64,000 bases of DNA, taken from contig MU839117.1 in the NCBI GenBank assembly GCA_030685235.1, positions 1 through 64,000 of the forward strand, given 5' to 3'. Positions 1 to 64,000 of the stretch are shown here, piece by piece; the stretch's first letter is position 1; each line of letters starts with the position of its first letter. This DNA is from Copromyces sp. CBS 386.78. Its lineage: Eukaryota; Ascomycota; Sordariomycetes; Sordariales; Sordariaceae. The position numbers were made by a program, and so were the translations under genes. Below the pieces are notes generated by a model. The model saw nothing but the letters and a program-made list of their open reading frames with translations. It was not told the origin of the DNA and searched no databases.

Positions 1-1400
1 AAAATTTTTGGGGTGCATTAGTGTGCCTTGGCGCACGGGAAGGGTGGGGCTACGGTGCCGGAAGACATTCATTACGGTGCGAAAAGACATTCTCTATTTA
101 AATAGTTTTTTATATATTTTTAGAAATTTATTTAAAAATTAATTAATACCCAATACCTTATTAAGCATTATCTTCAAAAGGATTTCCCAAATATCTTCTT
201 CGGTAATTAAATTATTAATAAGTACCGGGGTATTACTATTTAATAATTGAATCTAATTTAGTAGATAGCCCGTCGGGACTTTTATTTTCGGGAAGAAATA
301 ATCGGTAAAAATATTTATTTTACCGTTATAATTTTCGATTTCGTTCGTCCGTTCGTTTTATTTGAAGGGTAATAATTTTAATAAATTTATTAGGTAATAA
401 TTTTATATTTTAACCTACTTTTCTAATAATTAAAATTTATTCAGGTTTTTCAATATATTTATAATATAGTCGCGCTATTTCGTTTTCTAAATTTTTATAA
501 TAAAATTTTTTTTTAATTTAAAGGCGTCCGATTCCTAAATTAAACCTACTATTTCCGCCGTACTTCCTTCGTTACTATTTTATATTTTAAATTCTATTAG
601 TCTATTTATTTTCCTTAACCTTTCTTTCGGTATAGGACGAATTCCTTTATAATATTAACGAATTTGCTATTAAGTTTATTAAATCCTAGTTCGAACTCCT
701 TTACCATTTCGATCCCTTTTAGGATCGATATTCGTTTTTCTGCCGTTTCCTATACTTTTTCTACGTTTATTAAATTTTAATTAAATTTTTCTTCTATTTC
801 TACTTTTTTATTTCTTTTTCTTATTTAAACTTAAATTTCTTAGGGGTAATAGTCCGAACCTATTTGCCCGTACTATTACGCTTTTTAATATTTAGTTTCA
901 ATACCCTATAAAACCTATACGTAGTCGATTATCCTATTTTTTTTTCTTTTAATTACGTTTTCGAACTTCGTTAATTCCTTACGGGGGGTAACGAAATTGA
1001 ATTTTTATTATTATACTTATATAAATAATTTTATAACGTTTAAACTAATCCTATTTTCTAAATTTTAATTAGAATAATAAAGGTTATAATCCCTTATAGT
1101 TATATATTGGCCGGTTAGGGGTTTTTTTTCGAAGAATTCGAAGAAGGGAAACCCCTATTAATATTCCGGCGTACTTTAAAGGAAGATAGGGGAGTAAATA
1201 GAGTAAACGGTTATTAATTTTCGTAAATTCGTTAATATTATTACGGTTTAATTTTTCCTAACCTAGAAATTTAAATCTTTTAAATTCTACTTCTTATTTA
1301 TATAAATTATTATTCTACCCTTCTTTAAATAATTAATACTATAATATCTATTACCCTTTAGCTGGTAAATATCCCTATTTAAATTCTTACCCGGCTCTTA
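1..1400 (-). pseudogene. LINE ORF2 endonuclease-region relic (truncated by window edge)
   Basis: Minus-strand text around 1110-950 reads 'RDYNLYYSN', then 'NLENRISLNVIKLF' and 'FNFVTPRKELTKFEN'. This is the arrangement of the APE-type endonuclease of LINEs (GDFNLHHP.W, ... LVTP.GEPTHFE). Around 330-270, 'TDYFFPKIKVPTGYL' resembles the linker preceding the reverse transcriptase in Tad-like ORF2. Stops and frame damage are frequent, so it is a RIP relic. The RT domain should lie to the left of the window. Confidence 0.5.
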
Positions 1401-1429
1401 AATTACTACAATATTATAAGTTTCCTCTT

Positions 1430-3240
1430 ATTCGAATAGTATTTTCCCTCTTTCGTATAATTTCTTTATATTCTAATAGAGTATTTTTAATTAAATTATT
1501 AATTATTTTATAAGAAGCTTCTTTCTAATTTAACAGCGAGCTAAGGAGGTATTATTTCTTTAAAAATAATAGTAGTAGCCGAAGGCGTAATAGCGATAGA
1601 ATTAGTACGGGTATAGTCGCTTATATTTTAGGAATAAATATAAACGTTTATTAGGCTTATATTTACAGGTTTCGGCTAAAAATTACCTCTAATTTTCTTA
1701 GGGCGGCTTTTTTTTCTTCCTTTTGCAAATAATTTTTCTAAAATTATAATTAAATAAGAATTAGGGAGGGCATTAGAAATTACAACGTTTTCCTTCGGTT
1801 TTATTATTGGTTCTAATATTAATTTAATTAATCTTTTACGAATAATAAAATTATAAAGCTTTTTAATATAGTTAATAAATACTTTTATATAAACTATTTT
1901 TACGAATGGGTATTTCTTTTTATTAAAGGTAAAATACCCCGACTTCCTATATAATTTATAAAAAATTAGGGAATTATTTTTATTCGAAGGGTAATTTTCT
2001 TTTCTTATACGCGGCCTTTCGTATTTAATTTTACTGTAATAATTATAAGCGTCTTCTTAACGATAGAATTTCGTTATATATTTAAAATACTAATATTTAA
2101 AATATTATTAAGCGGAGGCTATAATTTAGAACGATTTATATATATATATACTACTATCCTAGAAGAAAAAATTCTCTTAGAAGAAAATTACGGCCCTTAC
2201 GGTCGTAATTTCTATTAAAAGTATTCTTTTTTCTTCCCTTTCGTATTTCTTCTAAAATTTAATTTAAATAATTTCTACCTCCTTATTCTTCGCCTTTATT
2301 TTTTATATAACTACTTCGGGTTATTTTATATCGATATTAATTTATAGGATTCCTTTAATTAAAACGATTATAATATTTAAAAATATAATAACTTCTTTTC
2401 TAAAAATTATTTTAACCTAAATTTAATATTTCTAATATTAATCCTTAATTAATTCGTCGAAAATAATTACGTAATTTCCACTCATTATTATTTTAATAAT
2501 TATATAGATTATTTTATATAGGCTTTCTTTTAAAGCGCCTTCGACGGCTTACTTTATATTATTATTCGAACGTATAGTAAATTCGGCGGCAATTTTAGCC
2601 CCTTTAATAATAAATTAGCGTTTATAATTGGAAGGGATAAATTTCTTAGTAGTAACGGTAGGTAGGTAGTAGAGGGTAGCGTTAACCTTATCCGGCGACT
2701 TCTAAATAATATTAACCTATTTTTTCAACGCCTTTTAGGTGTTTTTTTTTATTTCCTTCGAAATAAATTTCTTTAAATCGTTAATATCTTTCTTAGTAAT
2801 AAATTAGGCCTCGGCGGCCTTATTTATTTTAAATATTTTAAATTTATTTTTCTTTATAAGAATTTTCGCGAATTCAAAAAAGAATTTTCGAATTTAACGA
2901 CGGTCGTCGGTCGTTATAATGGTATAGTCCGTAATTTTATTCGTTATAGTAATAAATTTTTTTATAATTTTATTATTTTTTTCTATTTTTTCTGAAGTCT
3001 TTGTAGTAAGTGCGGCGTCGGGGTTATTGTATTTTAAAATACTTCCGAAGGGGTTGTAAACGCTATTTTCGAACTTACTCGTACTTTTATTAATTATTAT
3101 CGGTAGCGACGGTTTAACGCTATCGTTGCGGTCGTTGTAGGATATTGCGGAGGGGGTAAATGACCCTCCTAAGTCGATTGCCGTTGTTAGTTTTCGTTTT
3201 AGAGCACTTCCTAACCAGAAATCGGCGTTTCCGGTTTCGG
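1430..3240 (-). pseudogene. LINE ORF1 (gag-like, zinc-knuckle) relic
   Basis: On the minus strand a long, stop-riddled reading frame can be followed. It contains a segment reading like 'AVEGALKESLY...' and 'GNYVIIFDE', a 'LLIEITTVRA' stretch and, at about 2110-1920, clusters of Y/F/K at the spacing of CCHC knuckles. The pattern is YFKY..YFKY.TKFY followed by AYNYYS, which becomes CFKC/CGYC-like if TAT codons are read as RIP products of TGT. This matches the layout of ORF1 in fungal Tad-type LINEs, an RNA-binding nucleocapsid-like protein. It is non-functional: many stops and lost cysteines. The identification is by eye and moderate. Confidence 0.5.
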
Positions 3241-3290
3241 CGTCGTTTTTTTGGCTATATCCTTATTATTTTAATATTGAATAAAGAAAA

Positions 3291-5190
3291 GAAAAATAAA
3301 GAAAATAAAAAAAATAGTTAATTAGGGGGTATTTCCGGATAGTAGTAAAAATAATATTAAAGAAATAAATAATATTATATTCCGAACTATATAGATATAG
3401 ATATACGTAGAATAATACTTCTATTCAAGCAGTATTAGCCTTAGTAGCTATAATAATCGTAGCCGCAATAATCGTAGTTATAGTAGGGGTAGCCGTAGTA
3501 GGGGCAGCCGTAGCAAGGGTAGTAATACCGCTATTACTATCCGGATTCTCTTTAAAAATTTTACTATTAAGGGTATTCGAACTATTTTAAAATTCTTTAT
3601 TAATTAAGGCCTCCGGAGGGGTAAAGAAAAGTATATTTATCTCCGCTTATATAAACTTCTTCTTAGTCCAACGATTAACGGATTTCGTTACAGCCTTAAT
3701 TTTACTAATAAAATAAAAATTATTATATAAAAGCTTTATACCCTAATTAATATTATTATAAATATATTTTTATATAGCGCGGTAGGAATTATTATTATAC
3801 GTATAATTGCCGATAAGAATGAAATTTTTATAATAGACTTTTATTATTTATTAATTTAATTTAAATATTATTATAATATTAATAAAGTAATTTCTTTTCG
3901 TATCAAATATTAGAACGGGATTTACTTTTATATTAATTCTAAGCAATAGGTTTAAACTTTTTAATATTTACGTAATTCTTAAATTAATAAAAGACGTAGT
4001 AAAATTCGTTTTCGCCCGCGTTACTTTTCTAGTTTTTTAAAAAATATACTCGAATTTAATTTTTATTAATTTCGTTAAAATTCTTAAAAACGTTATCGGC
4101 TTTATTCAATTCTTAGATCCTAACTTTAATTAAAGGAATCGCGTACTTCCGCTATTATATAAAATTATTTAAAAACTTTTTAATAAAGCGGTATTCTTCG
4201 AATTCCCAAAGTTTACTTCTGTATATAAAGTTATATAATATATATTCTATAATAATATAAATACCGTTAGGGTTTATATTAATAATATTAATAATACGTT
4301 AGATATCCTTAGCCTAAGTATAAAATTTATTTATATATAGATTATATTTAAAAACGTCGCTAAAATTCCTCTTCTTATCCGAAAATATATTATCGTTATT
4401 ATTATCGTCTATCCGCTTACGCTTTTAACTTACAGTTATAAATGCCTTTTATTATAAAATATTAATAATTAAAAAATAGAATATTAATCAAAATTAATTT
4501 ATAGGGTTTACAATAACGAATTCTAAAAAAGGTTTATTATTACACACTTTGATAATCTTTAAATTTAAGTAGTCTACCGGGTTTTTAGACCGCTTATTCC
4601 TTTTACGGGACTTTTTAGTTATTTATGAAAAGATTTATATTAATATAGGTTTTATTAGTAAATTAAAAGGTATAATAATTTATATTATTACTAAAAGATA
4701 ATTATAGTTGGACTCCCCCCTCTAAATTAGTATTAGTATAAGGAATAGTCGTAGTACCGGGGGCGGCCGCTATTATTAAACGTACTTTAAACGTTCGAAG
4801 ACGAAGAAATAAAGATAATTAAATAATATAAACCAATCGTATTAAAGGATAATAGAAATATATATAATATAGAGGATTAATTTAATTAAAATTATTATAA
4901 AATTAAAGTAAAATATATATAATAGATAATAATATATAGGAAGATTTAAAGATAGGAACGAAAGAATATAAATTTAATAAAGTATAAATATAATAATAAT
5001 AAATTAATTAAACAAATAAAATATATATAACTATCCTAATACAACCTTCGAATTTATAGTATAGCAATATATATAGGGAGGGGGGAATAAATAGGAGGAG
5101 AAGGAGGAAGAGAGATAAGTAGAATCGTATAAGGGAATTCTCGGTATAAATAGCACGTATATAGGTACGTAAATGTAATTATTAACAGTT
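3291..5190. repeat. AT-rich RIP-degraded DNA, element unassigned
   Basis: This is a continuous AT/TA-rich stretch with no open frame. A minus-strand frame from about 3760 to 3430 is relatively open (reads 'VTKSVNRWTKKKF', 'FFTPPEALINKEF' and an A/T/I-rich tail made from a GTAGCC-type imperfect triplet run at 3440-3520). It is probably the end of another broken transposon protein whose family I cannot name. A local patch of higher GC (4690-4790) has no coding signal. Nothing else is recognisable. Confidence 0.5.
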
Positions 5191-8100
5191 TAAGGTACGT
5201 ACTTTAAAGTCGGGTGCCCCTAGGGTATAGGGTAATCTTCCCCGCCTTTCGCCCTAGGTATAGCGGGGACGGCTTACGGGCCCCCAGTTCGATACGTAAA
5301 GTATTATTGTAAAGTAAATAAATAATTCGAAAAGAAGACCCCTTTAAAATAATAATAAAAACGATTTATTATTTTAATACTATTTATTAATACTACTATC
5401 ACATTATCCTAGAGTATTTTATATATATTTTATAGTTCGGTCTTTTATTCTAGCAGCCCGTTATATTACGTTAAAATATTTAGAGTCCGATTGGGCAATA
5501 ATTTTAGCGCTTTCCGACGTTAAAGGGCGGTAGATAATATCGACGACAATAGTAATTCTAATAATAGCGATAGTACGATTAAAAATTCTAGTAGTTCTAA
5601 TTTAGAGTTAAATAAAAATATTAAAGATTCTATAATTTCTAAATATAGGGGATAAATATAATAAAACTACTACGTATAATAAATTTAATAAGAAGAGTAT
5701 ATTTATATACTATTAAACCCGATATTTATAAGAAATAAGAATCCTCTATTAGACGAGCCTAATATAGTAGAAGTATAAATGGATTATAATATTCTATTTT
5801 ATAAGGATACGGAGTTACGTCCTAATTAATTAAATAATATATTTGGTAGTTTATTCTAAGAGTAGGAGTATAAAATTTTAATAGAAGTTAGGGTTGAGGA
5901 AATAATATTCGATATAGTCAATGCTATCTTTTAAAATATTATTTATAATTAATATTATAAGGATAATAACGCTATATTAATATTTACCGAATTAAAGTTA
6001 AATAAGCTAAATTAAATTAATAATAACGTAGGCTTCAATATTTTAATTAGCTTATTTATATTCGGTATAGGGGTAGAGGATATAGACGATTCTAATTCAA
6101 ACGATAATATTAGGTTCGATAAAAGTTTTTTAAAAGATAGCAATAAAATAGCGATATTATATTCTATAGAAATATTTAACGATTCTTCTATATTGGAAAC
6201 TCTTTAACCGACTTTAACGACGAATTTAGACCCCAATAGCAATTCAATTAGAAATTATAACCAATTTGAACTAAGGGTAGCGAAAAATAGTTTTTTTATA
6301 GATTTAATAATAGTATATAAATTCATATTTAAAAATATATAGATAATAGAATAGTAAGATAGAGTAGCTTTATAGGTATTAAATTTAAAAATTCCTAGAG
6401 TTGACTAGAAACAATTCGCATTATTATTTTAAAAAGCCCTATCTTTCGAAGATATTTATAATCTACTAATATATAAACAAATATTAATAAATAAATTTAC
6501 TAATAGTCTACCCCGCGGTAAAATGAAGTCCCGGGTTATATTTTTCGATACTACTATATTACCGAATTAGGTTTTATTAGAAGAGGAGGTTTAAATTATT
6601 AATATTAAATATAAATTCGAAATTCTATTTAAATTAACAAAAATTCGTAAAGATATATATTGTAGCTACGCTATTTTTATAGATCGGGCAATTAATAAAC
6701 TATAGGAATTATAGTAGTAGGGTTAGTCCGTACGTTCGACCTCGGGAAAATATTTTAAATATTTAAATAAATTATCCCTTTTCCCGTTAAATTTTATTTA
6801 TTAATATTATTATAATAATAATTGTGAATAATATTACAGCGATAAAACGTATAATACGGCTTATATAAGAAGAGTAATATATTATAACTTCGATTATATA
6901 ATATTAATTGAAAAATAAAAGCGTATTGAGGAAGAGATAATCTAATTATAGAAAGTATATATTAAAGGATAATTTATAGAATAAATAAAGAATTTGAATT
7001 AAAACTTTAAATTCGTATAATTTTCTATAGGATATTAGGAATTATTCGTAGTCGAAGATAATTGGGAGACGATTAAGCTTTATTAGGTTTTAGGGTATAT
7101 AGGTTATATTAAAATTTATTATAAATTCGATTTTAAAAATACTAATATATAGAAAAAATATATAAAATTATTAATAGTCCGATATTTTTTCAATAACGAG
7201 ACCGCTAGATTTTGCCTAGCTATTATTATTATACCGTTGCGCGCCGAATTAGAATTTAATTAATATTTACAAAAATATTATATAGAATAGTAGGCTGATA
7301 AAAATGTATAGTCCTTACCAGTCTAAATATTTATTAACGAATTCGGTCTTTTTCGTAGTATATATAAGTTAATCTTAAGTATCTATTTTTTTTATTAATT
7401 TTTTCTAAGAAAAATTAAGGAGCGCTAATTTAATATTATTCTAGTAATACTTAGTTTATTCGGCGTAGATTTATTAAATATATTTGAATCATTTATTTAT
7501 ATAGTTGAATTAAATAAAAGAGTAAATATTTATATCGCCGGCCGCCTAATATTTATATATCCTTTTATTAATATACTTATTAGAGATATACTATAATAGT
7601 AGAAAATATTCGGCTGCTTAAGTTATTAAGTTAATAAGCCTTATCGATTTTATTTTATTAAGAAGGAAAACCGGTCTAATTTGTTATTTAATATATAAAA
7701 TTAAAGTCGGTATTATTTTCAATATTTTAAGAATATCTAGGCCGTTCGTAAATTAGTAAAATTAGTATTAATATTAATTAAATTAGGATTTTTATAAGAT
7801 TTCTACGTTTTAAATACCCTACGCATATTATTCCTTACGTTAGATATTATTAAATCGTAAATATTTAATATAGTTTACTCAGAGTATTAAAGTTTAGCGA
7901 AATATTTTTTTTATTTTATATTTAATTTAAATAAGGGGGGTTTTCTATTTAAAATAGTATTTAATAAAGCGGTTATAGAATATAGGAAGTTTTCTTTTCT
8001 TGCTAAATAAATTTAGATTTCTTCTATATAAAAATATATTAATTTAATAAATATATAATAAGTAATTAGAATTATTATTATAATATTAATTTTTCTTTAT

Positions 8101-10115
8101 ATTTGGTTAAAGGATAAATATTTCAAACTTAACTTATTCGACCCTATTCGACGCTTAACCAAAGATTATTTCAATATTGAAAAACTCTAAGCAATATTGC
8201 TTATAAATACTGAATTAATTGTAACGCATTATATTGTATTTATTTTTTAGATATTTGCTTTGTCCGTAATTATAATATATGGGAAAAATAACGATTAGAA
8301 TAATAAAACTTTATTTAATATATATATTAAAGAAGGAAGGCTATTTTTATAACTTATATTTATAATCCGAAAATAAATTATTAAAGTAATAAAAGTTAAT
8401 AAAAGTATATTTAAAGGGGATAAAAAAATATTTATAAAATTAATAATAATATTGAGGATTAGGGTAATTAATATTATACTATTTAATGCTATTAGTCCCG
8501 TTATTCGGCCTTAGAAACCTGAATTACAATTTATAATATTTATTTAACCTCCGTAGTACCCGGGCTATAATCGTCCCCGCTCGGCGCTAATATTTATTAT
8601 TATATTATAAATATCCTAAAAATCCATATTAATATATAGACTACGCATTACATCGACAATAGTAAAAAATATAATATAATTAGATAATTTAAATAACCCG
8701 GGAATAGAAGTAGAAGGCAAATTAACAGTAAGTAGTAAGAAATCCTCTTCTAAAAAATAAGTAAATAAGAAAGGTTTACTAAATATCTACTAGGGATTTT
8801 ATTATTTTAATATTATTATAGAATATAGAGCCCTTCGTATAATATTCACGCTCTTAGGTAAATCCTAATACGGGTATGTTTTTTCCCTAAACTAATATTT
8901 AGTTAATACCGAAATTAATATTTATTAATATATATAAAAAAGACGTAATTTATACTAACTTTTATAACGTTATTTCGAAGTTATTAATAAAGGATAATAT
9001 ACATTAAATTATTATATTCGGATTCGTAAGATATTTCGAATATATATATTCTGAAATTTATAAAAGGTTTATATTAATTAGGGAATCTTTCCCCGACTTC
9101 GCGAAGAAATAGAATCTATAATTTAGATAATAAATTCGGGAATTAAATAAAATATTGGAAAATATTTAAAAGTAATTAATATAAATTATTAAATAGTATT
9201 ATAATTTATTAATATACTTCGGTATTAAATAAAAAATTATAAAAAAGCGGTAAAATAATTTATTTTCTATAATTAATATAAAGGTAATAAAAAGCTAACC
9301 CTTTATTAACGGGATAGTATGCGCCCTTTGTAAGGACTATAATATATTCTACGTTAGTAGTTTAGGAAGAAATTTACTATAGTAGAGTAAAATGGCCAAA
9401 TTCTATAATTAAAACGATAATTAATTTTCTTTTTACATTAGCAATTTTATTCGGGTAAAATTATTTATATAGGAGGGTAGAAGAAGTAATATAACGTTCG
9501 TTATAAATTTTATATTTATAAATAAATTCGTTAGGGTAGACGGTATTTTTACCTATTAAATTATAAATATTCTTTAAATTTTTATTATTTTAATTTATTT
9601 TATTCTATCCGTAAATAATTAAAAGGAACTTATTTTAAATTATTAAACGTACGACATTAGGAAAGAGCGTAAAATTATTAAATTTCCGAAAATAGTACTA
9701 AATACAGTTTAAATAGTATTTAAATAAAATAATTAACTTATATATATCCATTATAATATTTATTTTATTTAATAATAATTAATAATTTATTCGGTTTTAT
9801 AATTAAGGATATAGAAAGGGATGAATATAAGGAATGTACTAAAATTTCTCGGTTTAAATATCGTTTAATTTAAAAATCTATATTTGCAATTCCAATCGGT
9901 TTAATTTTCACATTTTAATTCTATTATTAAATCTAATATCTAAATGCGCGGCCGGCATTTATAAAAGGGGCGGATTAAATTTATAAAATTAATACCTATA
10001 TTATTAATATCCGGGTATAGATAGGAAGGTATACTTACTATAACTACCCTCCCGCTCTACCGCCTACCCGACGGCACTTTAAACTAGCCGAATAAAGTAC
10101 GTACTTTAAAATTAT
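5190..10115 (+). mobile_element. RIP-degraded DNA transposon, CACTA/Plavaka-type transposase
   Basis: The core of this block (7.3-8.3 kb) carries a recognisable relic of the large fungal transposase described in the next entry. The limits are tentative. A less mutated GC-richer patch at 5190-5300 begins with GTACGTACTTTAAAGTCGGG. Near 10,090-10,115 the same GTACGTACTTTA core recurs (reading AAAGTACGTACTTTATTCGG on the minus strand), which could be remnants of terminal inverted repeats. The core is itself nearly palindromic, so this is weak. The length of about 4.9 kb would suit such an element. Confidence 0.4.
7330..8300 (+). pseudogene. Fungal CACTA/Plavaka-like transposase relic
   Basis: Plus-strand frame starting near 7330 reads 'NEFGLFRSIYK...SIYFF', then 'NIILVILSLFGVDLLNIFES', 'VELNKRVNIYIAGR', a broken 'IRDIL***' and 'VNKPYRFYFI'. 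These positions match the fungal transposase pattern N/D.FGLYRNMYRSLTG.Y, LGPHGS, GDMPQQ, CRFCF after undoing C-to-T changes. Farther on, 'DFYVLNTLRILFLTLDII', 'YSEYXSLAK' and 'FDPIRRLTKDY' correspond to the family's LDIIxSRPxDxAHSEF region. Stops (TAA/TAG from CAA/CAG) sit where Q residues are expected, which is typical RIP damage. The family is well recognised by eye; the superfamily name is inference. Confidence 0.6.
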
Positions 10116-10269
10116 ACGCGCTACGTATAAGAAATCCTCCCGTCGTTAATTTATTTATAATTTAAAGCATAAATAAGAATAAGATTATTTAAGAACGTTA
10201 TTTATACATTTATAAATACCTTATTTAAATACTTATACCCCGCCCAATAACCTTTAATACTTTTATATC

Positions 10270-10795
10270 CTTCTTTTAATTTCTACTTTCTTCCTATCCT
10301 ATCGTTTACCCCGTATAATAAGAATCTTCTCCCTCCTCCTCCTCCTACTCTCCTATCGTTTACCCCGTACAACGAAAATCTTTTTTTCTACCCTCCTCCT
10401 CTTTTTTCCTCACCCTACGCGACGAGAATCTCCTTTTCTTTCCTACGCGACGAGAATTTTTTTTTCTACCCTCTTCCTCTCTTATTGTTTACCCCGCGTA
10501 ATAAGAATCTCCTTTTCTTTCCCGTACGACGAGAATTTCCTTTTCTTTCCTACGCAACGAGAATTTTTTCTACCCTCCTCCTCTCCTATCGCTTATTCCG
10601 TGCGACGAGAATCTCCTTTTCTTTCCTACGCGACAAGAATCTTTTTTTCTTTCCTACGCGACGAAAATCTTTTTTTTCTACCCTCCTCCTCCTTCTCCCA
10701 TCCCTCACCCCGTATAACGAAAATTTCCTTTTTTCCCCGCGCAATGAAAATATTTTCTATCTTCCTCCTTACGCTACCTACCTTCTACTCTTCCG
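10270..10795 (+). repeat. C/T-rich minisatellite array, about 12 degenerate copies
   Basis: A repeated motif of the form CG(T/C)(G/A)C(G/A)ACGAGAATCT followed by CCTTTTCTTTCC occurs about twelve times. Units are of two sizes: about 28-32 bp short units, and about 44-54 bp long units that add TCTACCCTCCTCCTC and TATCGTTTACCC. The order of long and short units is irregular. Differences between copies are mostly C/T and G/A. The array sits between AT-rich flanks. Its strong strand asymmetry (pyrimidine-rich plus strand) leaves two long, overlapping open frames that are artefacts of the repeat. Confidence 0.8.
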
Positions 10796-10799
10796 CCAA

Positions 10800-13440
10800 T
10801 TAATTAACATCCTATCTTAGGATTGATTAATATTATAATTAAAATCGTAGAGATATTAGTAAATAAATATTATAATTTATCTTCGTAAATAATTATAAAA
10901 ATTAACCGTCGTATTATCTATTCCAATTTCGATAAAATTATAAGGGAATAATACTATTTTAATTACTTATATTAAATCTTTTTATATTAAATATATATTA
11001 TTACGTCGTTAATTATTTTATTACTAATTTTTCTAACTAAATTTACCCGAAATAGGATTTAAAAATATTCAATTATTATTATAAAATTAATTATTATAAT
11101 ATTAATATATTAAAGATTAATAAAGCGAGGAAAAAAGTAATACTTTACTAATTAAAATACTTTATTCTATTGTTCGCCCTACTTATCGAATAAGGGAAGG
11201 CTTTACCCCTATTTCCGAATTCTCAGCTATAATTAATATTAGTGAGAATAACGGTCTATATATCCAAATACGTTAAAATAAATACTAAAAGTAAGTAAAT
11301 ATTTTATAATATTCTTTTTATAGTAAGTATTTAATTATTTAATATTATACTAATTAATTTTCAATTCGTTAACCCTGAAGGATAAATATACTATATATCT
11401 ATCCTTATTTTTATCCTAATAAATCGTTTTACACTTGGCGAAATTAAATTAATAATTTATTAGTAAAATAAATTTCCCCGCGAAAATAGGACTACGAAAT
11501 AATTAAACAAATTAATAATATCTTACTATTCCTTTTTTATTATTTTTTCCTACTCTTCTATTTTTAAACGTAATTAATTTTATACTAAGACCGTTTATAC
11601 TTTATATTATTCAATATTAATAAATCGCTAACGTTTAAAAACCAGGAAATAATAGTAATTAATTTAATAAACCTTATCCTTCGTTTCTATATAAAGGCGA
11701 AGTATATTAATAATTAAATTAAAACTAATATAAATAAATATTAATAGGATAATATTAAATATAATTCGATACGAACTGTAATTTATTGCGAAAAAGTAAA
11801 GTAATTCTCCGTCTTCTAAATATTGAAAAATATTAATTATATAAAAATAAAAATACAAATTTTTATACTATTAATAATAAATTATATATAAAATAAAAAT
11901 ATAAAAGAAAATAGAAGAAATTTTAAGTAAATTCGTAAGCGTAACGACGTAAAGAATTTAATAAAAGCTAATAAAGAAAGTTAATAAGCCTAGAAATAAA
12001 GGGAGCCTAGTTTATATTCTTAATATTAAGAGAATAATTACTAAAATAAATCTCCTTTCGCGCCGTATAAATATTATTTATATATATAACCCTATAAATA
12101 TATTATAATTAAATAGGTCCGTCTTTAAATATACTAACGTAGGGGAATTCTAAACACTCTTACCCAACTTTCAATTTTAATTACCGTTATCCCTATTTTA
12201 TTATAATATTTTACTAACCAAATATCCTAATAATTTCAATAACCCTAATAATAGCTATTACCTAGCTATTTAGCAATATATTAATAACCCCTACAATATC
12301 TACCCTACGTAGAAAGTTTATAGAAAATAATACTTCCTATTCTCCTAATTAATTCAAATTATTAATAATATCTATATATTATAATACCCTTAATAGGGTA
12401 TTAATATATTATAATACAATTAATCTCTACTCCTATCTTATAGTATATAATTAATTACTCTAGTATTCATTATTACCAAGATTTATAAGATTCTAACTTC
12501 GTTAAAAGTAATTATTTACCTATAGTCCCGCAGACTATAATAGGACGATAATAATAATATATATAATAATCGTTTTCATTTACAAAAAGGTATATAAGTA
12601 GTTACTTTCTCTAGTCGAAGAATAAGTGGATATCCAAGAAGTATAAATCTAAATAGTACTTATATTATAAATAAAAGTAATTACAAAGCTAATATAAAAC
12701 TATTATCTAAAAGAATGTGGAATCTACTAGTCTATAAAGGTTTAGAAATTGAAGGCAGCCGATAGCAATCTAATATAGACAATATAAGCACCTACACTAC
12801 AAGGAGAAGTAGCTACGACAACTAGGTAGCGTTAGAAAGTAAGTAATATTATAATAGCTTTATAATATAGTTTTATAATAAATTATATATTAGAGCAAAT
12901 ACTATATTAAATAACGATATAATTTTACAATCGAAATATAACACTTATACTAAACTATAAATTAATTTATAATAAAGGATTAAAACTTTAATAGGAAATT
13001 ATTTGTAACGTATATTCTATATACAATTTAATTTTTATAATTAATATAATATTAAAATATAATTAAAAATTTATAATAATAAGAAATTAATAACGATAAG
13101 GAATTATAAAGATAAGGAATTAACAATAATAATAAATTTACAACAATAAGAAGTTAATAATAACAATAAATTTATAACAATAAAGAATTAATAATAATAA
13201 TAAATTTATAATAATAAGGAAGTTGATAAAAAAAGAAGTTCACGAAGATACAAAACTGACGGCGATATATTATTAAATGCAACAAAAAGTTTTACTAGAT
13301 TTATTACTAATACGGATTTGAATTATATTTAATATATCAAATTAAATAAAAATTTAGAGTCGGGTACGACCCTAATTTTATAGCCCTACACACAGTTAGT
13401 ACCGACCCCGAATTCGTACTTTACTACGAATTTTGAGCGA
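10800..13440. repeat. AT-rich RIP-degraded DNA, element unassigned
   Basis: AT/TA-rich, stop-filled sequence continues to the edge of the heterochromatic block. The stretch 13,050-13,220 is a degenerate tandem of AATAATAAGGAATTA-like units. A plus-strand frame near 12,540-12,900 is less broken but gives no family I recognise. GC content rises over 13,260-13,440, which I take as the right border of the RIP block. Confidence 0.5.
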
Positions 13441-15079
13441 TACGGTATTAATTACTAAACATACTATCAGTTATGACCATATATTTCTGTTAAAGGGCAT
13501 TCAATACCAAGTCAACTACGATTTGCAATTAAGCATTTGATTCGAGCCCGACTATAGGTTTTAGTAAAAGTCCAGCGACCCCCCTTCCCCTACAGGGTCC
13601 CCCGAGGTCGGCCACCTGGACCTAAAGTCGTAGAGCACCCTGCCCTACAAGAAGAACAACCACGTTGGGGGTGTCAGCACCTTGTCGCCTTGTTGGTTGT
13701 TGGTGTAGTTTGCTGAATGTTAGTCGACGGTCTAGACTCTGTCCAATTGTTCTACCTAACTTCCCCACGATGGGACGTTGGAAGCACCCAGGCAGCCGAA
13801 TCAGTGAGTGAGTGAAGCTCACGAAGAGATGTCATGTTTGACATTGGCACGAAGTTTTGAAGTTCTGGATAGGCTGTTGTTGTTCCCCAGATCTCAGACC
13901 TCTCTTAGCCGCTTCGATACATTCCGCTCTCTTTGGATTCCCAAGTGTCTATGACACTGAGGCAGCCTTACTTAACTCGCTCGTAAGCCTTTCAAATGCG
14001 CACTGGCCTCTTTGATGACTGCATCGTAACCAGTGCTTCGTGATATCCTCCTGTCAACTTGTCTTCGGGAAAGCGTACCTGCAGAAAAGCAGTGTATCAC
14101 CCTGTAACACTGACCACAAGATTGGCAGCGGAGTCCAAACCCGAAAAGGCATCTTGATCGGGCATACCAACTGCTCGAAGCAGGTTGACGCGAGATTTTG
14201 ACAGGGGCGTCGTAACTTGTGATCTCTTCAGACGGCCCTGTTAATCAACTCGAGGCTCGTGCAAGGTATCGAGTAACAAAGTTATGTGCCGTATCTGCAG
14301 CGGTGGAACCTGAACTGGCTTAATGTTGTGGTCGTGGCTGGCTAACTTGCCGAGCCATATGAGAGAGTGTAAGTGCGGTCTATCGGTATACGTTAAGCAA
14401 ATGCGCCTGTATATGTCTCTATATCATCTCGCCAGTACTCCCTCCCTTTGCCATACCTAGGAGTACAAACGTTGCGCAGGTCTGTTTACTTCGTACAAAT
14501 GCGACATATGTGTAGCCACAGTAAAGTCCGTAACTCTTGGCGCCAAAACATTCCCGTCACTCCGGCCTGCGTGAAGACTTCGGAACAGGAACACAAGGAG
14601 GACTTGGCGTCGGACGTGACAATCATTATTCATCCCCATGCATAAAGTCTAAGATGAGAAGCCACACCCGATAGATCAGACCGTCCACCGGCAAGTGCGA
14701 CTCAGATGAGCAAGCCGAAGTGCAATGGAACAGAGGGGGAAGAGAAAAGGGCCCCGCCAATTTCTTTTGCCCGGGTAAAAAAACATTATGATGAATAAAT
14801 TCTTCTTCCAGCACTGAGATATGGAACCTCCTTCCTCAACATCTCCCGTTTTGATGTGATAGTCGTATACAAGAATGGGGGTATACAGAATTATATAAAG
14901 ACAACGTAGGAAGTAACTTGATTATAGACGTAGTGTTGCCATTGTCGGCCAAACCACCTCCAGTTGCTGGCGGCGTACCGTGGGGTGCTCAATACGACCT
15001 TGACTTCCAGCGATCGAATAGAAACGTCGTGAGTATCGTGTCGTTCGCATCAGGGTTTCAAGACGGTAGGTCATCTGTC
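13441..15079. other. Intergenic, no gene recognised
   Basis: Base composition is normal. There are only short overlapping open frames on both strands (for example around 13,630-13,820 and 14,450-14,640) without codon bias or known motifs. The last few hundred bases are the 3' flank of the minus-strand mannosyltransferase gene. No tRNA or 5S rRNA pattern was seen. Confidence 0.6.
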
Positions 15080-16581
15080 TTAAAACTTGACCTTCTTGCC
15101 GGTAAGCTTGAACCAGACCCAGCAAAGGAGGTCCTCCTTGAAGCGTTCCCACAACGACCGGTTGAGATGATAGCTCAGCTCGCGGAAGTTGTACATCTCG
15201 CCCCAACAGTCGCGGCCCCATTCGCAACCGGCCATGTTGACTAGGAAATCCCGATCCTTCTGGTCGTAGTGGATGCGCGTATCAGTGCCCTTTTCGGAGC
15301 AAGCGCCTGTAGGGAAACTGTTGATCATGCGCTGCGGAAGGAAGGCCGTGCTCTTGCGAATCCAGGGTTGCGCAATGTAAAGCTGCTCCAAAGCATCTTG
15401 CTCCTTGTGTTCCCACTCCATGTGCTTCTGTTCATATGCAACAGGATCCCACCAAACGTCAAGCAGATGGTCCGTCCAAGTGCCGCGGCGCATGAAGAAG
15501 GAGCCCAAGTTGAATCCGGAGCAGTCCTGCGACAGCATGAGGTGAATCGAGTTCGGGTTGCCATCTCCGATCGGGCTTTTCGAGAGTTCGTCGAGGTAAG
15601 GGTCGGCCGGGGGGTGAGAAATGTTCAGCGGATTGTACTCGTTGATATCGCGGTAGGTCACATCCTCGAGGTGGTCGAAGATATGGTCCTGCAGAGACTT
15701 CGATGGCTCCATGATGAAGGTGTTGAGGTCGAGCCACCAAACCCTAAGAAGAAGTTAGCTACGGAAATACGTCAAGAAACCGGGAGAGTGAGAACCTACC
15801 ATTCTGCCTTGGGATACTTTCTCAGTGTAGAGCGGACGAAATCGACCTTCTCCCAGCTTTCGCGCCATTCATGAGCATAGCGTTTCTTGGTGCTCATGTC
15901 GACAATCTCAAGATCGTATCCCCACTTGGCAACGTATTTCTTCTTATTGCGGATCGAGTCCCTCTCGATCGCCCATTCCCTGGCGCCCTTCCACTCCATG
16001 ACACCACCGCCAACGTTGGCAGCCAGAATGATGACGAACTTTTGACCGCCACCAAGCCATGCTGTTCTTCGGTAGTAGTATACCAGAGCTTTTCGTATGT
16101 TAGGTCACTGTCTGATCGATCTAGTCCGGGGGGTTTGTTGCATAAACTCACGAGTGCTGTAAAAGATGATGTATCCTAGCAAGAACAAGAGGCCAAAGGC
16201 TATCAGCATCTTGGTCCTCCTGCTCATCCTCCCCGGGAGGCTTCGTATCCTGCCGAGTCGCGGCATGTTCAGGCCGGACCATCGACTTTCGCCAATCTTC
16301 TCTCTTTCTGCGCCATGGGTGTTCTCGGGCCTGAATCGGGGCAGCGAACTGGATATCCGGCGCATGTGGCGGCTAAAGAAGCCCTGGTTCTGTGTCGAGA
16401 AGGACTGGTATGCGGGGCCGCCCATGTTTTTTTGCCTTTCCCACATGACGGGCGTCCCGTTGGATCCGCCGGCGTAAGCCTTGGTAGGACTCGATCGACC
16501 GCTCGGGCTGAGGTTGTTTGTAAGGCCTGGACTCGCCCAGCCTCCACCGGGGACGGGAGAGGGACTGCGGGATAAGGACAT
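15080..16581 (-). CDS. mnn10: GT34-family alpha-1,6-mannosyltransferase, Mnn10-like
   Basis: CDS is complement(join(15080..15743,15800..16088,16152..16581)), 460 aa. It is a predicted type II Golgi enzyme that extends the N-glycan mannan backbone as part of the M-Pol II type complex. The first about 120 residues are S/P/G/R-rich cytosolic tail, followed by a membrane anchor at about 125-142 (MLIAFGLLFLLGYIIFYST). The catalytic domain starts with 'FVIILAANVGGGVMEW' (161-175) and includes 'VWWLDLNTFI' (241-250), 'DCSGFNLGSFF' and 'NSFPTG'. Both introns are short (63 and 56 nt), start GTGAGT and GTAGGT, and have CTAAC branch sites; splicing restores one frame exactly. The ATG at 16581 is chosen because upstream in-frame sequence looks like 5' UTR. 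At the family's DxD position this protein reads D-L-N. Gma12-type galactosyltransferase is the alternative, but Mnn10-like is favoured by overall pattern. Confidence 0.85.
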
Positions 16582-18328
16582 TGTAGTGTTCGGGGTGCCT
16601 AGAGCGAAGGGAAGGACCAAGCGACAGTCAGTAACACGCAGCGGATGACATCGGACAAGTGCCGAGCGGCCAGACGGAGTGGAAGTGAGACGGCTGGTCT
16701 TGTCACGGACGTGGGACAGAGCAAGGAGCCAACAGGTCAACAGGGACCCCGTCACTGTCAGGGCTGGGACAAAAGGAAGAACACGTACCCGGGATGGGCG
16801 AGAGGCTGTTGGGGTCGTAGTTGCCGTTATGGGGCTCAACCCGCAGGAGAGCCGAAGGAGATCGGCGATTGTCCAATCGGAGTTCGCTAGGAGGGTTAAC
16901 GGCGGACGAGCGTCTTCGGTGATGGGAGCGGGCCGGACGGTCGCTGTAGGAGGACGATGCCCCGTTGCCGTTGGGGGAAAGGGTAGCCAGCTTTGCGGAT
17001 TTATTTGGCGACTTCACCAGGTGGCACTATGGGCCCTCTGGTGATATCGCGCAGGGGTGTAGGGGGTAGCTGGGCTTCCTTGCTGGGGGAGGCTCAAAGG
17101 GCCCAGACAGAGGCTGACGGACGGAACTGACAAAGTGACGGCTGAATCCACGTTGCAACGGAGGGCCGCCAGAGTTGAGATACGGTACGCCGGTACGTAG
17201 CGGTTTGGTGGTTACGGTGGGCTGGCTGGCCTTGGTGGCTGCTGAATGGACTGCGCTGCGCCAGAAGGGTGTCCGTGGTAGGCTCTAACCCAAGGAACCT
17301 AGGTAGACTGTGCGTACTATCGAATATTGAATACGCTCGTGCGGTACAACGGAGAGGAAGAAGGGGATGTGGACGGATGGGACAAAGGGGACGTGTGTCT
17401 TCGAGACGTCCGAGTTTCGGGTTGGGTTGCAGGGCGCGCAGGCTGCTGTTGGAGAGAGAGACCCGGCGCCTGTGGTGGTGGACAGGTGCTGAACCCGGCT
17501 TTGTTGAAGATGGATTCGGCTGTATGCCGGGCAGATGTCGTTCAGTGGATTGCTCGCCGCGCTCAATTACCTAAACGGCTGCTTGGATCATGCGCGTCGT
17601 CGATGTCTTTTGGTGGATAGGAAAAAGATGTAAAAAAGCATGGAAAGAATCAGAGGCGCTCAACGCACATGTTTCAGTACGAGAGCAAGGTCTATACCGC
17701 TAAGACAGATAAGACGTTTCAGCTATGGAAGAATTCCAGTGACCGTGGATGAAATTCACTTCAGATGAAGGAAGGAAGCTGCCCTGCCAGTGTCCCGTCC
17801 ACTCGCTATGGCCAGCGTGGACAACAAGGGAAGCGACCGAACAGCCAAGAAACTTTTCTATCCTTTTTGAATCCTCCGTCCTCCTGTCCCCAAACCTCAT
17901 CGCGACCCCCCGGCCGGCCTCCAGAAATTCCAGGGGCTTTCTCCGTCAACGGGCAAACTTCTTTTTTTTTCCTTTCTAGCGGGCACCTAACTTTCAACAA
18001 CTACCCACGCCAAGATTGCCCCGACACATGCAGGGCACCACCCAGGGCCTGTTTACTGTAACCCCTGTTCTCCTTCCAGGGCTCTGCACGACGGTCCATG
18101 GTGGTTTGCGACTACTAAGGTAGCTGCGATGCCTGGATGGTGATGGAATCGCGCAATTTCACCTCGTGTTGGAGTCCTCAACGTAGGTATTCTGATAACA
18201 GCTCGCAGAAGGCCCAATCCTCTTCCTGAATCTTCACCGTCTTTAGGCATTCCTTCCGAAAGCTTGGAAAGGGGGGATACGCGCTAGTGTTGAACAGGGA
18301 TGCCTGGCGTGGACTTGACTTGCCCTTA
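16582..18328. other. Promoter/5' flank of the mannosyltransferase gene, no other gene recognised
   Basis: GC-rich sequence with many short overlapping open frames in all frames; none has an intron-compatible continuation, codon bias or family motif. A CT-rich tract lies near 17,860-17,980. The nearest part presumably holds the promoter and 5' UTR of the minus-strand gene ending at 16581. Confidence 0.5.
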
Positions 18329-18416
18329 CTCGTCAGGTCTTCAAAATCGACCGTCTGACTAGCGGCGGGGCCACTAGTCAGGACCAGCAATTCGTACACG
18401 ACCAGCAATTCGTACC
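18329..18416 (+). repeat. Left terminal inverted repeat of the MITE-like element
   Basis: 88-bp arm, 87/88 identical to the reverse complement of 18846-18933. It contains an internal tandem pair of the 16-mer GACCAGCAATTCGTAC (18382-18397 and 18400-18415), a possible transposase-binding site duplicated within each arm. Confidence 0.85.
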
Positions 18417-18845
18417 GAGCGGGGTACATCCCCCACCCGCCATTTTGCTAGCAAATGAAAGTCGCTCACCCGGAGCCAATAATTTTTTTTAGTAATATAT
18501 CCGTTTTTTTTAGTCGCATGCAATATCGCTGACACGACCAGCATATGTACGTAAAAGTTAAATATCGTTATTTTGCACCAGCACTTACACCAGCAATATC
18601 AACATGCACTACCTTACAACTTCAACCTCTTTACAGTCAGAATCCCTATATCCCTCCTCCTCCTCCTCCTCCTCCTCTCCATCGTCGTTATTATTACTGT
18701 GAATAGCCTCATCGTCGGGCGCGGACATAGCAGTGCGGGGAATTGGGCTAAAATCACTCTATTGCAACTAAAAAAATATGCAGTTGAATGGATATACATT
18801 GATTTGCTATCAAATTTGCGGGTGGAGAGGGTACCCCATTTCTCA

Positions 18846-18933
18846 GGTACGAATCGCTGGTCGTGTACGAATTGCTGGTCCTGACTAGTGGCCCCGCCGC
18901 TAGTCAGACGGTCGATTTTGAAGACCTGACGAG
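18846..18933 (-). repeat. Right terminal inverted repeat of the MITE-like element
   Basis: Reverse-complement partner of 18329-18416. The only mismatch lies in the inner copy of the duplicated 16-mer (GCGATTC instead of GCAATTC). It ends CCTGACGAG, followed by the TA at 18934-18935. Confidence 0.85.
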
Positions 18934-19028
18934 TATTGCCTTAGTGCGGCGGGCAGTAGCGCATTGGGCATTGGACCCTTTTTGACTCTGAGACTTTTCT
19001 TAATGCAACGGAACGCAGCCACTGATAA

Positions 19029-19208
19029 TGTCAGATGTGACTGTGCAGAATTGATTAATTGAAGAGTGTGTGTAATTAACTCGCCCAAAAGGTCTGGGGG
19101 GTGCTAGAGTATCCCAAAGGGACCCAGAAACCAATAATCTAGGGGGCTAGGCGGCTAATCTAAATTGAATATAGCTAGAAACCCAAATATCTACCCTCTA
19201 ATTTAATA
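19029..19208 (-). repeat. 3' LTR of the copia element (left copy)
   Basis: 180 bp. It starts TGTCAGATGTGAC unmutated and ends ATTTAATA, where the other LTR has ATCTGACA. About 22 differences from the right LTR, all C/T or G/A transitions with no indels, show that RIP rather than age separates the two copies. Confidence 0.92.
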
Positions 19209-19257
19209 TACCCCCTCACTTATAGACCTTTTCAAAATAGGGCAAAAGTAAAGCTAT

Positions 19258-19570
19258 TTATAGTTTTCTCTCTTTTAGTACGTCAATTTCCCTAATTAAA
19301 CTATAAATATCCTCCAAAACGTCGTCGGGAACTTCCCTCCTAATCTTCATCTCTTTTCGAACCGGCGTATTCGCTATCCCTATCAAATCCCGGAACTTTT
19401 TGTAATCTAACTATCCTAGTACTTTTATTAGGCCGTCTACTAGTATCTTCTTTATCTCTAAATATTCGACCGCAATCCTTCTTTCTATAATTTCCTATTA
19501 TAATTAGTAATAATAAATATTAATATACTTTAACTTAATTATTAATCGTAATACTTTAATAATTAGAATA
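19258..19570 (-). pseudogene. Copia pol C-terminus (RNase H end) relic
   Basis: On the minus strand this frame reads 'KYINIYYY', then 'EIIERRIAVEYLEIKKILVD' followed by 'GLIKVLG..DYKKFRDLIGI', and stops at 19258 just before the polypurine tract. It is the RIP-altered counterpart of the copia hallmark KHIDIRYH...V..G.I.V.Y..T..M.AD.LTK.L....F..F...LG. It gives the superfamily and the orientation of the element. Confidence 0.85.
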
Positions 19571-22500
19571 TAGATCGTTTAAATATTATTATAGCCGATT
19601 ATAAGGATTTCCTAATTGAGGGGAATCTCAATCTCCTTATATAAACGTATAATAGCGATAGCTTCCTTTATAACGTTAAAAATCGATAACAATTCTACCT
19701 CAGTAATTAAAATTAATACTATTTTCTATTTAGTAGTACTTTAATAAACGAAACTACCGAACAACTTAATTGTAAAACTATATAAATTTTTCCAATTTAA
19801 GGTATTATTAGTATATAAGGTATTTAAAACTATTTTAAATTTTAATAATAATTTAAAGTAGAGAGAAAGATCTAAGTAGAATTGAAAGTAGTATAATACT
19901 TTATTAGTAGTTTTACAATATTAAGGACTAGGGTTATAATTATAGCGAATTAAACGGTTAATTACAAAGGCGATATCTATTCGGGTAATTATTATAATAT
20001 ATATTATTAATCCGACGACGATTTAATAATCCTATATTTTATTAAAGGTAATTATATTATCGTAGGGCAAAAATTCTTTATTATTTATTAAAATAAAAGC
20101 GAAGGTATAAAGATTTTTAATAAATTTAGTAATTTTATAAATATATTCCTATTAAAATAATTAAATTAATTCTACCTTTTAATTTCGAATAATCTTAATA
20201 CCTAAAAACTATTAGAAATTATTACCCCCTATAAATTTATATTTTTTCTCTAAATTCCTTATTATTTAATTAACTTTATCGTATAATTTTTAATTGAAGG
20301 TAAATATAATATTATTAATATAGTAGAAGATTAAAATCTTACTACGTTTAAAGATATACGGATTTTCGAATAATAATTAAAAACCTATATTTTTAAAAGT
20401 ACTATTAAATTTTCGTTATTAAAGTAAAAAAGTACATTGTAAATTATAGAAGGCCTTGAATAATTTAAATATTATATAATATTTTTAATATTTAAGGGGT
20501 ATACGTATATAAATTTCTTTATTGAAATAGGTATTAACGAAAGTATTTATAGCGTTATATTAGATAAATTCGAAGTTAAATTCAATAGTATAAATAATAA
20601 TAGATTGGAAAGAACGACCGGCTAATGTAGAAGTATACGTTTTTTTCCTATAATAATACTATTAATCTCCTCTAATTATAAGGCGAGCTTTTACTTTTTA
20701 AAGGTAATTGTATTTATCGAATTTATATATATATATTTATATATAATTAAAGATTTAGGTACCTTTAGTACGAAGGATATCTTTATCGACCTTTATTTAC
20801 GACTTTATTTCTTTATAGTTATTAAAATATATTTCTTCTATTTATTTAACGAAGTTTCTTAATTCGTAATATTTGAAATTGTAGTAAATTTTTAGGACTA
20901 AGGGTAAATTTTAATATTTAATAGAATTTAACCGGCTACCCTTAGTAATTAAACAATTAATTTCTATTTTTATAATAATTTTACCCTATTTCTAGCCTAT
21001 TAATTAAACGAATTTCCTAACGTTAAAGGTAGCTTCTTATAATTCGAAAGTCGGAAAGGAGATAGGCTTTAATAGGTTAATAATAAAATTAATAGAGAGA
21101 GCGGTAAGTAGTATATTTAGAGGGGTAAGGTATTTAAATATAAAATCGAAAGATATTTTATTTTAAACGTTAAATTCAATTAATTTAGGATTAATAATAT
21201 TATTATTATTTACTTATAATTCGTTATCGAAGAATAATAATAATAATTAAATAAGACTATTATTTTCTATATTTTAAATTATATTAAAGGGTTCGAAGTA
21301 CTATGTAAATAATTAAGGTAAGTAGTCGACTTTATTAAATAAATTAAAAATTTTATCGCTAATTAATCTCAACCCTTCCTTAATTTTATTAGGGTTTTTT
21401 AAATAAATTAAGCTCTCGTTAAATAATATATTACGAGTATAAACGATACGGTTTACTTATAGGTTTTAAATTTAGTAGATAAATAAGGTAGCGTAGCTAA
21501 CGAGGTAGCCGATTTATACTTTTAATTAGAATTTTTTTCGTTGCTACTCCTTTTTTTAGGCGATTCTTATTATTATGTAGACCTTATAACTATAAATATA
21601 TAGATAATTAAAATTAAACTTCTAGGGATTAGTTTATACCCCTTTACAGTAGGTTACAAAAGTATAAAATTATTCGTAAGAAGACTTCTAATTATAAAAA
21701 TACTTAAATAATTGGTTAGTAAAATAAATTATTATTAAGATAATTTAAAATTAGAAGTTATAAGGGAAATAAAAATTATTTATTATAGCGCGCACCTTTT
21801 TTTTAATTATACCCCCTAAATACTTAGCACCGCCGTTTTGAATTTAAATATTAAATATTAAAGGTTCGAAAATAATAAGGCGAATAATTAATTTATTCTT
21901 AATATATTAGTTATTAAATTTATTATTGTATTTAATGTATTTAATTTTAATGCTATATTAATAATTAATTGTATTGATAATTAAAAATAATCTTTCAGCG
22001 ATAGCTTTTACTATATGTATTACTATATAAATATTTTAAATAAATCTAACTTATTAATAAATAATGAATATTATATATTTAAAACCTCTTTTCCCTTATT
22101 TGTATTCGAAAAAATCGATAGCGAAGCGTTTTCCTAGTCTAAAGCTTCGGTCGCGTAATTTTCGTATAATTTATTGTTTAATTTTAAATATACTATATAT
22201 ATTATATTAATAAATTGCTAATCCTTTAAATTTAGCGCCCTCAATATTATAAAAGTATTTAAAAACTTATAGATTATAATAATTGAATTGTTCGTATTAG
22301 AATTAAGTAGGTATTTTATATATACGACGGTTAATATAAGAATTAAAATAATTTTGTTAAATGAAGAAAGTAGTATGGTTAAAAGAGAGGGGAAAGTATT
22401 CGAAAACCGTTTAATAATAAAATTTTTAAAAGAAATAGAAAATCGACCCGTTTAGCCGACGAAAGTAATTATTAAGTAATTTATAATCCTAGTAAAAACC

Positions 22501-23799
22501 CTACTTTCGAAGTAAATATAAAAATATAAAATTTATAATAAAGTTAAGGTAAAAAGTAATTTCCCTTAGCTGTAGCTATAAAATTCCCTTCTCTCCCTAT
22601 ATTTTTATATTAATAATCTTAAAACCTTTAATAAATATCTAAAAATCTCTAGCCTAAATGTAATCCTTTAGGGATGCTATTCGAAATGAAGAAAAACGAT
22701 TAATTTCGTTAAAAATATAAAAGGAAGCCTTAAAATTAAAAATCGTTGAATTTTTAAAAGGGTAAATATCCCTTCCGTTATTTGCGTTGAAAATATTTTA
22801 TTTAATAAAAAACGCTAAATTACAAGTATTGATTTTTCGTTGCCTTTAAGTCTTTAAAGTAGTAATTTATATAAAAATAATAAAGCGGTCCTATATTTAG
22901 TTCTTAGCTTTCTCTACCTCCTTACGAATTTCGGGAAATTTTTTAAAATTCTCGTTAATAAGCTTTTAAATAGAATTACTAGGCTTCTAAATAGGGTTAT
23001 CTCTTATTTTAAATATTAAATACTAATAACATATTATTAAGTAAAAGTTTCGCTTATATATTTTATACAATAGCGCGGATCCCCTTCTCTTTTTCGGCTA
23101 TAAAGAATTATTCATATTTTTATCCGTATTGCGTTTCTTCTTTACGTATACTTTCCGCTTCTTTTTACAATTAAAATTAAGAACGTCCTCCTTCTTAAAT
23201 ATAAATTCTTTCGAACTAGATTAACTAGCACCCTAAGCGCTACAAACTACAACTTTTTTACTAATTAATAATATAGTATATCCTAATATATTAACCCTTT
23301 TAAAATTAGTAAATATATTTTTATAATTTAAGTATAAATCTTTTAAATCGTAATTAAATTTCTAATTATTATTTACCTAAATAAATTTATATTTATAGAT
23401 TATATCGATAAAATTAGTAAACTATAAAGTAGGGAAAATAGCTTCGCTAATACCTAATCTCTTACCGTTAGTAATAAGGACTTCCCAATTTAAAACCTAC
23501 TTCTCGAAGTCCTTAGGTTATTTTTTAACAATCTCCTTAATAAAGGCCTAGTATTCTCGCCGGGCGGTAGCGATTTAATTAATAGGGCGGTAATTAATCT
23601 AATACTTAATCTATTTCAACTATTTACAAGTAGATTTATCCTACTCGAAAGTAATATCGGCGAAGTAACTAGTAACGTAAATGCTCATCTAACTACGGAC
23701 TTTCATATTAACGTTATCGAAGTCCTTCTAATACTTATAGTAAGCATTATATATATTATTAGCCTAATCGTAAATAGCCTTTCTTCCTATAATAATATC

Positions 23800-24060
23800 A
23801 CAGGGTTAGCCTGTGTTGCATGTGCTGGTGACAGTAGCTCTCTGAGACTACTGTCACCATCTCCATCTCGGTTGATTGGCTGTGGCCTCCCGCCATGGAC
23901 CCACTGGGGTTCATGACTCGAGTCCCATAAAAGCCCATCTCCCGAGTGCACCTCTGCACTTCTCTTCCTTTCCTCTCCTCGTGCAATTACGCATATCTAC
24001 ATTTACACTCAACCTCTCGCTCTCTACCCGTGATAAATAAGGTCCGTAGCAAAGTTAATC
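23800..24060. repeat. Non-RIPed island inside the copia element
   Basis: Within AT-rich relic sequence this patch has normal GC and no obvious RIP. It starts around CAGGGTTAGCCTGTGTTGCATG and contains a perfect 12-bp inverted repeat (23826-23837 with 23848-23859). It also has a TATA-like CATAAAAGCC and a CT-rich tract (about 23,960-24,030), and then fades into RIPed DNA. It looks like a promoter/LTR fragment inserted later, but no flanking duplication could be found. Confidence 0.5.
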
Positions 24061-24610
24061 ACTATATCCTCCCTAATATCTTATTTAGTATAATATTTAT
24101 CCTCCTCTTTAAAATCTTCCTCGTCGTTAGAATCTTCCTTAACTTTTTACCGGAGTTGAACGGTAATAGTAGCGGCGGTTTTAGTACTATCTTCGTTAAT
24201 TTAAATCTAAATCTAGGTTTAAGTTATAGTAATATTTATCGTAATTATCGCTACAGCCTTCTTAACCCGGATCCCTCTATTAAATCTAATAAATTCTTTC
24301 TTTACCACTAATATACGATCTTTCGCCGGCTTCGTAAGGAAGAAATCTTCCGGCTTAGGAAATAGGACCCTCTAGATTATAGGCCCGTCCTTGAGCAACC
24401 AATTGCCAAAATCTTAATTATTTCCAATTAATTGCTTGAAGGCTTCGTACTAGCTAGGCTAATCGCTTTAGGTCCTAAGGACGACCGTAATAGCTTTATT
24501 AGTAGATTCTTTTAATAAAGATATAGTTAACGTTATTAGTTTCGTAGGGATATTATTTATATCGATTATCGTAGCGCTTCTATCGTAAATACGTAAATTA
24601 GACTATTAAT

Positions 24611-24790
24611 TATTAGATGTAACTATGTAAAATTGATTAATTGAAAAGTATGTGTAACTAACTCGCCTAGAAGGTCTGGGGGGTGCTAGAGTATCCTAGA
24701 GGGACCCAGAAACCAATAATCTAGGGGGCTGGGCGGCTAATCTAGATTGAGTATAGCCAGAAACCCAGATATCCACCCTCTAATCTGACA
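24611..24790 (-). repeat. 5' LTR of the copia element (right copy)
   Basis: 180 bp. It starts TATTAGATGTAAC (mutated from TGTCAGATGTGAC) and ends in intact ATCTGACA. Mutations concentrate on its inner side, the mirror image of the left LTR. Confidence 0.92.
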
Positions 24791-24795
24791 GATAA

Positions 24796-27270
24796 TGCCA
24801 CAATCCAATTAATCAAGCGCTTGGAGACAGCAAACCTTTTGAGGGAGACCTCCAACTTTTCCCCAAACGGTTTTTCTTCCAAAACCCTTTCTCAGCCGGG
24901 CCAGGGGCATCATGGTTACAGAAAAATCACCGGATGTGAGACAAGGTACAAACATGTTTTGGCTTTCTGTCTTCGGCCGATTGCGCAACAGAAAGGTAAT
25001 TGATCAACGCCCCCCTGCTTTGAGGTGATTGTTTCTTGGCTTTGATCCGGCGCTACGGAAGGCCTGGCGCGGTGTTGGCTCGCTGGGCAATTCTTTCCCC
25101 CCCTTGTCCAAGACAGAACCGGAGAATGATGGGGGTGGTGTGGTGATGTTGATCACAGCTAGGTGGATTCCCGACCTCTTTTACTCGATCTCAGGTTAAC
25201 GCAATTTAAAAGGGGTCAAATCTCACTGTATACCCTCCAATGTTTCACCATTCTAGCACCCGCGCAAACCTAGGTCCTCAACGGAGGTAGAGACCATGGG
25301 GGTCTACTCTTATCAACGACTATGGGGTACCCCATAGCACGCCATCTGAATCCCTACTGCGGAACCTAAAAAGATGCTAATGACGATACATTCTCTGAGC
25401 GGCGATAGGTGGTAACCAATGGCAGGCTTGGCATTCTCGACCTTCAGATGTCAACTCATATTGAGCATGGCTACGGTACCCATGAACTTTGAGCGGTTCT
25501 TTGTGGTGGCTTCACTTGTTATGGAACAATGCTGGTAACTTACCGTTGCCTACGAGGTCTTCAGCAAATTCTCAAGGGGGGGAAGAACCCCCTCCGTAGC
25601 GACCCCACGACAAACTGACCGACCAGCGGAGTGCTTCTTGACGATCCTCCTTTCCTTGGTTACCCCAGGCGCTCAAATGTTGAATGAGAGGATGCGTAGA
25701 GGTAGCTGCTCGGGATGTGGGAGTTTGAGCTAGAAGCTTCAGAACACTTATCATAATTTTCAGCCCCAGCAAATGGAAGAAATCACCTTCCATACGAGTT
25801 CCATGGCCTAGCTGCCCTGGTGTTTGGAAAGCTATTTACTGATCACCACGGAGGTGGAAGAACGCATCTCTGTCGCTTGGGCCCAAGTGGCGTCTAGGTT
25901 CTTTCAGTCTAGTTATTGCGGAAAGCCACCGAGACTTCCCTCTGTCAGCTACTATGGCAAAGCAACTCCCAAGCTCATTACTTAGCACTTCGGCTCACTG
26001 CCAGCTACCTAGATGTATCTGTTTCCACAAAACACTTGTACGTCTTGTTCCACCGGACGATTTGCCAGCTCCTCCACACCGAGGGACCTACACCTCTGCA
26101 TGGATATAAAGGGGTAGCGCGGTTTTTGCGAGTGGCAAGGAACTTTAATTTTGTGACAAGGAACAGCTGGTTTGCCGCCTTTTCTCTCCCTGTTTCTTGT
26201 AGTCCCTTTGTACCAAGCTAACCTTTAATATCCATACAGAGGTGTACACTAGATCTCCGTCACATCAATTAAACAAATGGGTTAGGGTAGATCGTATCTT
26301 GAACATCGGGACCAACCCTGCAGATGCCTAGGCTGAAGTAGCACTCGCCTTTCCCAGTCCAAAGAGACATCACTGGGTGACAATATTACACCCGACGATT
26401 TTTCACATAGGATTAAGCCAGAAGCTTGATTAAAAGGTTCAACAGGAAAATAATTAGTAAGTTACGCTCACCTAGCTTGTCAGAATGGGTGCAAGTCGTA
26501 GAAGTTGTGACAGACTCCTGTAAGTTGACAAGCCTTCCACTGTTCCTTCAAGCCTGAAAATATCTGTTGAAGAGCTGTGAAGGCTAGAGCATGGATATGA
26601 TGGAGAGAATTAGTTATTTCTTACGATGTTTTCTTTCACACCAGACAGCAATGCCAATCCGCATATTCGGAGAAAATGTATCTCTCACAATGATAATGAG
26701 TATACAGATGGCTTTACATACTTTCTCACTGCAATCTTCCGGTTCTTGGGCCAGCAAACTCGATTAGAACCGTTCGGAAGTGAGGATCTGAGTATATGAC
26801 AAGTACTGGCAACCTAACCTGGAAGGTAGCACCAAATGCCGATATCATTTCCACTTTTCCCTTCGCGCGAAAGTAGCCCGGGAGTAGTAGTTGCCTGTTG
26901 GTTGGGTCGCTCCCGTCCTGCCCACAACACCGACAGTTCGATCTCGTGTCAGCCGACCAGCCAACAGTCAGGGTTGGGAAGGAACAATCAACCAATGCTA
27001 TTCGAGATTTCATCTCTGAATGCAAAGTCTCCCACACACCTTGTTCGTTCCCGCAGCTGTCAGCACAACTTGCGGGGCCCGAACAAATCCCCAGATCTCC
27101 CCATCTGATTCACGCCTACTCCCTTCCGTTTCCCGACTCACATACAACTACACCGACCTAGTGATTCCAAGCCATCTACCGCCACAAACATTACAATAAA
27201 GAGAAATTCAGCACCACCAAAAAAATCACTATCAGTTCCTGACCCCCAAGATCAATCTCCAAAGCTCAAT
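24796..27270. other. Intergenic, no gene recognised
   Basis: Normal composition resumes immediately after the target duplication. Short open frames (about 25,570-25,790 minus, 25,916-26,221 plus, 26,726-27,161 both strands) overlap one another and mostly begin at non-ATG codons. None shows motifs. The final 150 bases, A/C-rich with CAAAGCTCAAT before the ATG at 27271, look like a typical 5' UTR. Confidence 0.5.
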
Positions 27271-27535
27271 ATGCCTTCTTCCGCCGATTACAAGGTCCCC
27301 CAGCCGCAACAAACAATGGAGATGGTGACCCCTCAAGACGCCATCGTCTCCCAGCAACCTGTAAGTCGCTTTTCCTTTCCTTGCAGACAGGCTGGTGCCA
27401 AGACTAACCACAAGTCTGAACGTAACTCAGACAACCGAGCCACAGCCCGAGATGACCACAGAAGGAACACTACGCGGCGGCTTCGTCGAGGAGTGCAACT
27501 GCTGCTGCTGCGGAGAGGAGTGCGTTTGTTGCTAG
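27271..27535 (+). CDS. Small cysteine-cluster protein, 64 aa, function unknown
   Basis: CDS is join(27271..27360,27431..27535). Exon 1 encodes a P/Q-rich N-terminus ending 'AIVSQQP'. A 70-nt intron runs from GTAAGT to ACTCAG, with a GACTAAC branch site about 25 nt before the acceptor. Exon 2 encodes 'TTEPQPEMTTEGTLRGG' followed by 'FVEECNCCCCGEECVCC' and TAG. Eight cysteines lie in the last 14 residues. There is no signal peptide and no membrane segment. Similar C-terminal cysteine runs occur in CYSTM-type peptides, where they are palmitoylated or bind metal, but here the hydrophobic residues of that family are missing, so the role is open. The frame read straight through the intron is longer (125 codons) but lacks this structure. 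The ATG is preceded by a clean 5' UTR-like region. Confidence 0.75.
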
Positions 27536-29138
27536 GTGTCTCACTAAGGCAGAGTGGTGAATACCTACGACATGCTATCAAGAAGTTCGTGAGCATGGAA
27601 GGAGCAATATTGGTTACTCCAGGAGGGATGGGCCGCTTGCTGAGATGAGCTCTGCTTGGTTACCTCTCGGAATCAAGCTGGACTATAGATGGAATTAAAT
27701 CAGTCTGTTATTGAGACCAAATAATCATGGATCGTATGACTTCCGATTTGATGCCTTGTTTTTATTTTTACCACACGACCAGAGGACTTGATAAGATGTA
27801 AAGCTCTGGCCGGAGTGGCTCCCCTCATTACCTTCAGTCCAGGCCGATGCGACAGTGTGTCATCGCGAACGGGGGTGTACACGCACTCTGGTAATTTCTT
27901 TGAGGAATCTAGATCATATGTCAGTTTGAAGAAGTTCTAGACGTCGTCTCGTCGTCTTCAAGAATGACGTCTAAAGCAGGGGCGATAGCTTGGCAGCTTG
28001 GCAAAAAAGCTTGGCCTGGTGCCATGAAGCTTGGCCAACCTTGGCAGGGCCAAACCAATGATGGGCTACAAAATGTTTGTTGGTGGGCGGGTGACCAAGG
28101 TGAGGTGAGGGGAAGCTGACGTCCGGCCGGTGTTGCGAAATTTGTGCAGCAAACCAAAGAAATTGCGGTTCCATCCAACTCACATCTCTAAAGTACCGAC
28201 GACCCCCAGCACTGGCGCTTGAAGAGGGGGCACAATGTATTCACGGTAACCCCTCCTCCTATCCAACGGACCGAACCGTCTTGATAAAGAGGCGCCCGAC
28301 AGTGATCTCGTCCCAAGCCGCCATGCCAAAGATGCCCCCTCTGAGGTTTCTTAGCTGCGAAAACAGAGACAGCCATCCGCCAAAGGAAATGATTGTGATA
28401 TCCGATGGGCACACAGATCACGCGCAACGGACCTGTAAAGGCCCGAGAGGAGGAGGGTCTGAAACCATCAACGACCGCAAACAGCGACCATTAACTTTCC
28501 AAAGAGAGATGATGTGCGACCACACTTGTTAGCTAGGTACCTTAGCAAGGCATGATCATCATTACCTCGAGGTGGAGGCAGAGTGCTAGCTGGGCTCGAG
28601 CTTCACCATCAATGTCATAGCATGCCAAGGTGGGGGATTGCAGTTACAGGTAGATTGAAGTAGAGCAACCCGCAACCTTCAAGGTGTCATCCCGTCTGTG
28701 CCCTGGGCGTACTGCGCTGTACGTGATGATGGCGAGCCAAAGGACGGACGACGGACGGGAAGTTCCTACACTTTGAAGGTTGGGGTTCTGGACCGTCAAC
28801 ACCCAAGCGTCAAACACGGTATCGCGTCTATGACTGGCATTCTAGCGCGTTCTAGCGATTCCGATAGTTTTATTTGTGAAACATTTAGGAAAAGAGAGAC
28901 AAGATGAGGCTGAAAAATGGAGTCGCTTGTCTGGAATCATTGGGTGATGATGATAAAACCGTGGAGGAAGTGGAAATGCTCCGCTCTTCCCGCCGCCAAG
29001 AGTCACAGGCGGACACAGGCGGTGGTTTGCCTTGAGCTCCACGCAGACTGGCCAATGAGAGGCAGACTTTACGACAGATAGATGCCAAGAGCTGCCAGGG
29101 CCTGGAGCTTCCAGCCAATCCATCACCAGCAAAGCAAC
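27536..29138. other. Intergenic, no gene recognised
   Basis: Overlapping short frames only. A cluster of AAGCTTGGC/CAGCTTGGC words occurs at 27,985-28,045 (about four copies), a minor local repeat. CT-rich and GA-rich patches are scattered. The downstream half probably belongs to the promoter of the membrane-protein gene starting at 29888. Confidence 0.5.
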
Positions 29139-29309
29139 ATGGCGGCGCTTATTCCAGACCACATCGTTCCTCGGCTGCGCCAAACCTTCTCCACGACGGC
29201 GCTTTGCTCAACGACGACAGCTCCTTCGACGACGACGCAGACATGGGTAGACGCAGGTCCAGATGAGGCGACCGGCCACTCGGCGCACCGGGTGGTGCAT
29301 GCCCTGTAA
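29139..29309 (+). CDS. Small ORF (56 aa), upstream ORF or short protein, tentative
   Basis: ATG at 29139 within CAACATGGC (a good fungal start context), stop TAA at 29307-29309. The peptide begins 'MAALIPDHIVPRLRQTFSTT' and is S/T/A-rich, basic and amphipathic at the N-terminus, resembling a mitochondrial targeting sequence, but has no mature domain. It lies 579 nt before the ATG of the next gene. It may be an upstream ORF in that gene's long 5' leader, a first exon whose partner I could not find, or chance. Confidence 0.25.
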   Translation: MAALIPDHIVPRLRQTFSTTALCSTTTAPSTTTQTWVDAGPDEATGHSAHRVVHAL

Positions 29310-29887
29310 CAATTGGCGCGATGGACGAAATGACTGGAATCCGTTATGACCAAAGACATGGCCTCTCTTTTGCCTGACTGGCCGACCTCTTCTTCCTTCT
29401 TCTTCTTTTGCTTCACGTTGCTGCTGTCATTTTCAAAGTGTGTGTCTGTGTGTGTCAGGTTTCAACAGTCTTTTCTTGTTACGGTTCTGCCTCAGCCACG
29501 GGATGGAGAGGGAACCCATTTTCCATTCGTTCTAATCTTTCTCATCCGGATTATTCTGCACACTAGCACTCTCCCTTTGTTGATTCAGTCCGGTCTCGAT
29601 TCTTATTCAGACAGTATTTTGCAGGTCCTGTGAATAGGCAGTCACACTTCCTATTGTTCCCATCTTTTTGGTTCCACCCAGCCGTCCATCCTTCGAGACT
29701 CACGGCAAACTCACTCTTGTCTCACACCTCTCGGACAGAAAAAAGTCTTTTGGTCTTTTGGTCACAGGACACTTAACCTCTCCTTCAACAACTCGATTGC
29801 TGGCCATCCGAGTCCCACGCGAGCTTGCCGGCGATTCACGCTCCCTTTGATGAGTTAAACGACTTACACAACACCACTCCATTCACG

Positions 29888-32800
29888 ATGGCTGTCAGCA
29901 TGAACGGCCCGATGGTGCGTCCGGGCCCATCATATCACCCTACAGTCAACAACAGGGAGGAGGAATGGGAGGATTGGTCCGACGATGAACCATTCACTCC
30001 CATTCAAGAGGAGGATGGCGAGCTCACTCCCCTCACCCCGACCTCCAGCAGCCCTTACAGCACCAATAACAACTATACGACGAAACCACCAACACAACGC
30101 ACATCTTTCTCGGCGGCTCGACAGTCCATGCAGAGAATCAGGCGTGTAAGGTCACGTCAGAGGCAAAAGGCACAGAATGCCAGCCTTGGCATCAAGTTGA
30201 TCACAGACATGACCAAGCTGAGGCAGCAGCAATTACAACAACAGTTAGCCAACCAGGAGGCTCGGAACAAAGGAAAGGGGAGGGGAAAGTTTGCGGACGC
30301 GGCTGCACTGAACGCATTGGAAGGAATGGCTTCAGACGAATCCATCGGCACTTTTGCTTGGCTAAGGAAGAAAAGGAGCAGCCCAGCCTCAGCTACTCCG
30401 GTCGAGAGGAGGATGGATAGGCTTGCGGTAGACACACCTACCTCGGCCGAGCTTTCACCAGGTGTTGGCGGTATCATGATCGGGTTCGCCATGCCATCAG
30501 ATTCAACCGTCGTCATCAGTCCGCAAACTGCCGTCGTTGATACACCGGTCGACTTTGACAAGTACTTCTCTCCGCCTCCCACAGGAAAACAGCCCGTCTC
30601 AGTCTGGTCACCAGACACTCCGGATTCCCAATTCACAATCAACTCGTACAGGACAGCAGGTCCCAGTGCTGGCACCGTGCCGGCTGTCCCTGCGGTTCCC
30701 AACAAATACAGAGATACCCGGGCGACGGAATTCTACGTCAGCGACAATGAAGATGATTTACTCACTCCAATGGGATATGGAAAGTCGCACCCACCAAGGG
30801 TCACTCCCACGGCCTACTTCAGCGACGAGGATGACGACATGGCCACTCCGGTCACTTTGTTCGAGGAGGATGGAAGCCCTGTGGCGACGCGGCAGAGGTC
30901 CATCACCAAATCAAAGAGCCCTGTGTCTGCGACATTAACCGCACGGTCACAACAAGGCTGGTGGGATCAGATTACTTCGCCATTCACACAAAGCCCGGTA
31001 ATGTCAAGGACTCCTGTTACCAGCATTCAAGAGGAGGACGACAAACAAGAGTGGTGGAAGGCGGGCAACAACAACGGGTCTTTGTCTTCCAACAACAATG
31101 ACCTTGCTCAGGGGTCCACGGGAAGTGCCGTGAGGGCCAATCGACCTCCCATGATAGTTATTGAGGACGTCTCGCAAGTAGAAGCTTCTTCTTCCTCTTC
31201 TTACATCCCGTTCGCGGCATCGTCAACAGCGATAGCATCTTCCTCTTCTTCAGCAGCAGCAGCAGCGATGCCGACAACAGCACCTATGGCTCAACGACCG
31301 CACTCCCATGCCGAGAAAGCACGCATATTGATCGAGGAGAACGAACCGACGACCGCGGAATTGCCTCCCCCTTACTCGCCCCCGAAGAAGAACCAAAACG
31401 CCCGGAATGTCCAGACCGCCGAGAATGTCCGATATCGAGCCGTCTTTCCTCCCAGTCATCCGCTGAACTCCATGTACCCGCCGTCTCCAGGCCCGATTTC
31501 TCCTGGTCTGGCACAGACGATGACCTCACAAGGTGCGATCGATTTGCCCTACGTTCCTGCAAGGCCGCCTCCCGCCAGACCTGCGGTCCATCATAGAGAC
31601 TTCCCAGCGCCGCCGCTCAGTGCCTTCGTACCCGCTACTCAAAGGCTGAAAGCCGAGGAAAAACGGCGCCGCAACGAGAAGGAGGACGCAATGGCACGCA
31701 AGGTCGGTGGATTGTGGAGAGGACGTGGCTGCATCCCAGCAAGTGGCTGCTTTGGTCGGCCTGGCCGGGAAGGCAGGAAGCGCAGGCGGTGGTGTTTGGC
31801 CTTGTTCCTTGTGGCTCTCGGGTTGATAGCGCTCGCTGTGGCTCTCGGGGTTGTCTTATCACGTCCCAAGCCTGGCAAGCCCGCCCCTTACTCGCCTTGG
31901 CTCAACCTCACAGATTTCCCACCAATTCCTACCGGCATCTCCACGGTCATTGGCACCGATTCTGTTACTGATGCCTCATGCGCCCAGGATCCGCGCTTCT
32001 GGAGTTGCGCTCTGCCTAAAGACCAGACTGCCCAGGCGGAACCGTTTGCTGCCGATCAGCCCAGTTTCATTATCCAGATCCAGTTCGACAACAGCACGCA
32101 AAAAGCGTGGAATGTCACGGGCCAGGCAATCCCTACGCCTACTCCCACTAAGGATGCCGAAGCCACTGCTTCGCCGTCCCAGACTGGGAGCAACAAGAGC
32201 TCGGTTACTAATGGTACCCAAGCAAACCAGACGAGGGGACAGCGCCCACAATCAGGCGGCGAACCGATGGGCTTCATCTCGGTTGTCAAGAGACTTTTGG
32301 GTCGTCAGATCCAGCAAACTCCCAGCGCTGGGTTCATCCCTCGCCCATCCCCGCCCGAATTTCAAGATATGTACTTCTTGGGAAACAACACCGACGGTAT
32401 TGTGTCCGCAGCCAAAGCCGGAGAACCGACTCCGTTCTACATCAGCATTCTTCGCACTCTCGATGATTCGGTTGGGCCCAACATGCTCACCCGTCGCAAC
32501 CCTGAGGTTGATTCTGCCTCCAATCAGCTCAGTAGGCGCCAATCCAATGGCCGCGTCGATCTTTCCTTCATCCCTCCTGTCCTAAACTCCGACGGAACCG
32601 GCGCCCCAGCCATACTCATGCCGTTCCCTACGCAGCAGCCTCTCCGCCTGTTCGATCGCGGCCTGCCGACCGAGCACTTCGGCTTCTACACCTACTTCAA
32701 CAAAACCGTCTACCTGACCGGCGATGCCTCGTCCGACCGCGTCGGCGGCTCTACCGCCTCCGACTCCAAGTTCGTCATCACCTGGCTCTCGGCGCGCTAC

Positions 32801-33160
32801 AAGGTGGAAATCTGGACGCGGCAGGTCAACGCCACCCGTCTGCTGGGGTCGCAATCCAACGGCGGAGCTGCGAACAACAACAGCACGCGTCCGGGTTCTT
32901 TCCCGTACCCCGTCACCGTCACGCTGGATACCCACGGTGGAATACCGGGAAGGAAGTTTGCGTTTAGTCGTGGGGTCGCAGATGGGGGCAAAATCCTGAT
33001 GAACGATACCAAGTTTATCCTGAATAACATGAACCAGACAGGTGATTGGGTCAACCCCGGCGCGACGTTTAATCCGAGCTTTGGTGGGATGGATGGAGGT
33101 ACCGGAGGGTGTCAGTGCAGGTATACCAACTGGGTGAAGTTGAATGCAGGCGATGCTTGA
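29888..33160 (+). CDS. Large single-pass membrane protein, 1090 aa, unrecognised family
   Basis: One uninterrupted frame. The ATG at 29888 (CACGATGGCT) is chosen because the frame upstream opens only at a TTG. Residues 1-about 630 are low-complexity S/T/P/Q/E-rich and probably disordered, with repeated acidic-proline motifs of the FTPIQEEDGELTPLTP type and SISPxx-like phosphosites. A strongly basic stretch (GRKRRRW) precedes one hydrophobic helix at about 635-657 (LALFLVALGLIALAVALGVVL). The following about 430 residues carry many N-glycosylation sequons (NLT, NST, NVT, NKS, NGT, NQT, NNT) and paired cysteines. No signal peptide is seen, so a type II topology (N-in, C-out) is inferred. It could be a cell-surface or wall-sensing protein; this is not supported by a known domain. 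It lies upstream of, and codirectional with, the Qri7-type gene. Confidence 0.85.
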   Translation: MAVSMNGPMVRPGPSYHPTVNNREEEWEDWSDDEPFTPIQEEDGELTPLTPTSSSPYSTNNNYTTKPPTQRTSFSAARQSMQRIRRVRSRQRQKAQNASLGIKLITDMTKLRQQQLQQQLANQEARNKGKGRGKFADAAALNALEGMASDESIGTFAWLRKKRSSPASATPVERRMDRLAVDTPTSAELSPGVGGIMIGFAMPSDSTVVISPQTAVVDTPVDFDKYFSPPPTGKQPVSVWSPDTPDSQFTINSYRTAGPSAGTVPAVPAVPNKYRDTRATEFYVSDNEDDLLTPMGYGKSHPPRVTPTAYFSDEDDDMATPVTLFEEDGSPVATRQRSITKSKSPVSATLTARSQQGWWDQITSPFTQSPVMSRTPVTSIQEEDDKQEWWKAGNNNGSLSSNNNDLAQGSTGSAVRANRPPMIVIEDVSQVEASSSSSYIPFAASSTAIASSSSSAAAAAMPTTAPMAQRPHSHAEKARILIEENEPTTAELPPPYSPPKKNQNARNVQTAENVRYRAVFPPSHPLNSMYPPSPGPISPGLAQTMTSQGAIDLPYVPARPPPARPAVHHRDFPAPPLSAFVPATQRLKAEEKRRRNEKEDAMARKVGGLWRGRGCIPASGCFGRPGREGRKRRRWCLALFLVALGLIALAVALGVVLSRPKPGKPAPYSPWLNLTDFPPIPTGISTVIGTDSVTDASCAQDPRFWSCALPKDQTAQAEPFAADQPSFIIQIQFDNSTQKAWNVTGQAIPTPTPTKDAEATASPSQTGSNKSSVTNGTQANQTRGQRPQSGGEPMGFISVVKRLLGRQIQQTPSAGFIPRPSPPEFQDMYFLGNNTDGIVSAAKAGEPTPFYISILRTLDDSVGPNMLTRRNPEVDSASNQLSRRQSNGRVDLSFIPPVLNSDGTGAPAILMPFPTQQPLRLFDRGLPTEHFGFYTYFNKTVYLTGDASSDRVGGSTASDSKFVITWLSARYKVEIWTRQVNATRLLGSQSNGGAANNNSTRPGSFPYPVTVTLDTHGGIPGRKFAFSRGVADGGKILMNDTKFILNNMNQTGDWVNPGATFNPSFGGMDGGTGGCQCRYTNWVKLNAGDA

Positions 33161-33895
33161 TGGCAAAAGGGATACAGTGGAGGAGTTTTCGGGTTATAAG
33201 TGCATATCAGGCGCAGGGATTTCAAAATTGTTGCATTCATGTTTCCATTTTCTTTGACTTCACTCGATTTCTTCATCAGAGAGACTACCTATGTGTCTAT
33301 ACCAGAAGCGTTGAACATAGATGTTCATGTGGGAAGCAGCAGGTGACTCCACTTGCAAAGAAGATATCATAGAGTCGTTCGAGCGAATAATTTCCGGATT
33401 GAGACACGTCCAGGAGTGAAAGTCCAATCAGTGAATAGCAGACTTTGATGAAAATTCTAATACAAGAGCTGAAACGTGTACTGGCAGACTTGATGTCGTT
33501 GCAAAGGCTGGGAGAAGGGGGAAGAAGCATTCACCCCTAACCCTGACAGTTGGCCAGTAGTCATTGCCAGCTGTAAGCGAGTGTCACGGCTTTTCTTTCT
33601 CAAAACAACATCACACTCACTCATCAAGGTACTCACTCCATCGTCGACACCACCTGCGACTTGAAGTCGACGAACGCTTCCGGCTTGGAAGTGACTTTTT
33701 GCTTTGTTGGGCAACACTGGGTTCTTTAGTGGAAACTTCGACTCGGAGGTCAGGTGAGCGCGGTCCAGCTCACAGGTGAGCATCATCGTCACTCCTCGGC
33801 CAGAAGCCCGATTTGGGAGGCGTCGCATGGTGGACACTCGACCACTGCCAACGTACTGAGCCTTCTAGAGCAAAGAAGACTCAACAGAAGTCAAT
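33161..33895. other. Intergenic between codirectional genes
   Basis: Holds the 3' flank of the membrane-protein gene and the promoter/5' UTR of the Qri7-type gene. No separate gene is seen. Short frames on both strands lack support. Confidence 0.6.
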
Positions 33896-35731
33896 ATGAG
33901 GCAGCTAAATCTCTTCCACGGTAGTGGACTACGAGCATGGACAGCAAGAGGAGGTCTGGGGATCAGTCGTGCTCGACAGGTGCGGCCACAACAGCCATGG
34001 AATATAAAACAAGCATCTCCCCCGAGAACCATGAGCACATCTCATGACCCAACATCAACACCAAAACCAACATCCACTCAAACATCAACACCAGAATCAA
34101 CATGCAACATGCATATCGCCCATCGAAACAAGGCCAACTGGGCTCAGCCGGACCAGAACGTCCCGGAATATGTGAGGCCCACTAAGCGCCTCCCGACAGA
34201 ACTCCTGACCCTGGCCATCGAGACATCCTGCGATGACACATGCGTTGCCCTCCTTCAAAGCTACGAGAGCACCGAGAACCTCAAGAATAAACCCGAAATG
34301 GTGGCCCATCTCCTCTTCAACAAGAAAATCACTTCAGATCAGCGCCAGTTCGGCGGCGTCCACCCGGCCGTCGCCGTCGAGTGGCATCAGCGCCATCTCG
34401 CAACCCTGGTCCAGGAAGCCATCCAGTCTCTTCCCGAAGCTGGCCCCTCGGGCAATCAATCTTACCAGACAATGAGAAAGCCCAAGCAGCACATAAAGCC
34501 CGACCTCATCGCCGTCACACGGGGGCCCGGCATGCCCACCAGCCTGGCCACCGGCATGGAAGTAGCCAAGGGTCTCGCTTTGGCCTGGGGCATCCCGATC
34601 GTGGGCGTCCACCACATGCAAGCACACGCTCTGACGCCGCAGCTCGTCGAAGCTCTCGACCGCTCCGCTGGTCCCAGCCTCGCATCATCCCCATGGGCAC
34701 AACGCCAACAGCCCGAACAGCAGGCAGCATCGAAGAAGCAGGAAGAGGCTGAGCACCCCAGTCTCGACTACCCCTACCTCAACCTTCTCGTCTCAGGCGG
34801 CCACACGCAACTAGTCTACTCTGTCTCGTTGACCTCTCATCTCATCCAGTGCACGACCGATAACATCGCGCTAGGCGACATGCTCGACAAAGCCGCGCGC
34901 AAGATCTTGCCCGCTTCGGTTTTGGAATCAGGCCAAAACGTCATGTACGCCGCCGCCCTAGAGCGCTTCGCCTTCCCCAGGTTCCCTGCGGGTGCCGACG
35001 AGAGGGAGTACAACTTCGAGTACACTCCGCCCGCCACGCGGGCCGCCGAGATCGAGCAGCACAGCTCGCCCTACGGCTGGCACCTCTCGCCGCCTCTGTA
35101 CGCCTCTAGGAAGATGGAATACAACTTCACGGGCCTGGGATCCCAAGCGCAGCGCATCGCCGACACGCTGGACAAATTCTCTTCGTACGAGAATGCGCGG
35201 GATCAGGTCCTTTCGCGGGAGGACTCTCCGGAGTCCGACAATGCGTCTTACTTGGCCCCCTCGGTCAACTCGGACGACTCCAGCGCCCCTCGCCTCTCGC
35301 CGGCCCTCGAGGAAAAAGACCAGATCGAACAGCGCCGCTACTTGGCCCGTGCGGTTATGCAGCTGGCGTTTGAGCACCTCGCCTCGCGCATCGTCATGGT
35401 GCTCCAGCAGCAGGCGAAGCACGCAGGCGAAGCACAAAAGGTTAAGACGCTCGTGGTGTCGGGCGGGGTGGCCAGCAACCAGTTTCTGAGGCACGTCCTA
35501 AGACGCGTGCTGGAGGTGCGCGGGTTCGGACATATCCGGATTATGGCTCCGCCTGTGAACCTGTGTACGGACAACGCGGCCATGATTGCGTGGACGGGGT
35601 CGGAGATGTATAGGGCGGGGTGGGTGAGCAAGCTGGACATGTTGCCGATTAAGAAGTGGAGCATGAGTTCGACGGGCGAGCAGGGCGGGATCTTGGGGAC
35701 GGATCAGAAGCCCTTTTATGTGAGGCGTTGA
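33896..35731 (+). CDS. qri7: tRNA N6-adenosine threonylcarbamoyltransferase, mitochondrial (Qri7/Kae1/TsaD family)
   Basis: 611 aa, no intron. Transfers threonylcarbamoyl to A37 of ANN-reading tRNAs (t6A). The first about 45 residues are R-rich with no acidic residue (RAWTARGGLGISRARQVRP), a likely mitochondrial presequence, pointing to the organelle form (Qri7) rather than the cytosolic KEOPS subunit. The ASKHA core is complete: 'LAIETSCDDTCVALL' (106-120), metal-binding 'HHMQAHAL' (239-246), 'LLVSGGHTQLVYS', 'GDMLDKAARKIL', 'YNFTGLGSQ', 'VVSGGVASNQFLR' and 'CTDNAAMIAWTG' near the C-terminus. It is longer than bacterial TsaD because of a Q/E-rich insert after the HxxxH motif and an acidic Ser-rich insert after the FTGL motif. 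A second ATG at codon 46 (MSTSHDP) could give a form without presequence. It converges with pre2. Confidence 0.93.
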   Translation: MRQLNLFHGSGLRAWTARGGLGISRARQVRPQQPWNIKQASPPRTMSTSHDPTSTPKPTSTQTSTPESTCNMHIAHRNKANWAQPDQNVPEYVRPTKRLPTELLTLAIETSCDDTCVALLQSYESTENLKNKPEMVAHLLFNKKITSDQRQFGGVHPAVAVEWHQRHLATLVQEAIQSLPEAGPSGNQSYQTMRKPKQHIKPDLIAVTRGPGMPTSLATGMEVAKGLALAWGIPIVGVHHMQAHALTPQLVEALDRSAGPSLASSPWAQRQQPEQQAASKKQEEAEHPSLDYPYLNLLVSGGHTQLVYSVSLTSHLIQCTTDNIALGDMLDKAARKILPASVLESGQNVMYAAALERFAFPRFPAGADEREYNFEYTPPATRAAEIEQHSSPYGWHLSPPLYASRKMEYNFTGLGSQAQRIADTLDKFSSYENARDQVLSREDSPESDNASYLAPSVNSDDSSAPRLSPALEEKDQIEQRRYLARAVMQLAFEHLASRIVMVLQQQAKHAGEAQKVKTLVVSGGVASNQFLRHVLRRVLEVRGFGHIRIMAPPVNLCTDNAAMIAWTGSEMYRAGWVSKLDMLPIKKWSMSSTGEQGGILGTDQKPFYVRR

Positions 35732-36178
35732 AGGAACATCCCCTGGGTGCATGGTTGATGGGTGTTTGGGGCGTTGGGTATCTTTCTTTTTGTCCTGTGT
35801 GATAACAGTTCATCTGTATGATAGCGGTAGTCAGAAGCGTATGGTGTAGGATTATGAAGATGAAGTTTGACTAGAAAGGGGTCTTCAAGCGTTGCTCATT
35901 CGACTTGGTCGAGCTTTGATGTTCATCATTCTCTTGTACAATAGTTTCACGTACGTCAAAAGTTGGCATTGGGCCTCGTTAACAGATTCATTCCAGTGTC
36001 CTTTGCCTGTAAGAATCTGGTACTATGGGGAACCATTGGAAGCTGATATCGTTTCTTCATTATGTGTAGAAGTAGTATGCTACTGGCTAAGCGCCTCTGC
36101 CTCACTAACATCCGTCCATTCAGTCCGGGTCAGTCAAGGCTATGTTCACAACTCTCTATCCCTCATCCCCTTCCTCTC
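35732..36178. other. 3' intergenic between convergent genes
   Basis: 447 bp shared by the 3' ends of the Qri7-type gene (plus) and pre2 (minus). T-rich stretches are present on both strands, as expected of 3' UTRs. No gene is seen. Confidence 0.6.
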
Positions 36179-37238
36179 TTAAACGCGGGTCGAAACATCC
36201 TCGTTGAAGTCGCTCGTGACGTTGCTGAACTCGCCCTTCTCCAGCTTGGTCTTCCAGAAAATGGGGTTCGTGTCGTTGAAGCCGTGCTTCTCCCATCCCG
36301 ACTCCTTGACGTGGTAAAGGTTGATGAAGCCACCAGAGTAAGCATCACGATGTGTAGCGGCCAAAATGCTCCTGCGTCCCAGCTCAAGCGCCTCCTCCGT
36401 CGTCAAGTCGTATCTATACTCGGCGTCCAAGACACCATACGCAAAAGTCTGACCGGATCCGACACAGAACAAGTTACCCGCCAATCTGGTGCCGTCCGAA
36501 TCGATGTAGTAAAGCGCGGGACCTTCCTCCTTGGTCACGCCGGCGCACATGGTGCCCATGGACAGGCCCATGCCCTTGTACTGGTACACCAGGTTGGCGA
36601 GAATCTTGGAGGCAGCGGCGACGCTGATGCGGCGCTTGTGCCGAAGCTCGTGCAGCCGGCACTGCATACCCAGCCACGCCAGCCAGTACTGGCAGTCGGC
36701 GGCGCCGCCCGCCATGGTGCCCAGAAGGTCGCTGTTAATCTCAATAACCTTCTTCACCGTCTGCGAGGCAATCCAGTTACCCGCCGTGGCGCGGGAGTCC
36801 GTCGCCACCACGATGCCGCCTTGGAAACGGAAGGCCAGTGTGGTGGTGCCGTGGGCGATTTTGATGGGGCACGAAGGGTTGGCGCGGTCGTCGGTTGCGG
36901 CGCGGAGCCAGGAGGAGGGCTGGTTTTGTTACAGTGGTTAGCTATTTGTTATCATCATCATTCGTCTATCATCGTCGTCGTGGCACCGTTATCGACGGGG
37001 TCTGGCTAGCTAGCTGGGATAGGGCAAACAGGAGGAGGAACGGGCCGGAGGGGTACTTGGAGGGGCACTGCGAGGAGGGGGAATGATGAATAGGGAGACG
37101 CACATGAGCTACTGGAGGCATGGAGAACTTGAGGGACAGAGGAGGCTGAGTTTCGCAAAGGTCTTGCTGTTCCTCTTCCGAGAAGAGCTCATTCTGCTGG
37201 TAAGCCGGACGGCTGTACTTTGCGACAAGCGCATCCAT
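36179..37238 (-). CDS. pre2: 20S proteasome subunit beta5 (Pre2), chymotrypsin-like protease
   Basis: CDS is complement(join(36179..36919,37104..37238)), 291 aa; one 184-nt intron (GTGCGT...AACCAG, branch CTAAC). This N-terminal nucleophile protease supplies the chymotrypsin-like site of the 20S core. A 69-residue propeptide ends 'CPIKIAHG', followed by catalytic Thr70 (TTTLAF). Downstream are the conserved '[18 protein letters not shown]' (Asp and substrate-pocket region), 'KKVIEIN', '[13 protein letters not shown]' with the structural Gly-Gly, '[17 protein letters not shown]' and '[16 protein letters not shown]'. The length fits the family. The start ATG is the only good one, preceded by a UTR-like region. 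Expected to be essential and constitutive. Confidence 0.97.
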
Positions 37239-38815
37239 GATGATCGATTAAGTTGTTTGAATGGAGGAGTGTTCTATGTTCGGTGTGCGGTTCGGCGCTT
37301 CCCAAATACTGTATGGGAAGCTGTATAGATTGTTGCGTGAGAGATACGTTCGGCGGGGAGGGCGACGACGAAAGTTGGAAGACGACTGTTTGAGATGATG
37401 GTGATGATGTTGACGTTGAATGGGTTGTCAGTGGAGGCGTTCGTTCACTGTTGTTAGCCTGGCAAGGTAGCTATGGCGGCGTCAGCGGCCGTGGGTAGCG
37501 AGTGGAAGGCGGGCAGTTTGGAGCTCCCTACACGCAGGGTGCCCACCCAACCAGGCAGCTCCCCACGCACGCGTTCATCAGCTTGGGCGGCCCTTAGGTT
37601 GCTCAGCGTGTAACTGCGGCCCCGCCAGCTGGCAGCACAGGAAGTACCTTTGTACTGTCTTGGCATCGAATGCCATGTTGAATGGTACGGTATTGAACAT
37701 CAACAGTTTTAACTAATATTCATGAAGATGAACTCATGAGCCGGAATTCACCAGGATGAACTAGCAGTTCACAAATTTACGTATGGCCAAAGAATCTTTG
37801 TTCACTTCTTTACACATGTTGTACAGTGGTGTTTTCAATTACTCTCAGCCACATAACTAGCCCTCGCTCCCTACAGAGCACCGGGCATAAGAATGCTTCG
37901 GCCATTTCTTGCGCCGCCTCCGAGATATGGATAGGAGTATGAATGTTAGGATGAGGCGACGCGCACAACAGGGCCAGACGCGCTTTTCTTTCCTTTTGCC
38001 TTCTCCGTCCAACGCCATGGAAATGCACCTGGCGCTCGAACGCCACCCTCAGGTCCTGCGAGCTAATTTCCCGACCATATCGGCTTCACTTCTCCGCCTG
38101 AGGGCAAGGAGCAATATCCAAAGGCTCAAAGCACAAAATGTCGGTTTTCTCCCCTCTGCAGATTTTTGTCTTTCCCCAACACCAAAGCAAAGCCAAGTAA
38201 TATTCGAAAAGCCTGCCGGATAAGCCTCCTCAACCCGTTACCGGAAACCCGTATCCGAGCCAAACCGAATCCATGGTCAGACACAACGCAAGACACGACT
38301 TGGAAAGTGGCATTGACTGTTTGACGATCGGTATGACAAACACCTAGTCCACTCCTTCGTGCGCCAGACTCTCCCCCTGCCAGCTCTGAACCGAGTGGCT
38401 TTTGAAAAAGAAAGGGGTAAAATGAAAATGAAAAAGAACAAAAAGCCAAGTACCATTAAAGTAATCCTGTAACACCATGGCCAATGCATGCTTTCGCGTT
38501 GTCGTGATCAATGCAACCGGAAGGTCCTTCGAGACCTTCCGGGGTATATCTGCGGTTGTTGCCGCTTCTGAAAAAAATGATGTAGGCAGGTCGTCGTCGT
38601 GGTCGTTGTTGCGGATCCACTTTCGCGCGCCATGCTCTGGCATCAGATGCGATGTTTGGATGGTGGCCCATCGAGCGGAATTGTTTTGTGTTATTGTGTT
38701 CTCCAGGTTGAAGAACTTCAGCCGAGTCGAAATCGTTGCGAGTTTAGTTTGTTCGCCGTGGCCTCCTTCTGGAAAATGGATTTGGTTAATAAGAGTGGTC
38801 TAGCCAAGTGGTAGA
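37239..38815. other. Intergenic: pre2 promoter and 3' flank of the Reg1-like gene
   Basis: About 1.6 kb. The left part should hold the pre2 promoter and the right part the 3' UTR of the next minus-strand gene. Overlapping short frames only. No GGTGGCAAA-type proteasome element was noticed, but this was not scanned exhaustively. Confidence 0.5.
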
Positions 38816-40613
38816 TTATCTCTTCCACCCAACGTTCCAGATAACGTGGACTATGTCCCGGGCCGTATTTACCGTATCAATGACCCGGCCTAGAAGGCCT
38901 TCACTGTTCGAGTTTTCGCCTTGCTCGTAGGGCATGAACATGCCCGACTCGGTTCTCCTCATGCCAGCTGGTTCTTTCGAAAGACTGGCAGACGAAGTTG
39001 AACGACGGAGCCCACCGAGCGAACCTTCCGCGGATTTTGCGGAGGACCAAATTGACGTCGGCTCCTCGTCATCTTCATCCTCCTCGTCATCGCTGTCAAC
39101 AAAAAATCTGCCGGACTTCTTGGCCGGACGTAACGTCTCCTGAGATGAAGAAGGGGACAGTGCTGTTCCCCTAAACACACCAGTGCTGTGCTTCATGGCC
39201 GATTCCGTTGGTTCGGGGGTGTCCTCCCGATATTTGAGGGTAGTTGAGGGCAGCATGGCAATTGTCCTGCTCTCTCCACCGCTGTGGCTGTGGCTCTTTT
39301 TCTTCTTCAACACAGGTCTCAGCTTCTTCCCTTTCGTCCGCTTCATCATGATTGCGCCGTCATCCGAGTCGCTGTTGTAGTTGATTTCGGGCTCGACGTC
39401 GTCTTCATCGTCGTCCCCTTTGATTTCCACAGCAATGCACTGTGCTACCTGCTCGTTGAAGTGGATGTGCTTTCGCTCACCGCTAGGAGATACGAGACCG
39501 GAAGACACAGCCGTCGGAAACAGACTGTTGTCATTGCTGAGGCCGCGAGACGAGAATGGGAAGGTGACAAAATCGGTGTTGGCTCGGTCTAGACCAGGTC
39601 GTCTACTTGTCTTCTTGAGACATCCTTTCTGTTGTGCTTGTACAGCTGCCGCCGCCTGTTTGACGAGTGATGACGCGGATAGAGATCTCTGAAGCATGAG
39701 CTCTGACATGCTCCTCTTCTTCAGGATAGGCTTTTTCGCGAACGAGTTTGTCTTGGACATCCTTGCACTGTTGTTACTCGAGTTGTTGGAGTGTATTGAA
39801 GGACCGGTCTGCAAGGGCCCGTACAGCCATGTCACATCGCAATCTTTCAGCCTATGAAATTGTCAGTTATCCAGAACGCGACGGTGGAAAAACCAGCCGG
39901 AAAACATACCAGTTCAACGTCTCGGGAGAAACTGTGCCAAGGTTGTTCTTAGACTTCATCCACGTTCTCCAAGAAGCATTCTCTAGCCGAGCCGAGTTGG
40001 CATAATCTCCCCTTCTAGCAACAATATGCTTCCAAGATGACCAGATGTCCTCCTCGCGCCAGTTGTGCGAGAGATAGTCCACATGCCTGGAAGGCTGTAT
40101 TTTGATCGCTATGTCGTCCTCAGCCCTTTCATAAACCAGCTCCGGACTTTCGGGTCGGGAAGTGGGAGTAGACGTATCATTTCCAGACGGCGAGGAAGTG
40201 TACGACTGATCCGTTCGCGGGCTGGGTGGGGGTCCCGAATGCTCCACATGGTTGAAATAACCCACGTCCTCCTCATAACGCGGGAGGCGGCCCCCAAAGC
40301 CTCTCCGCGAAATAGCGGCTTCTAGTACATCTTCGTCATCGCTGTCCGAGGTAAGAGAGGGGTTCGTGACAGGCGTAGAAGAATCCGACAGCTCGGATGA
40401 TTCGAGGTGAATGCCGCGAGGGGAAGACGGGGCCGAAGACGGGGCCGAGTGGTCGAAGGCCTTTGACGAGTGGTGGTAGATGTCGCTGAGCCTGGACGTT
40501 GACGCCGATGTGTGGAAACCCGAGCGTTTTGTGTTGAACTTGGGCTGCGACTGAGATCGACGCAAGGGCGCCCCGAAAAACGTATCGTCGTCAGACGTGA
40601 TGACGACGGCCAT
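38816..40613 (-). CDS. Reg1/Hex2-like protein phosphatase 1 regulatory subunit
   Basis: CDS is complement(join(38816..39851,39910..40613)), 579 aa; one 58-nt intron (GTATGT...TCATAG) splitting a Trp codon. The N-terminal third is S/P-rich. The hallmark block 'SHNWREEDIWSSWKHIVARR' (182-201) followed by 'YANSARLENASWRTW' (204-218) is the DUF1752 domain of fungal Reg1-type proteins, which target PP1 (Glc7) to Snf1/AMPK in glucose repression. A PP1-docking RVxF-type motif, 'KHIHF', lies at 362-366. The rest is basic/Ser-rich with an acidic run (DSDDEEDEDDEE) and a conserved-looking C-terminal helix 'LGRVIDTVNTARDIVHVIW'. The open frame extends upstream to 41090, but the ATG at 40613 is preferred because upstream codons are UTR-like. 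Confidence 0.85.
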
Positions 40614-43600
40614 GGCTGAAAATTCTGAAAAAAAATCCTGATGACCTGCAAGCCACCTTCTCAATCCTTCTCCAACGTGCGACCAGAAAAGTCCGTCATA
40701 AGTATCCCTCGGACAGGAGGTGAGGCGAAGCAAAGTCGGAGTTTCGGGGCAAAATGTGGGTTGTCGTCGCTTTGCTTTCGGTCTCGTAGCGAGTCTCGCG
40801 AACAAAGAGGGCTCGTGGTGGGTGCAAGAATAGGTAGCGCCGTCAATCGAGATGGGGCATGGGCATGTCGCGAAAAGACGGGGCAAGGCTGGCACAGGTG
40901 ACAGGCTGCTAAGGTAACGATGGGCTAGCGGGGATCCAAGGGCAAGGAAAAGGACAAACAAGAGAAGCTCAAGCAGTGAGCGCACCGGGTTCGGGAAGGC
41001 CAGAGGGGAGAGGAGTTTGCGCAAGGGAGGTGGTGGACGGAGAGAGAAGTTCCTTTGAATGGGTGTGCAGGTGTGTGGTGACCGGTCCACCGGAGTGTGA
41101 AGGGAAGTTGGGTGTAGTTAAGTGAAAAGGCACTAGAAGGTAGTAAGCGGGTGTGGGTATCAAATGCCCGTGGTTGTCCGTGGTAGGCAGGCCCTTGTCC
41201 GGCCGCCCCTGTCAACAGTGTGCGGCAGAACCTGAGAACGTGGGATGGTTGGGTCGGGGGGCAGACAGTGAGAGGGGCTCCTTCGCTGCCCGTGCTTGGT
41301 CGACGGGGGGGCGTGTGTTGTTGTTTTGGGGGTAAGTACCTACCTACCGTTCACTACCTTAGAGCTTTGACGTATCTCAGGTTTCAGCGAGCGGGCAAGT
41401 ACACTTCACCTCAAGTCTGGCAACCAAGGTCGGGCAGAGGTTGCCAGAGCATGGGGGTTCCGCCGCCGACACTGTTCTCAAAGGGGAGGGCATACACAAC
41501 AGTCGGTACGTCGGGGGTGGCATGTTGGAGTTATATCATAGACGGCTTGTCATCGGGTCGTGCAAATGTACGCGAGTGGTCGCATAATTTGGCCATACGA
41601 TGATGACCAAGAGGATGGCAGCATGGCAGAGCTACAGGCTGTTAATGGGTCTCAACACGATATATACAGACCTAACTCTGGCTTATGTGCTCAGGCTACC
41701 TACTTTACCTTTACAGATAGAGGTCTACCTCTGCAATGTGGATGTGATCTGTACAGCAACTGAGCGCAAAACCAGGCAGCTACATGGCATATTTTGACAT
41801 CCAATGGAGGTGGAAGGCGTTCAGAGTCCGGGCCCGAACGACCACTCCTATCGACAACCGGAGAACCGACTGTGGGTCAAAGGGTACACGATTCTTTTTG
41901 ATCCTCTCTAGGCCTCGAGTTGGTGAGGTTGGCTCGTCCAGTGCTCGACAACTTTGGGCTAACGGTACGGCGGCTGGCCCAGGTTTGATCATACAGTTCG
42001 CAAACGGCCTGCTACCATACCTACTTCCAAACTCATTTCCAGCCTCGTCTAATTCTACACTTTTTGTGACGCATGGAACATGAGGTGAGTGGCTGTTGTT
42101 GAGTGCTGGTCACCGTGGTGAATCATCTTCACCACGGTACTAACAATCTGGGGAAGATAGATGAAATTACAATTCCCAGCAAGTACCGGGGTACAGCGGC
42201 CAAAAAAGCCTGTCAAAGTCGCTCGGGGATTCGCGATTGGGGGACGACGTAAAAAATGGAGCAGGGATTCCAGGTTGAAAATCGAGCTAGGCAAGAAAAC
42301 AAAAGCCGTCCCCAATGCTGCTCTGTTCCGTATGCTGCCGAAGCTCGAGAGAAGAAAGACAACGGCAGCGGAGGCGGTCTGGGAGTGCCCGTGCATCCAT
42401 TCAAAGGAACAAGCCCAAGCAAGGCTGCTCTCAAGTAGTGTAGGGGCAAGGCGAGCCCGAGATCTGAGGAAGCAATTTCCGTCTCAATCAGGACGGAAAA
42501 TTCGTTGAAGCGCGGAAGCCCTGCCGCAAGGTGAGATGGCCTGGTGAGGTGAGAAGGCCGCTTTGATGTTTTCTGGGGGATAACGCGGGCACGGCGGACA
42601 TTGAATGACGGGGGTGGTTTTTGGTGAATTTGGTGACTTTTTAAGGCCACCTGAGAATGACGGAGGCTTGCGGTTGGCCCGCTTCATCACGCTGAACCTC
42701 CAAGTGTTCTGGATGGTCCGGCTGGAAGGGAATGAAGCGGACAGGGGGCAATTAAGGCACGCAACGCCCGTGTGACCTTCTTCGGTTTCTCTGCTTGGTC
42801 AACGGCTGTTTTCCATTTCTTTTAGTCAAAAGGACGGGAGTTCAAGTGTCCATGAAATGGGAATTCCCGGATTCCCAACATTGGTTTCATGCTTTCATTT
42901 ATTAACTCGGTCCTCGGTCCTTTGAATTGCATTGCGCCTGTGCCGCCTTCCATGCCTTCTTTGCTTGATTTTAATCTCTTGGTCGGGTCGTCCGCGGGTT
43001 CTTGGATGCAACAGTGGAATTGGTGATGCCATCCTCCGTCAACTCGTCAAGGCTCTTGGGTCACCTCTTTGCTCACCTGTCCCAAAAGTTCCGATCTACA
43101 CCGGGAAGTGGTCGGATGCTCCAGGTAGGCTGAACATGTTGACTTTCAACGACGACAGCCCCGATCTCGAGTTATTCCGGAGCGCCGTACCTTGCGACCC
43201 CGCACCAACACAGACGGGACGAAAATCGGGCGGATAAGTCGACAATTTCCAAAAAAAAAAAAAAAAAAAAGATTCTTCAAGTCCAGGCCATCACGTTGCG
43301 CGGCAACCCTCGCGCTTCGGACCGTCATGGGGGTGTACAGTGGTACTCGAAAAAGGTCGTTTTTGGTCATCAGTGCCATCCAGAAGGAAATTTGATTTCA
43401 ACCATTCCGGCCATCTGACAGCATCTCATTGGCCGCCCCTCGTCGCTTCTCACCCCAGATGAAGTTCGATTCTGCAAGCACAGGGCAGCTTCTCCACCTG
43501 TAATGTACACGTACCGGTACCTGAGAGTCTAGAAGGAAGGAACCACTGGACAGGTACCGTCCATGATCTTCCAGGGCCCACGGCGAGGGGAGCCAGGGGA

Positions 43601-46600
43601 ACAGCCTCGCCCCCCGGCCTCGCTTGGACAAGTTCGACCTTTCCACTTCGACTTGCTCTTTTGTCTCCAAATTCCTTCCTTCGAGAAAACCGAGAACGAC
43701 GGGACCAAGACCTCCAAGAAGCATGCAACCAACAACCTAAGCCGGCAATTTCAGCATTTAGACCATGGTTTGTCGTCCCCTCGAGGTTGGCAAGTGATAT
43801 GCTTGGACGACTATGACACCTGCCGACGGAACGGCATGTTCAAAGCATCGTTCAAGCAACATCTACCTGCATTGCTCCGACTTCTCCCGCTGTCAAGAAA
43901 GGATCTCCCTCGGCCAGATGGCAACGGCTTGGATATGGATCATGGGCTGCCATCATGGCTCCGCCCGGCGAGCCCGTGACGCCCGTCAAATGTCAACACC
44001 GTTATTAATGCGTCCAGTGCCGTTGCCGAAAAAAAAGAAGGGCAAAAAACCGCACGGCCCTTTCTTTGATCGGTAATTCTTTCCATGTTTCCATGTTGCC
44101 CTGTCACCTGTAGCAAGTGTGTAAAAAAAGGGTTTATTTGTTTCCGAACCAGGCTTTTACAGCATCATCGACGGCAGGCCATCTCGCGCATCTGAAAGGA
44201 GCTGACATGCATCAAGCCCTCTCGCCATTCACAATGCACATTTGGAAGTGCCAACCCTATCCCCGAGTCTGTTTTACCCCGCCTTTGACAACTGAAACCT
44301 GCCCAAGTTTATGAATGGAGATCTGGAGATGCTCGTGACCTTTGGGTTGCACCGGCAGTCAGCAAGCAACAAGCAGCGCTCTCGCAACTCACGACAAGTG
44401 GTCCGCAGTGGTTTGGCATCTCTCGCCCCGGCAGAACTGGACAGCCCGTGAGCCCGACGCCCGTCAGACCAGCGCATGGGGTTGGGGTTGCCAGAGGGGA
44501 AATCATGGTGTTGAGCCTGGGAGGATCCGTCGTTACGGGAGCAAATCTCTTGACCTGTTAAGGCGGTTACCCCGGACTTTGATCCCCAGAAACTCCACCC
44601 CCTCCATATTTCCCTCCATCCAGTGCCTGTACCACGGGGCGTTAAATTGCGGAATGTGTGGAGTAATCCCCCAGAGCTGAGCCCGGGAAACCAGATGAAA
44701 GCGATCGGCTACATACCCAGCCTTCCAATATGGATTTGCATTGACTCTGCTCTATGCTGTAGTGTATTCGTCAGCGCTTTCCATCTCCCTTTTAACCGGC
44801 TGAACGGGCTTGGTGATCCCCTCGGTTTTACGCAGTACCTACGCTCGCTATCGGCCAAAGGACGGAGGTAAAGACAATACCGGTATGGGGTAATGACGAC
44901 GTCAACAACCCTTTCTTGATTCTTCATCAACCCTAGCTGGCTGAAGCAGTTGGCGATAACAGCAACTAACACCAGCTCTCAGATCTGCCAATGTTCAACG
45001 GATGCAAAGGAGACACCAAGTGACAGCTCAAGCTCGCTCGTAACTTGAAAGCTTCTCAAAAGCCTTGAGGGGCCAATCATACTGCGTCTTGAACACGCAC
45101 GCCTCATGGGAGCTGGTTCTGCCTTGCCTGTCTTACTTACATGTTTAGCGTACTCCGATGCCATGAGCAGCTACATTGAAGGGTTTGAGCCGCTAGGTGC
45201 CCCTTTATTATATTTTTATTTGCCGATTTACCAGTCCGCTAGAGCTTCATTTGTTTACTAACATTGAGCTATCACATTCAAGAAGGGCCTGCCTGGGTTA
45301 AATGTTACAAGGCACCCATATCTGCGGGCTCATTGCGTGCTTACCGAGTTGGTCTCAATTCCATTCGCTTCTTTACCTGCAAAGCACTTCTGCGTTGTCC
45401 TTGGCGAGGAGAAAAGAGGGGCATGTTGCAGCCGCAATGCATTGTCTGGATGACAAGCTGTAAGTCAATCCGAATCTACGATGGACATTGTGAGCTCTCA
45501 TTGTCTCTGCTACTGCCAATGAACCTCGGGGCAAGATGAAACGTCCGGAAGCAAGGACTTGAGGATCCTTTTCGTTATGGAGACCCTTTGCCGTGGAGAG
45601 ATCTTCCATCTCGGATCAAAAACGACATGACTTCGCGACACACATGAGCACACATCAACTATGGAAGCACACTTGGTAGTGTACTTACTTCCCTGCGGCA
45701 AGTATCACCCGCTCACGCATGTTACCGACACTACGAGAAAGCAATATGTCAATCCTACGACATATACATCAACAAGGCAATCTCCACGAGCTCCGGTAAG
45801 TAGACCCCTCCTGTTCCAACTAGCAATCCTCAAGTGGAGTTTGAAATGATCCCAGATCAACAGCCACTGCGGGCTGGGATGGAGGGTGATGGTGGCGATC
45901 AAAACTACTCGCTATTGATATAGGGATTGCTGTTACCGATCAACGACGAAACAAAGCGGCAGAGCAAACCAGATGTCGTCGCAGTGTAAATCGAAATCTC
46001 GAATCCCAAGACCACAATGACCAGATCTGGCAAAGATATCTCTACATGTACTTCAACCGACTGCCGAGTTATCGTTAAAGGACGTGGAGTAAAACAAGAC
46101 AACCACTGGTAAGTCGGCTCATAGCTCGGACGAACTGAGCCTATCCGATGGTCGACTACAGACATGGGATGACAGCACGGGGACCCGAGTACCTAGTCGG
46201 GACCTCTGACGACATCGCCCCATTTACCGTGCCTGTTTGAGGGTCTACACCAAGAATGGTCTGATGTTCTAACTCCTACAAGTACGTAGATGTCTGCTAT
46301 CAAGGCATCAATACGGATCTACTATGGACCGACCATGGCGATGTTTTTTCCTCCAAATTGACGGCTTAGAGGAGATCATGGAGTTCGGCGATCTACTGCG
46401 TATTGTGGTACAGATGTGGGCGAGCGATGGTTGACCACCTATCATCTTGCGCTGAGAAAAGTTTAGTATGAGGTAATGGGTAAGGTTTCAAAGTCTTCCT
46501 TTGATGAGGTTGCTGTAGCTGTACATTCGCGATGCCATCATCGTTCAGGATCTTCACTCGTGTCATCACCGACGGGTCCTCCCATCCTGCCTATCGTTTT

Positions 46601-48573
46601 TGCAGTTTTGAAGTACCGCTAAGCGGGTATACAAGAGAGGTGCTCATAGGCCTGTCTTGTTTTGGTTGGATTACACGAGAACTGCGGCTCTGAGTACTAT
46701 CTACCTACCTCTGGTAAGTACATCCTTCAGATTCTCCCAGTTAAGCGTTTGATGCACAAGGTGTAAGTGGTGCAATGACCTAGCTCTATCTCTGCCATTG
46801 ATACAACAATACCTCGCTATCGGAGGGGTAGTCGAGCGCTCCCCTAGCCAGTAAATTACTCCTTATCCAGAAACTTGATACCAGGTGTTGGAACACTTCC
46901 GGCAGATTTGACTTATGGTCAACGTTCGAGTGTTGACTTCCTGTACTCAAGCGCAGTCTCAAGCGATTTGATATCGGTGATTGGCCAATCATCCTCGCAC
47001 CTTTTAAGAGATGCTTTAGATCCGATAAGACTTTATGATCGCGACAATCTACCCAGAGCCGTTCATTGTTCCCCATCCCTGAAAGCGGACTTGACGACCA
47101 CGAGCGGGACGGAAGCGGGATACTGGGAAGCAAGGGAACATTGACAGATTAGATCGGAAAAGGTACCGGGAAGAGGCAGAGGGGTACTGGACCCCTTGTT
47201 CCCTTATCAGCAGGTTCAATTCTTTGTTGTCCTTCTGGAACGTTGTCAACCAACTGGGGAACCGCTCGGTGTCTCAGATTTTCATTCTTACCTTGCCTTA
47301 TCTTGCTTTGCCTCTACCATTCGTTCGTATCCCGCCCCGGTTCGACGTCTTACCGGTCTTTCGAGACTACCACAGCGACTTCGAGAGCTCCTACACGTCT
47401 GTCCCTTATCGCCGCACTCGGGTCGTCACCCTGCCACGAAGTTGGTATTCCGTTGCATCCAGCCAACGTTCCGTAATTCCTTGTCAGTACGTACATCGTC
47501 CTTTCTCTATCTCATTGCATACAATGTGACATGTGATACTTTCCTTCTCCGTACCCTCCACGAACTACTGTACATGCAGTACACTGTTCAGAAGCTGGTG
47601 TGTATAGTAGGTACATTATTAGATAACTGGCTTTTGCGAAGTACAACGATATGTGGGTGTATGCGAACTCGGTCCGCGAATGTGTTCATCCTGGGTAGTG
47701 TACCACCACGCCCTGCCATCCATCAACCACGATGTGCCTGCCTCATCGACCGTTGGCTGCATTTCCGGAGAGTCTCGTTGCATCGGTTCATACCCTATAC
47801 GGTCCTGGGCTGAATGTTATTCAAAAGTCGATATGACATCCCAAGAGGGGAGATTCTCTCCGGGCCTATCAAAGAATTCGTGTAGTTAGCGGCTCCCCCT
47901 GTTCTTTCCTTGCCTTGACTTCCAGATTCACTCGCGCACATATCCTCTTCTGGCCTTCGTTCCGAATTCCTATTGGTCGGTGAATATTGGGGGACTGTCT
48001 ATCCTTCTATGATTGCCGCAGCCCGCAAGTCTCAGACATCTGGACGTTGAAGAGCTATAGCTTCCGTGTAAAACCCGTGATTCGAAAACCGTTCGTGACC
48101 CCACGCACCGCACACCCTTCTTGGTGCCAGAACAAGTATGTCGTTCATCAACACATAAGCAGTCAATTCCGCGGCAAGACATTGACCTTTAGCGGTCCTG
48201 CATATCGACAAATTCACCGAATTCCCACCAACATAACATAGAATTTCCGACGTCTCACGAAGCACAATAACACCATCACCACCAACAAAAAACAACATCA
48301 CTGACTGACACCTGCGCACACGCCGAGGGAGTGTCCTCCGCATACTGTAATATACCTATGTGTAAGTAGAGTAGCACTGGCGGAAACGCCATGCGTTGAC
48401 CGAGATATGCAAGCTATCTAAATCTCTACAACCACCACCACACCACTACCACCCGCTTCATCGACATTAGATAAGTGACCGTCCATCTACCGCAGTATCT
48501 ACGGTACCAAGAAAGCTCGAACCTTTGAACCAAAAAAAATACAGGACGATGACCACCTTGTTAATCAATCGAG

Positions 48574-48720
48574 ATGTCCCCTATCCGATCCAGACTTACT
48601 TGCTCCGGCTTCAAGGGCGGTGATGGCATGTTTCTTCCTACCAACCCTCGGGCCGCGCACGAGGACACACGGAAACCCATTACATGGACGCCATCCGAGG
48701 AATACATAGACTTAGTTTAA
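48574..48720 (+). CDS. Small ORF, 48 aa, tentative
   Basis: ATG at 48574, stop TAA at 48718-48720. The peptide starts 'MSPIRSRLTCSGFKGGDGMF' and ends 'PITWTPSEEYIDLV', with a balanced amino-acid composition unlike random UTR. It is preceded by about 300 nt rich in CAACCACCACC and CATCACCACC, typical of fungal 5' leaders. That leader has a GTAAGT at 48,362 that could open a UTR intron. A shorter overlapping frame with an ATG 24 nt upstream (24 codons) would compete for initiation. No family is recognised; it may be a real small protein of an otherwise non-coding transcript or chance. Confidence 0.3.
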   Translation: MSPIRSRLTCSGFKGGDGMFLPTNPRAAHEDTRKPITWTPSEEYIDLV

Positions 48721-50185
48721 CGGCACACGGGCTCACCCGTCGGTTCGGATGGAGGTTGAATCCGCTTGGTGTCGCATATAGTTTGAATCAGAACGATCAA
48801 GGATGATGTTGAGGATCTCGTGGAAATCTCGACTCGGTGCCGAGAGTTGTCATGCACGTTTATGACACACTGGAAGGTATTCGCACTGTAAAGGCAGTCA
48901 GGTCATCAATCTCGAGAGCGGAAGTGGTCGCGATCCAGAACGTAATCCAAGGCTCACTTCCAATTCAAGTCACTTATTGGCCAATGGTTGCCCTGTCTAG
49001 TTCGTCTGCACCTGCCAACTCTTTTGAATTGCAAAACTGATGATCGGCAGTGTTCCCACGAATTCAACACGGTTGATGGAAAGCATCAAGGACGTGCCGG
49101 AGAGAAGTTGCCAACAGGGGATGGAGGCTTCTCCGGCAGTGCATTAGTGGATGTTGAAAACGTCCGGCAGTAGAGGTAGGTTTTAGGTCAATGTAACCTC
49201 TGTTGGTTCGCTCCTTCCCTGGTTCTTTCTTGTCGACATCACCACAACCTGCACACACTCAACAAAAAGAGGAAGCAACAACCGACACCCAAGATTCCAC
49301 CCCGGAGAAAAAGGAAAAAAAATATTCTGCATCCCAGCCCCCCTCCTCCATGAAACGATAAGGTTTAATGGTCAGCAGCATCGACAGGGGAAACAACCTT
49401 GAAGTTCTGGAGTCACTTGCAAGTGCAGACCGCCAAGCGACGCCGTTCGACTTCGTGGCATGGCCAAACACGTTCATTCGGTAGACTTGGAGATGAATTT
49501 CAACACTAAAACACAGATTACTCAACGGTCATGCAACAGAAGTAAAAGAAGACAAGTGGACGCTTTGAAATAGTTTAAAATTGGAAATTTGTGTCTCACC
49601 GTTACCGGAGATGTTGACCGACTGATAGGGAAAATGAGACTCACAGGCTCACCGGTAGAAGAATAATGGGTCTTCCTAGGAACGGCTAACGATACTTGTC
49701 GATGACGACTTCAAGAAGGGTAAAAAGAAACGAACCGTGAGTCGGCAAAGTGCGATGCTCTAACCACGGGGAGAAAAGACTGGACCAGGCAGTAAACAAG
49801 GATTCCAAAACCTGTACCTGTCTATCGTTCATCAAGCTTTCCTTCCTCCATCGAATGCCGTTGAAGGAAAGCTGAGGTGGAGATTATACTAGCGGTGGTT
49901 CTATGCGACTCGTTCAAAACACACACCCAAGAGTGTGTCCATCGATCACATCCTCATCACCATTATACTCCCAGTAGCCAGGCCTTTCCTAACCAGGCCG
50001 AGATGGAGTGGAGAGACCACCAAGTAAACAGAAACAAGGGCGACTGGAACTCGGCGAGACAGCGGGATGAGCCGTTAGCTCCGGTTTACTAGCTAAATAT
50101 CTTTCTATCAACTTCCCCTGGCCCTCAAGTGACTCCCTGATCGATGCCTTTTGAACCTGTTCCCTTTCCTAGCCCGCTCACAGCG

Positions 50186-50233
50186 TAGTCCTAGCTAGGC
50201 CACATAGAGTAGTCCTAGCTAGGCTACATAGAT
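50186..50233 (+). repeat. Tandem duplication of a 24-mer
   Basis: Two adjacent copies of TAGTCCTAGCTAGGCCACAT + AGAG/AGAT, differing at two positions (C/T in the middle, G/T at the end). Each contains the palindrome CTAGCTAG. Confidence 0.9.
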
Positions 50234-50443
50234 ACGAACTACTTTAGGTACCAGCAGACGTAGATGCCACAAGATCGTCCGTCAATGAACAAGAACATCT
50301 CTCAAGCGTCTCGGTACCTAGTATCGGAGAAGGAACCCATCCACCCTCTTCTAGTCCTGGATCACTGACTTGACAAGAGTAAATTGATGGATCTCATGCA
50401 TCGCCCACCCAGCAAGCAAAAAAGCGTTGGCTTTTTTTCCTTT

Positions 50444-52133
50444 TTAATCCCTCTTAGCAAAAGCAACCTCCCTCGGAATCCTAAAGCTAGCGCAAAACAT
50501 CCTCTTCGCCGGCGCCACATCCCTAACATCATGAACCGCCACCTCGCCCTCCACGTCGGGGTTACCCGGCTTGACCTTGAACCCAAGATACTTGGTGATG
50601 CGCTCACAAATATCGTTGCGGGGCGTCTCGTCGTCGGCCTTGAAGGAGAAGCAGTGGACGTGCACCATGGGCATCAGCTTGCCATCCTTAAAGAGGTCTT
50701 CGTGGCCGGCGTACACGCCACGGTAGCAGCCAAGGAACTCGATGGCGGTGGCGGGCAGGTTCATGACAAAGTGCGAGATGGTGGGCGGGATGTCGACGCG
50801 CTTGGGCTCGGGCTTGGGCGCCTTCTTGGCGCGCGAGGGAGGCTTGGGAGCCACCAGGACGTGCTCGCCGGCGTTGTGGGCTTCGAGAACGGAGTCGGCG
50901 GCGTGGTGGATGAAGGTCCGGCCGTCTTGGCAGAAGGGGCGGACGTATTGGGAGACCTGTGTGCTAGGTTAGGTCCTTTTTTATTTTTTTTTATTTTTTT
51001 TTAAGAAAGATGGGTGAGTGTAGATAGAGTTCATCATACCTTGTTCCTGTTAATAGCCACCTGCATATACTTGTTGCTCTCGGGGTTCATGTCGTTAGCC
51101 CAGACAAAGACGCCCTTCTTGCCAGCGGGCACGGCAAAGGGGCCAATGCCGGCCATGACATCGCACACGACCTCGCCAGGCTCGAACATGTTGATGAGCC
51201 TGCGGTGCTCGGCCTCCAGCTTGCTGTTCCAGTACACCTTTGCGTAATCAAACTCGAAGATGCAGTTGTTCTCGGTAACCTGGACCTGCATGTCATCAGG
51301 ACCAGCCAGAACCTCGTACTGGAAGGTTCTGAACTCGGATTCGGCTCCGACGTTGTCGACCTTGTTGATGACGGTGCGGATGTTTTGGGTCTTGTCCAGG
51401 ATGAGCTCGGCGATCACCTTCTTGTAGGGGATATAACGCTCCCGTAGGTTCATGTGAGCTGGATTTCATGTTAGAACAAGCTGAGCAGACGGCAAGGAGG
51501 TGTCCACTCTCACTTACCGACATGACCAGCGGTGTTGAAGCCGGAGGGGATATCATCATGAAGTTCCTCTGGGAGAATAGAGGAAATAACATCATCTATA
51601 GTGAACGTTAATATGGTGACTGGCACACGTTTGGGGTTAAATTCGGGTTTCATACGATATGACCAGTAGTCATAGTTGAGCTGGAGCTCATAAGGAATGA
51701 CAGACAACTCCTTCTTCTCAACACCTTCCTTGAGAGCAGTTCCCCATGTATCTGGCTCTGGAAAAGAGGAAGACAAATAATTAGTCTTCGATTATGTTTT
51801 TATTCGCAATGATTTTTTCTAACCTGGTGCCTTGACGCTGGGGCTAAGAAGCAAACACTTCTTTCCTTGGTCGGCAAGGGTCTTGTCTGGGTGGTTCACA
51901 ATAGGGGACAATCTGTCCTGGCGCAGGAGCTCCTTGCTGTGTTCAAGCTCTTTTCGGTACTTGGAAATATGACGGTTATCGTTGACGGCGGCGGCAGCCA
52001 AGTTGATAGTCTTGGTGAACAGAGCCCGGTTGAGGGCGCCAGCACCTGAACGAACTACGGGTGGGCTGAAAATGGCCATATCTTGAGTTTTCCCTTCCCC
52101 ACTCCCCTGAGTTTCCTTTTCTGGTTGAGACAT
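50444..52133 (-). CDS. trm5: tRNA (guanine-37-N1)-methyltransferase Trm5
   Basis: CDS is complement(join(50444..50956,51040..51458,51518..51757,51824..52133)), 493 aa; three introns of 66, 59 and 83 nt with canonical ends. Methylates N1 of G37 in tRNAs using S-adenosylmethionine, preventing +1 frameshifts. The D1/D2 region includes 'GFNTAGHVAHMNLRERYIPY' (around 176-195) and 'DKTQNIRTVINKVDN'. The class I methyltransferase motif I is 'VVCDVMAGIGPFAVPAGKKG' (280-299), followed by 'VWANDMNPESNKYM'. The catalytic 'HFVMNLPATAIEFL' is in exon 4. Length matches yeast Trm5. A second ATG at codon 19 (MAIFSPPVV) may be used for one of the nuclear/cytosolic and mitochondrial forms. The same adenosine/guanosine-37 neighbourhood is the target of the Qri7-type enzyme at 33.9 kb, although the two genes are not linked functionally by position. 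Confidence 0.95.
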
Positions 52134-52782
52134 GGTCAGTTGAACTGGTTTAGACCACTCGATAGACTACTGTGTTCAACGAAATGGTGGAGTGTCTGTC
52201 TCTTTGGAACTCGACTTACCTTTCATAAAATACAAATTGGGCGAATGCGGGAAACTTTCAACTGCAAGGCTAAACAACAGTAAACACAGAGCCCCACCAA
52301 AATGTGGCTGAATTATCTTATCTCGGTTCTCTAGCACAAGGCTGTATCATAGCGTAACGTCATGAGTGGCTGATACAGGCACATGTCCTGAGCCGACCGC
52401 TTAGTTCAGTCCAATTTTTTTGGGTGTTGACCTTTGTATATCTTTGAATATAAGATTCTAATACTATTTCTTGTGATATTAGTCAGCCAGAGTCGAACCA
52501 TTTTCGGATGATTATAATACTTCTCCCAGTTCACTCTTGTCTCTGGCTCAACCATGTCCATCTTCACCCGAGAAGTAGACACCTTTTTTCAGTAAAAGAA
52601 CTTCCAATGCACAAAATGGAATAACGATGAACATATGAATATCCCCCGCTCGCATGCTTGCAGATTCCTAAGTCTATAATCCTATTTCGTGTGTTAATCG
52701 CCAATCGAATCAACCACTGCCTCACTCGATCATCTCGATCGCATTTGGGTTCTGGCCACCGACCACTTGGCACCGCTCGGTT
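52134..52782. other. Intergenic between codirectional minus-strand genes
   Basis: Holds the trm5 promoter and the 3' flank of nus1; no separate gene. AT-rich 52,430-52,510. Confidence 0.6.
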
Positions 52783-53921
52783 CTACCTTCCCCAGCGCAT
52801 TTGTGCGCCGGCATACTTCAAAAGACCCCGGTAGAAGACCTGATAATTGACCCCCTCATTGTCTTGGACGTGAGAGATCTCGGTCAAGCGCACTTGCCAT
52901 GGAGGATAGCCAACCAGTTCGACACGGGGACCAAACAGCAGAAGGAGGTCCGGTTCGCCTATGACACTCTCGCTCAACTCCGCATCGACTAGCTCGATTG
53001 TGATATCCGAAGTCGAGATCTTACCCCGCTGGGACATATCAGCGAGGGTCTTGGTAAGATCGACAATGGAGTCGCGGCCGTCCTCGGCTGACAGAATCAT
53101 GACTGAGAGGTGCTTGAGGCCATCGTTCTCGATACGGCTTGCGGCAAGAGTTGGGGCCGTCTCGATCGAAGGGCAATGAGGTGCTCTAATCCCAATGCCG
53201 GGAGTATTCGGTCCGAAATATGCGGCAAGCTTTTGTGTCATGGATCTGTGAACGCGAGGAAGATAACCCTTCAATGTTCCTGTGTGAAGGGCATGTCAGT
53301 AATCTCTTCTTTCCTAGGCCTGCAACTGGAGTAACACCCCATTTTAAAGGATCCACGTACCGGTCTTCTCATAAATGGATAGCTGGGGAATACGGGCACT
53401 AGCGCACCAAGCAGCAATATCCGAAGCCTCCTCGATCAGCTTGGCCAAGCCTGTACCGCCTCTAGCGTCCTCGTCCAAGTTCAGGATAACACTTAGGTGT
53501 TTTGGCAGCCTTCGGAGGTCCTTAACATCGTTGTAGATCAGATCGGGCGCGCGGTGATGGTGGAGATAGACGGAGGAGATTTTGTTGACCACTTGGTGGT
53601 ACGCTTGGCGGATCCGAATGTAGAGCGAGAATATGGCATGTACGATGGTGAAGACCAGCATGTGCCAGTGTCTCTTTATTAAGCGCCGTACTCCCAGCCT
53701 CTGTTCGTTTTCCATTGCTCGTTTGTTGGCTTGCTCGGAGGGGTGCAAAGGGGGCGAAGGCAGATAGGGCTATCCAAAGGTTTAGCAGCCAGCTCTCTTG
53801 AAACATGACGCATATGGAGCAATCGTACCTTGAGCAGCCTGATCCTCTCTTCGGGGGTTAGCAATTTGTGACCGAGTTTCTCATCGTGCCGGTAGGTCTC
53901 GATATCCCGTGGTTTAAACAT
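52783..53921 (-). CDS. nus1: Nus1/NgBR-like subunit of dehydrodolichyl diphosphate synthase
   Basis: CDS is complement(join(52783..53279,53361..53769,53829..53921)), 332 aa; introns of 59 and 81 nt restore a single frame. This is the non-catalytic partner of the cis-prenyltransferase (Rer2/Srt1 type) that makes the dolichol precursor on the ER membrane. A hydrophobic segment at about 66-83 (HWHMLVFTIVHAIFSLYI) should anchor it. The 'LPKHLSVILNLDEDARGG' region (119-136) is the UPP-synthase fold lacking the catalytic Asp-rich start. 'IAAWCASARIPQLSIYEKTG' follows. The C-terminus ends 'QMRWGR', carrying the RxG motif (329-331) that completes the partner's active site. The start ATG at 53921 gives a short polar N-terminus. 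It is divergent from sec10. Confidence 0.9.
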
Positions 53922-54896
53922 GTTGACGTGGAGGCTGTCGCGCAACGGTCGTTCCGATGGGCCTCGTTACACCTCGGTCGGTCGACTTGTCGCAATCTGT
54001 ACGATATGACGGGATGAATGTTCGGACGACAGCGGGTCTCGGGACAACCGCAGGATACACGGCCGACACGGAAGAGGAGCGTTGAAGAGACGATGATAAG
54101 TGCGGTACAGAGTCTACTAGTATCCGCAGATGAAGGTCAAGTTGCGCATAAAACGAGAGAACAGAAGGAGAGACGGGCGAGAAAAGAATGGAGCCAGTTG
54201 GAAGTTCCTAAAGATAAAGCACAGGCCGCTGATGGTTCCATAAACTGCTGATTGCTTGCAGCTACCATACCCAGTTGGCTACCGTAGCACCGTGGTCAGT
54301 AGCGGGAAATGGGCAGCTTCCCTCGGAACGGCCACGAGATCCTTGTCTGATGTCAGATTATTTCGGGAAAGAACATCTGAAAGTTCGTTCCCCTCTGTTC
54401 CCCACCAAAAAACCTATCCCTACGAGTTGCAACAACTGTGGCTGATGAAAGCGCAGGGCCCTGGCTGAAGTTGGGCCAAAATTAGGTAAGTGGGGCATAT
54501 TTCAACGTCCATGTATGGACGGTACCTACTGCGTACGTAGGTCCCCTCGGCGTGAATCCCCAACCTGGCTGTGCCCGCAGAGGTACCTGCGACAGGGGAA
54601 TGACATCCTCACGACCCTCTGGAACTCCCCCGGATAGCCCCTGGCCACCCGCTACACCTCCATCCCAGGCCTGACGGTGACCACCCCAACCTTCCGCGCC
54701 GTGAATACCTTCAACTCCAAGACATGGGTTGATACAACAACAGCTCAGCAGCATCGCGGAATGCATCGACGACTACACCGACAACCAACTCAACTTCGAT
54801 AACTTGGACTTTCGAGAATCGCAACGTCTCCCACCCTAATCCCGAACCCAGCTTGATGCGCTCTCTCGGTCTGCCTGCCAGGTGACACACGCCGCC
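53922..54896. promoter_or_regulatory. Shared divergent promoter region of nus1 and sec10
   Basis: 975 bp between the two start codons. No supported gene; the short frames (54,018-54,251 plus, 54,256-54,468 plus) show no motif. C-rich text in 54,640-54,890 is the likely sec10 5' leader. No precise promoter element can be assigned. Confidence 0.5.
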
Positions 54897-57530
54897 ATGG
54901 AACGCGGCGGACCCGGCCGCACAAGGTCCCCCGGCCCCGGACTCTTCCCCAAGGGCCCCAGCTTCACAATCGACGACTTCTCCAGCAAAGACTTTATTGT
55001 TCGCGACTTTGTCGACTCCCTCTCCGATACCGCCTTCCCCGCCAACCGCCGCTCCGGCCCAGCGAGCGCGAGCACCCCCTTTGACCCCAAGCCCCTCATC
55101 CGGACCTTCGAGAATGCGCTGTCGCAGTTGGGTGCCCTGAGCGAGGAGTTGCAAGAGAAGGAGTCAGAGCTCTTATCCCAGGTCCGGCGGGCAGAGATCC
55201 AACATGACCAGACTCTCGATACCCTTGGTCGGAAGCTGGACCAGTCCATGGCCCAGTTCGAGGCCCTCGACTTGACCCTCAACAACCCCAGCACACACAG
55301 CAGCTCCATGAACGGACACGCCCGACCTGATGGCGGAGGAAACATTGCCGTTCAGATCGGAGAGAAGCTGGAGGAGCTGGATAGGAAACGGAGGAAGGCG
55401 CAGGACGCCAACTTCCTGATCCAGTGCTGGACAGAGGTTTCCGAGACAGGCCAACTCACCTCGCTCGAGGAGATTCAGAAACAGGGCGGCGCCGAGAACA
55501 AGGTTCGCTGCGCCGTCATTGCTCGCCAGCTTATGCGCATCAGTCAGAGATTAGACCCTTTGTCGTGGGCAACAGGTGGATTCCGTGCCAATGGCATCAC
55601 CAACGGCACTACGGGTGCGACCCGGAAGCACAATACCAGGGAGGCTCTCGAAAAGTTCTGCGAGCATCTTGAGCAAGACCTTCTGAAGCAGTTCAACAAC
55701 AGTTACCGACGACAAAACTTTGACGACATGATGGAATGCGCAAAGGTCCTCTACGATTTCCACGGTGGTGCCAGCGTCATCGCCGCCTTCGTGAACCAGC
55801 ACCAGTTCTTTATCGACCGAGACCAGCTCATCACCGACGAGGTCACGACAGATGGCGAGATGTGGGAGCAACTGGCTGACCCCGATTCCGACCCACCAGG
55901 TGTTGAGCCCAGTTTGCAATCCCTTGTTGATGAGGTCAAGATCGTGATGCAGGAGGAATCTTTCATCATTAAGCGTGCCTTCCCATACTACGAAACAGTC
56001 CTCATCAAGTTTATCCAGCGCGTCTTCCAGCAGTCTATCCAACAACGGCTGGAGATGCTCCTGGACAAAGCAACGACTATTTCTTCGCTGGCCTATCTGC
56101 GCTCCTTGCATGCGTCAAGATCCTACATTGGTGCCCTGGTGGAAGACCTGAAGACCCACGGTCTTACAGAGCACCCAGAACCATGCTCGGCGCAAATATC
56201 ACAAACGCTTGATCAGCAGCTAGAGGAATTATTCATCCCCTATCTACTTCAAAACTCATACATCGACAGGGAAAGGAAGAGTTTGGAGGAATTATACAAC
56301 TCATTACTCTTCAAGTTCACCCTGTACCATTCACGCAGAAAGAAGGCTCCTTCGGGCTTCATGGCCGCCATTACCCAACAGGGCACCCAGCTTTTGGCAA
56401 CAGCTAAAGACGCCTATATGGAGCGTCTTGATTCGTCGGACCTCACGCCCACCCAGAAGCGTATGATGTTGAGGGTTGCCGGTCTGCAAGACAACAGCAG
56501 CAACAAGAACGAGATCGAAGTCTCAGAGGAAAACGGCCGCCTGAGCGTACAGAACGCCAAGCGCATGATTGCCTGGTTGGCCGAAAGCGTGCGGAGAACG
56601 CTCGAGATGGGTTCTGGAAGCGAAACCCCCAAGGACATCAACGTCTTGCTCAACCTTCTCCTCACCAGCATGGGTCAGGTTTACGTTGAAACCGCCCTCG
56701 ATGCCGCCCTGGACACCGCTACGTCGCAGGAGAACATCAAGACGGAACCCGACCTCTCCTACCTCCCTCACATCAAGCCGGCCGTCACCATCACAAACCT
56801 CATGTCGCGCTTCATTACCACGGTGCTGATCCGGCTTGCCGAGTCCAACACGGCCCTACGCCGCAGCATGGAGGCCCAAGCCAAGCAAGCCATCGAAGCT
56901 ACGGAGCGGAAGACCAACGCCGTCCTTAGGAGCACCATGGACGTGGCCGTCAACTGGGTCGCCAAGATCCTGGCAGGTCAGAAGAAGACGGACTACCGAC
57001 CCCGCGACAACGACCTCGAAGGCTTCGTCGATCTTCAGACGCCCACCTGCCAGGCCATCTGCACGTTCTTGGCCTCCAAGGTGGCGACGCAGGCGGCGCT
57101 GGCTATCGACGGTCACAATCTCGAGCTGTTCAGCTCCGAGCTCGCCTTGGCCGTCCACTCGCTGTTGTTTGAGCACTTCAAGAAGTTCTCGGTCAACGCC
57201 ACCGGTGGCTTGATGGTGACAAAGGATATCGCCAAGTACGTGTCCACCATGAAGGAGTGGCCGTTGACCAAGGAGGTGCAGGCGATTGTCGAGTTGCTCA
57301 CCGAGGTTGGGTATCTGTTCATCATTGGCTCAGAAGCCCTTCGTGAGCGTTCCAAGTTTCTGTCTACGGGTAGCGGAGGTGGTGGAGGTGGGGGTAATGG
57401 TGCCGCCGGAGGTGCAACGGGCGGTGGTGGATCGGGCAAGAAGCTGCAAAAGGCGGACTTCAAGGCTTTTGTGCAGAAGAGAGAGGATGCAGCTACTCCG
57501 GGAATCCAAGGTGTGTTGGCTGGGCTGTGA
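54897..57530 (+). CDS. sec10: Exocyst complex subunit Sec10
   Basis: 877 aa, intronless. A subunit of the octameric exocyst that tethers secretory vesicles at the plasma membrane, chiefly the hyphal tip in filamentous fungi. The N-terminus has the conserved 'FIVRDFVDSLSD' (about 36-47) and a predicted coiled coil ('LSEELQEKESELLSQVRRAE', 'DQTLDTLGRKLDQSMAQFEAL'). The long helical CorEx region follows, including 'QCWTEVSE', 'YDFHGGASVIAAFVNQHQFF', 'SYIDRERKSLEELY' and the C-terminal 'GGLMVTKDIAKYVSTMKEW'. Near residues 821-848 a glycine-rich insert (GSGGGGGGGNG...) precedes the C-terminal end, an expansion likely specific to this lineage. The ATG at 54897 is the first in frame (upstream frame opens at a GTG). 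Length matches yeast Sec10 (about 870). Confidence 0.93.
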   Translation: MERGGPGRTRSPGPGLFPKGPSFTIDDFSSKDFIVRDFVDSLSDTAFPANRRSGPASASTPFDPKPLIRTFENALSQLGALSEELQEKESELLSQVRRAEIQHDQTLDTLGRKLDQSMAQFEALDLTLNNPSTHSSSMNGHARPDGGGNIAVQIGEKLEELDRKRRKAQDANFLIQCWTEVSETGQLTSLEEIQKQGGAENKVRCAVIARQLMRISQRLDPLSWATGGFRANGITNGTTGATRKHNTREALEKFCEHLEQDLLKQFNNSYRRQNFDDMMECAKVLYDFHGGASVIAAFVNQHQFFIDRDQLITDEVTTDGEMWEQLADPDSDPPGVEPSLQSLVDEVKIVMQEESFIIKRAFPYYETVLIKFIQRVFQQSIQQRLEMLLDKATTISSLAYLRSLHASRSYIGALVEDLKTHGLTEHPEPCSAQISQTLDQQLEELFIPYLLQNSYIDRERKSLEELYNSLLFKFTLYHSRRKKAPSGFMAAITQQGTQLLATAKDAYMERLDSSDLTPTQKRMMLRVAGLQDNSSNKNEIEVSEENGRLSVQNAKRMIAWLAESVRRTLEMGSGSETPKDINVLLNLLLTSMGQVYVETALDAALDTATSQENIKTEPDLSYLPHIKPAVTITNLMSRFITTVLIRLAESNTALRRSMEAQAKQAIEATERKTNAVLRSTMDVAVNWVAKILAGQKKTDYRPRDNDLEGFVDLQTPTCQAICTFLASKVATQAALAIDGHNLELFSSELALAVHSLLFEHFKKFSVNATGGLMVTKDIAKYVSTMKEWPLTKEVQAIVELLTEVGYLFIIGSEALRERSKFLSTGSGGGGGGGNGAAGGATGGGGSGKKLQKADFKAFVQKREDAATPGIQGVLAGL

Positions 57531-57946
57531 GCGGCGGTAACATAATGAGAGGAGATATAGCAAGGTTTGTGAGGTAGTAGTTTAGCTGCGGGGGTTAAGA
57601 ATGTGGGATGAAGCTTGAGCGATATCTATTATATAGTAATTTGTCAACCAAACCATTCAAAACTTTCACCCTTTTGAGAGATATAGTATCGAGTCTTCAA
57701 TGGTCCCGATGTATCTTCAAACGCGATGCACTTGCATTACTCATACTGGATGGCATTCACGCAGTGAATCAAACAAAGCAAGAGGTTTCACTCTCAACAG
57801 CCTATTCATATCCACCATCATGGAAAACATCATTACTGACTTGATTATCAACAGCAGTCTTACAATCTCAACCATCTAGTCCTTATATTCTAGCTACCAC
57901 CGCTATCCCTTCTCTCCCACCCGAATCACTAACTCACTCGCGCACT
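57531..57946. other. 3' intergenic between convergent genes
   Basis: 416 bp between sec10 and the Hsp20-like gene; AT-richer, UTR-like, no gene. Confidence 0.6.
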
Positions 57947-59860
57947 TTATTCCTCACTCTTCGTCCTCTCACTCTCCGACTGCCCCTCAACAACAAGCGG
58001 AACAATAACAGTCAAAATCCCATCCTCCAACTTCGCCTTAATCCGCTTCCAATCTACTCCTCTTTGCCGTTGCTGGTTTCCAGGTGTAGGTGCGTCCGTA
58101 ATGAAGTTGACTCGCTTTGAAAACCTACCGACAGGAATTCTTTCTTCTAATGTACTCTGGAACTGGGACTGGAGCTGGTTGTTACTGGTGGTGGTCTCAG
58201 TAGTGGTAATTATGAAGCCGTCATCGTCGTCGCTTCTTTTAGAGATATTCCCTACAGACGGAACCGAGTTCGACTTTGAGTTTGAGTTTGATGAGTGAGA
58301 AACTGCGCTTGATCTGGACTTCCGCTCATAAGCCAGCCACAGCTCCAAGTCTGCTTCGAAGTCGGATTTTGACTCCTGGAATGAGGCCCGGTTCAAAAGC
58401 CGACCAGAGGCGTGACTCGAACCATCAGCTACCCCCGCCTCCGTCTCCCTCTCCCTCTCGCTTTCGGAATTTGATTCAAGAGAAGAAGATGATGATGATG
58501 ATGATGAATCTGGATCTACGCCGGAATCAACATTCCGATACAAAACCCCACTAACCGTCAACACATCCGCATTAGGGTCGTAAGCAATGCTGATATCCCG
58601 CCGCTTAAAGCCGGGAATGGCGAGCTGGATGGTGAAGGATGTGGGAGAGGACCGGAAGATGTCGAGGGGTGGGGAGATGAGGGGGGGTTGTTCTTCTTCT
58701 TCCTCTTCTTCGTCCTCTTCATCTTCCTCGTCTTCTTCTGGCTGTGGCTGGATCTCCGGGTTGGTTGGGGTTTGTGTAATGGTGTGGGCTGCGATGGTGT
58801 TGGTGGTGTCGATAAAGGACCGGCGGCAACTATGGCAGTGAGGGCAGTCGTGCCACTCGTCGTTATCAAAGTCGGGGTCGTCCTGGTCGTCGTTTTTATT
58901 GTTATTCTTAATGTTGTTTCCCTTGTCGTCTCTCCTGCTATCGTTTATGTTGTCTTCGCTGTCTTCCTTGTCTTTCTCGTTCTTCCTGTCCTTCTCTTCG
59001 TCACTGTCTTCAATGAAGCACCAACTCTCATCATCCGAATCGGTTTCTTCCCCTGGGGCTGTTACAAAAACGTAACCTTCTTCCTGATCCTTCTTCCCTT
59101 TCCCCTTCTGCTCCAATTTCTCATCTTCTTCCTCTTTCCCCTTCTCCTCTTCATCTCCCGTTCCTTCCTCCTTTTCCTTGTACCTTCCCTCCTCCTCCTT
59201 CTCCTCGTTCTTTCCCTCCTCCTCTCCCTCGTTCTTTCCCGTCTCATGCTCCTCCTCACCTGCCTGTTCCTCACTTCCTGAGTCAGAAGATCCCTCATCA
59301 CCACCCTCATCCTCCTCAAACCTCTCCAAAAACTCGCTCATACCCAAATACCGAACCCCATGATACCAACCCGCTTTTCCCAAACCACCACCCACACCAC
59401 CCAACGCACCCGTCCCCTCCTCGCTGTTCGTCCTTTCGTCGAAAGCTTTCATTCTGGCTATGTTCGCCAGGACTTGAAAAAGTTCGGTGTACTCCTCGTC
59501 GCTCTCTTCTTCCTCTCCCTCTTCCTCTGCGTTATCGTCGTTTTCGTCCTCTTCTTCGTCTTCCCATTCCTCATCGTCGTCATCGTCTTCGTTGTCTTCG
59601 TCATAACCATCATCGTCATCTCTTTGCTGATGCTGTGGTCGGTTCTCCATTTGTCTCTGCTCCTCTTGGCCCTCGATGATTTCCTTGTCCTTCCCCTTTT
59701 CTTCGCGAGTTGGTCGCTTGTTGTTACTGTAGTCTGAAGAAACAAGAGGTCGTGAATAGTTAACCGGTGTTGAAGGCACTGGGGGATTTGCTGGGTTTGG
59801 GGCTGGTACAGATGGAGGAGTATCAGTACTCGGGGGAGCTGTTGGTGCTTTTTCGTCCAT
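57947..59860 (-). CDS. Acidic protein with a split alpha-crystallin (Hsp20) domain
   Basis: 637 aa, one uninterrupted frame from ATG 59860. Residues 50-390 are overwhelmingly D/E/K/N (several runs of more than ten acidic residues). A small Cys/His patch 'CPHCHSC' lies at 339-345. The alpha-crystallin domain appears in two parts. The first half is 394-443 ('PPLDIFRSSPTSFTIQLAIP', 'ISIAYDPNADVLTVSGVLYR'). The second half is 572-623 ('EERIPVGRFSKRVNF' and the hallmark 'KAKLEDGILTVIVPL'). About 128 Ser-rich residues separate them at the position of the loop before the ERxxGxF strand of Hsp30-type proteins. It probably acts as an ATP-independent chaperone or a nucleic-acid/histone-associated acidic protein; the role is inferred only from the domain. 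Usual fungal sHSPs are about 150-250 aa. Convergent with sec10. Confidence 0.8.
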   Translation of the reverse strand: MDEKAPTAPPSTDTPPSVPAPNPANPPVPSTPVNYSRPLVSSDYSNNKRPTREEKGKDKEIIEGQEEQRQMENRPQHQQRDDDDGYDEDNEDDDDDEEWEDEEEDENDDNAEEEGEEEESDEEYTELFQVLANIARMKAFDERTNSEEGTGALGGVGGGLGKAGWYHGVRYLGMSEFLERFEEDEGGDEGSSDSGSEEQAGEEEHETGKNEGEEEGKNEEKEEEGRYKEKEEGTGDEEEKGKEEEDEKLEQKGKGKKDQEEGYVFVTAPGEETDSDDESWCFIEDSDEEKDRKNEKDKEDSEDNINDSRRDDKGNNIKNNNKNDDQDDPDFDNDEWHDCPHCHSCRRSFIDTTNTIAAHTITQTPTNPEIQPQPEEDEEDEEDEEEEEEEQPPLISPPLDIFRSSPTSFTIQLAIPGFKRRDISIAYDPNADVLTVSGVLYRNVDSGVDPDSSSSSSSSSLESNSESERERETEAGVADGSSHASGRLLNRASFQESKSDFEADLELWLAYERKSRSSAVSHSSNSNSKSNSVPSVGNISKRSDDDDGFIITTTETTTSNNQLQSQFQSTLEERIPVGRFSKRVNFITDAPTPGNQQRQRGVDWKRIKAKLEDGILTVIVPLVVEGQSESERTKSEE

Positions 59861-60680
59861 GACTGACTGATTGGGATAAATATGCTTCTGTTGGTGAGAT
59901 CGTGTGCTGGTCTAGAAGCGGTTTAGCAGGAAATGAAGACGATACAAGATCCGATAGTAAAGTGTCTCTAGGAAGGGAGAATGGTTAGTTCAAGTGAATT
60001 CTTCTTCATATATCTTCCCACATCTCCCCTACCATCATATACGATAGATGAAGCAGTCTTCTTGTTCAAGCAGAGATGATTAACCTGTGCGATAATATGA
60101 GCCACCATATGGTTTACCACGAGCCCCTTTCTCAGTGTGGTCTTGGTCAGGTCTTAGACGGCTAGACTGTATGACAAGCCTTCGTCCAACTTTACCCGCG
60201 TGGGCAAGACCGGCCAAGCACTTCGCAATGACACAGACACCGGTAGCACCAGGAAGCCAAAAACCCCCACTCAGACAGCTAACTTCCAGAACAATCCCGA
60301 ACATCAGTACAGATGCAAAACTCTCGTGTAATCCCATTCCCGTCAAGTGCCATTCTCCCGTTCATCATGACTCCCTAATTATTTTTATTTGCGTACTCCT
60401 ATTTAGGGGGGGTATATCCAATACAAACCGCTCATTTTTTTATTAATCTCCTGGACCCACCCACGGGACATGTTAACATACCTTGTATCCTGAAACCAGG
60501 ACCATTTTGCCCATTTCCAACACCCGCGTCATTATACCCAAAAGACAATCAACCTTTTTACTGCCCCCTTCCCGGCTCGCCTTGTTTGTACACCCATGTT
60601 TTGTCGCACGTGTTGAAAGATAACCCGTGCGTGTGCGTATGTTGAAACTCTTTCATCTGATCTCTCAACACCCTTCTTTT
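59861..60680. other. Intergenic: promoter of the Hsp20-like gene and 3' flank of nuc-1
   Basis: No gene seen. No clear nGAAn heat-shock element array was found by eye. The right part is T-rich, suitable for the nuc-1 3' UTR. Confidence 0.5.
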
Positions 60681-63161
60681 CTATTCATCCATCGCGTCAC
60701 CACTGCCAGCTTTCAGGTCTCCATCCATGACCGAATTGGCCTCCGTGGTGGCAGCACCCGCATCTTCGGCAATGCCAGCTGGTGATCCAGACCCCGACAC
60801 GGCGCCGCCCTGCATTTTGATCTCCCCCAACTTCCTCTCCGCCTCTTCCGCCCTCTTGTTCGCCTCAGCCACCTCTTTCTGCAGCTGTTTGATGTACTCA
60901 ATCGCCATCTCCACCGTGCTCGCCTTGCTGTTGGGTATACCCCCACCAGCCTTGTCCTTATCCTTCTGGTTCTTATCCTCTTTGTCAGCACCCCCGCTGC
61001 CGCCACCACCACCGCTACTGCTATTGCCATCGTTATCTCCATCTCTGCCGTCTTTGCCGGGGGCTTTTGGAAGAAGCGTGGCAATCTCCTGCAGCGCCGA
61101 GTTGATCCTGTTCCTCCTGCCTTGCTCCGCAATCTTGTGTGACGTCCGCTTCGATGTTAGGTTGGTGGAAAGCTCGCTAGGGTAGGAAACGCCGGGAACG
61201 GTGTTACCTTCGAGGATACGCTGGTAGTTGGATTTGGTGGCGAGCAGGAGCGATGCTGCGTCATCGGCACCCGCGGATCCTCCTGGTAGTAAAGGTTTGA
61301 TGCTGGGCGAGATCTTGGGACGAAGGGCCGGGGACATGTGTATCGAGCTCACGCTTGCACGCTTTTTGCCGAGTCTTCCAATGGGCAAAAGCTGGGGTGT
61401 CCGTTTCAAGCTATTCGCGGTATCGGGCTTCAGCTGCGGGCTGGGAAGAGTGGCGGAAGGAAGTGCCGGAGGCTTGGCTACCACAGAAGACGGTGGCGGT
61501 GGGAGGCTTGGCGTTTGTAGAGGCGCGGCCGCCTTTTGAATAGGATCGAGAGCCGGTGTTCCAAGAGTGGTGATGATAGGAGCGGGCTTTGGTGTCGACG
61601 AGAAGTTGATGGAATCTGGGAGCTCAAAGGTTTCGATATGGTCGGCATCCATTGGGTCATGAGCACCAGTTCCTGCCGCTGAAGGGTTGCGATTGCTCGG
61701 CGAGCTCAGTTTCATCAGTGATGCTGGCGTCGCAGGAGAGGCAATTCCAGGTCGGCCTGGTTGGAGGGTAATAGGCACAGCACTACTGCTCGCTTGAGGT
61801 GCCAGAAAGGGAGATGGTTTGGCGGAGCGAGACTTCGGAAGTGGTGGCGGGGGCATCTCAACTGGCGAGACAGCATCATTAAGGTTCTCGGGGGAGATGG
61901 ATCCATTCTCAGAGTCAGTTACACCAGCTGTGGGCGAATATGAAGTCTGTGTTAACGGCGTAGGAGGTTGTTGGCGTTCCTGACTTGTTGCTGCATTCTC
62001 GATCAGTTGATTCAGAGCTTGTGGGCTAAGCATGGGAGTGGTAGCCGTCTTTCTGCGTATCGGTTTCGAGATGGGAGACTGTTTGATGCCGGCGCCGCTC
62101 TTCGCTCTGGCCTTCACTGCGTTCTTGCGCATCTTCTTAGCCAAATCTCCTGGGCTAACGCTCGCTTGGGACAGGGCAGGTGGCTCGAGTGACATCTCTC
62201 TGGGCGAGTTCCCGTTCATCGTGCCGAGCCTCTGGTCGAGAATCCCCAAAGAGTCGTTTTGCGCATGCAAGGCTGGCGAGGTAAGGGGGCTGAAGTAGGC
62301 TCCGGGAACGGCAAAAGGCGTATCGATAGGGAAATGGGTCTCCAGCGGCGTGACGGCCGGTGATACCAACGGGGTGAATGACATCTGTCGGGGTTGGTCA
62401 GCGAAATCTGTGATTCGTTTGGACAGAACAGACTTCTCTAGACCTACATCATGCTGGTCTTTGATCCTTGTATATCTGTAGTCGACGACCTGTTGCCGTT
62501 GATGCTGCTGCGGTTGCTGTTGCTGTTGCTGTCGCCCGGAGTGGTGTTGATCAGATGGTGTTGACTGGGCATAGTAATTCTGACTAGATCCAGCAGTGAG
62601 TTCCAGGCTCTGAGGTGTTGGAGGAACTATGTGGTTCTGTTGAGAAGCGAAGAAGGCGACTTGCTGCTCTTGCAACCGTTGGTGCTGAGCGTGTAACTTC
62701 TGCTGCTGGAGGAACTGGATCTGAGCATCGATGTTGTTGAGGACAGCGTCCGAGGGCGTAGAGGGCTGTACCAAGGCTGTCGGGGCGTTCTGGTATGGCG
62801 CTGCCGTCGTAATCGCAGGCATCTGATGCTGCTGCTGGTGTTGATGTTGGTGTTGATGCTGCTGTTGCGCATGATGCTGAAGCATGGCGTGGTCTACAGG
62901 CGACAAGATCATGGACATGTCGGTACCGGTCATGGGGGTGTCCAACTGCTCACCCCCTGAAGAATGGAGCAGATGGTCGGCGGCATGGTGACCCGGATGG
63001 TGGTCGGCCGCAAAGTCGTGAAAGTCAAAGTTCAAAGCGCCGGACAGATCGCCAATGTCGTTTATATCCAAGAACTGGTTGAAGTCATCGTCGGCTGCGG
63101 TGTGTAGGGTCTGGTGGTGACTGTGACTGTGGTCCGGGCCACTCCACGACGAGGAGTCCAT
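60681..63161 (-). CDS. nuc-1: bHLH transcription factor NUC-1, phosphorus-acquisition regulator
   Basis: 826 aa, intronless; ATG at 63161 (an in-frame GTG precedes it). Activates phosphatase and phosphate-permease genes under phosphate starvation; held inactive by the PREG/PGOV cyclin-CDK pair, which NUC-2 opposes. The N-terminus is H/D-rich ('DFNQFLDINDIGDLSGALNF', an acidic/hydrophobic activation-like region). Poly-Q/QH tracts follow at about 95-230, then P/S-rich stretches with many SP/TP sites. The basic-helix1 'TSHKIAEQGRRNRINSALQE' is at about 673-692 with the E-box-reading H-E-R residues. The loop is exceptionally long (about 46 residues, G/D/K-rich). Helix 2 'KASTVEMAIEYIKQLQKEVA' leads into a short leucine-zipper-like coil. 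Length and arrangement agree with N. crassa NUC-1 (824 aa in the literature as I recall). A Pho4-like protein of another Sordariomycete would be the alternative. Confidence 0.93.
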   Translation of the reverse strand: MDSSSWSGPDHSHSHHQTLHTAADDDFNQFLDINDIGDLSGALNFDFHDFAADHHPGHHAADHLLHSSGGEQLDTPMTGTDMSMILSPVDHAMLQHHAQQQHQHQHQHQQQHQMPAITTAAPYQNAPTALVQPSTPSDAVLNNIDAQIQFLQQQKLHAQHQRLQEQQVAFFASQQNHIVPPTPQSLELTAGSSQNYYAQSTPSDQHHSGRQQQQQQPQQHQRQQVVDYRYTRIKDQHDVGLEKSVLSKRITDFADQPRQMSFTPLVSPAVTPLETHFPIDTPFAVPGAYFSPLTSPALHAQNDSLGILDQRLGTMNGNSPREMSLEPPALSQASVSPGDLAKKMRKNAVKARAKSGAGIKQSPISKPIRRKTATTPMLSPQALNQLIENAATSQERQQPPTPLTQTSYSPTAGVTDSENGSISPENLNDAVSPVEMPPPPLPKSRSAKPSPFLAPQASSSAVPITLQPGRPGIASPATPASLMKLSSPSNRNPSAAGTGAHDPMDADHIETFELPDSINFSSTPKPAPIITTLGTPALDPIQKAAAPLQTPSLPPPPSSVVAKPPALPSATLPSPQLKPDTANSLKRTPQLLPIGRLGKKRASVSSIHMSPALRPKISPSIKPLLPGGSAGADDAASLLLATKSNYQRILEGNTVPGVSYPSELSTNLTSKRTSHKIAEQGRRNRINSALQEIATLLPKAPGKDGRDGDNDGNSSSGGGGGSGGADKEDKNQKDKDKAGGGIPNSKASTVEMAIEYIKQLQKEVAEANKRAEEAERKLGEIKMQGGAVSGSGSPAGIAEDAGAATTEANSVMDGDLKAGSGDAMDE

Positions 63162-64000
63162 CACGCCCGCCGGCTAGGCCCTCCGGGGCCCTATTGTTTG
63201 ATCTGAAGTCCGGACTGAAGATTGTTCGGGGACGGCCGGCTATCCGGCACGGGTGCGGGTGCGGGTACGGGAACGGGTACGGGGGCTATGTGTGCTTTTC
63301 GTCTGGAGTAGCGGAGGCAGAACCAGTGGTTTCGAGACCGGTCGTTGGGTAATCAATTGAGTCGACCGACGTAAGGACGTCAAGGCCGCAGGTCAAAAAG
63401 CGGTTGGCTTATCTGGGTTTGATTTTGGACCTCTGGGCCGGCTCTGTTAGACGCCTGGCAATATTTGATCGGCAATGCGATGACGGATGACCGCTTGAAA
63501 GGGCCCTATAGTCTCGAAAGGTTTTGAGGCTTGGCCGGGTGTGTCCCGTCTTGGTGGCTCCGTAATTAGGCGGTACTAGGGGACAATGGACCCGAGGTGA
63601 TTGCCGAAGACGAACGGTTTCGGGCTCGCGGTCAGGTTTGCGCGACTCGGCGAAACATCCATTGATCAAGATGTCGGGTGCGCCACTGATTGGTAGCTCC
63701 CCAAGGACCCTTTGATGGATGCGTACGGGTAGAGATATTGGATTCGTTTGATGCTCTCTGTCGGTTGGATTGGAAGAGCATTAGTCGTAGGTAACCGACG
63801 TGGGACTCTTCCTTCACAAGTGTCTCAGGCTCTCAGCGTCTACGGGCGTCCTAGTGTCTCCTCACAGGTGGGAGGGGGGGAGAAAGAAGCCCAGGTAGAG
63901 AAACCTCACAGGTGGGGTGGGGGGGAGAAAAAAAGAAGCCCAGGCAGAGAAACGTCAAAAGGGTCCATCTACCTCAGCTCTAGACTTCGCCCGCCCCCGC
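63162..64000. promoter_or_regulatory. nuc-1 5' flank/leader with two tandem repeats
   Basis: Upstream of the minus-strand nuc-1 ATG. It contains a hexamer tract of GGGTGC/GGGTAC/GGGAAC type at 63,249-63,285 (about six units) and a tandem pair of about 44-50 bp units (63,860-63,903 and 63,904-63,953) of the form CCTCACAGGTGGG, G-run, GAGAAA, GAAGCCCAGG, AGAGAAA. On the nuc-1 sense strand these are C/T-rich. No separate gene is seen. The window ends here. Confidence 0.6.
63860..63953 (+). repeat. Two-copy tandem repeat upstream of nuc-1
   Basis: Copies at 63,860-63,903 and 63,904-63,953 share CCTCACAGGTGGG...GGGGGGAGAAA...GAAGCCCAGG(T/C)AGAGAAA; the second has extra G and A residues in its homopolymer runs. 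Confidence 0.85.

Follow-up and report, generated by a model that had tools for sequence, protein, structure and literature searches.

Gene structure at the locus

The window, a 64,000-nucleotide stretch of the genome of Copromyces sp. CBS 386.78, contains a spliced gene for a real 64-residue fungal protein, the parts of which are as follows.

27271 to 27360, + strand: exon 1 (90 nt), MPSSADYKVPQPQQTMEMVTPQDAIVSQQP, the Pro/Gln-rich N-terminal part, with no cysteine
27343 to 27360, + strand: codons 25-30, the hexamer IVSQQP, which fits the zDABM consensus and lies directly 5' of the intron
27361 to 27430, + strand: phase-0 intron (70 nt), GTAAGT ... CTAAC (27404) ... CTCAG
27431 to 27535, + strand: exon 2 (105 nt with the stop codon TAG), TTEPQPEMTTEGTLRGGFVEECNCCCCGEECVCC
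27473 to 27481, + strand: codons 45-47, RGG, invariant (47/47 aligned members) and just before the tail
27494 to 27532, + strand: codons 52-64, the cysteine-rich tail CNCCCCGEECVCC, which ends in CC and is read as a putative S-acylation cluster

The donor GTAAGT begins at 27361, the acceptor CAG ends at 27430, and CTAAC starts at 27404, 26 nt ahead of the intron end. Splicing yields a product of 64 residues, MPSSADYKVPQPQQTMEMVTPQDAIVSQQPTTEPQPEMTTEGTLRGGFVEECNCCCCGEECVCC, with eight cysteines within its last 13 residues; both the two-exon model and the C-terminal cluster had been proposed in a preliminary description of the locus, which placed the eight cysteines in the last 14 residues. At 100% identity, this product matches the deposited hypothetical protein QBC45DRAFT_412958 of Copromyces sp. 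CBS 386.78 (hit P0002; Sordariales), and thus the right gene model is already in the public annotation. The earlier warning that an ORF caller would err at this locus holds to the extent that an unspliced call gives a different frame, of 125 aa, but the public annotation had avoided the error.

The cluster had also been called unlikely to arise by chance. A 14-codon stretch with eight cysteines occurred in none of 60 dinucleotide shuffles of the 64-kb window. This null is lenient, given that eight or more cysteines also crowd into another 14-codon stretch of the actual sequence, in a low-complexity frame near 62.5 kb. The claim stands, with conservation among relatives as the real evidence for it.

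The second cysteine-dense stretch, at about 62503 in a + strand frame, reads CCCGCCCCCCRPEW; it is probably no gene but a low-complexity frame opposite a Gln/His-rich HLH gene at 60681-63173. Two further ORFs of the window, at 29888-33160 (1090 aa) and 57947-59911 (654 aa), have no Pfam match at E ≤ 0.001; judged by eye, the former contains a single hydrophobic stretch and the latter is very acidic in its first half.

Relatives and database matches

By profile similarity, the protein belongs to an unnamed family that is widespread in the Sordariomycetes. A search of the protein database with the single sequence gave six hits, a profile of four sequences gave 16 at E ≤ 10, including Pyricularia oryzae and Phialemonium, and a profile of 14 sequences gave 76 at E ≤ 10, of which 59 were at E ≤ 1e-3. 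With 59 database proteins at this level, the spliced protein is no chance reading. All six named taxa whose taxonomy was checked are Sordariomycetes, from the Sordariales, Hypocreales, Glomerellales, Ophiostomatales, Magnaporthales and Cephalothecales, and we take the remaining named hits (Diaporthe, Xylaria, Coniochaeta and others) to belong there too; since the searches need shared 5-residue words, this seemingly exclusive range may reflect the method.

Proteins with RGG, at least four cysteines behind it and a length of at most 73 aa were counted as tailed, and 49 of the 76 hits qualified. Forty-seven of these were aligned, the partial sequences P0034 and P0036 (the latter with one cysteine before RGG) being left out. 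The preliminary description had named a lack of cysteine-cluster conservation in related species as grounds for rejection; the database protein searches found the cluster conserved.

Of the 27 hits outside the full-length tailed set, 20 fit a pattern for an unspliced first exon. Eighteen of the 20 read ...QQP|V, as would a frame entering the GT donor, and two read QQ|V; as the pattern itself demanded V, these counts describe the frames of the relatives and do not test the border. To judge by these frames, the exon border looks conserved. The other seven are different models, such as P0023, which has a long extension behind its cysteine tail. In P0027, P0058, P0046 and P0049 an apparent second intron was seen by eye just before the cysteine tail, with frames that run RGGFVEE|VS or RGGEE|V, so that the deposited models of these four may lack the tail.

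The window protein matches no Pfam family. DUF4726 matched 2 of 14 members and later 3 of 47 (best E 0.025), and DUF7929 and DUF4106 matched one of the 47 each (E 0.052 and 0.59); all of these matches were dismissed as noise. The peptide had been thought to be of a distinct kind, which agrees with the lack of a Pfam match for the protein itself, the relatives giving weak DUF matches only. UniRef names conflict, P0017 being called 'Metallothionein' while the name of P0012 begins 'Cysteine-rich transmemb'. A literature search with family peptide strings and one accession found no description of the family, and none of the literature retrieved on Neurospora crassa CYSTM, metallothionein or small palmitoyl proteins was evidently about it. 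As far as these searches go, the family appears to be undescribed.

Protein anatomy and the cysteine-rich tail

Ten residues are invariant in the 47 aligned members (M1, Q13, M16, Q29, P30, R45, G46, G47, C55 and C63), none of which has a cysteine before RGG. The terminal CC is present in 48 of the 49 tails. The tail of the window protein consists of two EECxCC modules three residues apart, and four tail styles were distinguished: FxEECxCC[CG]xxEECxCC on the Neurospora side, CGExxDCCGxTE[SG]CGCC on the Diaporthe side, EEAGCExCCGLC[AG]C[DE]ExCC on the Xylaria/Colletotrichum/Stachybotrys side, and CCGxNCxFxKxCC in a paralog style. In the Xylaria/Colletotrichum/Stachybotrys type (17 tails) all seven cysteines are invariant, and in the Neurospora/Diaporthe type (25 tails) five are; five of the 47 tails fell outside both counts. 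The net charge of the tail is -4 or -5 in 37 of 47 members. An AlphaFold model of the window protein predicts no confident fold (pLDDT 57.6), with two short strands suggested in the tail (pLDDT ~70). Rab-type prenylation of the terminal CC was considered in thought only and dropped.

The strict conservation of cysteine positions within tail styles would also suit a metal-thiolate peptide, in which the tail binds Cu(I), Zn(II) or another soft metal and the N-terminal part targets or stabilises it. Neurospora copper metallothionein is a fungal metallothionein, small, with dense cysteines and CxC pairs. The family shares all three features, and the statement that the window peptide lacks CxC spacing was inaccurate, as its tail has two such pairs (CNC and CVC). 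The two CxCC modules give a compatible cysteine pattern, acidic residues are no obstacle to metal binding, and the UniRef name of P0017 points the same way. However, no metallothionein match was found in Pfam or among solved structures, which removes metallothionein as a family assignment and leaves it as a functional rival. Furthermore, cysteine alternates with hydrophobic residues at two places of the 25 Neurospora/Diaporthe-type tails, where position 8, counted from the R of RGG, is C, I, L or V and position 13 is C, F, M, I or V. Metal binding also leaves unaccounted for the invariant V/I..QP hexamer, the terminal CC and the conserved cysteine-free N-terminal part with its linear motif, all of which set the family apart from fungal metallothioneins. 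We regard a metal-binding role as unlikely, although it is the main rival.

A CYSTM-type, tail-anchored stress peptide would insert its cysteine-rich end into the membrane as a short helix. CYSTM peptides (PF12734) are likewise small, with a Pro/Gln-rich N-terminal part and a cysteine-rich C-terminus in which consecutive cysteines stand near an acidic residue (layout as given in the CYSTM text of PMC10217909), and the UniRef name of P0012 echoes them. The family nevertheless lacks a hydrophobic helix: the best 19-residue hydropathy is at most 0.69 in all 47 members, whereas the contig that carries the window has a CYSTM-like ORF that reaches 1.71. This upholds the earlier remark that a CYSTM-type hydrophobic stretch is missing. 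The PF12734 profile matches none of the 47, and there is no profile similarity to the CYSTM-like ORF of the same genome. CYSTM membership is ruled out on these three grounds, and a CYSTM-type mode of insertion is highly improbable. The CYSTM-like ORF itself (L004:1444-1662; G000:C39:257994-258113) ends GCFKGCMAALCCCFVGAECCECCADCCECCAECC and scores 14.6 bits against PF12734, below the cut-off of that profile.

A zDABM-type hexamer at the end of exon 1

The hexamer IVSQQP (VVTQQP in the family) at the end of exon 1 fits [VIAP][VIT]xxQP, the zDABM, which was defined for ZDHHC17/13 (PMC4571948) and through which SNAP25, among other substrates, binds to the ankyrin domain of human ZDHHC17. At this site 43 of the 47 full-length members fit, and the four misses (LVTEQP, TVTEQP, TVMQQP and TITQQP) differ at position 1 only, by L or T. 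Position 2 is V or I, and QP is kept, in 47/47; hence the places of V113, Q116 and P117, the residues that matter most in the SNAP25 motif (PMC4571948), hold V/I, Q and P in every member.

Other QP sites in the same proteins fit the consensus in 2 of 63 cases. A fitting hexamer was found in 5.8% of shuffled N-terminal parts; in eight neighbouring ORFs 2 of 15 QP sites fit, or 2 matches in 4,911 residues, from which about 0.026 matches would be expected per 64 aa. The fit in the family is tempered by these controls, which show that the motif is not rare once QP is given, and by the kinship of the 47 members, which are no independent draws. The CYSTM-like ORF of the same genome has no such hexamer. 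The third residue behind QP is glutamate in 41 of 47 members, and human ZDHHC17 is reported to disfavour acidic residues at the three positions that follow QP (PMC5655499).

A divergent paralog in the same genome has VISEQP before an intron that was read as equivalent, without annotation seen. This paralog (L006:1240-1692; G000:C121, match at 34160-34345), read as two exons, shows VISEQP, a GTAAGT intron, then LRGG and HFNCCGLNCGFSKTF; it is without the terminal CC, unlike the related P0056, P0062 and P0065 of other fungi. A likeness of LRGG to the end of ubiquitin was entertained only in thought and set aside.

Spacing between motif and cysteines

From the hexamer to the first tail cysteine there are 15-26 residues, with 17 in 21 of the 47 members. 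In SNAP25, 19 residues separate the zDABM from the cysteines; acylation tolerates the loss of four of them, which leaves 15, and also a longer flexible linker, but it is impaired by the loss of five or more, with some left at five and six (PMC7247313). By the SNAP25 standard, the distance is thus sufficient, although the order is reversed: SNAP25 has its cysteines first and then the motif, whereas here the motif comes first and the cysteines lie at the extreme C-terminus. The family shares with ZDHHC17 substrates of the SNAP25/SNAP23 type the six-residue [VIAP][VIT]xxQP, a similar linker length and a closely spaced cysteine cluster, and the CCGLCxC core of many relatives resembles SNAP25 CGLCVCPC (PMC7247313). 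It differs in being fungal and without SNARE domains, its acylation being predicted from sequence.

A C-terminal precedent is yeast Yck2, which is anchored via two C-terminal cysteines acylated by Akr1 (PMC8331233). Similar to the Akr1 substrates Yck1 and Yck2, the family has C-terminal cysteines, here a terminal CC, and the genome has an ankyrin-DHHC gene; in contrast to them, it has no kinase domain, more cysteines and an acidic tail.

The protein comprises little beyond its N-terminal part, motif, linker and tail, and it may be a regulator rather than a substrate, its hexamer occupying the Akr1 ankyrin groove in competition with true substrates while its cysteines keep it at the enzyme or take part in thiol chemistry. 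Binding to ZDHHC17 is not followed by robust acylation in several zDABM proteins (PMC7247313; PMC9800311). This role, with either function of the cysteines, is considered improbable, since both the linker length and the conserved CC end are what a substrate would have.

The ankyrin-DHHC enzyme of the genome

A search of the genome for DHHC gave seven matches, two of which are pieces of one gene at C56. In this gene ankyrin repeats precede the DHHC part, the layout of Akr1 and ZDHHC17. For the segment WAAINN...TPLQW of the encoded enzyme, the alignment with ZDHHC17 spans 56 residues and is equally long on both sides (3eu9 48-103; 5w7i 51-106). Among the 60 chains listed, only the three ZDHHC17 chains have a single stretch that passes 1e-6 alone; by summed E-value, multi-repeat ankyrins outrank ZDHHC17 among the matches listed. 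Places 5 and 35 of the segment are Asn and Trp, 30 apart like N100 and W130 of ZDHHC17, an equivalence drawn from aligned ranges and spacing rather than from a letter-by-letter alignment. Asn at the place of N100 is common in ankyrin repeats, and only the Trp is distinctive. None of the 11 fully shown repeat alignments of chain u71697 has Trp at that place. Both N100 and W130 have been reported as essential for zDABM binding (PMC9800311). A predicted model of the Akr1 ankyrin segment (pLDDT 42.6) was left out of the argument.

In yeast, the ankyrin repeats of Akr1 help Yck2 acylation, as described in PMC3234281, and are not strictly required for it. A literature on fungal palmitoylation exists (e.g. 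PMC11633104); in the excerpts of the literature that join Akr1 and zDABM, fungal recognition of the motif was not found described.

Proposed S-acylation by an Akr1-type enzyme

We consider it probable, with considerable room for doubt, that the window protein is S-acylated as an Akr1-type substrate and anchored in this way. It would be a small, cytosolic and largely disordered substrate of an Akr1/ZDHHC17-type ankyrin-repeat DHHC S-acyltransferase, with the IVSQQP/VVTQQP hexamer docking in the groove of the ankyrin domain and the 15-26-residue linker bringing the C-terminal cluster within range of the DHHC active site. Fatty acids would be attached to several cysteines of the tail, above all to the final CC, and would pin the peptide to the Golgi or plasma membrane; the conserved PQQQQPME segment would stay free on the cytosolic side, where it probably binds a partner. 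What the protein might do once anchored is a guess: it may be a membrane or stress adaptor, CYSTM-like in role. Gene structure, family, the conserved motif and tail, the absence of a hydrophobic helix by hydropathy and the ankyrin-DHHC gene are observed; we infer the disorder, docking, S-acylation and membrane location.

The Akr1-substrate reading is favoured because the hexamer fits at one fixed place while other QP sites rarely do, and because the paralog keeps VISEQP before what is apparently the same intron. It also draws on the linker length near that of SNAP25, the CCGLCxC core, the cysteine-free N-terminal part, the CC end of the tail, the Yck2 precedent, and an ankyrin-DHHC gene with the Asn/Trp pair in the organism's own genome; the lack of a confidently predicted fold, which would fit disorder, was counted in its favour as well. 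Against it stand the glutamate third after QP, the acidic tail, the order reversed relative to SNAP25, the paralog without CC, the multi-repeat ankyrins that outrank ZDHHC17, the partial need of Yck2 for the ankyrin repeats, and the dispensability of some zDABMs: Sprouty-2 has the motif, and its S-acylation does not need it (PMC9800311). Of the two functions first suggested for the peptide, palmitoylation or metal binding, the former is the better supported, since the family conserves a zDABM-type hexamer and nearly all its tails end in CC; metal binding is retained as the main rival.

The gene was already annotated, its function previously unread; what is new is the proposed zDABM/S-acylation reading. 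Substrate choice by DHHC enzymes is a long-standing problem. Work on vertebrates gave the zDABM rule, which its authors extended to all vertebrate ZDHHC17/13 and possibly to the Drosophila homologue (PMC4571948). Tentatively, and at slightly less than an even chance, the family may mean that the reading of [VIAP][VIT]xxQP by the ankyrin groove of DHHC enzymes is at least as old as the animal-fungal split, and that Sordariomycetes carry a widespread family of microproteins, built of motif, spacer and acylation tail, that are Akr1 substrates or regulators. A conserved fungal protein that resembles a stripped-down zDABM substrate would offer, in Neurospora or Podospora, a simple genetic test of whether fungal Akr1 reads the motif, and the family might serve as a reporter for Akr1 activity. 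The proposal also gives a reading for a family that now stands as 'hypothetical' or under conflicting automatic names.
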